Both the position numbers and the translations under genes were made by a program. Below the pieces are notes generated by a model. The model saw nothing but the letters and a program-made list of their open reading frames with translations. It made no database searches and was not told the origin of the DNA. Positions 1-64,000 of a stretch of DNA of 64,000 bases are shown piece after piece (positions within the stretch are counted from its first letter, which is position 1; each line of letters opens with the position of its first letter). Source of the stretch: Sipunculus nudus (lineage: Eukaryota > Annelida > Sipuncula > Golfingiida > Sipunculidae); NCBI GenBank assembly GCA_026874595.1, contig CM049316.1, forward strand, positions 54,259,676 to 54,323,675, written 5' to 3'.

Positions 1-1009
1 CTTAGGACACACTTGGCTTCGTTCCTGACTATTCTAGACCAAAATGGACATTTCTGAGACTTGACTGCAGAGGAGTTGCGGGACCATCGTCATATATAAT
101 AATATAGATTATTTCATCTTTGAATCCTTGTCCTGTGTTTTTACGTACACTATATCTGTATAATATTTTCTTGTTCCTCTCTACAAGTTATAATTGGCAT
201 GCCTTATTTCATTATTACTTCAATACATAATTGTAGTCGCTATGGAAGGAAAAAACGCATCCCTTCGTTGAAGTCTATCTGTTTTTAGGGCAGTCTGTCA
301 CGCGGACCACAGTCGACTGAGAGCGGGTGGTCCCGCAAAGAAATACGCATTTTATCTAAAGAAAACAACAGTCAGTTATTTCCAGTGAAACGGTGCTCTG
401 TTTGGATTCGTGCAAGTCTTAATCTATGCTAAAAAACGGTTGAAAATGCGAGACCAAAGTAATGCTATATAATGGTGACCACAATTTGTGACATATTTTG
501 GGACAAGCCGTCTCTTTTACTTACATTTTGATCAGGTTTTTTTAATGACAGAATTGAGTTCAGGAGCAGGAAAACTGTTAAAAATGCCAGGTTTTATTTG
601 CTGTAAATCGGTTTCAATTGACGCCTCTTTTTATAAGGGGGCTCGTGTTCATTTTGCGACTGAATTGGGGTCACTATCAAAAGTTTATAGCACATGTCGC
701 TACTACTTGCTTAAACTTCGAGTAAAACCCAATTGAAGAAAAAATCCCAGAAGTCAATTTTGTTACGTTTCTATTGGACAGGCCATGATTTCTTGTAAAC
801 AGCATGAGAAACTTTATTTTCTGCTGAAGAAATAGTTCCCTTTTTATTAATACATCAGATTCTGGAGAAACTCATAAATATTTATTTTTCTTTTCGCGAC
901 AATTCTAAAGTATTTCTTGGTACACTTTTTTGTAACGGGTAATAATTTAAATTTTCTTTTATATTTATCTAATGAATTTTAAAAGGCAAAAAGACAAGAA
1001 ATGGCAGTT
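1..1009. other. No recognisable gene
   Basis: AT-rich sequence with short chance open frames only. I see no convincing splice-bounded exon. An upstream exon of the plus-strand gene at 2275 could lie here or outside the window, but I could not identify it. Confidence 0.5.
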
Positions 1010-1015
1010 GTCATA

Positions 1016-1915
1016 TAGGGGTGAGGGTTGCTTGTAAAAAGTCCCCTGATACTATCTAGTGTTAGGGACAGAATAATACCAAGCCGGACTCTCTTATTAC
1101 GTCCGACACCGAACGTGGCCATGGTTTATGAACGGCCGTGTGTTATGTTGAATTTTATAGACGGGTGGGTTATATATGAACGAAAACAACTATAATATAA
1201 GCAACAATCGGTGAAATTAAAACGCAAATCTTGATCCGGTTTGTTACGGGTGCTTGTAAAAGCGGACCCAACTGTCTCGCTAGTGAAGCTTGCTTTTCAA
1301 GTGAATCGGTTAAACGCCGGACTTATGAGCGACCTAGATGGGTTAGGATCCGGAATCGGCATAACCCCCCCCCCCCCCCCCCCCCCCAGAAAAATGTGTA
1401 CGTAAAAAATGGGGGCTCGTCCAAAATGACGCCTAACTTTGGGACCCGCGGAATGTTGGTTTGAAGTGATAGGGTAAATACCACAATCCAGTTCATCCAG
1501 TGTGACTCTTGGGTTAATTAATCTATCTCGTTTTAAGAGTGGGTGTGTTACGGGGTGCACATAAAAGCGGACCCAACTGTCTCGTTAGTGACAACTAAAC
1601 CATTGGAACGCCGGACATGTACGCCACAGACATGTGTCTGAATCCGGGATCGGCCCAATATTTCCTCTAAGCAAAATGTTCTCGTAACATATGGGGGCTC
1701 GTCCAAAATGACACTCAGCTTTGGGGCCCAGGGAATGGCGGTTGGAAGTAACAGGGAAATTTCCGACACCTAGTTCACCAAGCAAAGCGTGAATCATGGG
1801 TTAATTAATTTTGTTCTGACAGCTGGTGATTGGCGTTGCTTGTTCTCCGGGAGCTATGCCTTTTCGGAGTAGCTGGGCTGGGTTGCATGCTTAGAACAAC
1901 CCTCACCCACTCCTC
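1016..1915. repeat. Composite repeat with two ~315-bp direct units
   Basis: Two diverged direct copies start near 1231 and 1546. Both contain the words AAAGCGGACCCAACTGTCTC and GGGGGCTCGTCCAAAATGAC, and both end near a GGGTTAATTAAT word. The first copy holds a 23-base C run at 1365-1387. The flanks at 1019-1034 and 1890-1907 share the word GGTGAGGGTTG in inverted orientation, which hints at an element with inverted ends and a two-unit core. The internal duplication is clear; the terminal inverted repeat is only suggestive. Confidence 0.65.
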
Positions 1916-2274
1916 CGTAAAAGGTATAGCTTGACCATTCGTTAAATTTTCATCATCAGTCAGTTATAGAGCTTGACAAATCAACAGATACCTATACGCC
2001 TTTAACCGTTTTGCAAAAGACAAAATTTCGAAACATTCTTTGCGAGTTTCATTGAACTTTTGTGGATGGGTGGTCAAGAAGCATTGGTGTCAAATTATGT
2101 TAAAAGTCAATGTAACGTTTTCAACATATTTTAGTTAAATAACGAAGATTAATTGGTGATGGTTAAATTTTAATTATCTATTCACGTAAAACGTGAGATT
2201 TAATGTGATATATATATACGGAGACTGTGACAAGCTATATTGACAATAACCTCAACCTTGGGTTTTCTGTTCAG

Positions 2275-3423
2275 GTAATTGCTTACGGTTTTTGGTGCAG
2301 GGAGAATTTCCCACATGTTAATTGTCTGAGTGTAAATGCCGAGGGGGCGGATAATTGTAAGTAATTGTCTGATTACCTGTCATCCGCGTTAAAAGAGATA
2401 TCTGAAACCTCATGCTAAAGTCTGTTCCACCAGTTTGTGCCCATTGGAATTTGGCAGTTATACGATCAAAATTATATATAATCATACATTTTGACACTGA
2501 AATGTAAGAAGGACAAAAGGCCTAATATGATAAAAAAACAATATTTATACTTTACTACCTTCTGGTTCTTCGAGATCTTATAGATAAGTGATATGGCGTC
2601 TGCCATTGGTTACTAGCCTCACTTTGAAAGTTACATTATTTTAGAATATTTATGACACTGATCAACCAATCAGCAACTCCTTTTGTAATTCTTTGTGCAT
2701 GTGACCAGTGACCATGACCTTCATCAGTTGAGTTGAGATGTAGTACTAAATAGACTGTTTTCTCAATCAATGAATTTCTTGTATTCCTAAAACGGTAAGC
2801 AAAGTATGGTTTTGGATTCATTGTAGAAAATAAGGCCTAAATATAATTTCTTATTTGCAGCTTACTTTTAGGAATTTATCTTTCAGTTTCATATAAATAT
2901 TGCCAAATTTCAATGGGCACTCCTTGGTGTAACAGACTATACCAAGCAAAACATGGAACAGCTAAAGATCTTTAATCTCAGCGAGTCCTAGGTACAGAAA
3001 ATAGCTTCCTGTACTGACGAGTCTCATCGTTTTCTGTGCAAAAACTACATTCTACTTTGGCTTTTGATACTTCTTTTGATGCTTGCGAAAATGGCGAATG
3101 GCATTTTACATTTTGTTGATCAGGCCACTCCCCCACATAAGAGCGAGAGTTGCAATTAAGCCAACTTGTTTTTGTGGGGTTTCAGGCGGAGGTCCACGGG
3201 AAGACGTGTGCGGAGGTACGTTGAATATTTTGCTCTGAATGTGATAATTAAAAGTATTATCTTAAAGACTAGGTTCAGTTAAGCTGCTTGCTTTGGTTTG
3301 CTGGAAGTAGTTAAAGATACACCTCTGTGAAAGTATCTGCGTCCAAATTTTAATAATTTGATCTGAACAAAGCAGGTCTGTCATCTTTATCAAACAAACG
3401 TGATGCTCAGACGGAGAAGGGAG
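2275..3423 (+). CDS. Three consecutive exons of an unrecognised host gene (partial)
   Basis: Exons are proposed at 2275-2356 (82 nt), 3186-3215 (30 nt) and 3376-3423 (48 nt). Acceptors are TTCTGTTCAG, GGGTTTCAG and AAAGCAG; donors are GTAAGT, GTACGT and GTACGT. The first exon runs from phase 0 to phase 1. The next two both begin with two bases and end with one, so all three join in a single open frame of 53 codons; the two microexons are symmetric and could be skipped without changing frame. The peptide starts VIAYGFWCRENF, has cysteines in WCREN, VNCLSV and the joined DNCGGPREDVCGG, and becomes charged (NKRDAQTEKG). I do not recognise a family. The start of the gene was not found. The phase agreement and strong donors are seen directly; expression is inference. 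Confidence 0.5.
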
Positions 3424-3764
3424 GTACGTCGGGCCGGAAAATTCCCTTGCTGTAGAGTTTCAGCGTAATTGTATGATCATACCTCCGTTGGTTGGTTAGT
3501 AACTTTTTTCCACAAGATATTCACGGATTGTGCTAAATTTTATGGGGCCCGGGGATATATGAAGGTTTTTGTTAAAATCATTTGTAAAGCAATGCCTTTG
3601 TTCTGGCGAGTAGACCTGATCTGTGATGCGGATATCGTGCTTGTGAAACGTAGACCTAACACACTTTCTCTCGGCTTGGATACTTATATTTCCTGCGCGT
3701 ACGTACCAGATATCAAAATTTGATCAGGATCCTTGAAATATCCTTGTTCTTGTACCCGAGTGTT

Positions 3765-4470
3765 TTTGTAATAGGTGAAAATAGAAATAGGGGAACTCGT
3801 AACCTGTGCCACACAAGTCAGATGTTCTACCCACTTCACGAATAATACAATGACAAGTCCATTAGGAACGTTTTTTGTCATACAACTGTACTAGATAGGG
3901 AATTATGTCACAACACCAACCTTACACCATTGTAACGACTGAAAATAAAAATAGGGCCCCAATGAGGAATTGAAAACATAACCTATGAAACACAGGTCAA
4001 ACGTTTTCCCCGCTTCTATTCTATTTCTTCTATTCATGGACCTGGGAATAATATAACCTTCACACTCTGTAATGAAGTAATTTGGGTAAATCTGTGGTGT
4101 TCTGTTGAAAGATTTCTGCAGTTTATTTTGAAGCTCGGATGGAGATTAAACCGAGAACTGTCAGCCTAGCAGTCAGACTCAGGAACCTGTAAGCAACATA
4201 ACACCCCAAGGGTATAATAATTCCTAATCTGGACCATATTATTCTTTCTGTCACATATCCGTTTGGCTATTGTTGTACAGACTGAAAAATGATGGGGTCT
4301 TTCCTTCTCTGTAATTATGGATCGAACCCTAAAAGCTTCAGTGTAGACCCCTCTGGCATGCGCTAGTGAAATCCTAATATTATACCATTAGCGACTCCTC
4401 CAGAAACGTTTTTCCCTTGACTCCCATGTTTCTTTCCTCGGGCTCATGGACACATGCTAGTCATTACTTT
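3765..4470 (-). repeat. Degenerate tRNA-like (SINE-type) repeat units
   Basis: Units near 3765-3900, 3935-4070 and 4280-4400 share a motif reading GACTGAAAATAAAAATAGGG in its best form. Read on the minus strand, the first two show an A-box-like TGGGTAGAACATCTGA about 30 bases before a B-box-like GGTTACGAGTTCC, in tRNA order and spacing. The copies are strongly diverged, so I call them relics of a tRNA-derived SINE rather than tRNA genes. Confidence 0.35.
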
Positions 4471-4635
4471 TAGATGGAGGTCGTGTGTCCAGCTTAAAGG
4501 ATGAGGCAGCTATCTGTTAACTCTGTAAGGCCAACTGCTCGGGGCTTGAACAAGAATGTAACCTTATTAGTTGGAGACATAGCTCCCAGCTGCTCTCGTG
4601 TCCCTCTGCTTATTAATAAAGCTTTAACATTTCAG

Positions 4636-4676
4636 AAGGCAGACACCAAAAGGAGACCTCTCCCACGGGGAAGTGA
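4636..4676 (+). CDS. Possible terminal exon of the 2275-3423 gene
   Basis: An acceptor (CTTTAACATTTCAG) precedes an exon whose first two bases complete the single G left by the 3423 donor. It then reads GRHQKETSPTGK and stops at TGA 4674-4676. Fitting the phase has roughly a one-in-three chance of being coincidental, and no clear polyadenylation signal follows at the right distance, so this is tentative. A different frame here is open from an ATG at 4501 for 67 codons, which I take to be chance. Confidence 0.25.
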
Positions 4677-4699
4677 GCGCTCGGTTGCATGCATGGAAT

Positions 4700-5450
4700 G
4701 TTAGCTCAGTGTCCTATAAATATATAGACGGAAGATGTGCCTATACATATGTTTGGTTAATTTAGTTTTTCATCATTTTGATTTAGTTAGCGTAAATGCC
4801 CCAGGTTTTGGCATAATGTTCCAACTTACTTAAGATTAATTGTTGAAGAGAGGCATGTTTTATTAAGTTGGTTGACAGAACTTGTTTGCCAGCAAAGCTT
4901 AGGTAAAAACACAAAGAAGGCATCATAACAGATAAATTATTCGTCATTACGTATAGACCCATGGATTCAATACTTGTTTTTTTAAATACCACGTTCTTAA
5001 ATAACAACCTGGAGTAACAGATAATAGGGTTAATAAATTTTAACAACAAGTGGTCCATGAACCATGACACTTAGAAAAACTTTGAAGTAGAAAGAAAGAT
5101 TGATTTTAAGGATAAAAACAAATTCTTGTTTCTCCTCTGGATTAAAAAAATAGGTTATGGGGAAAATAGATTTAGCGTTATTTAACATATAAGCACTCTG
5201 AGTTTTGTCATTTTGCTAGTTGTGATCACAGAGTCAAGGTTGTTCTCTTTGACATACCAGAGAGGAACTACTGGTTCAGCTGTTAATCGTATGTCTTGCG
5301 TGATTGATTGATATGCGCAATAGTGAATTTATTTCCGTTGCACTCCTGGACTAGGAATGCAGTCTATTTTATACTCTTTACAAAAGCACCGAAAGAATAA
5401 TGTATTGTGAGAGACGGTGTTCCTGTTGTGGCCTATTCCACAATATATGA
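4700..5450. other. No recognisable gene
   Basis: AT-rich intergenic or intronic DNA. A minus-strand open frame at 4783-5070 is AT-driven and has no splice or family support. Confidence 0.5.
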
Positions 5451-5452
5451 CT

Positions 5453-5764
5453 AATGTAAAAATTACATTTGTTTTGTTTACAAATGTTCAAACTTTCTAA
5501 CCTACGACAGCAATGAAAGTGATCCCACTAACACTATAGATTTTGATCTTCTAGAACAATCACCATGGCGACATGACCACATTCGTGTAGACAAAAATAA
5601 TATAATACAAAACAGATGTAAAATAGAAAAAAATGGATTCAATCAATCAACTGGAGAATCTATACATGGATCAATGTTGAATAAGGTCAGGCAGGGACTT
5701 ATACTCGAAAATAAGCTTTTATACACAAATATGTTATCTTTAGATCAAATGTTATCCAAATAAT
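5453..5764 (+). pseudogene. Open coding-like frame of about 100 codons, unrecognised
   Basis: One frame stays open from about 5453 to the stop at 5762-5764 without an obvious start. It contains peptides such as DLLEQSPWRHDHIRVDK, GFNQSTGESIHGSMLNKV and LILENKLLYTNMLSLDQ, whose composition looks coding rather than random for such AT-rich DNA. Beyond the stop, fragments in other frames up to about 5900 look like a continuation broken by frameshifts. I do not recognise the family. A degraded mobile-element ORF is the most likely explanation, given the surroundings; an old host pseudogene is the alternative. Confidence 0.35.
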
Positions 5765-6187
5765 CATATGCAAATTTAAACTAGCTAATGTAGACCTAGT
5801 TGGCATCCCAATTCATTATATCTGAGCAATTTGGTAAGCCAAGCTGTCCGTTATTAATAAGATACCGCATTAACTTTGTAGAAAAAAAGGTAGGACAGAA
5901 TTAACAGGAAATTTAGTTGTGAAAGAATTTTGTGACAGGTTAGAAATGTAAAATTTACCTGAACCTATGTAGAATTACAATGCTTCATTTATTATGATCT
6001 CTATATACGGCGACGGCAAAACTACACATTTGTGCCTTCCGATATCATACGGATGACTGAAGGGACTGACTTTGACAGTAGTTTTTATTGTTGTTTTTTA
6101 ACTGCAGTTTTCATCTTAAGACTGTATTCTCAGCATTAAACTAGAAAGCTGCATTCCAAGAAATACAAGCCTTGTGGACATTCACTA

Positions 6188-6440
6188 ATGCGCCCCTTAA
6201 TCACGTTCATTCGTGTACAAGAGACTTATCTTTGTGAAAAATTCCTTTATTACACTCCTGAATCCGAGTCATGTGCTGGATCAACACCAAAATCTAATCG
6301 CTTCTTTCTTATCTCATTCCCGAAAGTCCCTGAAAATTTCACGAGACTCCGTTCAGGATTGCGTGAGTTATGTTGTGAACAAACAGACACATAAACACAC
6401 AGGCGCACGGGGATGGCGGACTCGGAGGCAAAAGTGGAGG
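6188..6440 (-). repeat. Interspersed repeat family A, copy 1
   Basis: Read on the minus strand it runs from GCCTCCGAGTC through a GTGTG stretch into TTCACAACATAACTCACGCA, an ATCTC/CGTGAAATTTTCAGGGA motif, and ends near the word TGAACG. The same order occurs at 25418-25700 (+), 44310-44990 (+), 54380-54660 (-) and 61670-62060 (+). It is a non-coding mobile repeat; its superfamily cannot be told from the sequence. Confidence 0.6.
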
Positions 6441-7230
6441 CACTATATCACTTTTAAAGATTAGCCAGTGTCTACAAACTGATTTGTAGACCATACTGGA
6501 TGCTTAATTTACCAAAGTGCGTGAGAATTCCCTTAGACTATGAGTGGTGGAAATTAAATATCGATTACAAGTTAAAGCATTGGGAACACGTATACGTGTG
6601 ACTGTATCATGAACAGAAATAGGGTGTACAATCATATAGTTGATGGACTGGTCAACAATCTTCTTTAGTCATGAATCATATATTCATTCTACCCTAAAAT
6701 TATATATCAATTATCTCTTGGTGTGGAAAGAATTAAGAATGAAAAGCGTCGCGGACTTGCTAATTCGATTAATTTGTTGTGGACATCCATTTAACAGTAT
6801 TCATAAAGACTTAAATCTTAGATTAGAAACCGTTAATTTAGACTGGGGATTTGACTGTTAAATCGGATATACAGTAATATATTTAGATAACTGTCAGTTT
6901 AAGGTTAGATTAAGGAATCTTCATTGGCGAATTTAGAGAGGACCAGATTAAACCACAGAGATTCACAGAGCAAAATCATCGCTCTATTTATAATGTAAAT
7001 GTAATATAAAGATTTCCTAAAATTGAGGAGGAAAAAATGGAATTTTTTACTTTTCACGACAAATGGTGAGTGTGAACATGAAGCTTTTTTAAATATGTTC
7101 AAGAGTTAATCAGGAAATAAATTAAATTATGTCATGGAAACCTTTTAATACGGAATGTCTTGCCACACAAAACCATTGCAAACTATAACAAAAGCACCGC
7201 AATCGTGCTGATACGCTCGTCGTGTATCTA

Positions 7231-7720
7231 GTGACCTCTGATCTCATTAAATATTCGTGAATTTTGATGAGAAGGTAATTCAGGTGAGAAACTCTATAGG
7301 TTAATATGTATAATGAGTTTCATGAAAATCCATAGGAATTTTGGTGAGTTACCAAGGTGCCTCAAAAGCGGGGTGACCTCTGACCTCATTTAATATGCAT
7401 GGATATTGCTGGAAATCGAACGTAGGCGAGATATTTTAGTGATTAACATTTCCAATGAGTTTTATCAAAATCCTTCATATTCTTCATAAGTTTTCGGGAC
7501 GAAACCACAGAGGAGCTTTGTGACCCCTGACCTTATTCAATATGCCTGAATGTTGCCTATAATCGAACTCTAGCGAGATAATCTGTTGGATATAAGTTAA
7601 AGTGAAATTGGGGAAAATCCATCGGAGCCCCGGTAAAAGTTGATGGACGGACAAACGGACGGACGGTGGGTCTACCATAATACGTCCCGTCATTGAGGTG
7701 TTACAGAATCCTTATCATTT
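7231..7720 (+). repeat. Repeat family C with three ~145-bp tandem units
   Basis: Diverged units begin at about 7231, 7373 and 7519, each opening with GTGACCTCTGA-like text followed by CTCATTAAATAT-like text and closing with AAAATCCAT. The last unit runs into a run of ACGG repeats and GTGGGTCTACC. The last unit and its ACGG tail recur at 24180-24420. The structure, a short tandem core plus a fixed tail, resembles pearl-type non-autonomous elements known from bivalves; that assignment is inference. Confidence 0.6.
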
Positions 7721-7971
7721 CACTCTGATTGAATGATCCCATTTTTTTCATTTTTCATTTATTCATACAATTACAAACAAATACAAATACATACATATTA
7801 ACATTATACAAGATAAACAGTACAATAACAAGACTTAACAGACATGTTAACAAACATAACATACATAAATGATACTTTTTCATCACAAATAATATCATAG
7901 GATTTACTATCAAACAACAATGGCGCAGCCCTAAAGTCGGGAAGGGGGATGTTCTGCGTCTTTTAGACATG

Positions 7972-7973
<2 letters not shown>

Positions 7974-8041
<68 letters not shown>
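7974..8041. repeat. (TA)n microsatellite
   Basis: An uninterrupted AT/TA dinucleotide run of about 68 bases. Confidence 0.95.
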
Positions 8042-8042
<1 letters not shown>

Positions 8043-8043
<1 letters not shown>

Positions 8044-9600
8044 CAGATTATATTGATGCTCCACAAAGCCTTTTTAGTAGGAAGCAAACATATTTAAACT
8101 TGTTTGAACACACTGCGTGGCTGTAAAATTGTCTCCTACTAAACATATCAAATATTGTTAGTTCGTGCATTACAATTATGATTATTATAAGTAATTCTGT
8201 AAGGTATCCAATTCAAGTTGTTAATTATGTTAACCGTGGGGCCCTCATCTATATATAATGCATTATTTGAACAACAGCTAGAAAAATACATGAATCAATA
8301 AGTGTAGTGTTGTAACGTAATTGTAACTTGTAAGTGGAAGATGGTCAGCACACATGTAAAAGAACTGAAAGGATTAACTATTATATGTCACTATATCTGT
8401 CAAAGGTGACTGCATCTGTTTTTCATGTGAAGCTTTTGATAATGAATTCCATAATACAAGTCCTTCGTAGATAAATTATTTTTGCAGCAATTCAGTTCGA
8501 AATAGAGCCAGTTGGAATAAAAACGTTATAAAGATAGTCTGACCTGAGATAATTAAATTAATTGAAGTGAAATATACTCATCCACTGTTATTTTCATGCC
8601 GTTTTCAGGTAAATATTTTTATTGAAAATGTAGCTTTCAAACTTCAAGCTTGGCCTTCCAGCTCCAGTGACAGAAACTGGGCATTTAGAGGTGATTTTAA
8701 TTACCACAGAATCAAGAAACCGGAAGCTTTTCTATAGTCTTTTGGTGTATTCAAGGGTAAATTATTTTTTTTAAAAAATGAGGCATAGCAAGCATCTTGT
8801 GAAAGTACAAATAGCTTGCGTGTATTGTTTAACAGTTTTGGCCATCCACCATCATGTTACAGAACAATCACAGGGTTTGAAGACTTCACTTCTGCACACA
8901 AACAAATTAGAAAAGAGAGATAGAAAAAAACATGAGAGAAGTGTGTAAGTATGTAATCCCTTTACTGTTTAGATTTATTTTAAAAATTTTCAAAGTCTGA
9001 CACTCTTTACATCTACATTACAGACAATATCTTGCTAAGCTTTAGTTCTTTATTCACAAAATTTCATTAAATATAACAAAAATAGTTTCTCTTAAGGTCA
9101 AAAAAGGAACCTTTAGAACTGATAATAAATATACATTATTATATCATATATATATATCTATATTTACATAACATATACATCTTGCAGACTTAAAGGTAGG
9201 GGGGGGGCGCCCCCTTGCGCCCCCCTATGAAAACGCCCCTGCACAATACCAAATCTATCTGTCTTCTATATAATTAATACGGTGTTTGGTTTTTTCTAGA
9301 ACATGGTTTACATGCTTCCCTTCTGATTTGACTCTCAATATTCGGCAGACGTTTCGTTGGTGTGCTATTCTGGAACAAGTTCACTTTATTTTGCGGGATT
9401 ATGCCCTATTAAGCTGACAAATTAACAATTTTAATATTTCCCCATTAGGTGCCCCTATTTTTTGTGCTGCAAGGTCCTCCACGCCTATGACGCTTTTTCA
9501 AGAGGCGCCTCGGGGATTTTCACTGGCCTGTTAAGACCGTGGCCAGAGCGCAGGTCCTGTCCAAAAGGTCTTTCCGTACAATACGCGGTCACGCGGTCCA
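8043..9600. other. No recognisable gene; C/G-run repeat end near 9200
   Basis: AT-rich DNA. At 9198-9240 a G run turns into CGCCCCC words and ends CCCCTGC, similar to G-run loci at 61720-61950 and 63180-63240, so it is probably the end of an interspersed repeat. I see no exon. Confidence 0.45.
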
Positions 9601-10930
9601 CTATAATCTCCATTGTTCCCCCGAATCCATTGTAACGTCTCTAAAGAAATGTCAAAATGAAGTAAACTTTTTTTTAACCTAAAGACCACATGACTCCGCC
9701 TTCAATGCGAGGGCTTTTCAGTTTCGTCAACACTGGGCACTGAGTCCAGTGATGTGACCACCGTTTTACCATTTTTTTTCTGGGTTACAGGTATGTTGAT
9801 TTTTATACATTCAAAAATATCTTTCCATGATAACAACGGTTTCAAACGTTCGGCCGCGTCATGTGTTTTATAAAGAGGGGGGGGGGGGAGGTAAAGGGGG
9901 GGGGGTCACATATATTTGTTAAGATCTGTTGCCTGTAGGGATTGTGAAACATGAAAAAATATCACGAGTACATCTTTAAATTGATAACAAACTACAATCT
10001 GTAGTCATGGCGTACAGACCTCTACCAGAATCTCCTTTAATATTATGTGTTCACGTGTATGCGTTTCATGTGTGAACATTGTCATGCTTCAGTAACATGA
10101 GTACACCTTGCGAGCGGCAGAACAATTAAATACGAATGGGTGGCTTCCACACGGTGACAAATGAATCGTCCTTTTAAATAATAGTTTATAAGAAAATATA
10201 TATCGTGGTGATTCTATACTACCTCCAAAATGAAACGGACTACTGATATGTCTTTACCCTAACCTTCTATACAAATGTCACGCTTTTTACGTTTTTTTGT
10301 AATCCCCACTGAACCCAATTTCCATTATATCGCCTGTTAAGAAATTTTTCTCTATTAAAAGGAAGTAAAAATTTTAAAATCAAGCGCGGGAAACATGTCC
10401 ACATGAATCTTTAAATAGCGAGCATTTTTCCGTTGAGTGGACACAAAGAGCTGGGACCCTTTTCACGATGACCGTTTTATAGGTTTACAGGTATGTTGGT
10501 TTTTATACATTCAGAAGTATCTTTCCAGGATAACCATGGTTTTTTATAGTTCGGCCGATTTATGGGTTGTATGAAAATTTTTTTTCTTCAAAAGGAAACC
10601 CTGGGGAGGGGGGGATAGTTACCACACACTTCTTAGGGTCCTCGATCTTTTGGGGACTTTGAAACCCCCGCCGGAATCGACTAATCAGTAGTTCGTTCAT
10701 ACGTGCACTTTCATGTAACACATTGTCATGGTTCAGAAACTAAGGGTTCATCGAACAACTGAATACGAATGGGCGTCTTCTACTCGGGGACAAAGAAATA
10801 GCTCTTTATAATTATTCCTTTGTGGAATTGTGATTATGGTACTTAAGAAAAAATATATTATGGTAATTCCGATTACCTCAAAAATGTGATGGATTACGGA
10901 TACAGTTTTACTCTACCCCTCTACAAATTT
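9600..10930 (+). repeat. Diverged ~700-bp tandem duplication
   Basis: Two copies run from about 9600-10280 and 10290-10930. Landmarks in the same order include CAGGTATGTTG followed by TTTTTATACATTCA (9788 and 10490), a CATTGTCATG word, AATACGAATGGG, and a closing CTCTACAAAT-like word. The copies differ by many substitutions and small indels, so the duplication is old. No coding frame is conserved between them. Confidence 0.7.
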
Positions 10931-10934
10931 TCAG

Positions 10935-12065
10935 CTAGATCTGTACATCACAAATTGCGTTAATTTGCTGAAAGAGACTGCAACGAACCAAGGCTGAAGT
11001 GGTTTCTTTGCTAAATGCTTTCATCGAAATATATCAACCTTCTTTCTTTTAATCTGGGAGATTTGTCAATTTGCATCAGACCTGCTTATTCCATGACAAT
11101 TTACTGTACTGTAACCAACAATTTAATACTGATGGAATATATTTTCTAGGCCTATCTTTTTCACATTGGCAGCTATACGTTTCGCGTACAAGAGATTTCA
11201 ACGATATATGCACGTGTATTCAAATAACGCATGTGTCTGTTAACATGCCCTAGACTTTGCCCTCAACTGACAACACTGAATAAACATCGTGTTTCAGGAT
11301 GTCGCCTGAGCTTCAACTAATACAAAGTATCTTTCATATAATTTGACGGTAGAATGTTTCTTTATACAATCGTTATATCTACGAAATTTCCCAAGCAATG
11401 AAGCTGTCGGAATTATGTTGTTTATCGGAAAAAATTGGTACACCCTGTATATGCCTCATGTCTCTGTCCAAAATTTAGTTTTCGGGTGATTTCTGGAATA
11501 GAACAATTTTTCTTTTTTTGTTGATATTTTGGGGGAGGGAGTTCCTGGAGAATTTAGCAGAAGTAATCTTTATATCACATTAGTGAAACACATGACATTT
11601 AATTTACCTTAGTTCTGAGCTATTTCATACTCAATATTTTGCAACACTTTCAATTTATTAGTAAAACACGCATATAAATTAGTGTCAGGGTCAGTTCTAT
11701 TAAAATAAATTACCATTTTGTAGGTCGTGATAAGCTGATTCACCAAGAGGTTTTCCTTAACATTAAATACCCCGAACAAAAAGTTATGATATTAAGAGAA
11801 GGTAAATAAACTGTTTTTGTTAAATGCTGTTTTGAGTCATGTCTGACTTCGAAAGTATACTTTTTGGGCACAAAACATTCACAGGACAAATGAATCACTG
11901 TTTCAGAAAACAATATGAACACTGTGATATGACAATGTGACTGTCAGAAAGATTCCACTTGTATAGCAAATCCTTGACAGGTAAATACTTATATGTAAAA
12001 TCTTATATTGGAATTACCTGCTGTACATATCAAGTGAGATTTGATAGGCCGCAAAATAATACTGT
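10935..12065. other. No recognisable gene
   Basis: AT-rich DNA between the 700-bp duplication and the LINE. The LINE 3' untranslated region on the minus strand probably occupies part of 11900-12070, but its end is not marked by a clear poly(A) tract. Confidence 0.4.
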
Positions 12066-12070
12066 GTAAA

Positions 12071-15004
12071 TTATTCACTGCTAATTTCCCCTCTTTCAGC
12101 CCATTTCTTTAATGCTGTTGACTCAGAGCTCTTCTTTTTAATCAGCGAATCATAAACCTTTTTATATTTTATCTCTGCCAAATCAATTATTACAGTATCT
12201 GTAACAATACATTGCCCTGTGATTTCTATAGGCTCTCCTGATATACACAAACTAATCCAATCTTGAGGTACTGAACCTAAAACAGATCTCAATGACAAAT
12301 ACATACTAAATGATAATGGTGGTTACCTTACCTTCAGTTCGTGCCTAGTACACACATTACCATTATCCGTTAAAAGGTCTTTCTCCATTCTTATGTTTAA
12401 ACTATAAAAATACTTAACAAAAAAGACTTTTTATTGTAATTCAAATAACAATTATTCAACAGAGGCTGTAAAATATTATCCTGGGCTGATTCGGGGAACT
12501 GTTTAACAAAATATGACCATTCTTTGAGGCATTCCCTATAAAATGGCTACAATTGACATGGAATTAATTCTTTTTATATCAAAATTTTGTGAAACTGCAT
12601 CTATACCTCCAATTAATCTCAAATATTCCTGAGGTATTGTTTTCCATGCTCTGTCAGAACCTTTTTATCAACATAATATACTGAGTTTTTAAACTTGTAC
12701 TAACATCAGGTAAGCACAAACCTCCCCTGTTATAGGATCTAGTGACCGTGTCATATTTGAATTTAGGTCGCTTACCCTTCCATAGAAGCTCTTTCATGAG
12801 TAATGTTATATTGTTAATGAATATTTTTGGCGGGGTACACATATTACTGACGTACAAAGTCTTTGGTTAGGCTGGAGATCTACCAATATCTGTACGTCCA
12901 AATATTGTAAGGTTTCTAGTTTATCAAATGTTGACCAGTAACTGAAGTTTCTCCTCCATTGTCTGAAAGTTATATTTATAACGATGTTCCTTATTGTATG
13001 TGTACCTTATCCCAAGAATTTTAATAGCTGATTTTGTTAAATTAACCCATTTAAATTAGATCGGTGTTACATCCATTTCATCCGCATCTGATTTCTGTGA
13101 TTCACTTTTAATGAAGTATAATTAGCAACTATGGCAATTATTGATATCAGATGCTTGAATGACTCCACATTTAACAGGAAAAAAGTAACATCGTCAGCAA
13201 ATAATGTTAATTTTACTTCATTGCTACCCATATGAATGTCTTTTACATTTTACATTTCTATCACAAGAATGAAAAAAATATGGTGCAATTGGATCACCTT
13301 GATTAGTACCTCTTGAAACTTGGTGAACCTGTATGAATTAATTTTATCCAGTTGATAAACATTAGTCCAAATCCAAACCCTTTCAATGCCGATAACATAA
13401 ACACATGAGCTACCGAATCAAAAGCTGCAGTGAAGTCAGCACCAAACAATATTCCAGTATTGTTTTCTACTTTTCAACGCTCAATTATACCCGATATAAG
13501 GCGTACGGAGTCCCCGATGTAGCGTCCTGGAACAAATGCATTTTGGTCCAAATAAACCAGTTTATTCACAATTTACTTCAACGTGCTACAAGTATTATAC
13601 TAAGTACTTTACAGTTAACATTTATTAGACTGATGGGTCTTCATGAATTTATAAATCTAACATCTTTTCCAGGTATCTCAAGAAGAGTAATGACAGACTT
13701 TTTTTTACTTGTAGTCAGTTCACAAAAATTATATCATTCATTAAGACATGTAGTCAAATAACTTCCTCATTTACTAAAGAAACATAAATGAAATTCTTTG
13801 CAAAGCCCGTCGTTTCCTGTCTTATGATTCGCCATAGATTTGAATGTATTGTGTACATCAGTTAAAGTAATCGTACCTTCACACAGCTCTGCTTCATCTG
13901 TGGTAAGTTAGAGCAAATATCTAAAAAATGTTCACAATCATTAAAGCTGTTATCTATTTGTCTCTCATATCTTGTGGAGAAGAAATTATAAATTTTTTTC
14001 ATAGTATTTTCCTCAATTGTTACCTCGTTTCCATCGATAAGCAATGTTCTAATACAAGTTTTATTTTTGTTTCTCCTTTCCAAGTTTACAAAGTATTTAT
14101 TATTTCTTTCACCTAGTCCATGCCATTGTGCTCTTGGTCCTATTATAAATCCTCCAGTTAGTAGCATCTCTCTAATTCATTCTTGATTTTTTCATATTTT
14201 TCTAATTTTTCATGGCTTGGATTGCTACTGATGGCATTTTCCATTTCTTTATCTTCCTTTTCTAATGAAAGGTATTTATCTTTAAATCTTCTATTCTTTT
14301 CTTTAGAATAATTAATTGTAAACTTCCTATTGCTGTATTTCAGATACTCCCATTTACCTCGTGCATCTAGCTCTGTGTGATCTAACTCCTGTTTAGTTGT
14401 AACAACATACTCCTTTCTCTTGTTTATATAATTTATATCTTTTAAAGGTGAACAATTAAATTTCCCATGTTTGTAAGTGTTCAATGACCTAAGTGCGAGA
14501 TGCACAGCTGAATGATCTGAGCCACCACTGGGTATAATATCACAGTGTGAAATATATGGTTGCAGATACGATGACACTAAAAAGAAATCCAATCGTCGTT
14601 GTGTAGATGAAAACAACCATTTTGTTATATTATAAATATTCTTGTAACATAATAATTGCCCAGTCCCACAGTTAGGCCCATAAACATTAATCAGCAAAAA
14701 GTGGTATCATTTAGCATAACAAATCTTCCGGCATCATCCACTTTACTCACCAACAATTTTGAATTCTAGTTTTGACCTAATTAAAGTTAATGCTCCCATG
14801 GCTTGATGGGTACCATGGGGAAAATAAACTATGAACCCTCCATTGGCGTTTTCATGCTTAATTTCATTTTGTATCAGAATGGGATTCCTGAATAAAACAT
14901 ATACCTTTATCCAATCCTTGTTTGTGACACCAACTGAATAATTTCCTTCTTTAAATATGATTCCTTATCCCATTAGCATTACTACTCAGAATCTTAAAAT
15001 TCAT
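12071..15004 (-). pseudogene. ORF2 relic of a Tx1/L1-like LINE
   Basis: This is a dead endonuclease/reverse-transcriptase gene of a non-LTR retrotransposon. The start is ATG at 15004 on the minus strand, followed by the endonuclease opening SSNANGIRN, then FIQESHS and LINVYGPN, then the RRLDFFLVSSYL and GSDHSAVHLAL motifs of an APE-type nuclease (about 14700-14480). A linker and the ERNNKYFVNLERRNKNK segment precede the RT, at 14150-14060. Later pieces include PPKIFINNITLLMKELLWKG (about 12840) and a C-terminal segment ending KKWAERGEISSE at 12071. Many stops and frameshifts interrupt it, and the RT core is too decayed to show its catalytic YADD. The order of domains matches the better-preserved LINE at 37901. 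Its first ORF lies upstream, split by the Harbinger. Confidence 0.8.
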
Positions 15005-15502
15005 TATTGATATTTCATTTGTTAAAGTAGGACCTTCTTTTATTACAGGAACAAAATATGATGCATGCACCTATTTCTATAAATCCTTAAGTTCATGAAT
15101 AATTGTAAACACAAAGTTGAGTACATGTGTGAATATCTAATTTCAGCTTACAGTAATATATTCGTGACCAAATATAAAGAGAAAATGTGATGCTTCCAAA
15201 ACTGGTAAACATGTAACTTAGATTTATGTATTTTATCATTTCATTGTTGCATATAATTGCAAGTATCACAAAAACACATACAAGACACAAACAGGTGACA
15301 CGATCAAACGGTGACATAAATATACATCAGATATACTATGGTACCTGGTAGTTTTGATCAGTATACCCAATACTAATAATATTAATAATAATGATTATAA
15401 TAATTATAACAATACAAAAAAGACAGGTATGATGTATTCAAGTCACTTTAATATATTCTCATTACATGTATGAAGAATACACATTTCCAAAAGCCTTTCA
15501 GT

Positions 15503-15565
15503 TTACTTCATTACCACATCCAGTTGATCTCCAAACTTGACCCTAAACACTTACCACCCCTCTCC
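15503..15565 (-). pseudogene. C-terminal end of the LINE ORF1, cut off by the Harbinger
   Basis: On the minus strand the first bases after the Harbinger read on in frame-like fashion from the ORF1 piece on its other side (ending SDAWTWDGKVFV at about 20478). They close with FRVKFGDQLDVVMK and a TAA at 15503-15505; one small frameshift intervenes. A spacer of about 500 bases (15005-15502) without clear coding separates it from ORF2. Confidence 0.65.
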
Positions 15566-16086
15566 TTAAGCCCCTATCACACCTTGACGATTTAGCCAGC
15601 GTATGCCGACGTAAGAAAAAAATGGCAAATACGCTGGAGCACGCTGGTATACGTCGTAGTACGGCGAGGTCGTCCAAAAATTGTGTGTATGCACAAAATT
15701 TCGACGTATGCCAGCGTATGGCTCATACGTCCCGCATACGTGGGCCATAAGCTGTAAGTAAGTTATCCGATCGTTCACAAACGTCACAGGTAAGTTACTC
15801 ATAAGTCCAAATACGTGAAGATAATGTCTAACGTACTCAAAACTTATGAGTAACGTGCTTTGAACCTATGTGTAACTTATCTTTAACGCATATTGGCGTA
15901 TGTAGACGTGTTTGGCGTTTTCCCAACGACCACGGAACTTACTGAACTTGTTTCTAACGTACAGCTAACGTATAAAGCCGTATTTGCAGTTAAGCGTAAT
16001 TGGTATATAAAGGTGTAATTCAGAAGAATCCCCCGTCAGTTCTCCTAAATACAACTTTGTGAGCAGATATCCATCTCATCAGAGAG

Positions 16087-17567
16087 ATGGAGGATCCGGC
16101 AACGAGACGAGAATACCTACTAGCTGTCCTCCAACATCAGCATGACCTCATCGATTTGACACTCTACCAGCTGCGTGCCAATAGAGCCAGGAGAAGGAGA
16201 TGTAAACGGAGGAGACGGAACTGGGTGAGACCATGGATCGGGAGGCGTCGACAGTTTGGCATGTATGACCAGCTTATGGTGGAACTCCGTAACGAGGATC
16301 ATGCATCCTTCATTAACTTCCTGCGTATGCCCCCAGCGATGTTCGACGAGCTGCTTGCCAGAGTAGGTCCAAGGATAACCAAAAAGTACACCTTCTACAG
16401 GTACCGCTTGAGCCTAGCATGAAGCTGGCCCTGACTCTGCGTAACCTTGCCTCTGGGAACAAGTATGCCTCAATGAAGTTCGGATGGAGGGTCCCTCACA
16501 ACTCCCAGTCTCTAGTGGTCAGAGAGGTCTGTCAAGCCATTATTGATGAATACGGGAATGGTTTGTCCAAGTACTCCTGATGGTTGGTGGACCATTGCTA
16601 ACACGTTTTACCAAAGATGGAACTTTCCTCATACATGTGGGGCACTTGATGGGAAGCACGTGGCCTGCCGCTGTTCTCCAAAAAGAGGGTCCCAATACTT
16701 CAACTACAAAGGATTCTACTCCATTGTTCTGATGGCACTTGTGGATGCTGATTATAAATTCATTTGGGCAGATGTCGGTGGTACTGGATCAGCATGAGAT
16801 GCACAGATATACAATGATTGTGAGCTGAAGGAATGCGTTGAAGACGGTACTCTAGGTTTCCCTGACCCTGAGCCTCTTCCCAACGACGACCAGGACTGCC
16901 CCTACTTCTTCGTCGGTGACGATGCCTTCGCCCTATTACCAACCATGATGAAGCCATACAGCCTCCGGGGTCTGACGATTGAAGAACGCATCTTCAACTA
17001 CAGACTATCCCGAGCAAGGAGGGTAATAGAAAAGGAGGGTAATTGAAAAATGCATTTGGCATCCTGGCTAATAGATTCCAGGTTCTGCTAAGTACTATGC
17101 AGCATCACCCCTCCACTGTCAAGCTTATTGTCAAAGCATGCTTGATCCTGCACAACCTCATTAGGATCAGGTAATTCATGTTTACGTAGCATACTTTATA
17201 CAATTTACAATACATATTAACGTTTCCCTTATGTTTATAAAAATGATATGATTATACCTAAAAAATTATTTGTAACACTATATTACCTCTTATTGTAAAG
17301 TGTTTTAGAATATGCTATGATTCTAGCTAAATAAGTAAACAAATTCAAATTCTAGGTACCCAGTACTTCAAAACCAACAGCTTGACCGGGCAGAGAATAA
17401 GAAACCGCGACTTTGTTCCAGGAGCATGGCGAGAGGGACGTCACTTGGAGGATACACAGACAGCCAGTGGCCCCAACACTGCCTCCAAAGACGGAAAGAA
17501 ACAAAGGTATCTCCTCAAGCACTGGATTAAGCATTGTTCAGGCAATAAAGTACCTCAGAGACTATAA
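16087..17567 (+). pseudogene. Harbinger (HARBI1-like) transposase, broken
   Basis: A DDE-type nuclease of the DDE_Tnp_4 family that would cut and join the Harbinger ends in the nucleus. ATG 16087 starts a basic N-terminus with NWVRPWIGRR and FINFLRMPPAMFDELL. A frameshift near 16400 leads into KLALTLRNLASGNKYASMKF, a second near 16555 into GALDGKHVAC (first catalytic Asp) and ADVGGTGSA; a TGA at 16797-16799 comes just before the DAQIYNDCEL region (second Asp). The final Glu lies in NYRLSRARRVIE (about 17000-17030). A 16-base tandem microduplication at about 17020-17050 adds a stop right after it. A phase-2 intron fits 17171-17355 (GTAATT...TTCTAG). The last exon starts RYPVLQNQQLDRAE and, after one more shift, contains VPGAWREG and ends at 17567. 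Identity is clear; activity is excluded in this copy. Confidence 0.88.
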
Positions 17568-17569
17568 GA

Positions 17570-18600
17570 TTCCTCTCGAGACTATTTTGTAATATAGACT
17601 TCGTAATATATGTACAATTGAGAAATACTTATCAATTATAATACTCTTTTTCATTTGTAATAAGTTTTTGTTGACTGTACATATACAGTATTAATATACC
17701 TTTTTCAAAGTGTATAAATAAAGATGTATATTGGCCATTTCGCGGTAACGAAATTACATTCAGGCACAATTTTCAAAGTTCAAGCAAATGCTGCTGGAAA
17801 AGTTTTTTTTATTGATAACACTTTTTAACATTAAAAATGTGTTAATAGGAGAAATTCCAACATGTTTCACAATGATAAATCTGTAATCAAATATGCATAC
17901 TTATGAGGACGATTACGGGAGGACACGTAATTTGAACCTGTATATTACATATTTTCTACATAGGTACCAGTTACGAAGTGCATTTATTAATAGTAGACCT
18001 GAAAACTTATTTGTGTTTTAACTTTCATGCTGGTTTTATTTTTTCATGTTATGAATGAATACACTGTGTTATTTATTGTTAGTTGCATTATTTCAGAATT
18101 GCGATGCCAATCATAGAAAAATGTTTAGTGAAATCCAAAGCCTGTTTCAGAAATACTTAATAAAAATAAAATCAGTAGAAGAAAGCATTTCAGGAAAAAG
18201 ACCAACTCAATTTTTTGTCAACCGTTGACTATTTTTGCGTGGAATTGTCTATATTTATATTACGTTTAAAATTTTAAAAAAAAGTATAACTTTTTTTTGT
18301 ATATAGAAATTAACAGTTTAACTTTCACTTACGAGCAAGGTTAATGTCCACGCCTATTAGATAAAAGCTAATAACGATTGACACAAGATTTATATTACCT
18401 ACTTACTTTTCTTCAACATACAAAGGGTAAAAGGGGTCATGCAGTATGTCTTTTATTATTGTTTATTATTGCTTATGGTTTAATCATTAAAATAACATAA
18501 ACAAATCAAGAGTTTACTCAACTTTTATTTTGTGCTCAACATAAAATAATAATGGTTAGTGTCAATAATGGTCAAACATGCACATACAAAATGGCACCAA
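17570..18600. other. Non-coding interior of the Harbinger
   Basis: AT-rich sequence between the 3' ends of the two convergent Harbinger genes. It should hold their polyadenylation signals (AATAAA at about 17717 on the plus strand), but no further gene is visible. Confidence 0.5.
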
Positions 18601-19048
18601 AAATGGCCAAAACTCACGAGAAGAACACAACTGTCACTGGAACTAGTTCTCTGGTGGTGGAGATGTCTTCAGTCCCCCGGCCGGGCTGCTTGTAGCAACA
18701 GGACCACTGGACACGTTGAGTATTCCTGATAGCCCAGAGATCATACACAAACTCTGGCTGCTAGTGTCAATGGCGGCTTGGGCTCTGGTTCAGTACCTGG
18801 CCAGCCGAACCTAAAGCATCAGATACAGAGGCGGAGCTTGGCTGCTGCGTGATCAGAGGAAGTGGTTGGATTCCATACTAAGGAGGAGGCATCATCCGCT
18901 GGTACTGAGGAAGTTGTTGTTGGAACTGTGGCTGCAGTGGCTGCTGTGTGTTCTGGTCTACAAAGTCAGCTGTCTGTGTACTCCAGACTTATGTAGACGG
19001 TGACTTGTGTCTCCACATGTGGAGAGGTGGCTGGAACTGCTCTGACGC

Positions 19049-20130
19049 CTAGGGTGTGTAGGTAGCTGGTGCTGAACTCGGTCGCATGGAGGCAGAAACA
19101 GGAAAGGTAGGGACTTTTGGAGGTCCTTCCTCATCACTCTCCTTGTCCATCAGCGCACTGAGGACGGTGTTGATGCGTGACCTCGCCTTCCGGAACTTGT
19201 GCTTTGACATGCTGACCAGGCTGTCATGCACGTAGTTGGCGAAGGCTTCAGTGGCTGTGATGGGCTGAGGCTGTGCGAGACCTTTGAGGAGCTCCCCAGA
19301 CTCGTGCACCCTCTTCTGGAGTGACTGTAGCATATGGTGAGGATGAGGAGGGGACGGGGAGTGCGTGCTGTCGTCATCAACCATAATGTCTGCACAGGCA
19401 GCCTCGAGGTCCCCGCTGTGTGCTGCAATGGATGCCTTTACCTGCAAATGCAGTTATGACAATGGTTGAGTAAAATACAAGGCAAATACTAGGCAAATCT
19501 AATGATATATGAAATAAATTTAAATGAATATTAATAATTCTATCTGTTTATATTTATACTGTTGACGGGCTCAGCTCGATGGCGGACCATATTCCCGTGG
19601 AAGCCGAAGTTTGCCTTCACCCACTGCTCTCTTTCTGTTAGTTCTGTGGCGCCGTCACCACTTTTCTTCTTGTCGAGCCGAGTGTTGGTGTCCCGCAGCG
19701 ACTTGAACCACCCTTGAAGATGCTCGACAGTCTTCCTCATGGCATTTGCTTGATCCTCCCAGAGCCTTGCCGTCTTTTCCACCCTCCGATATTCAGTTTT
19801 CTTGATGTCCCAGTTCTCTCGAAGGAAATCATACATGGGCTTCTCCTCTTGAACATCAAGACAAAACTGTGTCTTCTTGGCAAGGTTTGGCTTAGAGGAG
19901 ATGGAGGCCACCGACGAAGCTACCGATGCCACTGATGAGTGAGAGGCATTGGAACTTGCATCATCATCAGAGGGTGAACGTGAGGGTGTAGGTGATGACG
20001 GATCCGCCGTGCGTCCGCGTCCACGGGCACGGCCAGGTGCCTTTTCTGCAGCATTTTTCGATTTCTTTGGCAAGGCGGTGATCAAGATGTTGGTGGTGCG
20101 ATATGCATAAATTAGACTATCGCGGAGCAC
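19049..20130 (-). CDS. Harbinger Myb/MADF-like accessory protein
   Basis: The second Harbinger gene, which in this superfamily supplies a DNA-binding partner that helps the transposase reach the nucleus and the ends. On the minus strand the first exon (20130 down to about 19559) carries a low-complexity Arg/Pro/Ser stretch, then a helical domain: FLRENWDIKKTEYRRV, TARLWEDQANAMRKTVEHL and GWFKSLRDTNTRL, the three-helix pattern of Myb/MADF domains. A donor GTATAA near 19558 and an acceptor TTTGCAG at 19442-19448 fit an intron of about 110 bases. The second exon (about 19441 to 19049) includes FANYVHDSLVSMSKHKFRKA and stops at 19049. Pro/Gln-rich text continues to about 18650 but is broken by stops, so the tail may be truncated. 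Start codon is uncertain. Confidence 0.75.
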
Positions 20131-20263
20131 AATTTGTGAACGCCCGCAACACGCGTTGCATAAGTTAGACTATCGTTGAGCATAAGCTGTGAACGCCCAC
20201 AACATGCTTTGCATAAGTTAGACTGTCGTGGAGTATAAGATGTGAACGCCCGTAACACGCTAA
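20105..20263. repeat. Three 53-bp tandem repeats in the Harbinger end
   Basis: Units at 20105-20157, 20158-20210 and 20211-20263 each begin GCATAARTTAGACT and contain TGTGAACGCC. They lie between the accessory gene and the right inverted repeat, about 210 bases from the end, and could be subterminal binding sites. The repeat is direct observation; the role is inference. Confidence 0.85.
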
Positions 20264-20477
20264 GCATTCGTTGATATACGTTATCTATAACTTATGGAAC
20301 ATTCGATACAAGTAACTGATACGTTATGTATACGTCCAACTCATTATGAATACGATATGCATCCGCCCAAAATTAAAAAAAAAAATACTCGATGTTTCAA
20401 CGTATGCCAGCGTTTTAGAGAAATTTTGTTTCGTCGGTACACGCGGACTAAATCGTCAAGGTGTGACAGGGGCTTAA

Positions 20478-21217
20478 CAAACACCTTCCCGTCCCATGTC
20501 CATGCATCAGAGACACGTTGATCTTTTTTTTTTTCTCTATTAAATATTTTTTAGCATTTCAGCACACATATCATCAACTATGATTGTTCCACTATTTTTC
20601 AAATGCTTCTTTGCTTTCATTACAGAAAGCTTTATAACCCTAGAAATAAATTTGACGTCATGTCCTAACCCTATGGGTCTTTCTTCTTCCTTTACATTCA
20701 GTTCGTTTTGAAATAGTGAAATGGCTACTTTCCTTGTATCCTCAGTTATTCCTTATCAGTGACCCCCAGTTTCCTTATATTACACCTTCTATAGTATTTC
20801 TAATTGTTCACAGCATTAATTCATGCATCTCTTGGCATGTTTTTTGCCTGTTCACATTCGTTTTTCAGTGCAATGTTTGCCTCCCTTAAACTGGCTATCA
20901 CATTCTCAAGTCCACTTGTTTTATTTTCATGAGGCTTTACACAATTTTCCATAATAGTTTCCTTTATTTCTGTCACAATGGTTTTTCTCATCTCTGTCAA
21001 GATTTCCTTTTTGAAACCTTCTTAAATTTCTAATATATGTTCCTCTGACAGAGTACCCATACTGTCCTCTATTACACTATCATCTAGGTTAAGTGATGGC
21101 AAGTGTTTGGACTTTTTTGACACAACAGATGACTCTGATGAGGAGCTGGAATGAACAGACCTGGTCCTTTTAAACTCCTCCTTTGGCGTATTTTACAACA
21201 TTAATTTTTGAAGCCAT
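20478..21217 (-). pseudogene. ORF1 relic of the Tx1/L1-like LINE
   Basis: On the minus strand an ATG at 21217 begins MASKINVVKYAK. After a one-base shift the frame reads EEFKRTRSVHSSSS and a Ser/acidic stretch (HLPSLNLDDSVIEDSMG). It then forms a probable coiled coil (KKEILTEMRKTIVTEIKETI and SLREANIALKNECEQAK), as in the nucleic-acid-binding ORF1 proteins of L1/Tx1 LINEs. Several stops follow. The last part reads SDAWTWDGKVFV immediately before the Harbinger; the remaining residues lie on its other side at 15503-15565. The LINE 5' untranslated region probably extends to about 21450. Confidence 0.7.
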
Positions 21218-21561
21218 AAACAACATCATGTGCAAATTATTACTAGACCAAGCTAGCCGTGAACATTCAGGCCACCATGTTATAACACAGAGCCTTCAGG
21301 TACCATAACAAAGCCCTCCCAGGTGTGCACTTGCTGACCACTTGTAGTCAATGGTTAATGAAAGCACCTACTGAAAACCTGTCAGCCCAATAACACCAAA
21401 TGATATTTTCAACCCTAAGTTTATTTACATTCGATTTTTAAAGGGGCCCAGTCACCTATAAAGTATATTCAATTAACATGAAAAATAGCTTTAACCCTTA
21501 TAAATACATGTGTATCTGACAAAATATTGTCCTGAAACAGTTTGCTTACTCCTGTAAACGT

Positions 21562-21870
21562 GTGTTTAAAAAAAGAGATGACCGGGCGCGGTCACATTTG
21601 TCAACATTAACACAGTGCGAGCTTCGCCCAGGCCACAACACGTGTCAATCAGACGATGCCCTGACTGACTCGGATAAAAAATGTAATCAATGTTCCCGCC
21701 TGCTGAAACATCGCGTGTTGCGGCTCACAATCGGACCTCCGGTCATGAGGCCTTGTTGTGGTAAACAGACACACGTAGACTGTGTTTACCAACACGCAGG
21801 TGTTAAACAGCCGTATGCGCGGTACTGTGACTATGTGCTGGTAGAGTTTTGCTGGGAAACTTTCGTATAA
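21562..21870 (+). CDS. Possible exon with RING/PHD-like zinc-binding cysteines
   Basis: An open frame of about 102 codons, closer to even base composition than its AT-rich surroundings and without an ATG start, ends at TAA 21868-21870. It contains KCNQCSRLL, then PCCGKQTHVDCVYQH and ARYC: a C-x2-C pair followed by a C-x4-H-x2-C group, the kind of spacing used by RING or PHD fingers. A possible acceptor (CCTGAAACAG) sits at about 21541. No strong donor is seen. It could be a terminal exon of a host gene, a captured gene fragment, or chance; the cysteine pattern favours a real but possibly dead coding sequence. Confidence 0.35.
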   Translation: MFKKRDDRARSHLSTLTQCELRPGHNTCQSDDALTDSDKKCNQCSRLLKHRVLRLTIGPPVMRPCCGKQTHVDCVYQHAGVKQPYARYCDYVLVEFCWETFV

Positions 21871-22194
21871 AGTAAACCTGAACTGATAGTGTGGAAGAAT
21901 AGGGATAATATTTTTCCTGATTATGCCCCTTTAAACAACTTAAGTAAAAGGGTTATTACCCAGGTTTTTAACTGTGCTGGCAGAAAATAGATATAGTTAT
22001 ATCTGACCAGGTAGTAAGGTACCGGCATGTTCCTCCAGTCCTGATCGAGTGATTCACACTACCAACTAATATGCATGTATTCTCTGATATGAAATATCGG
22101 GAAAAAATAATTTTGTTATTACTGTTTTAAACACAAAAATATGGTATAATTATATTTATAATATAATAATTTTTGTATATATGTCAGTGAATTT

Positions 22195-22519
22195 AATATT
22201 ATTGCCTTCTTTTTGCAGACCTACTTGTAGTTCAACCGTACACATAACGGTTCAATATATGCCGGTACATGGAATTCCCTGCAGATACTTCTGGATGTTT
22301 TTTAAACAAAAATATATTAAAAATAGAACTTTTCTGAATACGTTTCAGAGAATGATATTACTGATGGCTGTTATATCTTACCGTGCTTCTGAGATTTCAC
22401 GATATTGGGCGAGTGGAAAATCCGGCCCTGTAACGTTATGCACTCACGGAATGCCATACAGATACCCCTGGACAAAATTACTGTTATCTCAGGGCACAAC
22501 CAAGGAAACAAAAGAATAA
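22195..22519 (+). other. Open frame with an in-frame ~180-bp internal repeat
   Basis: After a good acceptor (CCTTCTTTTTGCAG) one frame stays open for about 100 codons to TAA 22517-22519. Two segments about 180 bases apart encode similar peptides, HGIPCRYFWM (about 22268) and HGMPYRYPWT (about 22447), with related DNA around them. This could be a repetitive exon, but a two-unit non-coding tandem repeat is just as likely. No family recognised. Confidence 0.3.
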
Positions 22520-22833
22520 TAACTCCGTGATCTGTCTGATAAGCAGGGCCTCTAAGGGAAAAATTCTGAGGCGGTACAAGAAGGTTCCCGGGCCCCCTTC
22601 AGCTATATCCTTGGGTTCAATCATACATGTATTCAATTGAAAGCCGAAGCAATGTAGCCTGTGGAAGGAGTAACAGACAATTTATGCATATGCAGAAATG
22701 CTCCACTTTTTATGCATTTGAGACCGTGTATAATATATGTTCTCATGTATATTGTTACGGAACCTAATATCAACAGATCACGTATGCGTGACGAACATAA
22801 ATTTTGTAATGGAGATTTAAATAAATCAGATTC

Positions 22834-23675
22834 TGTTACATTAGGCAGCGTGAAATGTCTAGGGGAATGAATAAAGAATTCAGAGGGTTTTTTAACAAAT
22901 AACTATGATTTTTTCTTAAAACAACCCTAACACCCCAATACATTAAATCAATACAATTACACAGTACAACAACAGTATAACAGCAAATCAATACAAGTAT
23001 ATAAATAAAGTGTACAGTACCTGGATACCACCACTGTCACATCGACAAGTCCGTTAAAGCATATAATTCAGATGAACAGTTCATACAAATCATCTCGGAG
23101 AATAACAGTCCAGTTCATTCACACAAAATCAACCCGCCGTAATCCCAAAGTGAAGTTCCTTTCATATTCCCGAAAGCAAACTTAAGACTATATAAGATCC
23201 GTCACAAATACAGAAGAAAATCTATAATTGCCGCACTTATCGGAATAGGTCCCACAAACTGACTTACACGCTTCTGTGTCCGCTGGAATATTCTCTCACC
23301 TCTCTCTCAGCTCTAAATCATAGTCCCTATTAATAACCTTTCATCCGAAAACTCTAGAAAATTCCCTTTCACGAACAATCAAAAAGAACCTAATATGATA
23401 CACAGTACACACGCCTTACAGGAAACATCTAGAACAACATCGCTGTGTCTCTATATACCAGGGTTAACACGTGAGCCGCTCCGGCTCGGCCGGGCGAGAA
23501 AGCCCCAGACTAGCATGGCCCTATGTTTACACGCGGGCCGCACCCGGCCAGCCAGAACAAGGAACGCCGTAGCATAGCAACGCCAGGGCTTGAGCCAAAC
23601 ACGAATCAGAATCCCATTAGCGCTCAACAAAAGAGACTTGTCAACAGCTCACAATAAATATAGGCATCTGTAACA
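22834..23675 (-). mobile_element. LTR of a Gypsy-type retrotransposon
   Basis: On the plus strand it begins TGTTACATTAGGC and ends GCATCTGTAACA, the TG...CA inverted ends expected of an LTR (842 bp). On the minus strand a purine-rich tract AGGAGGGGGAG lies directly before it and the RNase H coding end about 130 bases before it, so this is the 3' LTR of a minus-strand element. A similar TGTTACGG word at 22755 leaves the outer boundary slightly uncertain. Confidence 0.7.
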
Positions 23676-23690
23676 CTCCCCCTCCTGAAA
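23676..23690 (-). promoter_or_regulatory. Polypurine tract next to the Gypsy LTR
   Basis: Reads TTCAGGAGGGGGAG on the minus strand, immediately upstream of the LTR start; this is the usual primer site for plus-strand DNA synthesis. Confidence 0.65.
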
Positions 23691-23807
23691 GAAAAAAAGA
23701 AAGTTTTCTCGGAAAACTTTCTTTTTGCGATCACAATCACTAAATTTTTACAACATCTCAAAAATCATCTTATTTTCAACATTACATAAACATCTCGTTT
23801 TCACATT

Positions 23808-24128
23808 TCATAAACATTTCGATAAGCAGTCAGCAAGTACATTGTCTATCCCTTTAATGTGTTTGATTTCAAGATTGTAATCCTGTAAGAACAAACTTCA
23901 TCTCAACAATCTTTGATTTTTACACTTCAACTTGTTTATGAACGCGAGGGGATTGTGATCACTGAAGACAGTGATAGGCTTGACTGATGAAGCAACATTA
24001 ACTTCAGAATGTTGCAATGCCAAAATCAAAGCCAAACATTCTTTTTCAATAGTGGAGTAGTTTTTCTGGTTTGCATTAAACTTTCTTGAGAAATAACGAA
24101 TTGGATGATCTATGCTATCATTGCCTTA
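23808..24128 (-). pseudogene. Gypsy RNase H fragment
   Basis: The C-terminal part of a Gypsy-class Pol protein on the minus strand. It reads HPIRYFSRKFN, YSTIEKECLALILALQH, VFSDHNPLAFINKLK, NQRLL and NLEIKHIKGIDNVLADCLSK, with the Asp of the SDHNPL motif and the closing H-I-K-G-I-D-N-V-L-A-D of the RNase H/tether region. There is a stop in place of the usual Trp after NQRLLR. It ends at TGA 23808-23810. Reverse transcriptase, integrase and the 5' LTR are absent: at about 24128 the sequence switches abruptly into repeat family C, so the element is truncated. Confidence 0.85.
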
Positions 24129-24129
24129 A

Positions 24130-24420
24130 TGTAACAACACAGCATCTTATCAAAATCCATCATATTCCTCACGGTTTCACGGCGACACCACAAAGTAGCC
24201 TAGTCACCTCTGACCTTATAACATATGCGTGGATTTTGCCATAATAAACTCGGGCGAGACAATCTATTGGTGAGTAGTTATGGTAAGTTTTGTAAAAATC
24301 CATCAAAGCCCCGGCAAGTTATCATGTGCACCCAAAGTTGACGGACGGACGGACGGTGGGTATACCTTAATAGATGGGCGTATAAAAGTCATTGAGATGT
24401 GACAGAATCCTAATCAGCTC
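24130..24420 (+). repeat. Repeat family C, second copy
   Basis: Matches 7480-7720 in order: CCACAAAGTAG, CACCTCTGACCTTAT, AATCCATCAAAGCCCCGG, then a run of ACGG and GTGGGTATACC, and CATTGAGATGTGACAGAATCC. It abuts the broken end of the Gypsy element. Confidence 0.65.
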
Positions 24421-24750
24421 TTGAGACCCATAAGATGCACCTGCTACTTAGAAGTAGATCCAGGTCAAACTTTTTGAGAAATAGTGTCGTATATGAAATT
24501 TTAAGATTTCGTATATAAAAATCATTAAAAAATCCAAAAATCATTCAAGTGTGACCAAAACCTAATCAGCTCTGAAAACCCATAAGATGCACCTGCCACT
24601 ACAATTAGAAGTAGATCTGAGTAAAACGTTTTGAGATATCACATCGCATAACAATTGTTTGAACGGACTTATGGCCCGACGTACGGACGGCCCGACAGAC
24701 GGACGGAGCTAATCACTATATATCCCCGCTGCGCTAAAGCGGGGGATAAA
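24421..24750 (+). repeat. Repeat with two direct units and a terminal GC hairpin
   Basis: The block CCCATAAGATGCACCTGC plus AGAAGTAGATC occurs twice, at about 24428 and 24588. It is followed by another ACGG run and a hairpin CCCCGCTGCGCTAAAGCGGGG at 24722-24743. Hairpins like this mark the ends of several non-autonomous elements. Confidence 0.55.
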
Positions 24751-25410
24751 GAACAACAGAATAGACTACGGGCCAAATCAGAACGGCCGAATCAATCCGG
24801 AGTTTCCACATTTTCAAGAATTTTATTGGGTCATGTGAAATTCCTTGCCCATCCGGGCCCCATTGTTATACATAAGATAACTAATACAATTTAAGACAAA
24901 TGAGATTTTCTCTTTTTGTCGATGCCTTTTCTTGTATCTTTTGGAAACTCCTGAGCCCCATCTTTGCTCTCATGAGCAAATCTATAACAGTTATAACAAA
25001 GACAAATTAAATTCCGTATTTTCAAGTAGGCCTATCTAATTATGCCTTAGGAAATTCCATAGTCAACCCGGGCCCAGTTGACCCCCACCCCTTTGTGAAA
25101 AGCTACATAGATGTAATTTAAAACAAAAGCGAAACGAGGCTTCGTTATGTTTAAGCAATTTCTTTGTTCCCAAAAGGAAGCGCTCAGCCTGCACATGCAG
25201 GCCCCGTAGGTAATTACGGGTAACTATATTTTAGCTAATACAAATATCAATTGAGAGTACCTTAATTTTCTAAGCGTTTAACTGGCCACTATATATTGAA
25301 AACCATTACTTCCCCAGGCCCCGATGGAAAACAGCACGAAAAAAAACGAAACTATGCATTTTAAGTGCCTTAGAGGACACGTGTGGTCCGCCCACAGACT
25401 CTAGTCGTCC
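24751..25410. other. Weakly repetitive, no gene
   Basis: Similar words (GAAATTCC followed by CCGGGCCC and then AATTTAA) appear near 24838 and 25050, suggesting an old tandem repeat with a unit of about 210 bases. No coding signal. Confidence 0.35.
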
Positions 25411-25417
25411 ATTTTAT

Positions 25418-25700
25418 ATTGCCTCCGCCAGGAGGGTATGCCTTCATCCCCGTTCAAATGTGTGTATGTGTGTTCACAACGTATTTCACGCAGTCATGAA
25501 CGGAATCTCATTTTCCTGAGATTCAAAATCACATTTTAATTTTCCTGAGGATCCGGTACATGATCCGGATTCAGGAACAACGACGTCATTAAGGAATATT
25601 AAAAAATGTAAATTCACTTATGCACGAATAAACCTCGTAACGTGGGCCGAATAAATGAATGCAGATTCATGACTGAGGCTGCATTCTTTTACTTAGGATA
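25418..25700 (+). repeat. Interspersed repeat family A, copy 2
   Basis: TTGCCTCCGCCAGGAGGGTA, CATCCCCGTTC, a GTGTG stretch, CACGCAGTCATGAACGGAAT and, further on, GTGGGCCGAATAAATGAATG. A second partial copy of the tail is seen at 25790-25840. Confidence 0.7.
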
Positions 25701-26618
25701 CAAATTTCTAGTATCATATATTGTCAACTGTTTGTTTTAAAAAATATATATATATCTTCCGGGAGTGCAACGCTACCTAAGGAATAGACTGTCACGTATG
25801 CACGAACCTGGAAAAATGGGCCGAGTAGCGAATGCCAACACGGTTTTGGAAGCATTCCACAAAGAATGCAAAATTAACATAGGTATCACTTTTTTTCATT
25901 GATCCCATCAGCCTTTCCATTTCACCCTCATGTAAGAAAGAATGAAGAGTGTTTTTTTATGAAAGGAAACACGAGTTTTCCATCAAGGGTATACCGAGCT
26001 ATTAGACGGTTTCATACAAGCACTATAAACCCCTCTTACCCCCCCCCCCCCACCCACACACACACATGTACCTCCACTTCAGACCCTACTCAGAATGCTG
26101 CAGCTTCAACCAAAACAAGTTTGATTAAATTACTTTCCAAATATAATTGACTGCTCTTTGTCTTAAGGCCGCAAAACCTTGCGTCATATTCGTGATGAAC
26201 TTAACGCGGCGTCATCAAGAGTATCCGATGTTTCCATAGTTACCATAATATTCTAACTTTGTTAAAACATCTGTCATGGACAAAAATCAACCAAGCGTCT
26301 CTGCTTCAATGTTCAGATTTGTTTTGTCCAATCCCTGCTTAATCTAGCTGCTAACTTGCTGTTTGTGTCATACAGGAAATGATTACTTCTGTAAAATAAG
26401 CGCTTATGGCTTTTCTACAAATTCCAGAAACCAAATTTACGGAGAAAACGACCCGTTTAAAACCATATTAGCTGCCCTAGTTGCTTCCTACTTTCAGAGG
26501 TACCCGTCTCCGTTGAACTTATAATTATAACAATACTTAATCTTCGCTAGTTCACCACGTTCTTGTGTCGCTCAGCTGTGTATTTTAGCCCAAATATTAC
26601 TGACTTTTCGGTATGCAG

Positions 26619-26763
26619 GCCGGTGTGGTATATACCCCATATATATCGCCAGATGGCGTGACTGCCTGTAGGCAACAGATTGACTCCCATTCCTCACAGC
26701 CAAATCAAACGGGCACCTGCCGCTACATCACATTGTCCCTCAAGCGGTGTGAGATTTGTAAAG
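26619..26763 (+). CDS. Internal exon of an unrecognised cysteine-rich protein
   Basis: A 145-base exon with acceptor TTTTCGGTATGCAG and donor AAAG/GTAATC, open from phase 0 to phase 1. The peptide begins AGVVYTPYISPDGVTACRQQ, continues SHSSQPNQTGTCRYITL and ends RCEICK, with four cysteines and one N-x-T site, which suits a secreted or extracellular domain. The reverse strand and the other plus frames contain stops, which supports this frame. I could not find its partner exons: no phase-0 donor before it or matching acceptor after it stood out within about 1 kb. The oppositely oriented gene ending at 27738 is a different gene. Family unknown. Confidence 0.45.
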
Positions 26764-27737
26764 GTAATCATGGGACTTTTCAGCCACGTCGCCAAAGGGA
26801 ATTAATAAGCCAACATGAGGCTCCATGTTTACTGTATCGGGAGTCCGACAATACGTCCGTTGTCTGCCTCGTAGACAGCTGGTTGGAATAATGTGTTGTA
26901 CAGCGAAGCTGCGTAAAAGCAAATCACTTTTCTTCCTTTCTCTTCAACCGTTATTTGAAATTCGGCTTTTCAGCCGGTATGTTCATCTTTACAAACATAA
27001 CACAATAACACGCATGTACCAAACAAAATCAATAAATTATTTTGATGTAGAAAATGAAGTTTATTCATTAAAATATAATTTCAGTGGTAAGTAGCCGCTA
27101 AAGTTTAAGGTTTGGTCTAAATAAGAGCCCTTCGTGATTGCTGGCAACGACTTCAAGTGACCGGTGTTATGTTTTTATAAACCCGTATCGTCTTCTTAAA
27201 TGACGTAATCAGGACAGTTCAGTAAATGAGTAACGTTTAATTCAGTCGAATTACGTATTCACTTTATAATGGGAACTGATGATAAACTTCGCCCTTAGAA
27301 GTCTTATTTTGACTTTTCATCTGGTCTTACTCATCATTATTTATCAGCCAGACAATGAACACATACCAGGCCTTTAAATACTAATCCATATCTAAGTTCT
27401 CTGTGTTTAAACTGTTGTACTCTTCAAATTTAGGGCGGCATGACTTTTTAAATGTGATTGTTAATTTCACAGATAACACGTAATTCAGTCAAACCCATCA
27501 AATCCATCCTTTCCAATCTTAATGACCCTTGACCTTTGACGAGAAAAGTAAAGCTAACCATTGCTTTGATTGTTCCAATGTAGATTTGAGACAAGATGCT
27601 TTTGACTAGGAAAGTGGCGCCAACTGTAGACGGAATGTCAAACAAACCTTGGTTCTTACGAGTTTTAAGTGCTGTGTACTAAACCGGGAAAAGATGTATA
27701 AAACAATACATGAAGTCATGAAAATACATAATGATAG

Positions 27738-30700
27738 CTAATGACTGCTCATGATAAAAGATATAACCGTGAGGACAGCAGTTAATGTTAAAGTTTTAGT
27801 ATACGTGGAGAGGGATCGGGCACCAGCGGTGATGGGTTCGCAGTACAGATTCTCTGGACAGGTAAGATTCGTCGTGATGAGGTAGTGCCAGTGGTTACAG
27901 GTTTTTAACTTGACAATAGCGCGGGCCGTCACCTGAAAAATATTGCGAGATACAGTCAATACCTTTTGTTTGAGAAGGTTGGATCCGCAATAGTTAACAA
28001 GCTAAAGATGTTATAACATTAACTCGTGGGAAATAGCATGGTGATCAGTAATACTAAAAGGAGTCTTTGCCCTTCGCCCACTGAACCCACAAACTGATAG
28101 AAACAAATATTGATTTATTTAAATATTGATAATTATTAATATTAAAACTTATCTTAATATGTAAATTGATAAAGATATCAAACAAACAACAAACCAATCA
28201 ATGATTGAATCTATGAGGTATAGGCGGCTGTAACTCTTTTTATGGTCATTATTTACAATGAAATGTGTCGTTTAGATTCGTTTGTAGTTATATTGATTAG
28301 AGCTTGTACCTTTAGACTGGCTGTGCCGTTATTTTGACAACACCATTTGTTTCCAAAGCCAAGGTTTATCCCGGTCTTCAACATTCCTTCACAACGTCTG
28401 CGGCAATGCATACTTCCGTCTGGGCATGCGCATTCCGGACATGGAAGATGAAAAGGATCCAGGTAGGACCCCTTTGATTCCACATTACACGTACAGCTGT
28501 GAGTAGGTGTAATTATAACATAAACAACGAAGGATTAACTGAGAAGAAAATAAATGGATATACACAAAATACGTCGTGTGCTTGAAAGAACATTTTATAA
28601 ATGGATTTTTGCTTTCTAAAATATGCTATAGACCAATATCACCTGACTGTGTCTCCACCGTCGCCGCTTCCATCTTTGTCACGGTCATCTTCGCCACTTC
28701 CATCTTCGCCGCTTTCCTCTTCACCACTTCCATATTGCGTTTTACTACAGTTTTATAAATAATGTTATTCTTTCATTAGTAATTGGATAAGCTTGCTAGT
28801 GTTATAGTGAGAATGTTCTGACAAAATAAACTGCAACATGGGTCACTGTTAACTGTGTATACCTTGCATCCTTTATACGCAAAACGTTTAGATGAAGGCT
28901 ATGGAGATGTCTTTCAAGGAATAGTTAGGCATATGGCTTAAGATGTATCAGTTTCAAAATTCGGTACTTTTGTACATTTAGCATGAGGCCTATCGGAGTA
29001 CTTATCGAGTTCTAAGATTTTCAATAGTTATTTGATTGATTTACAATTCACATTATGAACTAAGTTATCGAATTTAAAGAAACAGTGAAAGGTGAGCTCA
29101 GTCTCGTCATCAGCCCCTCGTACAATAAATATAATATAATATAATAATAATAAATAACAAACATACGTATACACATTGCTGGTAATGTATTTATATTATA
29201 TTCATGTATAATTTTTAATGAATTTTAGTTGATAAAAGCCACAACGGCCGCTTTGATATGCTATAAAATAAATATACAATGCTCAGGTAAAAAAAAGCGC
29301 AATGAAGGTTCGCTAAATGGAGCATTGTGCATGTAAGCTGAACAGCCGAACCACGAATACAAATCCTACGACATGGAGATACGCATGAAAGGTGTTCCCT
29401 GTACACGGGAACTCTCGGTATACTTGTGTACGAGAAACAGTGCATGTAAATAGTTTCGCTGAAGTACACGCTTTTACACCATTTCTTTTTACATTACAAA
29501 GAGACACTGCAGGTAAGAGATTTAATATGCTGCATTAAGTGAACACGTGAAATGAATGAAGGTTTAATTGTCACTATAAACACCGAGCGTAATTGTCGCT
29601 CCAGGAATAACACCCTAGACTTAGTCTTTACCACACTCCTGGGTCATATTCATCATATCTCCTTTAACAAGTCTAAGCATACAAGTCAGCCTCGCTTTTG
29701 AGGGGTCCATTCAACAACAGCGCATTCTCTGACCGCTGAAAAATGACCTGTCGGACCGAAATATATTAAACTTCTTTTGGCGTGTCGTTTGCGAGTATTT
29801 GTATTATGAGGAATGATTTTCGCTAGCTATAACTTCACATTTCAATTATACTGTAATTGGTTTCATATTTGTCAAGTTAAATTTTCGCGAGTTTCAATTT
29901 GTATTGATTCTCCAGGGTTCCATTATCGCGATGTTACTACGTACTAACGTGAACAGAGTATATACCATTATTATATCATTCCATATGTAGATGACAAATC
30001 TTAACAGTTTGACCAGGAAAAATAGGAACATCAAACGAGGGGAACACTTGTTCATTATTGATAGATAATGTAAAAGATCTAATATTTTCCATGATAACAA
30101 ACTTGTATTAACAGAACACAAACTATATTATATTATTTATGATATCAACTATAATTATGCTTTCCATTTTTGTTGACGCTACAGGCATTGATAACCTAGG
30201 ATGTGATGGAAATGACAGATCGTGTGTGTAGATGAGGCTTTTTATTCACGAAGATACTGTGAATATCGTGAAATTTAAATCCTCGCGAAAAATTACTGAC
30301 ACGGTATATGTTCGTTCACCTGGCTGCCGGCCCCTATTGGGCACACGCCTTCATTTAAAACGCCATCACTACGCGCCTTATTCTAAAATGTTGGATCGAC
30401 CTCGCCCACACTTGCAAAACTGGGAAATACATTTACAAAGCTGAATACAAATGTCAACAAACATTAACGTTATACTTATTCAACTCATTCATTCATGCAC
30501 GTTACAGGAATGTTAATTCAAGATTACACTGCAGCCAGCAAATCGTTTTAGTGTCAGCAGCGAACACGTCACGTCTTCGGGACAATTACAGAGTGGTGTG
30601 GAGAATTATCGGTTTCTTATTACGGTACTCATCATATGCTTTACAGAACACATGGTAAATAGTACTTTAAAATGTCTTTACTATTTTGCACTCACTAGTG

Positions 30701-31601
30701 ATGTTTCCACTATTTTATTATTTTTATTTCCTTTTCACAACGGAGCAAACGCAAGACTTTCAATCACCCGAACTCATTAAACACATTTTGACATAATGGA
30801 TACATAATGGTTTTTAACATAAGGACATAAACTAAAAAGACAAGTTGAAAATGGAACATCTTAGTGCACAACTGTTAAGACATTACAAGTCACAAATCAG
30901 AAAATACGATAATGGCATGTTCCCTCAGGTCTTTAATTTTTTGCATAATTAGAAGCTGTTTAGAAGTTATAATTACATCTTTTTATGGGCCATTTTACAG
31001 CGCACTGCAGCGTGCAATTCCTTAGGCTCCATGGATATCTTTAGTTTTGAGATGTTTTTTGGTGTTCTGGTTCGAGTTTACATCATAGGTTTAATGTGTT
31101 GGACTGCCTCAAGATACATTCATTCTTTATATATTCAATAAAAAGATTGTATCTTGAGGCCACACATGCAGCTTTCCATTAAACAAATTTGTTCACAGCG
31201 TTGTCCATCAATAACTTGACGTAAGCTTTTTACAACTTCCAACTCATGAACGGACATACAAAGGAATTCATATAACGAAAAGTTACTGAATAGAAACAAA
31301 AATGCTATTGATTGATAAAGTAACTATAAATTTCAAAACACTCAGAAACTCATTTTGAACGTCATAAAAAACTAATTGCGTCTCATCGTTTTGTAATATT
31401 CAACAGATTTAATGGATAATACAGAAAGAACTTATTTTCCTAGAATGTTAAAAAATTACTATAATTACATCAGTGTCCTTAACGCTGCATGAGTATAAGG
31501 GGTTCCCTGAAAGAACAAAGAACAAATAAAAAGGCAACAGAGGTAGATATTTTTTTAATAATTAGTTTATGAGTATTCATGCAAGGCCATGGGATCTCTC
31601 T

Positions 31602-31676
<75 letters not shown>

Positions 31677-32307
31677 ACACCTGGCTTAGCGACCACCGAT
31701 AGGTTTAGCGACCACCTCGAATCAACGACCACTTTTTACGGGTCCCGATATAACACCTCGCCTAGACGACGACCACGTTTTCGCGGTGCCGATGATGGTG
31801 GTTTATTCGAGGTTTCACTGTTTATGTATACAGGTGCACTTATACACACTGACATGCCATCGTTTTTTCTTCAATAAATCTCCCTTGTAGTTCACCATGC
31901 CCCGTCCCAGATGTATCTATATTTTTCTCCTTTAATTTTCATTTCCAGATTCGAACCGTATACACCTCCGGCTCAAAGTTAATTGGACTTGCCAGTCTTA
32001 CATCTATTGATCTGCGCAGGAAATCCCTCCTGTACACCTAATTAGCAGAGGTACGTGTTATGTCACAAGAACGGTGAACTATCAGTACCGTACACATAAT
32101 CGACTGAAATGTTATACTGTAAATGTTGACTTTGTTTCCTCGTCAAACTCTACACGCTCTATCCTGTCAGTTTTCCCGAATCCTCAAGTGGGATGTGCAG
32201 GATACCTGCTGTTTCCGTCAGCAAGAGTCTCAAGAAAGAAAAGAATCTCTGCAACAAATTACACCATAACTGGACGCTGGCTGGCCGCACAACCCTCTAA
32301 ACCCGTG

Positions 32308-32346
<39 letters not shown>

Positions 32347-32979
32347 CGGGCCGGGGACTCAGGCTAGTGTTTGTGAGGCCCTTCAGAGTTCAGTTAAGGG
32401 ACTGGAACAACTTGCAATGCACCCAGTAATGTCCCATTTTCAGACTATGCTTATATCCTTGATTAATAGCTGGGCTCAGAAAGTCAGTTTTTTTTTAATT
32501 ACTAGAAAATGGGGATCCGTTAGATCCCGTTGCAGAGGAATGGTAGAGATCTGCGTAGTGTGCCCCAATACCTGTAAGGTAACGAACTCCCCAGAGCCTT
32601 GTGATGTGATGCTGCCGGGAATTCAACTGTGTGTGCAAGTGTAAGGGCCAAATCGATGTGCAACCTGTAAGTAAGGGCATCTGATTTACGCTGATAGCAA
32701 AACTGGACCACTGTCATGGCCTGTTTCTGCGGATTTTCTTGGACAAACAAATAGACAGGACAATTTGTAGTTGTATATAGATGTTCATAAGAAACGTTCT
32801 AGTGGAGACACTGAAATGTCTCTTGGAATTGTTGAAAATACATTTTTTTTCTGACGGGTGAGGTGATTCTGAAAATGTGTTTTATGTTCTTACTTGGCTG
32901 AATGCTGATGGCTGTTGGCCAGAGAGGAAAACAAAAGAAATACCAGCGCGAGCCAGACTGACAGACGAAGGCGCTCCAT
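27738..32979 (-). CDS. Small cysteine-rich secreted, probably GPI-anchored protein (3 exons)
   Basis: Exon 1 is 32979-32894 (ATG at 32979; donor GTAAGA), exon 2 is 28496-28310 (acceptor CTACTCACAG, donor GTACAAG), exon 3 is 27932-27738 (acceptor ATTTTTCAG, stop TAG). Lengths 86, 187 and 195 nt give one frame: exon 1 ends two bases into a codon, exon 2 supplies the third base, and exon 2 to 3 is phase 0. The protein has 155 residues. Residues 1-24 are a signal peptide (MERLRLSVWLALVFLLFSSL). Exon 2 carries CTCN, CPECACPDG, HCRRRC and WCCQ; exon 3 carries KTCNHW, LTCPENLYC and a hydrophobic C-terminus (TLTLTAVLTVISFIM) typical of a GPI-attachment signal. NGT and NLT are possible glycosylation sites. 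There are 12 cysteines after the signal peptide. It should sit on the outer cell surface. I do not recognise the fold; VWC-like spacing in exon 2 is only suggestive. A further acceptor (TTATTGTAG) just before the ATG suggests a 5' untranslated exon. Confidence 0.62.
31605..31672. repeat. (CT)n followed by (AT)n microsatellite
   Basis: A run of CT dinucleotides turns directly into TA dinucleotides at about 31642. Confidence 0.9.
31676..31830 (+). repeat. Interspersed repeat family B
   Basis: Repeated GCGACCACC/CGACCACTTTT words followed by GGTCCCGATA and GAGGTTTCACTGT. The reverse complement of the end (ACAGTGAAACCTGTTTAATA) recurs at 56028-56047. Non-coding. Confidence 0.5.
32309..32341. repeat. 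33-base poly(C) run
   Basis: Uninterrupted C run. Runs of this kind are often miscounted in assemblies. Confidence 0.9.
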
Positions 32980-33373
32980 GCTGATGGCAGCCTACAATAA
33001 GGTTAATATATCATATCTGTTTGTCTGTCAATTACAGAGAGGCATAATCTGTAATGAATAAACATCAAAAGAACACTATCAAAATGCGTTACCCTTTATA
33101 ACTGATAACATATACATGGAAAAATTGATCTGTACGTGTTGCCTGGGTAGAGCTCGAAATAAACAAAATGGTGTCTCGTATAAGTAGATTTCTGCCAGAA
33201 TAATTAAATGATGATTATAACCTTACATATTAATATAATAAAGAATATGTTCTAAGGATATAACAAGTTATGTAACAATTACTTACTGCTATATATTAGT
33301 ATAATATATATTATATAAGCAGAATATAAATAACTATTATTTGATTGTGAAATAATAAATAATACTAACACTA

Positions 33374-33375
<2 letters not shown>

Positions 33376-33413
<38 letters not shown>
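33376..33413. repeat. (TA)n microsatellite
   Basis: About 38 bases of AT/TA dinucleotides. Confidence 0.9.
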
Positions 33414-33415
<2 letters not shown>

Positions 33416-34829
33416 TACGATAATGACAGATCAGAGATCAAAATGTGCACCTATAAGAATAACGCGCATATATATGGTGCAGATTTAAATCTGTAAAACT
33501 ATATAATATTAATACCTTAGCAGAAAATGCGTAATAGTTTGAACAGCAATATGTGTACATGTGATAACCTGCCAAATGGGATGAAGAGAGGTCAATCCAG
33601 CAAAAACTCGTCATTACATAACGGGGTACAATTTAAGGTTATTATACATAGTACATGGTCTTTTAGCGCCGCCCCACATATTCATACAACGCCCGCTTTT
33701 CAGATGTATATACTGAAGTGCCACGCGCTTCTTCGGAAGTCAGCGTGGAGCAAAGGGGGTTTGCATATGCAGGCACTAACAATATGGTTACCATATGTTT
33801 GATTTTTTTCAGTCATTTACTAATAGACACAACCTGTAAACCCGATTTTTTTTAAATTTTTCTCTAGCATGTTTTACAAAAGAGAAGTTTAACATATCTT
33901 GGTGTAAGATGAAAACAATGTATTGACGTCCGTGATTTCACAATGTAAATATGATCTGCATAATATCATAAAACACCGATGATGTGGTGCTAATATATGA
34001 TGTCACGAAACCTGAGAAACCACAGCATGGTTTTGCTCTTTACAACCAGCACTCAGCAAGTTTGGTTTAATTGATATAATATGGTTTAATTGTGATGGGA
34101 TGTTTTAGAAACAAGAGTGTTCTTTACTCACCTTTATTGCCAGTTACCGCTCCGAGACAAATATATCGTGATTTTTTGCTAGTCTCATACCGTGTTAGCC
34201 AGACCGCGCAGTCCGCGCATTAACCGGGTCATCACTGAAGCGTTTCAGATTTGTATGGTTGACAAATAGGACACATCCATCATAAACTCCAAGAAGGTCA
34301 ACAGAACCTTTAAAGAATGATTAGCACTTAGAGCTTGTAAAATATCCTCCTGGTCTCTTTTATTTTTGTTCATATATGGTTAGTTATGGTACCGTAAAGC
34401 GTCGTTTATCCGAAAAACTAAGGTAAAAAGTTTGGATAAAGGATCGTTTGGATAAATTATTCCGCATGACACACCATGATTTTCCAAATTGCCCCTCATG
34501 ACTTTACCAATGATTAACAGACATGAATTAATGAAGCTAGTCCAAAATGAACAGCATTTTTTGTTAAGTTTTCCGTCAATTTTAAAAAATTTATCATATA
34601 ATATACATTTAAATTTTTACTAATTAGCCCTAGAAAATCAAAATTCAACTCATTGCTGAATACTTTTTATTGTAGGCAACTCTAGTAAACTCTAGTAGGC
34701 AACATAATATTTACTAGGCTCATTTCCGTATGACGTTGTAGTTTAATAAAAAAAAAAATGTTCTCCGTTACCGCATGTTATATGCTATATGCACTAGTTG
34801 AGAATTCTGGTTCAACTTCAGTGTTAACA
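33414..34829. other. No recognisable gene
   Basis: AT-rich. A plus-strand ATG frame of about 91 codons at 33527-33802 has no splice or family support. At 34395-34465 the words GTTTATCCGAA and GTTTGGATAAA look like a fragment of an old inverted repeat family. This region may include the promoter of the minus-strand cysteine-rich gene, but no core element is clear. Confidence 0.35.
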
Positions 34830-36130
34830 CTATCATATGTTAACATTCCATATACCAATTATATTTCACGTATAAATGATATTCATGATAACACTCCATG
34901 ACTACCCTTCGCTTTTTTTTTCTTCATAATCTTTGGTTACCAGCCAACATACTGGTTAATACCAAAAATATATCCTTTTGAGGTCAAATTTCGGTTTAAT
35001 TCTCTAAGTTTTTAAATCCTGTGTTAACATCCAGCATCACGGTTATATGTAAGATATTATTGGCATTCTTGACAACACTAAGTTCAAGACTACTCGTTGC
35101 TTGTTTTAGTCAACATCCCTAAAGTTGTACTCTTTGTAGATAAATTACCTTTTTTCTGCTGGCCATTATCATATGTTTATATTTAATAGGCCATTTGTAT
35201 GTCAGAATATTAATGAAATTCACGACAACACACCAGATTATCCATTGTTTTATTAAATAAGCTGGTAATTACTAACTTCCCTGAAGTTCCTTGAAGTTAA
35301 TCAATACTTATTTTCTTCCATTATTCACAATCCTATGTTAATATTCAACATACCATTCATATGTCAGATATTCACAACAACTCTTCTCGGTCCAAGACCA
35401 CCTGTTGTTTTGTTATATTAGCTGTTAGCAGTCGACAACACCCAGAGTGGGTTCCTTTTTTAGTCTAAATTTAAATCTTGTATTAGGCATCATCATATGT
35501 TTACATTCAACATACCAGTTATATGCCAGATATAACTATACTAGTTGTTTATTACAAAGCTGTTACCAATCAGTATCTCCAAATGTGTGCTCCTTGAATT
35601 TTTGTTTTCAACCATTCACTATTATATGTTAACATTTAGTATATCATTTATATGTCAGATACTTCTGATATTCATAACTACTCACCTGGACTAACCCCTG
35701 CTTTACTACATAAGCCATTAGCAGTCTACATCTCCACAGGTGTGTTCCTAGACGTTAAATTTATTCTACTTTTATCTACTACCTAATGTTAACATTCAAT
35801 GTGAAATTTATATGACAGATATCAATTATCAATGATATTCATGACAATACACCAGGTCTATCGATTATTCAATTTTTAATCTTGTACTATCCATCATCAT
35901 ATGTTAACTATTAACATACCATTTATATGTCAGATATCAATGATATTCATGACAATGCTCCAGGACTGACAGTTGTTTGTTACATAAGCTGTGTACAGTC
36001 AACATTCCAAAGATGTGTTCTTTGAACTTAAAATGTTTACTTTATTACTATTTATTACATGTTAACATGCCACATGACTTTTACATTACTGATATTATTG
36101 ATATTCATGACAACACTTAAGATCTAACTA
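34830..36130. repeat. Degenerate tandem array, unit about 160 bp, nine units
   Basis: The anchor TCATATGTTAACATTCAACA recurs in variants at about 34837, 35022, 35172, 35334, 35496, 35627, 35785, 35900 and 36058. In each unit it is followed by ACCATTTATATGTCAGATAT, then TGATATTCATGACAACACT, then a variable part with ACAAGCTGTTA-like and GTGTGTTCCTTGAA-like words. Units differ by substitutions and indels, so the array is old. No coding frame is kept. Confidence 0.85.
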
Positions 36131-36199
36131 TTACTGTATTATACAAGAAGTAACAGCCAATATACTAGTTACTCCAAAAGTGTTTAAAAGCACCCAAAT

Positions 36200-37860
36200 G
36201 TTCTTTGAAATTAATTTTAATTTTCTTTTCTGCTTTCACCAAAAGTGACTATGTAATATTTTTTAATATAGTTTGTAAAGAACTATGAAATGCAGCCCAA
36301 GTTTTGTTACTACACATGGGCTACCTCACTTTTATCTTTTAGAACAATAGAGCAGGTGTGTTCCTGCACGTGTAGCCATCAATGTTTTGGCTGCTATATC
36401 TTTGAAGCTTTTGAAAATGCCAAACAGTTGACAGGTCCCCTTTCCAGGCTCCTTTCTTGCAGGTGACTTGTAACTTGACCACTACAAGTAGGACTTGCAA
36501 AAGAAATTTTATTAATGCTCCTGTTATTTTTTTTTTTTAATAGGTTCTACTTCCTAAGTATTGTTAAAAGTATGTATGCATGCCACTGTGGATTTCACTC
36601 TTTAGATTTAGTGTGTAACAAGTACTTGTCAAAAGAATGTTTTGATTAGGATGAAAATATGTTAATAAATAAATACTTATCAAAAGTGGATAGATCATTG
36701 CTGCTAATAATTCCAAATCTTATTTATTTTCTTCACTTCTAAACATTCAGTTATTATAAGTAAATTGTTATCAATCATCAATTTAATGTTAAATGACAGT
36801 TGCTTGAGCATCACTCTAAGCATTCTGAAGGCATAGTCCAGTCATGTTTAGATGCATATAAGATTGTCTGTTTTACTGTATTTAATACAGGTATTAGTGT
36901 GGAAAGGAGTAATAACAGTTTTGACATATGTCTGATCATCCACAACAATGTTTATTACTATTGTCATTTTTGTTACTACGGCGTTGATGCATTAAAAAAA
37001 ATAGAATATTTTCAGCAACTCATACTAACTATATATTAGTACGCACACCTGCCTCCAAAAGGAAAACAGGTCCTCCAGATTCAGTTGTACCATAACTATG
37101 CTATCGACTGTAGTAAATGTATTGATATCTATGAGAACTTTTTACAGATTTTAATACATACAGACCTAAACACTTTCTGGAATGGAAAATAGACCAGTCA
37201 AACATGGATATTTCATGCTCTTTGATGACCTTGTTGAAAGGATGTATTATGGTTTGGGGAAAATTTTGTATTTACCTCTATTACTTATATACCCTATAAT
37301 ATCATGAACATAATTTTATTAGTCAGATGAGGCTTAACTAATATTACTACTATGTTGATTACAACCAATTTCATCATTAATTCAAATTATATTATCACGA
37401 GATACCAGTCACAATGTCAGTATTAACTTATTGAAGGGTAGTAATACAAAAGATAAGATTTGGTCAACTATACATCATTAGTGTAATGATTGGGTTAAAG
37501 TTGAAGACACTATTTGTGATATCACATGTGCTATTGTGTTAGACATCCTTGGGAGGAAAATCTTCTCAAGATGCTATCTAGATGAATAACAGTCCACTTT
37601 CACTATATAATATAAAGTTTTCACTGATAATGAACAGAGCTCTACTGATTAGTAGTCAACACTCAGCACTAGACAGGTACTCTTTCTGTTAGATCTGTAG
37701 CAGAACTTACAACTTGTCATAACCGGTAAGCTTATTTTTCTGATGTTTATGTCATTGTTTATATTATTTAGTGTATTCTATGTATTTTTACATGTTTACT
37801 GTATGTGTTGTATATATTTTAGGTACATTAACAAATGCAAGGGTATTCATATATACTGGC
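36200..37860. other. No recognisable gene; may include LINE 5' region
   Basis: AT-rich sequence between the tandem array and the LINE. No ORF1-like coding was found, so the LINE at 37901 is either truncated before ORF1 or begins with a long untranslated leader. Confidence 0.4.
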
Positions 37861-37900
37861 AATTCCCCCAGTATAGAAAAACTAATCAATATAATCTTTT

Positions 37901-40900
37901 ATGACCAATATTTGTCAAATAATATCACTTAATGCTAGAGGTCTAGCAAGTTACCCAAAAAGAAGAGAAGTTTTTCATTGGTTGAATAGGAAAGAAAGTT
38001 CTATCATATTTTTACAAGAAACTCACAGCACAAAAGATTGTGAAAATAGATGGAAAACAGAATGGGGTAACCATATATATTTTAGCCACGGCACCAACCA
38101 AGCAAAGGGGGTATGTACACTAATTAAAAACAGGTCAGACATTCAGGTTAAAGAGGTAATTAATGATATTCTTGGACGATATTTGATTATTAACACAACA
38201 ATAGGTGAACACGACCTAACCTTAATAAACATTTACGCACCCAATAAAGATGACCCTAAATTTTTTGAGGATTTAATTAACATTGTAAATCATCATGGTA
38301 CAGGAAACATAATAATAGGAGGAGACTTCAATTTAACATTAAATCCAGCATTAGATAAAAAAGGAGGAAATTCTAATAACCATTCTAAATCCAGACAAGT
38401 TATAAATCATTGGATAGAACTTGAACAATTATCTGATATCTGGAGACTTCAACATCCTAATAGTTTGGAATATACATGGCACAGATACCGACCTGATCCA
38501 GTGTTTTGTAGATTAGATTATTTTCTTGTTAACGATAGCTTAATCAACAGCATTAGTCAGTCTGGAATCGAAGCTGGATATAAAAGTGACCATTCACTAA
38601 TCACTATAAATATTATAAAATCAGAACATAAGCATGGACCAGGCTTTTGGAAACTAAACTGCTCACTGTTAAATGATGATACTTATATATCAACAGTTAA
38701 AGAATGTATAAAAACAACAGTTCTTAATAATAAAGAGACAAATCCAACACTACTGTGGGACACCTTAAAATGTCAAATAAGAGGCGAAACTATAGCTTAT
38801 GCAGTATACAAAAAAAATTAAAATTACAAAAAATGAAACATTTAGAAAAGATGATTCACAACTTACAAAATTTATTCAATACAACAGGTGATACTAAAGA
38901 CCGAGAAAATTGGGAGGAAGCAGTGAACAAACATAGACAATTAATAGAAGAAAAAACCAGAGGGGCAATAGTGAGATGTAGAACCAGATGGTACTCAGAG
39001 GGAGACAAACCATCTAAATACTTTCTCAATTTGGAAAAAAAGAAATTACAATAAAAAATCTATACTAAAACTTAAAGATCAACATGGTGAACTAATATCA
39101 GAACAGAAAGATATTTTAAAAGAAGAAATACGATTTTTTTTAAAACTATATACAGCTAGAGAAAAGCTCAATAGCTCAAATAGAAGTTTTCTTTCCACAG
39201 AATATCTTAAAACTCTAAATGAAGATGAAAAGGAATTATGTAAAGAAGAATTCAAAGAGGAAGATTTTAAATCTACAATTGATTCAATGTCTCTCAATAA
39301 ATCGCCAGGTCCCGATGGATTCCCAGTCGAGTTCTACAAAACATTCTGGGGGGATGTAAAAGAACACCTTATAAATGCTATTAATTATTCCTTTGAAACA
39401 GATTGTCTTCCAATAACTATGCGTCAAGGAGTTATATGCCTTATTCCTAAGAAAGGAAAAGACCAACTTTATTTGAAAAACTGGCGCCCTCTGTCTCTTC
39501 TTAATACAGACTATAAAATAGTAGCAAAAACATTAGCTAACAAACTTAAATTAGTTTTACCATCCTTAATACACTCCGATCAAACTGGATTCATTAAAAA
39601 TAGGTATATTGGAGAAAATATTAATAAAATTACAGGCATAATCTCTTATTTAAAAGAAATTAATAAAGGCGGTTATTTACTATCAGTAGATTTTGAAAAA
39701 GCTTTTGACCAATTAGAATGGCCTTATATTCAAAACACTCTTCAAATACTCAACTTTGGAACTAAATTTAGGAAGTGGATTAATTTATTGTACAACAACA
39801 TTCACAGTTGTGTATTAAACAGAGGCTGGGCAACAGAATTCTTTCCAGTTACCAGAGGTGTAAGGCAGGGTTGCCCCCTTACCTCTTTATTTTGGCAGCA
39901 GAAACATTAGCAACGGAAATAAGGAACAACCGTAACATAAGAGGAGTAACAATAAATCAGAAGGAACATAAAATCATTCAATATGCCGATGATACAGTTC
40001 TAACCTTCACAGGGGGGCCTCTGTCAGTACAAGAAACCTTAAAAGTATTCTCTGACTTTGAACAAATATCGGGACTCAAAGTAAATATAGAAAAAACAAT
40101 AACAATGCCAATAACTGCTAATACACAAAACCAAGATACCATAAAAAAATCTAGGTTTAAATTGGTGTACCAATCCTGTAATAATCTTAGGAATCTATAT
40201 TCATCAAGAATGGAAAAAAATGATAGAGATCAACTATAAAGAAATCCTCAGTAAGATTAAAGTTATAATTAATACTTGGAGTAACAGAATGATGTCTCTT
40301 TCAGGTAGAAGAACTATTGTAAAAACACTTATAATCTCTCAATTAACCTATTTATTCTTAGTCCTACCAAGTCCTCCAATCAATTATATTAAAGAGATTG
40401 AAAAATTAATATTTAAATTTATCTGGAACAACCGGCCAGATAAAGTTAAAAGATCTACAATTATTGCACCAAGAAATAAAGGAGGGCTTAATATGATTAA
40501 TCTTCCATCTACCATGCAATCTTTAAAAATTTCATGGGTTAAACGGTTCCTCAGTGGCCCTTTAGAAGATGGATGGAGACAGATTATTAATGTACAATTT
40601 AAAAACCTCGGTTCAATTATTTTTAAATGTAATTTGAAAGAACATGACATACATAGCTTTAGTGACTCATGTGATCCATTCTGGAAAGATGTGCTTCACC
40701 ATTGGTGCAAATACAATTTTAACAAGTCAGTTAAATCAGACGAAATTCAGTCACAAACATTATGGTATAACTCTCATATAAAGGTTAAAGATAAAGTAAT
40801 TTTTTATAAGAAATTACATACTGCAGGTATAAACACTCTTTATGACATAACAAAAAAATCGGGCAATTATCTAGCATTTTTGACATATAAAGAATTCATT

Positions 40901-41650
40901 AACAAATACAAAGTTAGTACAAACTTTATAAAATATGCAGGTTTAGTGAACGCAATTCCAACCTGTTGGAAAAAAGAGATAAAAAATAACCCTAGTCTAG
41001 AAGCACAAGAATATACAGTGGACAAAATAATAAATAAGAAAAACACGGCACGGTATGTATACTTAAATGTAATTGAATCTATCTGCGTGAAACCAGAAAA
41101 GCAAACAAAGAAATGGATTGGTGAATTAAGTTTACAAAATGAAGAAAATATCTTTAAGGCATTCAAGAATATTGCCATGATTACTATTTCAGAGAAACTA
41201 AGAATCTTTCAATTTAAATTATTACATAGGATTTTACCACTTAATCCACTTCTTTACAAACTGAAAATAAGCCAAAGTGAACTTTGTTCTTTTTGTAAAA
41301 AGGAAAAAGAAACTTACTTACATATATTTTATCACTGTGAGGTAACCCATAATCTATTAGTAACATTTAAGAGCTGGTTAAAAGACCTGGAACAACTTTT
41401 AAACTTAAGTAATACATTAACAGAAACAATATTAATACTCAACACCTCGGGCGACAGCTTACTGGATACTCTATTACTGTTACTAAAACATTATATATAT
41501 ACATGTAAATGTAAAGGGAAATTACCAGTATTCTCTGTGTATAAAACGTATGTCACACAAATTTATAAAATTGAAGAACATATTGCAAGGACGAAAGGTA
41601 AAATGGTGACACATATTCAAAAGTGGAAAACTTTCAAAGCATACACTTAG
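37901..41650 (+). pseudogene. LINE ORF2: APE endonuclease, reverse transcriptase and zinc knuckle
   Basis: About 1,250 codons. The APE nuclease occupies the first ~240 residues: SLNARGL, FLQETHS, INIYAPN, IIGGDFNLTL and YKSDHSL supply the catalytic Asn, Glu, Asp and His. The RT begins near SPGPDGFPVEFYKTFW (39303), followed by LIPKKGK, NWRPLSLLNTDYKI, QTGFIKNRYIGENI, LLSVDFEKAFDQ and the active-site YADD (about 39981). Near the C-terminus SELCSFCKKEKETYLHIFYHC forms a C-x2-C-x8-H-x4-C knuckle. Four frameshifts occur, near 38810, 39041, 39878 and 40147, each at or beside a homopolymer of five to eight bases; apart from these there is no in-frame stop. The copy is therefore either recently inactivated or intact with assembly indels. 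It would copy its own RNA into the genome. Confidence 0.9.
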
Positions 41651-41828
41651 GAAACGAATAACACAGTATAAAGAAAAAATATTTACCCCACATTTCAAAT
41701 CACAAGAACATTTTTATTTTTGAAATGTACCTTGTCATTTGTATTCGTATGTATGTATGTATTGTCACTGTCATTACACTGTCACGATATATAATGTACT
41801 GTGTTATATGTAACTTATGTTTATAATA

Positions 41829-41910
41829 ATAAAAAAAAAAAAATGAAATAAAAAAAAAATAAATAAATAAAAAAAAATAATAATAAAAAAAAATAAAAAA
41901 AAATAAAAGA
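41829..41910 (+). repeat. A-rich 3' tail of the LINE
   Basis: Long A runs interrupted by single T bases, directly after the LINE 3' untranslated region. Confidence 0.85.
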
Positions 41911-42050
41911 ATACTTTTTATTGTTTAAATCTTGGAATAATGGTCAAAATTTCGGTTCTCAGTTAACTATACCACACTCCTCAACCAGAAGTCACAACAC
42001 AGAAAAAAAAAACCAGTACACGCACAAAAATGCATCCTGCCTATACAACA

Positions 42051-42735
42051 AAATGTCAAATGTTGCAATCGACAAAATCTAAACTTTGGTAACGAAACTG
42101 TCTTGAAAATAATTTGACTAATTTCATACTCATGTTATTCCCTTTTCTTTAGGGATTGTTTACTTTGATATTAAAGCCAAAATATTATTACATTATGATA
42201 GATATTGGAAAAAAGCAGAAAAGACGACGTGCAGAAAGAAGTTCTACACAGGTGGGGCCACTGCAGGTCAAACTTAAATAGGAGTCATATGATCCATATC
42301 ATTGTGAAATATGGTGCTGATGGCTGCAGAAGTTCATAAGCTATTTTGTAACAGACATAACATATTGTATGCAAACATAACAAATTGTCAAATTTTGCGA
42401 TCGACAAAATCTGAATCTCTGATAAGACGCCATCTTGAAAATAATTTGACCGAATTTATACTCATTTTATTGCCCTTTCTCTAAGGAACTGTTGACTAAG
42501 ATATGAAAGCCAAAATGTTAATACTTTATGACTTATATTGGAAAAAAGAAATTATCATTTCATCTCGCTGAAAGTAGGTCAACATAGGTGGCCAATCAAA
42601 ATCTTATGTTTGTAAGTTCATTACATGATAGAAAAAAGTCTTCATGATGATAACTGCAGCGGCTGTGAGATATTTTGTATCAGACGGTTGACAGTGGACG
42701 GTGGTCGGTGGACGCTGCGCCAGCACATAAGTTCA
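42051..42735 (+). repeat. Two ~335-bp direct repeats with a conserved end
   Basis: Units begin at 42051 and 42386 with TCAAATTTTGCGATCGACAA-like text, and both contain CTTGAAAATAATTTGAC, TTAAAGCCAAAAT-like and ATATTGGAAAAAAG words. The second ends with GGACGGTGGTCGGTGGACG and GCGCCAGCACATAAGTTCAC. Non-coding interspersed element with a two-unit core. Confidence 0.7.
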
Positions 42736-42818
42736 CAGAACACAAAATTAGTAACAAAAAAAAAAGATGTAGCTCAAAGCCAACCAGTTCATGATTCACC
42801 TCTATATTAACGTCAGGT

Positions 42819-43229
42819 TTGCCTGTAACGCCACATTTAATTTCTTCCCGTCAAACAGAAAAAATGAAATGCAGACAAGAGACTCAGAAAACGTGTCAAA
42901 TACGTCATTTTATGCTGTACTTAATGACTATTTTCTTGCATTCCAGATATGAGTTACAAACCAACCATGGCATTTATTTCACTTTAGTTTTTCATGTATA
43001 CATTAAAGACATGTATGTTCACAAAGGTCTTTATTTTGAAGGAAATTTCGCATGTTGTTTGGAGTACTTAACGACAGTGGGCTATGACGTCGAAACATTC
43101 CGAGACGACAGGTTTTTTTTCTGCACCATAATAGAAGACTCATGTATTTTGGTGCTGCATATCAAGTGTGTGTACATATGTGTACGTTTTGTATTTCACC
43201 TCCTTAAAGAAAAAGAGAGAAAATTATAA
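42819..43229 (+). other. Long open frame without family support
   Basis: A frame of 136 codons is open to TAA 43227-43229, unusually long for this AT-rich DNA, but it lacks an ATG at its upstream end, a recognised motif or clear splice sites. Parts (EGNFACCLEYLTTVGYDVE) look protein-like. A possible acceptor (CTTGCATTCCAG) lies at about 42946. Confidence 0.2.
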
Positions 43230-43734
43230 TTTGACAGTGACTTGAGTAGTGTACCTTTTAAGGCTAAACAGCAATCAGTGAGCAAATACCTCCGCCTCTA
43301 GCTTATACTGATAAAATAATTTCGATTACATTAAAAAACTGTTAAATTCCTTGTGTCAAGATTTGCCTCACTAAATCATCAGTGTTACTTGCAATGTCAT
43401 CCAACTTATGCCGGTACCATTGATTCTTATTTGACAGTTGATTAATCTGCAATCAGACTCCAGACAAATCAGGTGTTTTTTTTTATTATATAATTAATTT
43501 GTGCAGGTAACTGCCTCCATTTTTATCATGATTGTTTAACCAAGTACTATGTTGTACATAGATGGAAATTAAATTTAAAATGCTGATTTTGTTTATTCAT
43601 CTCTTATTTTATCTCGAAATACTTACACAAACAATCCACCTAGCCTCCATCAAATACATCTACTACCTAAGTAGGATTTGATGGCTGTCAGGAGTCACAA
43701 CAGCTGCATACTTCACTCTTAATGATGTTTAATG

Positions 43735-43890
43735 ATTTTTTTATCAGTGTTTACGATTACATTTGGAGACTAACTGATAACGATTACGATTACTTTCCTT
43801 TTAAAATAAATGTAATTGATTACGATTACGATTACTATAAAAATGAAATCGCTTGTAATCGATTACGATTACTGATAACGATTACCCCAT
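43735..43890. repeat. Degenerate GATTAC hexamer array
   Basis: Many copies of GATTAC, often as AACGATTACGATTAC, with two TAATCGATTA palindromes or near-palindromes. It behaves like a decayed microsatellite. The repeated TAAT cores could bind homeodomain proteins, but that is speculation. Confidence 0.7.
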
Positions 43891-44049
43891 GTCTGCTATG
43901 TACATCTACAAAATCCCATTCTGGTTTGGGACTACGTGATAAAGAGTTACACGCGGTAATACTGGCGTCAACCAGGTTCGGTGTATACCGCTCCTGCGGT
44001 TCCTGGGTGTGTGTCCTTCCCATTGCTGAGTCTAACACCACCTAACCGA

Positions 44050-45225
44050 TGAAAGTCTTTTTGGTCATCACATGAAGGCATTGTGGCCAAAATCTGCATA
44101 CGTTAAAGTAAACTCACCACATTTAAGGACGGTCACAGGGTAAGGCGCTATGGTCATCTGTTTAAGGCAGGTCGGCATCACAGGTAAAGGTTTGGTTTAT
44201 AGTTTGAAATCACCGGCGATGTCTTCACACTTCCTTCCTGATCTTTCGGGGATATTAATTCTTGTAATGCATCTTGGGAACTTACAATTACACACCATAA
44301 TATATACCATAACTTTATTGTTGCTTCCGTTAGGAGGTTATACGTTCATCCCCGTGTGTCTGTGTGAGTGTGTGTGTGATGGTGTGTTTGTATAACCGAA
44401 CTTAAGGGGACACGATATTGACTGCACAAGGGTCCTCGCAAACGAAAAAGCTTTTAAAGCATTAAAAAAGCTGGGAAACGGTGCCTGGGAAGTTTCTTGC
44501 AAATCCTCGTAAGGAACGTTTTGCTTGAGATTTTTTTTTTCTGTGACAGCGCCACCTTTCGAAAGTTTTGCAAGATGGTTATAAAACTGTTTGTGTGTTA
44601 GTCATGTCCTCGATAATATGTTCAAACTGGCTATCCAAGTGTGCTTGATATGTTAATTAGTAGGTCCTCGCTACGATACGAAGACATGACAAACTGAACG
44701 TCCTCGCAAGTTGTCCCCGCAGGTTATGCGGTAAGTCAACGCATCGTTCTCACGTCTAACCAACCTTTTTTTTTATAAAAAAAAAGTGTGAGATAATACA
44801 TTCGTCTTTTTTTACTGTTTTTCATATCAGTGGCACTTCTTCCTCACTGAAGGTCCTCGGAAGTGCGGTGTTAAAGCTGGGTCCTCGTGGGTTTGTTTAT
44901 CCGTGTATGTGTGGGCATGTGTTTCACAACTTAACTCACGCAATCATGAACTGAAATGTTCAGGTCATTTCGGGAATGTGCCATGAACAATATTGTACAA
45001 CATAATATACAATATTAAAAGTAAGGCGTTATATTGATCACAGCAAGGCTTTATTGTTATCACAGTTAGACTTTATGGCCCTAAGTAAGGAATAATGGTC
45101 ATAAGTCATTACAGTAATCACAATACGGTATTAAGGTGATTACAGAAAGCATTTTGGTCATCAAATTAAGGCATAATGGTGATTACAGTAAGGCATCACG
45201 GTCATCTAAGTAATGCATCAAGTTT
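44050..45225. repeat. ~22-bp minisatellite split by another repeat
   Basis: Units close to AGTAAGGCATTATGGTGATC occur at 44050-44185 and again, about ten units, at 45005-45225. The intervening 44310-44990 carries family A text, so the minisatellite seems to have been interrupted by an insertion. Confidence 0.65.
44310..44990 (+). repeat. Interspersed repeat family A, copy 3
   Basis: TTGCTTCCGTTAGGAGGTTA, TTCATCCCCGTGTG and GTGTG text at 44325-44400. Related words ATGTGTTTCACAACTTAACT and CACGCAATCATGAACTGAAA recur at 44915-44960. TCCTCG words are scattered between them. Confidence 0.55.
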
Positions 45226-45920
45226 TTTGAAGACCTGTATTTTAAACACAGTCCAGTTAATTGAGTTAAATTTATAGTATTACTGAAAATTCCAGTTCTC
45301 ACGAAACTACTGAAACTTGGAATATTCACTGATCTCGTCAACCACCAACCACGTCTGTAAAGCAAAAGAAGTGTTCCCCCATTATAATAAGTGAGGGTTG
45401 GTTGAAAAGTTAAAATAAAGTTCTGTTTGGGGGTGCACCTGAAAGCACAGTATTTTTATGACTTATTACACATTTTTATTACTAGGCTAATACCGTGACA
45501 TAATCGCTGTTCATCTAAAATATCTTATAAAATATCATCAAGCTTGCAAAAAATTCAAGTAATCAGAGCGACATGTACAGGATTAATCTGAACATTTACA
45601 AATGTAGTCAGTTAATAATAAATCAGAAAAAAAACTCACCTGTTACGTCACAGGTATTGTCAGCAGATCGTTAGAGTTGACTTCCATCACGTTTAATCCT
45701 TACGGAACAACCCGCGTTTTCACATATATATGGCATCATCAATATGGACCATTTCTTCCATTCATATGAAATGCATACTTTAATTATATAGGTCTCGAAA
45801 CAAATAATGAACGTTAAATAAGCACTTCAATTTCTTAGTAATGGACAGAGTACGCTGATTTGTCCTCTTTGAGAATGACCAACATAACTATAGTGGGGAA
45901 AAAACGTGTAAACTGCAGTA
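45226..45920. other. No recognisable gene
   Basis: AT-rich DNA between the minisatellite and the MITE; short open frames only. Confidence 0.45.
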
Positions 45921-45925
45921 AACTA

Positions 45926-46336
45926 TTTAGTCCGTCCCAGTGCCCGTGTCCGCATGGTTTATCGCGATAATTATTTTTAGAATATTCTTTTAAAATGTTC
46001 TTTGGCCTTAAGCAGTTATACAGATATTCCGCCGATTTTGTGTTAGGCAGTCATATATCATAAAAAAAATAATTTACTTTGCGTCATAAGTTTTAATGGC
46101 TTGTTCATTATCAGTTCACGGGCAAGGAGTAAGTCGTAAACGCTGTACCCTTTTTTTATCCTATTTTGGATTATTTGTCTCATACATAATCAAAGCAAGG
46201 TGAGACATTACTTTTTACGCACGGAGTCGGCGGAATAGCTCCTTCAACCTTTGGACAAGAAAGGTTTACACTGCTTTACTTGTATGAAAAATTATCCCGG
46301 AAAAACATGCGGACACGGGTACTGGGACGGACTAAA
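45926..46336. mobile_element. MITE with 31-bp inverted repeats, TA target duplication
   Basis: Left arm 45926-45956 starts TTTAGTCCGTCCCAG and continues to CCGCATG; the right arm 46306-46336 is its inverted copy with one difference. TA flanks both ends (45924-45925 and 46337-46338). The 411-bp body has no coding capacity. TA flanks and this length suit a Tc1/mariner-type non-autonomous element. Confidence 0.88.
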
Positions 46337-47009
46337 TACAGATGACATCTAAATTCGGATAATATGTTGTCAAATCATTTGCAAGTAGAGGAGTGAAAAT
46401 TTTCTGATTGGAAATTATATCATTTTATATTTTAAATTCGTATTTCTTTATATATTTTTTTCAGGTTTAATTTAAAAAAATATGCGCTAAATATTGACAA
46501 GCAGCTTTCAGGTATGCGCTGTGGACAATTCGAATGAAGGGGAAATCAGAATATTGAGATAAATAATAGTCATAATTTAAATTTGATTTTTGAAAATGTA
46601 TATATCTAATGGGATTTTTTCTCTTTCCATGTACGCCATATGTTAATCCACTTACCCCTCTGTACTTTGTTGTCCAGATGTATTCACATGACAAAACACC
46701 ATTTACACGTCAACCCTGTGACTGATGAACAGATAAATGTCCCTGGAAGTCGGTGACGCCCGTAAAAAGTGTTTGTAACAGTTGATGAAATATCCAGGTA
46801 ATTAGACTGTACTACATAATCAGAGCATCTATTTATGTAATGTATAAGTGGGGACTTATATATATATAAAGAACTAAATAACACCAGGGACTGCCTTATA
46901 ACATCAAAAACTGATCTTACACAAGTCAATTGAGATAAACTGAAGTGTTATGGTTGTTATTAAATAGCACGTTTACATTGGAGAAACATGGGCCTATCGA
47001 TTTCATTAC

Positions 47010-48032
47010 AGTTACGTTAACATTTATTAGTTTTATAAAGCGTCTTCAGTAATATAAAATTATTCTAAAACGCTGCACATTAAAATGTACATGGGAATCA
47101 TATGTATATGCACATAAAGTAAATCATCAAATACATATTAAAACAGCAAAAGGCAAGATCTTTAAAATGATTAACTAGTAAACCTTTCCTCGTTTAATTG
47201 TTACATCACTAAATGCTTGACGGATGTAGAAAGTCTTCAAGGTTTTTTTAAGGAGGTCAGTGAAGTCTGCATTCTAACGTTTATAGGAAGTTGGTTCCAG
47301 AGTTTGGGTGCGAAGGCATAGAAACTTCGATCACCGAAAGTTTTCCTGCTAGTTCTCGGTGCAATCAGTTAAAACTGCCAGGAGCACCAGATCTCACATA
47401 TAATAGGTATTGTGACTGACTCAAAGCATATCCATTATACAGGATGATACCATGTTATTAAGTGTTCTATAAAGTAACACAAATTTTTAAATTTTATCAT
47501 GAAGATCACAGGTAGCCAAGGGAGACTGAATAACAGCGGTTTTAAAGGTGAACTATCAACATTAAAATCAATCTAGCACAACAGTTCTGAATCATTTGGA
47601 AGCGATTGGGCAAGTATGCAGAGGCTCCATAAATGAGTTGCAGTAATCTGAGTGACTGTGCACGAGTCTATGGATTAGGATTTGACAGGCCTCCCGCGTC
47701 AGAAATTTTCGAATGGATCTAAACAGTGTAAACTGGGGGAAGCAACTTCACACTTTGACATAATATGTTTTTCAAACTTAAGTTGTGCATCAAGCCTTAC
47801 ACCAAGACATTTCACATCATCAGCACATCTGATTGTCTCATTACCTACAAAAATATGACTGAGCTTAGTTGTTGCTTGGAGCCAATTATATATAAATTCT
47901 GTTTAAGAGTCATTCATCTTTAATTAAAACTTAAACATCCATTGCTTGATATCTGAAAGGCATCTGTGCATAGCAATAATGGCCTGATGTTCCGCGTATT
48001 CCTTATGTGGCGTGAAGGACAAATATAAACAA
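47010..48032 (-). pseudogene. C-terminal half of a CR1-like LINE reverse transcriptase
   Basis: On the minus strand the sequence resumes the RT just after its active site: LYLSFTPHKEYAEHQAII, AMHRCLSDIKQWMF, LKMNDSKTEF-like text, HIFVGNETIRCADDVKCLGV and RLDAQLKFEKHIMSKC, followed by thumb-region fragments (SQITATHLWSL). Several stops and shifts are present. It is the continuation of 49716-51115, separated from it by a Helitron-type insertion. Confidence 0.8.
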
Positions 48033-48238
48033 CTAGCAATTACCCGTGCTACGCACGGTTTGGGGCGAGCAGTTAGTTCTGATGTAAAATCCGTCTTTCA
48101 TAGTTGAAGGTCTTGGTTGTACAATGTTACCGTCATAAGATCTCTTTAAAGACGACATTTGGTGTAAATGTTCTGTCTTTTAGTTGACCTTGTGTCTGAG
48201 TCAGGATGACTTGGACGAATACGTTGCGGTACGAATGA

Positions 48239-48357
48239 TGGAATTTCTTCGGACAAACCCAGAGCATATGTATGTCGAAAATCACGGCAATATGTACGGT
48301 GGTATCAGAGGAGATACGGAAAATCACACAAATCGCGTTATGCAATTAATATATAGA
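48239..48357 (-). repeat. Second copy of the Helitron 5' end
   Basis: 119 bases that match the element's 5' terminus (49597-49715) at about 90% identity without gaps, including the TCTATATATTAAT start. The segment 48033-48357 therefore has a 5' and a 3' end of its own and may be a complete 325-bp element. Confidence 0.85.
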
Positions 48358-48362
48358 CACAT

Positions 48363-49596
48363 GTATGGTGTTATGCAAAAAAAAAATCTTATTGAAGCCA
48401 AGGTATTGGTTGGAGATTTTTTTTTTCAGAGAAGGTGATATGATAAATAAAATCATTTTTATATGAAAATATATTATGTTGAACATCGCTATTTAAAGTT
48501 GCCATCTGATTTTTCTTGCAACGAAATCGCATCGTATAAAAAGGTGGTGACACATTCCAACGTTTATTTGCATCCGATCATCGCATCCGTGTAAACATTT
48601 TGACACTATATTTTCAATAACACATGACACATACCTCCGGCAACGATTATCAGCTGCGTTTATCGCAGAACTTGAGTCCTGCTCGATTTTTGCGATGAAC
48701 GCATCCGTTAAACGCACAGGGGATTCCATTTCATGACGTGCATAAAATCGGGGAAGCCCTCACTTCCATTACCAAAATCTGAGTATTAAAGTTCATTGAA
48801 GGGAAATAACTATAGGGAAGCATCATCATGTCTATAACACTAAACATGCATCTTACCATGTATCACTGAAAATTGCAACAATGAATCTGATGCAATAAAT
48901 AGTGACATTTAAAGTGGAAGCAAAATAAAGCGTTAAGTACGATCGCCAGGACAATTGTTTGTGTGTGTGTGTGTGGCGGGGGGGGGGGGGGGTCCTATCC
49001 CAAATTATTTTGATTAAAACATAATTATTTGTTATACTTTAATGAAATATCATTTAGGTTTACAGGCATAAATCTTAATATGAAAGGACAAAACGACTTA
49101 TCGTCACCTGTTTGACGCTTGTATGTGTCATGTTTTGCCTCATGGTTGCCGTCCTTTGATCGCACATGAAAGACGGGTGCGACAAACCAAATGCGATAAA
49201 CACTGGTTTGTGTGACCGCGGGACACGATTTTAGTCGCATGTGGCTCGCTCTTTTGTCAAACGCCCTGGACGTGATACATGTGCATTCAAGCATATCAGG
49301 TCATGTGAGGGTGTCGCAGGTATAAGCCCTCATCGTGCCAAGACCCGGTTTCAGGAAGGCCTACCAAACAATTCTTTCATCCTTTTGAGAAGTGGATTAT
49401 TTCGGGCCGGTGACCGCGAAATGTACAAATAACCCAGATATGGCCCCCGGAGTAAAACTCTGTTCTGCCAACACAAACTCTATGCCCATTGTGTTACGGG
49501 GCCCGAAGACACAAAGAAAAGAGGCGCCCGCGGGGGATCAAATATTAAAATTATTAATTATGCACGTAATACGCAAATATTGCAAATAAAAGTGGG
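48363..49596 (-). other. Interior of the composite Helitron, possibly captured DNA
   Basis: About 1.2 kb lying between the two 5' ends. It includes a GT run and G run at 48959-48992. Open frames at 48493-48729 (-) and 49241-49432 (+) have no recognised family. It could be host DNA picked up when transposition started at a new upstream 5' end. Confidence 0.4.
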
Positions 49597-49715
49597 TGGA
49601 ATCTCTTCGGACACACCCGGAGCATATGTATGTCGAAAATCACGGCAATCCGTACGGTGGTATCAGAGGAGATACGGAAAATTACAAAAACCGCCTTACG
49701 CTATTAATATATAGA
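49597..49715 (-). repeat. Outer copy of the Helitron 5' end
   Basis: The 5' terminal 119 bases of the insertion, paired with 48239-48357 in direct orientation. Confidence 0.85.
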
Positions 49716-51115
49716 TGATCATCTGCATATCCATTACATTCAGGATGTAACATAACAGAGAGCTTGCATACCACAGGAAGAGGTAGGTTCCATAACATGA
49801 CCCCTGTGGAACCCCAAATGGTAGATCCCTGATGATGGAAGTAGTGCCCTCTATGCAAACAGCCTGCTGGCGTCCATGTAGATACGACCTGAACCACTGA
49901 AATATTGTTCCATCAGCATCGACTCCAAATCGGGTCTTAAGCTTGTTCAATAGAATATTATGGTCCACGGTGACAAATGCAGCACTCAAGTCGTTCATTA
50001 CAAGTAATGTTAATTCCTGTTTATCCATATTCATAAGGCAGTCTGATACAAATTTTTACCAGATGTTTCAGTCGAATGGAAAGAACGATATGCCGATTGC
50101 ATTGGTGGTAAAAGGTCATTCTGGCTTGAGTGACGCTCCATTTGGTTAACAGCTACTTTTCACAAAATTTGGATATGTAAGGGAGATTACTCACAGGTCT
50201 GAAGTTTTTATAATCAATTTTTAGCCCATGCAGTCTTTTCCAAAATAGCATTTAGTGGTGCTTTTTTCCAATCTATAGGAACTGATCTGGTAGATTAAGA
50301 AATATTTATAATTCTTGTCACAATGGGACAAAGTATATAAACATTCTGCTTGATTTACCAAGTTGGAATAGGATCAAAATCACAACTTGTGGTTTTCGAG
50401 CTCATAATTGTTTTCCCGATGTCTTCTTCTGAAACATTTGAAAATATACACCACGTGGGCGCATTCCGTTTATACTGTTGTTCATTAAAATCTTTATTAC
50501 CCATTTTGGACCTAATTGTTAATATTTTCTCCGTTAAAAAGTCTGCAAAAGATTCAATCAGATCTGTCGGTGAATCATGGATCGGATACTGTGATTTTAC
50601 AGCCTTTCCAAACATTGAGTTCATTAATCCATAAACCTTTCCTTGGTCGACTCCACAATTAAGAAAATTTTTCTGACAAATAGTCCGTCCTTGTTCTTCT
50701 AACACAAGAGTGGTAAATATTACGCGTTTTATGCATTTGCAGTAATAAAGTTTTCATTGGTCTTGTTTTCTGTCAACTCCATTCGTACTTATAATACATT
50801 GTATTCCCTTTTTTGTCTTCAAGTCGTCTGTAAACCAAGGTACTTTTGGTCTTTCGGCCACAATTGTACTTCTAATTGGTGCATACTTATCAATCAAAGC
50901 TGACAACTTAATGTTTTACTGTGTTACAATATCCTCTAAAGCGTTTACGTGAGATAAACTGTTAACTGTTAAAGTTAAATCTTTCCTTAATGTATCCATC
51001 TGAGAATTATTATCCGAGAGTTTTGTGTTGTTTTGTTATTTGACTTCTTTCTATCCTAGTCATCTAGTATATAGTTACATGTTCTTCTAACCTTTAGATG
51101 TACGAGACTAGAGTT
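49716..51115 (-). pseudogene. N-terminal half of a CR1-like LINE reverse transcriptase
   Basis: On the minus strand: a linker with STIVAERPKVPWFTDDL-like text (about 50850), then QGKVYGLMNSMFGK, DLIESFADFLTEKILTIR and SEEDIGKTIMSSKTTSCDFD at 50640-50360. The RT palm follows with LLVMNDLSAAFVTVDHNILL (the usual DTVDH Asp is changed), FQWFRSYLHGRQQAV and GVPQGS, ending in GYADDH at 49716 where the Helitron interrupts it. Stops and frameshifts are frequent. The endonuclease is missing, so the copy is 5'-truncated near 51115, where another repeat begins. Confidence 0.85.
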
Positions 51116-51139
51116 GTATTTACATCCCTGACAGATAGT

Positions 51140-51496
51140 TATTAACCCCAAGCGAAGCGAGGGTTATTGTTTTAGCTTGATTCTGTGCGTGAGGGTGTGT
51201 GTGTGTGTGTGAGGGTGTGTGTTTGTGTATGTAGTATGACCGGGCGATATGTGGAGACGGTATAACGGATGTTATTAAAATTTATCATATACGCTGGTGT
51301 AGTGAAAGTGTTGACTAAGTTCAGTTTTGGTGTAAATCCGAGCGTAAATAACCCCAGAATGAGTTTTTTATGTGTTTTATGGCACATTTTACCACTTGCA
51401 CTTCTTGTATTTGAGCATACGGCCATCTGTCGAGCGTGGTCCGTTACTTTACAGGCGACAATGACGTCACGCCACGTGCCGTTTCCCTGAAGATGT
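51140..51496 (+). repeat. Hairpin-ended, GT-rich interspersed repeat
   Basis: Opens with TTAACCCCAAGCGAAGCGAG and GGTTATTG, in which CCC-AAGCG-AAGCG-AGGG can fold, followed by a GTGAGGGTGTGTG stretch. It has the same layout as family A (short hairpin, then GT-rich text) but different sequence. Confidence 0.5.
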
Positions 51497-51606
51497 CCGT
51501 AAAACCTCGGTCACAACCGGGATACGGTCGCCGTACGGCGAGTGTTTAGGGCTATTCCGTGCGGTAGACGCCTTTTTCAAAGGCCACAGGGACTCCGCAA
51601 CGACCG

Positions 51607-52876
51607 TAAGGGCCCAATCACACTAGATGAAGACCTTACGGCGACCACGGCGACCTAGTAGATCGCCGTTGGTCGCCCTTAACATCGAAAAACCCCTCCA
51701 GGTATGACTGCAATGCCGCTCTCACAACGCTGTGCTGACGTGTGCTGGCGCCGCGAGCTTCGTCAGAGCGCAGACGCCAGCACACGTCGAATCCAACTAG
51801 GCGCAGAGACAGCGTTGCTCTGACGTCATAAGGGCAGCGGCAGCACCGTGCAAGCATGTAAAGAGCTCACTAGGGTCACCGAGGTCTTGGTAACGGCGGG
51901 GTAAGTGTGCTGGAGCATCGAAGCGTAAAAGAAAGACCGATGCTACTGTTATGGACTTGCATATAACAATATTATGGACTGATATATATATATATATAGC
52001 ACCATATGTTCTTGCATATCATGGTATGCTCCCTTGGAAGTTTATTGAAGGAATGCTCCCTGGGATCCGGGCACTTGTGGACCGGGCCAGCTGAAATAAA
52101 TCTGGTGTATGAACGTCGGTATTGGATGGCTTTATTTCATTAATCACAAGGCTAAAGACATAACAGCTACCATGTTTACAGTAGCCGTGACAAACACGAC
52201 TCAGTTAGGACCCCCTACTGAGTTGTGACACAAGCCAAATTTGGAACCGCCCTGCAAGTCCACGCAACGATTTATAACCGTATCTCCGCATACAATCAAC
52301 AGGCAGACCGCAGGCAGAAATCTCCCATACATGCAGAACAATGTACGAATATATTGGGTTATAACGGAATATTTCATACACATGGTAGTTGTCGTTGAAG
52401 GATAAGAAACTTATTAAAAGGTCTAGTGGGTTTATTTGAAGTATCACGATACTTGTAAGCAATGAGGCGTTGTCAAAAATGAAGAAAATATTTGCATCCT
52501 CATGAGGCCTTATTATGCGATCCTCAGAGTTAGATGTCCAAGCCAGTAATCTGGCCATAATGTCAGAGGGCCGATCTGGCGCTTTGTTTACAGGCGATCG
52601 ACCTGCGCTGTCAAAAGCTGGTACTGCGCTGCTGGGACACTGATGGCATTCGAATTCCGATCTGACTGCGCTTTTAATCCACGGCGACCCCGCGGCGGAA
52701 ATTTTGTCCATGTTCAAAACTGGTCGCCACTCATGGCGTTCATGGTGACCATGACGACCAAAGGCGACACTATCTCGCTCCTACGAAGCTCATGAAAACT
52801 TAAGGCCACTCTGGCTACGCTCTACGGCGATGTCCCAATTCGATGATCGCAGCGAGATCGCCTTCTCGTGTGACGG
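51607..52876. mobile_element. Nested element 1 inside the palindromic MITE
   Basis: Inserted at a TAA/TTA in the outer left arm. It starts CCCAATCACACTAGATG and ends CTCGTGTGACGGGGG, weakly inverted ends with the TCACAC word. It contains a perfect 14-base stem (51737-51750 with 51775-51788, loop 24 bases) and a minus-strand open frame at 52205-52717. Confidence 0.6.
52205..52717 (-). CDS. 170-codon open frame in nested element 1, unrecognised
   Basis: Starts with ATG (MNMDKISAAGSPWIKS), continues with CHQCPSSAVPAF, then a hydrophobic middle (ANIFFIFDNASLLTSIVIL and LLISFLSF) and ends LVSQLSRGS. It shows no DDE, Myb or other motif I know. It lies wholly inside a MITE-like insertion, near its right end, and may be chance or a decayed transposon gene. 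Confidence 0.25.
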   Translation of the reverse strand: MNMDKISAAGSPWIKSAVRSEFECHQCPSSAVPAFDSAGRSPVNKAPDRPSDIMARLLAWTSNSEDRIIRPHEDANIFFIFDNASLLTSIVILQINPLDLLISFLSFNDNYHVYEIFRYNPIYSYIVLHVWEISACGLPVDCMRRYGYKSLRGLAGRFQIWLVSQLSRGS

Positions 52877-52901
52877 GGGTGTTACTGACATTAGCGCAAG
52901 C

Positions 52902-53446
52902 GCTTAAAGCCGTGGACCCAACCCGCCGTACTTGCAAGTGCGTGCTTTCTACTTGCAAAAACGGGGGCAAAACTTGGGGATCCGTACGTGGTTAGTACCG
53001 CCTCATTACGAATTTGGGAGCACGCAGACACGCCGTAGCACTTTAAATGCAGGAGGAACTTTCGCTGCGTTCGGGCTGCGGATTCACCCCCGACATCGGG
53101 CGGAAACACTCACGTTCATCGCACTTGCACGCACTTACAACATCCAAGTGAGTAAGGGCACCGTACGTGAGCAGCACGTGTAAGTACTGCCTCCGTACGA
53201 CAACGTGGCAATTGGACGGAGATCGTATGTTACAAGCACGTTGTTAGCACGTACAACTCACTTACCACGTGCACATCGCCCGATGCACGCAAACGCTCAC
53301 GGGCCACGTACCTTGCGCAACCGTGAGGTGACGCACTCCCTCCCTACTCCTGCCACTCTCTCCCCACGTTTTCAAAAAAACGTGGCGGCCGTGGCCTCCC
53401 GAATAAACGTACGGACTGAAAACACGCAACGTGGGTTGTGACCCGG
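52902..53446. mobile_element. Nested element 2 inside the palindromic MITE
   Basis: Ends are imperfectly inverted: TTAAAGCCGTGGACCCAACC on the left and the complement of TCTAAAGCCCGGGTCACAAC on the right. The GC-rich interior is full of GTACGT and CACGTG-like words. No coding evidence. Two further partial ends, CCTCGGTCACAACCCGC at 53489 and GCCTCAGTCACAACCCACTG at 53552, suggest a third insertion in the adjacent DNA. Confidence 0.55.
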
Positions 53447-54062
53447 GCTTTAGATGATGCGGCGGCCATGCGTCATGCCTCGGTCACAACCCGCTGTGGT
53501 CACCGCAAAACGTAGAGTACCGTGCGGTTTTGGGGACCGCAGGAATACTTAAGCCTCAGTCACAACCCACTGCGGCCACCGCACACCGTAGATACGCCGT
53601 ACGCCTCTCGGGTAGCCGAGTAGGCGTTAAAAATCGCACGGTCATCCTACGACATCCATACGTCTACTGTACGGTGCCCGTACGGAGCCCGTAGGTGGCT
53701 GCCTGACGCACGGCCGCCGCATAAACTTAAGCGCTTGCGCTAATGTCAGTTACGGTCGTTGCGGAGCCCCTGCGTCCTTTGAAAAACGCACGGTTGCCGT
53801 GCGTCTACCGCACGGTATAGCCCAAAACACTTGCCGTACGGCGACCGTATCCCGGTTTTGACCGAGGCTTCAGGCAGTCAATTACGGGCTCCGTACAGCA
53901 ATACCACGATGTCCAGGGCGTTTTTCAAAATATCCAGTTAAAACGTTTCCAGGAATAACACAGGGTTAGTTAAAATTCCATATCACTATCTTTCGCGCAG
54001 GGTTTGGTCCCCATATTGGACTTTATTTTAATGTCTGTTTTGTTTTTTGCAGAGTAAATTTA

Positions 54063-54345
54063 CTATTTTTTATAGTTATTTGCGATCTTGATGTGAGGGA
54101 TAATGATTTTAATGATTAGAAACTCAGAAAAGAATCCAAGTAAATGTTCCTCTTTGTTCCGTCTATGTATCACGGCATGGCCAACTTGGGTTAACGTGCA
54201 GTTCATGGACTGATGCAACTCTGCCGTCTGTTGGTCGTTCCAGTAGACAATGCGGCGGCCCGCCGATCCCTCTAGGCCTGCACGCACAGTTGTTCTTTCA
54301 TTATACGGACCTGATTGTTGAGCTTATGACAGTAACTTGCCCATG
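54063..54345 (-). CDS. Possible host exon, unrecognised
   Basis: One minus-strand frame is open from about 54345 to TAG 54063-54065. It reads QQSGPYNERTTVRAGLEGSA, then RRIVYWNDQQTAELHQSMNC and TLTQVGHAVIHRRNKEEHLL; the first ~65 residues look like real protein, the end is AT-driven. Acceptor candidates are CTGTCATAAG and CTCAACAATCAG. It does not join in phase to the candidate at 55005. No family recognised. Confidence 0.35.
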
Positions 54346-54379
54346 AAGTATTCGCACTGTATACCCCAGTCTGAAGTAG

Positions 54380-54660
54380 ACCATACATTCACTTATTCGG
54401 CCCACATTTCCAGCTTCATTCGTGCATCAATGAATTCACATTTCTGAATATTCCTTGATAACCTTCCTGAATCAAGATCATATGATGGATCTTTCTATGA
54501 CGAAACTCCAATCGATTCTTACGTGGCCCATTCCAGAAATTTCTTAAAAATCTCATGAGATTGCGTTCATGGTAACATGATTTATCTTGTGAACAAACAA
54601 ACACACACACACACAAGAACGGAGATGAACACCCATGCCTTCCTGTCGGAGGCAATAATC
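54380..54660 (-). repeat. Interspersed repeat family A, copy 4
   Basis: On the minus strand: TTGCCTCCGACAGGAAGGCA, TTCATCTCCGTTCTTG, GTGTG text, CATGAACGCAATCTCATGAG and GTGGGCCGAATAAGTGAATG. Confidence 0.7.
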
Positions 54661-55004
54661 AGCTATTCAGATGCCCAGTAGACACTTGGACTGTGATATA
54701 ACCAAATGAGATAGTAAGCATACATGGCACATGTAAGACAAGCACAGACTGACTTACCAAATATATAATATAATAGCAGTTGAAAGATATAGGTAATAAA
54801 GTATCAACAACCATGTATCGTATCAACGGTATCAACGACATGTATGTTGCTCTCGTTCTACTCTTCAACTGGTGCTATATGCCCTTTAATCCTTCTACCT
54901 CTTCTTCAACTCTTTTGATCTATCCATCGTCCTCTACAGAAAGTGACGTTACCATGTGGAATACAATCCTGACACCGCGGTCGCTTTACATTTGTTATGA
55001 CTGA

Positions 55005-55180
55005 TTCCACTTACCCACCGTCTGCAAATGCTGATTTGTTGTACAAGGTTGCCAGAGTCGCTTTGCTTAAATTCATAGTCGGTGGAACTACACATATAGC
55101 AGATGTGTGCGCTTTGCAAATCTTGCCGGAACATAAATCCTTACTTTCGATAATAAATGGGCCAACGGTTCCACCTAGTA
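55005..55180 (-). CDS. Possible exon with a strong donor, frame uncertain
   Basis: On the minus strand the segment ends at a consensus donor (GG/GTAAGT at about 55005) and may begin after AAAGTACTAG. One frame reads SKDLCSGKICKAHTSAICVV, a C-x4-C-x6-C spacing resembling half of a follistatin/EGF-like module, then NKSAFADGG. A second minus frame (ICYMCSSTDYEFKQS) and a plus frame are also open, so the coding frame is not settled. Confidence 0.3.
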
Positions 55181-56019
55181 CTTTTATCAATCGATCTAAA
55201 CAACAGATTGATGTGATCTAATCAATAATAAGTAAATAAAGGAAGCAATCATATACCCTGAAGAAGTTATGTCATTAACAACCAAATGTTGATAATTCAT
55301 AAGTATATGGCGAACACTCGGAATGTTCAGCTCTCATTGGTAGAAACATTCTTCGCCCTGTACCAAGGTAATTGCCTGCCGCATACGGCAAAGGCGGCAT
55401 TTTCAGACAGTGGATTAGTGGAATGAAATAAAAATAAATGTATATTGAATACTGTGTAAAGAGTTTACACATGGATGACCGTAAAAATCAAATGTATGCG
55501 TTTCTGGGTCTAAACGCTGCAGGGACGTACCCAGGAGCAGGCACATCATAGGTATTCATACCATCATCCGTTCCGCTTTGCATAGACAGGAGATCGAGCT
55601 CATCTCAGACAGACAAAGGGAGTCAAGAAACCTGTATAAATGAAACTTTAGAAAACGGCAAGTCAAAGGCGTCTTTATGTTTCAGATTAAAAATTATTTG
55701 TGCTTTGAGACAGCTCATGTTGACTGACTATAGCTAATATCTATAAACAAAAGCATTGGACTGATATAATTAATAGCAAAAATTGGACTACTACAAACGC
55801 ATTTATGACTGTAAACTAACCACACACCAAGGTAAACAAGATTCTTGTTGGTTCTAACAAGAATCATGGATCGTTACGGAGCTTTGTGTCTAGTCTCGTG
55901 GCTTTCGTTGCCGTGATAAAGATTATTTGACAGATGATGTCCCATAATGATCTGAAAATTTGAAGGAGGCCAGCCTTCTGGGGTTATGGTCCTCTGTCCT
56001 AGAGAAGAAAACTCGTCTA

Positions 56020-56110
56020 TAAAGCTACAGTGAAACCTGTTTAATAACACCAAACGAATGGCCAGAGTGGCCTTAATTCACAGGTACTCTTATCGGTCAG
56101 GTTAGTCAAT
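56020..56110 (-). repeat. Interspersed repeat family B, second copy
   Basis: ACAGTGAAACCTGTTTAATA and GGCCAGAGTGGCC words; the first is the inverse of the end of the 31676-31830 copy. Confidence 0.4.
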
Positions 56111-56814
56111 TAGCCCCATTTACAATAGAAAGATCTCGCTCGCGCCACATTTCGTCATATGGATGATTCTATGAAAAAGCGGCCCATAGCAATATGGCAA
56201 CTGAAACTTTTTTTCGAAGGGGCAGCGTTGGTCCGAGACCAGTTTGGTTTTGTTATATGGAAGTCTCTTCGCCAAAAACAGATGAAAAGTTGCGCAGTTC
56301 ACTCACACAATACAGTTTAACTGACGTTTATTTAATCGAGGGTAGATGAAAACATTATTTCTGTTACAAGATCCAACATCGTTTCAGCAAAGCAATTTAT
56401 CTACCCAGTAAGTGAATAAATACTTGCATCTGAAATAAAACATATCTCTGGTACAACGCATACTCAGATAATAATTATCAGTTTCACACTTACCGTACAG
56501 GGTTTATTTTCACAGGCAAACGTAACAGGTATGACGCTAAGAATAGTTTTACAATTTCAATAACGTAAAAGCAAATGAATGTATATGACCCATCATTTGA
56601 TAATGAATCAAGCGAAGTATTATGAAGATTTATTCGACATATGAAAGATAACACACAAATGGAAGCATGGATTTTATAAGAAATACGCAATCGTAACACA
56701 AATGATTAAGTGTAACATTAATGACAAGTGTAACAGAAATGAGATTTCTTATTCTAACATTACAGGGAAAACGAGCTTAATCTACTTTGGATATAACTCT
56801 GAGTAATTCATACC

Positions 56815-58560
56815 GGTAAACCTAAAATTAGGTCATGGTGGCCTATTATTATGCAGCTAATGGCTGAAAACATAATTATTTAAGCTCCCAGAAAGTCAGA
56901 TGGCCACAAATTGTATCCTCAAGGCCTAGAATCTTCTGTTGCAACACTCAGGGTGGTTCTGGGCAAATCTCATAGGAAACCTGAAACTAGATCATGGTGA
57001 CGTTTATTCTGCGAGCTACACGCCAAAAGCATGATTTTGAGCACCCAGGCAGTGCACAATTTGTATCCGTTATAAGCTCTAGAATCTTCTTACACAATAT
57101 CCATGCAGGTTCTAGACAAATCTCTTTGGAAACATGAAACTAGCTCATTGTGACCCATATTCTGCGAGCTATGCGCCAAAAACATGAATTTAAGCATCCG
57201 ATCAGTCAAAGAGGGCAGGAATTGTATCTATTAGCTCTAGAATTTTTTAATGAATATACAGGGAGATCCTGGTCAAGACTCACTGGAAGTCTTGAATTCG
57301 GTTACGGTGACCTATAATCTGCAAGCTACATGCAAGAAAAAGATGATTTAATGGGCACAAATTGTATGCATTAGTTAGAGAATCTCCTAAAGCAGCAACA
57401 ACTGACAAGAGAGGTTCCAGGGAATCTCCTTTGAAATCTAAAATAAGTTCATGGTGACCTATATTTTGCTTCTGGTCAGAAGCATGATTTAGAACAGTCA
57501 GACATTCGCTCTAACATCTTCTAACATTGAATCCAGGGAGGTTCTCGGCAGATCCCCTTGAAAACCTGAAATTAGGCTATACTGACCGATATTCTGTGGA
57601 CAAAAGCTATGGACAAAACAATTATTTGAATACCCAGACAGTCAGACAAGTTATTGTCTTTAGCCATTAGCCCTGAAATTTTCTTATTGATCACCCGGGA
57701 AGTCTTGGGCAGTCTCCTAGGAAACCTGAAACTGAGTCATGGTGACTGGCCAAAACATAATTTTGAGCATCCAGACTTAAATATCAATGTAAAATTAAGG
57801 GACGTCATAAGCAAGTCTGCTTTGAAACCTGTAATTAAATCACTGTGACATATTTTCTTTTAGCTTTATACAAAAACATTTTAGTACTTTGAAAGTCAGG
57901 TAGGCACAAATCATAACGGCTTGACCTAGAACCTTCTAACTAAAAATTCAAGAGGTCTTGGGCAAATTTCTTTCAACTGAGATTAGCTCATGGTGGTTTA
58001 TATTCTGTAAGCTTTAAAAACCCTAACTTTGAGCACCCAGAAAGTCAGACGAGGCCTAAATCTCAATAAACGTATTGCTTATTGTATATGGAAGTCGTTA
58101 TAATTTCCAAAATAAGGTCACTTTAACCAACAGTTGGATATGAAAACTTCTATTTGATTAAGATTCGGGGAGACCCCTGTAAAACTTTCTTGGACAGCTG
58201 AAATAAGGTCAGTGTCACTATATTCTGTGAGCTATGTGAAAGAGCATTATTATAGCATTTTATTAGACGTGTACAATTCGTCGCAGCTTTACCTAGAAAC
58301 TTATAATTTACATTCAAGGAGGGTCTTGTAGAATGTTCTTGGAAACCCTAAATTAGGTCAGTGTGACCAATATTCTGTGAGAATTTAGCACCCGTTTATT
58401 TAGATGGACACAAATAGTAGTAGTTCGACATAGAAAACACAGGGAGTTCTGGTAAATCTTTCCGAAAACACTAAATAAGGTCGCGATCACCTTTTGTTAG
58501 GCCGATGGACAAAAAAAAGTATCATTCTGAGAACTCTGGAGGCATTCTTTTTATTTTTCA
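56815..58560. repeat. Degenerate tandem array, unit about 140 bp, thirteen units
   Basis: A core close to AACCTGAAATTAGGTCATGG followed by TGACCTATATTCTGTGAGCT recurs at about 56829, 56991, 57142, 57301, 57446, 57573, 57735, 57841, 57986, 58115, 58207, 58355 and 58477. Between the cores lie AAAACATGATTTGAGCACCC-like, AGTCAGA, CACAAATTGTATC-like and GGAGGTTCTGGGCAAATCTC-like words. Spacing varies from 92 to 162 bases. No conserved coding frame. Confidence 0.85.
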
Positions 58561-60090
58561 AGGTAACACTTATGTTTTTTACAAAGCGCACTTTGCCTAA
58601 TTCTTTATTATCTTTTTAATTTGTACTCTGTTTTTCTGGATTTTCCTCTGGTGTTTGCGTTTCCTGACAGGGTTTGCATCCGTTATACATCCTCTGTCTA
58701 TATGCAGCCTGTCGTTCTTAAAAACTAGAATATTTCCTGGCAATCGCCATATTTCACTAGAATGCATAAGGAAATCATTCAATATAACTGTGTTGTACTC
58801 TTAATAAAAAAATAATAGAAACAGAATTATAATAAAAATGAAATTTTCTAATATAAGTAACCTTACCCGTGTACTTTGTCATTTCTGTTATGACAATGTC
58901 AAATCTGTTACAATAGATTTGTGACAATAACCGTAAACGCTTAATTTTCTTTTTGGTATCCCATGATTGCCGTTCATACTGTAAATTACACTTCTGTACA
59001 ATACACTTCTACTTTATTTAATCCGCACACTTTTTTCAACTCAGCTTTTTAGTTTTCCTGATATTAATGTAACATTAATGAGGCATAGAAAACCTACGCA
59101 CCTGTTCACATGAACGCTTCCGCCCGATGCTGAAAGACGCATCGTCCACCTGACGCGGAGATCTAAGATATGTCTTAGGGCACCCTAGAGAGCCCCCCCC
59201 CCCCCCACCCCACCCCCCCGCCCAGGTGTTTATCCAGATAATTTACTAAGTTTTCTTTCTGTGGCATGAAACGTTAAATGTAACATAAATGATGCGTTTT
59301 GAATAGACAAAAATTAATTGGAATATACTAATACTTTTGTCTGAGTGACCCTCATGTTTTCATGTTGAAATATGACTAAACATATAAGCACATATAATTA
59401 TACGTTTGCCTTCCCTAAAAAAAAAGAAAATTATAAATCATTAATTATTTGATTAAGACATATAACTCTGGTAAAAAGACATATAGAAATGACGTTTCAT
59501 CCATTTTTAAGTGATAAAAAGCGTTAAATAACAGCAGTGGCAGCTTAAAAGTGCCTTTTTTAGGAATGTATAACTTTGAGATGATTGTGAATAAAACATT
59601 TGCACATCAGCTGCAAAAGATATATACGCATGTGTTATCTATGTACCAATATAATAGACCACAATGGGCCGCTTTTTCCTAGAATCACCCATGTATTTAC
59701 ACCGTGCCGCACTAAGTAACCATTTTAACCGCTCTTAATTATTTCTCATCCCTCTGTTCCCATGTGCGCGTATTTACGTATATGCTCGTATGATTTTTAA
59801 CAAGAAGTTTTCTAATTGTGTCCGTAAGCGTATCTGTATAAGGGCGTATGCGGATGAAAATCGCCACAGGTGCTCTAATTAGACAGATGGCCTTATAAGA
59901 CAGATTGTATTATTAGAAAGATGGTCTTTCAGGCAGCTTCAACTGTACAGTTACTTATGAAAGTGGTATGTGAGATTAGCTGATTAATAACTTTGATTTA
60001 CATTAGGGTCTCATACAGTCTGCGGAAGGAAGTGAATCATTTAAGGTATGTAATACTACATATACATGTATATGTACTTAATTAACAAAA
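58560..60090. other. No recognisable gene; poly(C) run at 59192-59220
   Basis: AT-rich DNA with a C run broken by two A bases near 59192-59220. No exon stands out. Confidence 0.45.
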
Positions 60091-60092
60091 AC

Positions 60093-60261
60093 TTAGACAT
60101 GTACTCCAACACAGGGCCGGAATATATTAGGTTTATGATACACCGTGCCGCCGTGCAAGCTCATGCACAGGTTTATTAAATAAGGACTCCGATTTGCTAA
60201 TGACACATCGCCTTGCCAACAACTCTTTCTAGGAAACACTTTATCGTCCCTTCCAGATAGA
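60093..60261 (-). CDS. Possible terminal exon, unrecognised
   Basis: Minus-strand frame reading GDLPVFLSGRDDKVFPRK, SCWQGDVSLANRSPYLINLC and ending IFRPCVGVHV at a TAA. The acceptor (TTTCTAATAAAG) is weak. Composition looks coding, but there is no family match and no partner exon. Confidence 0.25.
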
Positions 60262-60530
60262 AATACTGGCAAATCCCCTTTATTAGAAATCAACCAAAAT
60301 GTCTATTAATGAAGTATTAATCATGTGAAAACTGATGTACTTTTCTTTATGATTGAACTCGCGCTATCATCCGTTATTAACTGAGAGAAGATCCAGCTCA
60401 TCTCAGACAGACAAAGGGAGTATTTGCGAATTTGGCATTCATTTTCATATGATATTTTAACATGTTTTTAAAATTAAATTTTTTCAAACGGTAGCAAATT
60501 TAAGCACATGCTTTGTTTTCTGTTTATATT

Positions 60531-60740
60531 CAAGAAGTCGCGTCAGCGATATTATTGTGCAAGGTAGATTCAAAGATCCTAAATAGCTTAACTAAAGCAG
60601 CTGATATAGACGCCTTGCTAATGGCTCGTTTTCAAAATGAAACCCGCAATGCGGGAAGAAGCGTTTCGTTGGTTTTACCGAGGTGGCGCCCTGATGACAG
60701 ATTCTTCGGAGAGAGATTGACGGGTACTGCCACCTGTTAG
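60531..60740 (+). CDS. Possible terminal exon, unrecognised
   Basis: After the acceptor TTTCTGTTTATATTCAAG a plus-strand frame is open for about 65 codons to TAG: VASAILLCKVDSKILNSL, AADIDALLMARFQNETRN and LPRWRPDDRFFGERL. Neighbouring candidate exons are on the other strand, so it would belong to a separate gene. Confidence 0.3.
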   Translation, partial: QEVASAILLCKVDSKILNSLTKAADIDALLMARFQNETRNAGRSVSLVLPRWRPDDRFFGERLTGTATC

Positions 60741-61172
60741 GCGCAAACGAAATTAATGTTTGAGTCCGTGGTTTTCAGATATTTTGACAAATCCGAATAA
60801 ATATTGGATTGAGATTACAGAGATTGAGATTAATAATAAAACGTTCAGTTTCCTTCTATTTATTTTCTCTTTTATTTACTCTGTTACTTTGAATGGTATG
60901 ATGTTTTTCTTGATATTTGATTGTACAGCTGTCCTAGAAAATCTGGTTAGAGCTGAGTTATATACATCAATATTTGTCTGGCTTTCTGTTATTTTATTCT
61001 TTTGTATTTAATTTCTCAATTCGGTCGTGACTTCTGCTGGAGACATTAAGTACTAGGACGGACAAGATACATCATCTAACGATGTTTTATTTCAATACCT
61101 TAAAATTCAATACCATATATTAATGGGTAACCGAACAGTTAGCAATTCAAATGCCGTTCTTCTGGGTACTGG

Positions 61173-61333
61173 TCATGGACGGCAAGCAAATGAAAGACGA
61201 ATAATCCTATAGTCCTTAATATGGCTGCTTGTGTTGTATGTTCCGAAAGGGCTGATAAATTCTACAACAACGAATGGGTCCGAAAGATCAGGGAGGCAGA
61301 GTGAAAAGTGATCGTCGGTGATATCAGCCACCT
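61173..61333 (-). CDS. Possible terminal exon, unrecognised
   Basis: Acceptor TTTCTTTGACGATACAG with a good pyrimidine tract on the minus strand is followed by an open frame: VADITDDHFSLCLPDLSDPF, VVVEFISPFGTYNTSS and IRLSFACRP, then TGA at 61173. A short ATG exon candidate (MLLMIVKLLC, donor GTGAGC, about 61580-61549) lies upstream but would join in a different frame. Family unknown. Confidence 0.38.
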
Positions 61334-61669
61334 GTATCGTCAAAGAAAAAATCAGAACTAAAAATTCAGAATTTTTTATCAAAGATGGGATTACTGCACC
61401 GAGTTAACACGTTCCTCGATAATAACTACTTGAATACATTTTATCAGCTTTCATTGCTGTCTCGGGAAATTCCCCTCGTATATTTCGCTTTCCCATTCAG
61501 TAGGTTAAAGGTACAGCAGCCATAATTAACTCAGGCATTTATGCTCACTTGCATAGCAGCTTCACAATCATCAATAACATCGGCTGGTGGAATATATAGA
61601 GAAACGAGACTCGACCTTTTCTCGATGTTACCATATAAATATATTAATGGACTCGATCGTCCCTTCCCA

Positions 61670-62060
61670 TCTTACTGCCTCCGCTAGGAGGGTATGCGTA
61701 CATCCCCGTTCGTCTGTAATAAGGGGGTGGGGGTGGGGGGGGGGCGCAGGGGGTACCCTCCCCCCTATCGATCTAATTAGCAAAAAATACGCGTTTAAGC
61801 TACCCTAGATTGCACGATTATAACCTAAATTTTAAAAAAAATCTACACCTGGGTGGGGGGGGGGGCATCGGCTCAGCTCGCCAGCCTTTGCATACCAGCC
61901 ACGCGGCCTTACAATGTGAGCCCCCTATTCTAAATTCCTGTATCCGCCCCTGGTATTTGTGTGAGCTTGTTAACAACATAACTCACGCAGTCATGAACGA
62001 AATCTCATGCAATTTTCGGGCCTTTTTTCATCACACTATAAGTTCTGTTAAGTTGTGTAT
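61670..62060 (+). repeat. Interspersed repeat family A, copy 5, with G runs
   Basis: ACTGCCTCCGCTAGGAGGGT and CATCCCCGTTCGTCTG are separated by G-rich sequence (G runs at 61726-61744 and 61852-61866) from CTCACGCAGTCATGAACGAA and ATCTCATGCAATTTTCGGG. The G-rich block 61722-61950 is probably a separate repeat inserted into family A; it ends with TGTATCCGCCCCTGG. Confidence 0.65.
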
Positions 62061-62464
62061 AAGAACATGTAATTGGTGATTTTTCATGTATTTGTGATAG
62101 ATTTTATTTTAACATCAGTCAAGTTTATCGCTCATTACATATCAAGAATAAAATTTTCTTTTATTTATTTTGCGCCTAACCATTGTACATAGGTCCTGAC
62201 ACCAAAACCTGTTCAAAATGGAAAAACCATGCCCCTGCATGCTACTAAATGTACATACCTAGCTATATATTACAAATAACAACTCTTTATGTCTAGTCAC
62301 TATGGGACAGAAATATTTATTTTTTTATGTCAATAAATCAAACCTCTGGTCCCTTTTTATAACATTTCAAATCAATTCTATTCACTTTTACCCAAATATC
62401 ATTTATTCCCATCAATTTTTTTAATGAAAAAAACGATATACCATGTCGTTAGATGCTGTTACAG

Positions 62465-62703
62465 GGACCTGGACAGCTGAGTGGTAACACGTTCGGCCTT
62501 CTCCGCTGGCGACCCGGGTTCAATACCTGGCGTGGCTATGAGAGTGGGTTGTAGTTGCCCGGCCAAGTTCGGTGGTTTTTCACCGGGTTTTCCGGTTTCC
62601 TCCACCCTTATCAACTACCGAGCGCCAACATCCGAGCCACGGAGAATGCCTCGTATTAGTTATAATAACTAGTTGTACAATCAGTGGAAAATTAAAAAAA
62701 AAA
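62465..62703 (+). mobile_element. tRNA-derived SINE
   Basis: The head has an A-box-like AGCTGAGTGGTAACACG and a B-box GGGTTCAATACC at 62517-62528 with tRNA-like spacing. It is followed by a conserved-looking central block CACCGGGTTTTCCGGTTTCC and an A-rich tail at 62690-62703. The central block resembles those shared between animal SINE superfamilies; I cannot name which. Confidence 0.8.
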
Positions 62704-63439
62704 TATTTAATTAACAGCCAGTGCCCAGAGTGTACACAGCATCAGCTCATGCTAGTGAAGGATCGTTAAACGTTTGTAATAAAAAATTATATCATAATGT
62801 CATGATAGAGTTGAAAATATCCGCAACACTTACAGTCAACAGATGGGAGTGCGAGAGTAGTATTAGTATACGAGAATTAAAAAAATATATATCTCAGGTC
62901 AACTAAGGTTCAAATGAGATCGACAGGACCTTTATGTACATGCACAGCTAGGGGTGTAGCAGCAGATACTACAATAAGGAGCAAAAGAGTTTGAAAAGGA
63001 TGGTTCTCCCTGACATCCACATGATCCAGAAGATTCATGGAGACTGAAGAGAAAAGAATCAGCGTGCAAGAAATATAGCATGCTTTCAAATGATAACTGT
63101 TTAAAGTGAAATATTTCTTATACTTTCATGCTAAGAAAGTATAGTTCCAAAATGGCCCTCTGTGATTTTCTCGATGGATCTGGGGGGGGGGGGGGAGGGG
63201 GGGAGGCGCCCCCTCCCCCTCAATATAAATCCTGGATCCAGCACTACTTTTATTCTGAATATCGATAATTAAGTATGACAAAATTAATTTTGTAAAACAA
63301 ATGTATACATCTGCGTGGCACAGCATTACAGGCACGCACACAAATTTAACAGACAGTCGGACTTTTATTTTTATTTGATAATATTTGAAAAATAAATTGG
63401 TAAAAATCACAGTCTCTTTTCACCCCTTGTTGTGTTTGA

Positions 63440-63440
<1 letters not shown>
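62704..63440. other. No recognisable gene; G-run repeat at 63180-63240
   Basis: A G run (63182-63195 and following) leads into CGCCCCCTCCCCCTCAATAT and ATCCTGGATCC, similar to the G-rich block at 61722-61950. Otherwise nothing. Confidence 0.45.

Positions 63441-63442
<2 letters not shown>

Positions 63443-63483
<41 letters not shown>
63443..63483. repeat. (TA)n microsatellite
   Basis: TA run followed by a few TATG units. Confidence 0.9.
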
Positions 63484-63495
<12 letters not shown>

Positions 63496-63563
63496 GTATA
63501 TGTGTCAGATTGATAGATGGAAACAAACTAGCAGTTGTTCAGAAATCTAACCTTTATATAAAT

Positions 63564-63565
<2 letters not shown>

Positions 63566-63625
<60 letters not shown>
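63566..63625. repeat. (TA)n microsatellite
   Basis: About 60 bases of uninterrupted TA. Confidence 0.92.
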
Positions 63626-63629
<4 letters not shown>

Positions 63630-63659
63630 CATGTAATCATGATAAATTTTAAAATCTGA

Positions 63660-64000
63660 AGTTAATAAATCAATTATGAATCCTTGTCGTACCAATAAAT
63701 CCCTTGGGGGGATAAGGACACATTTATTCTTTATTAATCATTTTATAATTATATATTTAACTTATCATACTGCATGCATACCACGGTCAAAGAAGAACAA
63801 ACCCCCATCAATATGATGACCTTGTCCTTCAGCTAACAACACACATTGAGAATTGTTGATTTTGACATGTCTGGACAGAATATCCATATCGAACACGTGG
63901 GTGAATACTCACGTTGGCTTGGTATGCCGGGTAATATATAATAACATATAAAAATAATTTTTCGATATTTTATTTATTTTTAGTTTTTATTTTGATTCGT
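63660..64000. other. No recognisable gene
   Basis: AT-rich sequence to the end of the window. Confidence 0.5.

Follow-up and report, generated by a model that had tools for sequence, protein, structure and literature searches.

The reading frame of a minus-strand LINE in the 64-kb stretch of DNA that we analyzed (hereafter the window) runs as far as its YADD motif and resumes with LYLSF only after 1683 bp of other sequence, which raises the questions of what this sequence is, where it ends and which of the two elements was there first. The original prediction held that a Helitron lies in the YADD region of the LINE, and the ends of the insert, its flanks and the copies of both elements confirm it. 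Our reading, to which we give a probability of roughly 0.96, is that a transposase-less Helitron, moved in trans by RepHel, inserted by a rolling-circle mechanism at GATCA/TTG (the slash marks the insertion point) in the reverse transcriptase motif of an older LINE. The features are collected in Table 1. The LINE is putatively CR1-like from the order of its motifs, with a match at the level of RVT_1.

Table 1 Features of the interrupted LINE and of the insert (window coordinates).
Feature	Position	Strand	Evidence
Non-autonomous Helitron, 1683 bp	48033..49715	-	Ends, flanks, copy family, uninterrupted LINE copies
LINE fragment 5' of insertion (ORF2 part, up to YADD motif)	49716..50972	-	Located peptides
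LINE fragment 3' of insertion (LYLSF... toward C-terminal part of ORF2)	47240..48032	-	Located peptides
Outer 5' head, 119 nt, starts TCTATATATTAATAG	49597..49715	-	Direct repeat of 48239-48357
Filler between heads	48358..49596	-	Poly-C/CA tract ~48958-48992
Inner second 5' head, 119 nt, starts TCTATATATTAATTG	48239..48357	-	Same place in 8/8 full-length copies
Inner head-to-tail unit, 325 bp	48033..48357	-	Own-genome search; loci L063-L074
3' hairpin CCGTGC-GTA-GCACGG	48044..48058	-	Tail scan, DNA fold; 11 nt to 3' end
CTAG 3' terminus, then T	48033..48036	-	Window sequence; 7/8 full-length copies

Ends of the insert and the frame around it

Read on the minus strand, the LINE sequence ...GGATATGCAGATGATCA gives way to TCTATATATTAATAG at the break 49716/49715, and the insert leaves with CCGTGCGTAGCACGGGTAATTGCTAG before the LINE continues as TTGTTTATATTTGTCC... 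at 48033/48032. The left flank terminates in GATCA at 49716, the insert opens with TC at 49715 and closes with CTAG at 48033, and the right flank starts with TTG at 48032, with LINE bases A (49716) and T (48032) on either side of the insertion point. The Helitron hallmarks that had been predicted (a TC start, a hairpin with CTAG, and a T after it) are present in the window copy, and the other copies agree. In the tail, a 6-bp stem with a 3-nt loop is followed by 7 nt (GTAATTG) and CTAG. The pattern of a perfect 6-bp GC-rich stem, CTRR and T occurs at three sites on both strands of the 64-kb window, whereas order-1 random sequences average 0.15 (an estimate resting on just 20 of them), and one of the three is the exact break point of the LINE. 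The two others are on the minus strand at window positions 32502 and 23458, with no matching head identified for either. As a fold, the last 50 nt are unremarkable (-7 kcal/mol, z -1.40, with 19 of 200 shuffles equally good). The insert has no terminal inverted repeats, its inverted pairs (two pairs; I2, I5, I7) all being internal, with one arm of I7 at insert nt 120-135 and the partner arm ~520 nt from the 3' end, and no subterminal inverted repeats were found between its first 150 and last 180 nt.

Since a T follows the left flank in both the insert and the empty site, the position of the ends is ambiguous by one base, and we adopted A/TC...CTAG/T as the boundary convention. The earlier statement that both ends are fixed to the base thus holds by the Helitron A/T rule, with a one-base slide that sequence cannot remove. 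Likewise, insertion between A and T without target duplication agrees with the empty sites and the A/T borders, whereas a 1-base T duplication with the ends slid one base would look identical.

The original prediction also relied on the frame closing with no base gained or lost. This is true locally, where the flanks joined without the insert read GYADDHCLYLSFTPHKEY and 35 of the 44 residues spanning the join are identical to the uninterrupted LINE copy L017. However, the insert length is itself a multiple of three (3 x 561), and the window copy of the LINE is frameshifted: it has several upstream frame changes, the last of them just before the motif (between ~49758 and ~49738, ~20-40 nt upstream of the join), with stop codons soon downstream, so that closure of the frame is little proof alone. 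As many as nine boundary pairs keep the spacing of YADD, two residues and LYLSF, each of them giving 1683 bp, and we rejected frame closure as sole proof.

Domain matching was also rejected as proof from the window copy alone. The unedited frame piece of the upstream fragment scores 24.8 bits against RVT_1 (cut-off 29.6), and the joined read-through protein reaches 32.4 bits, compared with 22.3 and 26.5 bits without the right flank; however, joins to shuffled right flanks (n = 9) score about equally (26.0-32.5 bits, one of the nine above the real join). Searched against solved structures, the joined LINE piece gave a best E of 0.19 and no reverse transcriptase. In viral_contigs, the LINE peptide gave 25 pattern stretches and no relatives, and degenerate LINE motif patterns gave no match there and four in genome_contigs that read as chance. 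Another motif pattern gave two matches in viral_contigs, L005, which reads as a LINE fragment diverging right past the motif, and L006, which does not; a literature search with a LINE motif found nothing. The window sequence by itself is a good case, short of proof.

Two neighboring elements were noted in passing. Just beyond the 5' side of the LINE, a 2.4-kb stretch (window 51502-53870) bounded by 70-nt inverted repeats (93%) is probably another DNA transposon, and a second LINE, presumably L1-like, lies on the plus strand at 37895-41650 with matches to an endonuclease, RVT_1 and zf-RVT.

Uninterrupted LINE copies and the copy family of the insert

The boundaries were assessed in the window's own genome (1.43 Gb, 153 contigs), using searches that score the best candidates only and whose match lists are incomplete. 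With the joined 840-nt flank as query, 45 matches were listed, of which 20 cover the junction (the window's own two pieces aside). Fifteen of these loci were aligned base by base and all 15 are uninterrupted, and the remaining five are each listed as a single continuous match. At the exact insertion position, 14 of the 15 aligned copies read A/T and one (L025) reads T/T. The natural empty site that the original prediction had proposed, and the uninterrupted copies across the junction by which it was to be checked, are therefore both found; among the matches listed, only the window's copy is split at the junction, and none carries the same 1.7 kb at the same place.

These copies also support the reading of the motif. 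At six of the 15 loci aligned, an unedited reading frame of at least 60 aa passes through it; L017, for example, reads NGYADDHCLYLSFKPDDEYAE, so that the LINE family itself supplies the H and C residues of the join. Three uninterrupted copies were scanned unedited against RVT_1 (cut-off 29.6 bits), giving 32.2 bits for L015, 29.4 for L017 and 28.4 for L020, and a YADD-bearing reverse transcriptase is continuous across the insertion point in L015, which lies above the cut-off.

The insert itself belongs to a family. With it as query in the own genome, the 40 candidates scored out of 2303 yielded 68 matches, and the matches listed include eight full-length copies counting the window's (L014 reaching base 1682). 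The seven others all begin and end at the equivalents of 49715 and 48033, as had been predicted, and no insert copy with differing ends was among the matches listed. TC forms the 5' terminus in the window copy and in all seven others, and the 3' terminus is of the CTRR form, CTAG, in seven of the eight, with CTAT in L014; an A precedes TC and a T follows the tail in 8/8. Two of these copies, L010 and L012, share flanks, which leaves seven independent sites with the window's included (six others). The pair (G000 C3:43.53 Mb and C5:45.49 Mb) differs by 0.1% between its two Helitron copies, has PF14214 matches ~29.1 kb off both copies, and looks like a recent interchromosomal segmental duplication or an unpurged haplotig. 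Elsewhere, three pairs of insert matches at G000 C17:54.08 Mb and 54.18 Mb, with 97,845 bp between the members of every pair, suggest a near-identical duplication.

A wider set of 20 further related copies gave a similar picture, with A before the head in 18, for three of which the end had to be extrapolated from a match beginning at base 3-6. A tail was located in 17 of the copies, and 16 of these continue with T. The exceptions are C (L037) and G (L042) before the head, and C after the tail in L039, where two Helitrons stand in tandem, head to tail; in L063, L068 and L074 a tail is likewise directly followed by a head. Exact tail patterns gave no matches in viral_contigs or genome_contigs, Rfam gave none at gathering scores, and a literature search combining the head letters with Helitron returned no match.

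Two heads and one tail

An internal repeat of the insert's first 119 nt (108 of 119 identical, 91%) gives the element a pair of 5' heads for a single 3' tail, a feature absent from the original prediction. The homology begins exactly at the T of TC, with only 17 of 60 positions identical upstream of it, and a 5' end repeated inside together with a single tail, as in a composite Helitron, is found in all eight full-length copies. A second subfamily (subfamily B; 14 copies aligned) keeps the outer part and has a shorter inner unit at the same place (127 bp in L035 vs 325). An inner head was identified in 16 subfamily-B loci, all of them with A as the preceding base; in the window's subfamily this base is G in 8/8 copies. 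The 325-bp unit is abundant in the own genome (45 matches, with 40 of 2311 first-look candidates scored), and among 12 further loci (L063-L074) eight have ~90-150 nt of common upstream sequence, so that the unit mostly appears as part of a larger 3' module. In L064 and L067 it is apparently solo, and in L064 it is followed by G, not T. Directly before the inner head, positions 48358-48390 match the first 33 nt of that head at 21 of 33, a level reached by 0.075% of window positions, which is suggestive of a third, decayed head; we keep it as suggestive only, as the stretch contains a T run.

Similar layouts have been described. The FoHeli composite Helitrons have several 5' termini, a single 3' terminus and a repeated 5' part of <200 bp, for which a self-insertion model proposes that the transposed segment is delimited by the outer 5' end and the first 3' end (PMC5148889). 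The insert shares with FoHeli the repeated 5' terminus and the one 3' terminus, whereas FoHeli resembles the Helitron2 variant, with asymmetric terminal inverted repeats, and the ends of the insert are canonical (PMC5148889). In maize, multiple 5' termini occur in 17.6% of helA elements, and the helA 3' end model (CCGT.GCA.CGCACG, 2 + 7 nt, CTAGT) has a layout like that of our tail, although its sequence differs and the host is a plant (PMC3288121).

We infer that the two-headed layout goes back to an old self-insertion, in which one Helitron would have landed in another at an A/T site and the nested pair would then have become mobile as one unit that starts at the outer 5' end and stops at the first 3' end. 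The A before the inner head in subfamily B is what an A/T insertion would leave, and it is on this subfamily that the self-insertion step rests, since all eight copies of the window's subfamily have G. The alternative that the inner head belongs intrinsically to the family's 3' end (e.g., as a putative binding site) and is not a trace of self-insertion is a serious one, to which we give about one chance in three: the inner head keeps its place in 8/8 full-length copies and 16 subfamily-B loci, and its upstream neighborhood is common to both subfamilies. Against it stand a homology that starts exactly at TC, the A in 16/16 subfamily-B loci and the two loci that look solo, and multiple 5' ends via self-insertion or nesting have been described (PMC5148889, PMC3288121). 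We retain self-insertion as the preferred origin. It is doubtful, although conceivable, that the inner head serves as a second working start, so that one locus would give rise to the 1683-bp element or, with a common tail, to a 325-bp mini-Helitron. If it did, the mini-Helitron of subfamily B would measure 127 bp, one family would yield offspring of two sizes, and the inner head would be under selection.

Enzyme source, mechanism and order of events

The insert contains no convincing protein among 10 unedited reading-frame pieces compared with Pfam. The sole piece above a cut-off matches PKC_C2 (20.6 vs 18 bits, E 5e-4) at 48184-48435 on the plus strand. We rejected this match as a real domain and prefer chance over a captured fragment, since it overlaps the inner head in antisense orientation, its frame is lost past ~residue 68 in 7/7 other copies, and a search of solved structures with E up to 1 found no relative (one unrelated hit at 0.39). 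In the genome, PF14214 (RepHel) has at least 143 matches, with 150 of 195 candidates scored. None of three stretches examined around such genes (8.9-9.9 kb each) combined RepHel with the ends of the Helitron family (a TCTATATATTAAT head and a CCGTGC hairpin tail), and the putative enzyme is a trans-acting RepHel made elsewhere. Eight loci (L077-L082, L086, L092) hold long RepHel genes with no stops in the matched stretch and open frames of 1163-2426 aa. We read these large intact genes as OTU-bearing, L092 with an endonuclease-like end, both of which we take to be Helentron traits, and the Helentrons of this genome may be young.

A close parallel for the insert is Helraiser/Helibat1 of bats, which has TC and CTAG ends, a palindrome 11 nt from the 3' end and insertion between A and T (PMC4778049). 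The ends, the hairpin distance (11 nt) and the A/T target of our insert are all the same. The two differ in that Helraiser is an autonomous element of 5.3 kb with RepHel and a 19-bp palindrome (PMC4778049), while the insert lacks RepHel, forms a hairpin of 15 nt and carries an additional 5' head. By analogy with Helraiser, RepHel would nick the outer head, unwind the element up to the hairpin and cut past CTAG, and the circle would insert at an A/T site. Among invertebrate elements, the Helitrons of the Pacific oyster have TC/CTAG ends, a 3' palindrome of 16-20 bp, a mean length of 1.1 kb, no RepHel and an A/T target in 86% (PMC7992393). The insert likewise has TC/CTAG ends, a 3' palindrome and an A/T target and is without RepHel; in contrast, subterminal inverted repeats, present in 257 of 751 oyster Helitrons, were not seen in the insert, and its internal 5'-end repeat is unmentioned for the oyster elements in the cited part of that source (PMC7992393).

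Two further readings bear on the class and the extent of the element. That the insert is a Helentron or HINE (Helitron2 type) and not a canonical Helitron would suit the large RepHel genes of this genome, which read as having OTU and endonuclease parts, both Helentron traits. It would also fit oyster elements, which are said to mix features of both kinds (PMC7992393). We nevertheless hold it to be improbable, given the TC...CTAG ends, the 3' hairpin, the A/T target and the lack of any inverted repeat linking the two end regions; in addition, the sole Helentron-like gene examined (in the 9.9-kb stretch) has nothing resembling the tail, and its matches to the insert are at chance level. Far more improbable still is a spurious outer end, i.e., that the 325-bp inner unit hit the LINE and the other 1358 bp arrived by later duplication or insertion. 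The inner unit is indeed complete from head to tail and abundant, but the whole element recurs in seven other copies at six sites with the same outer boundary and unrelated flanks, and the outer head marks the exact point at which the LINE resumes. A canonical, non-autonomous Helitron of 1683 bp is the reading we keep.

Regarding the order of events, which the original prediction had derived from the insertion, the nesting and the lower divergence of the Helitron agree that the LINE was there first and the Helitron came later. Relative to the majority sequence of its copies, the window Helitron diverges by 1.91% (range 1.78-2.91%, 8 copies) and the window LINE by 6.69% (range 6.69-13.12%, 12 copies including the window's). 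The LINE copy was likely already broken at insertion, and as it was probably old by then, the Helitron probably had little effect on LINE activity. The case is a clean, ordinary nesting of one transposon in another with unusually good proof of its boundaries, and it leaves the general picture unchanged. For the Helitron family, a natural empty site with boundaries confirmed by many copies helps annotation, and the two-headed layout, fixed in two subfamilies, offers a tidy case for the origin of composite Helitrons.
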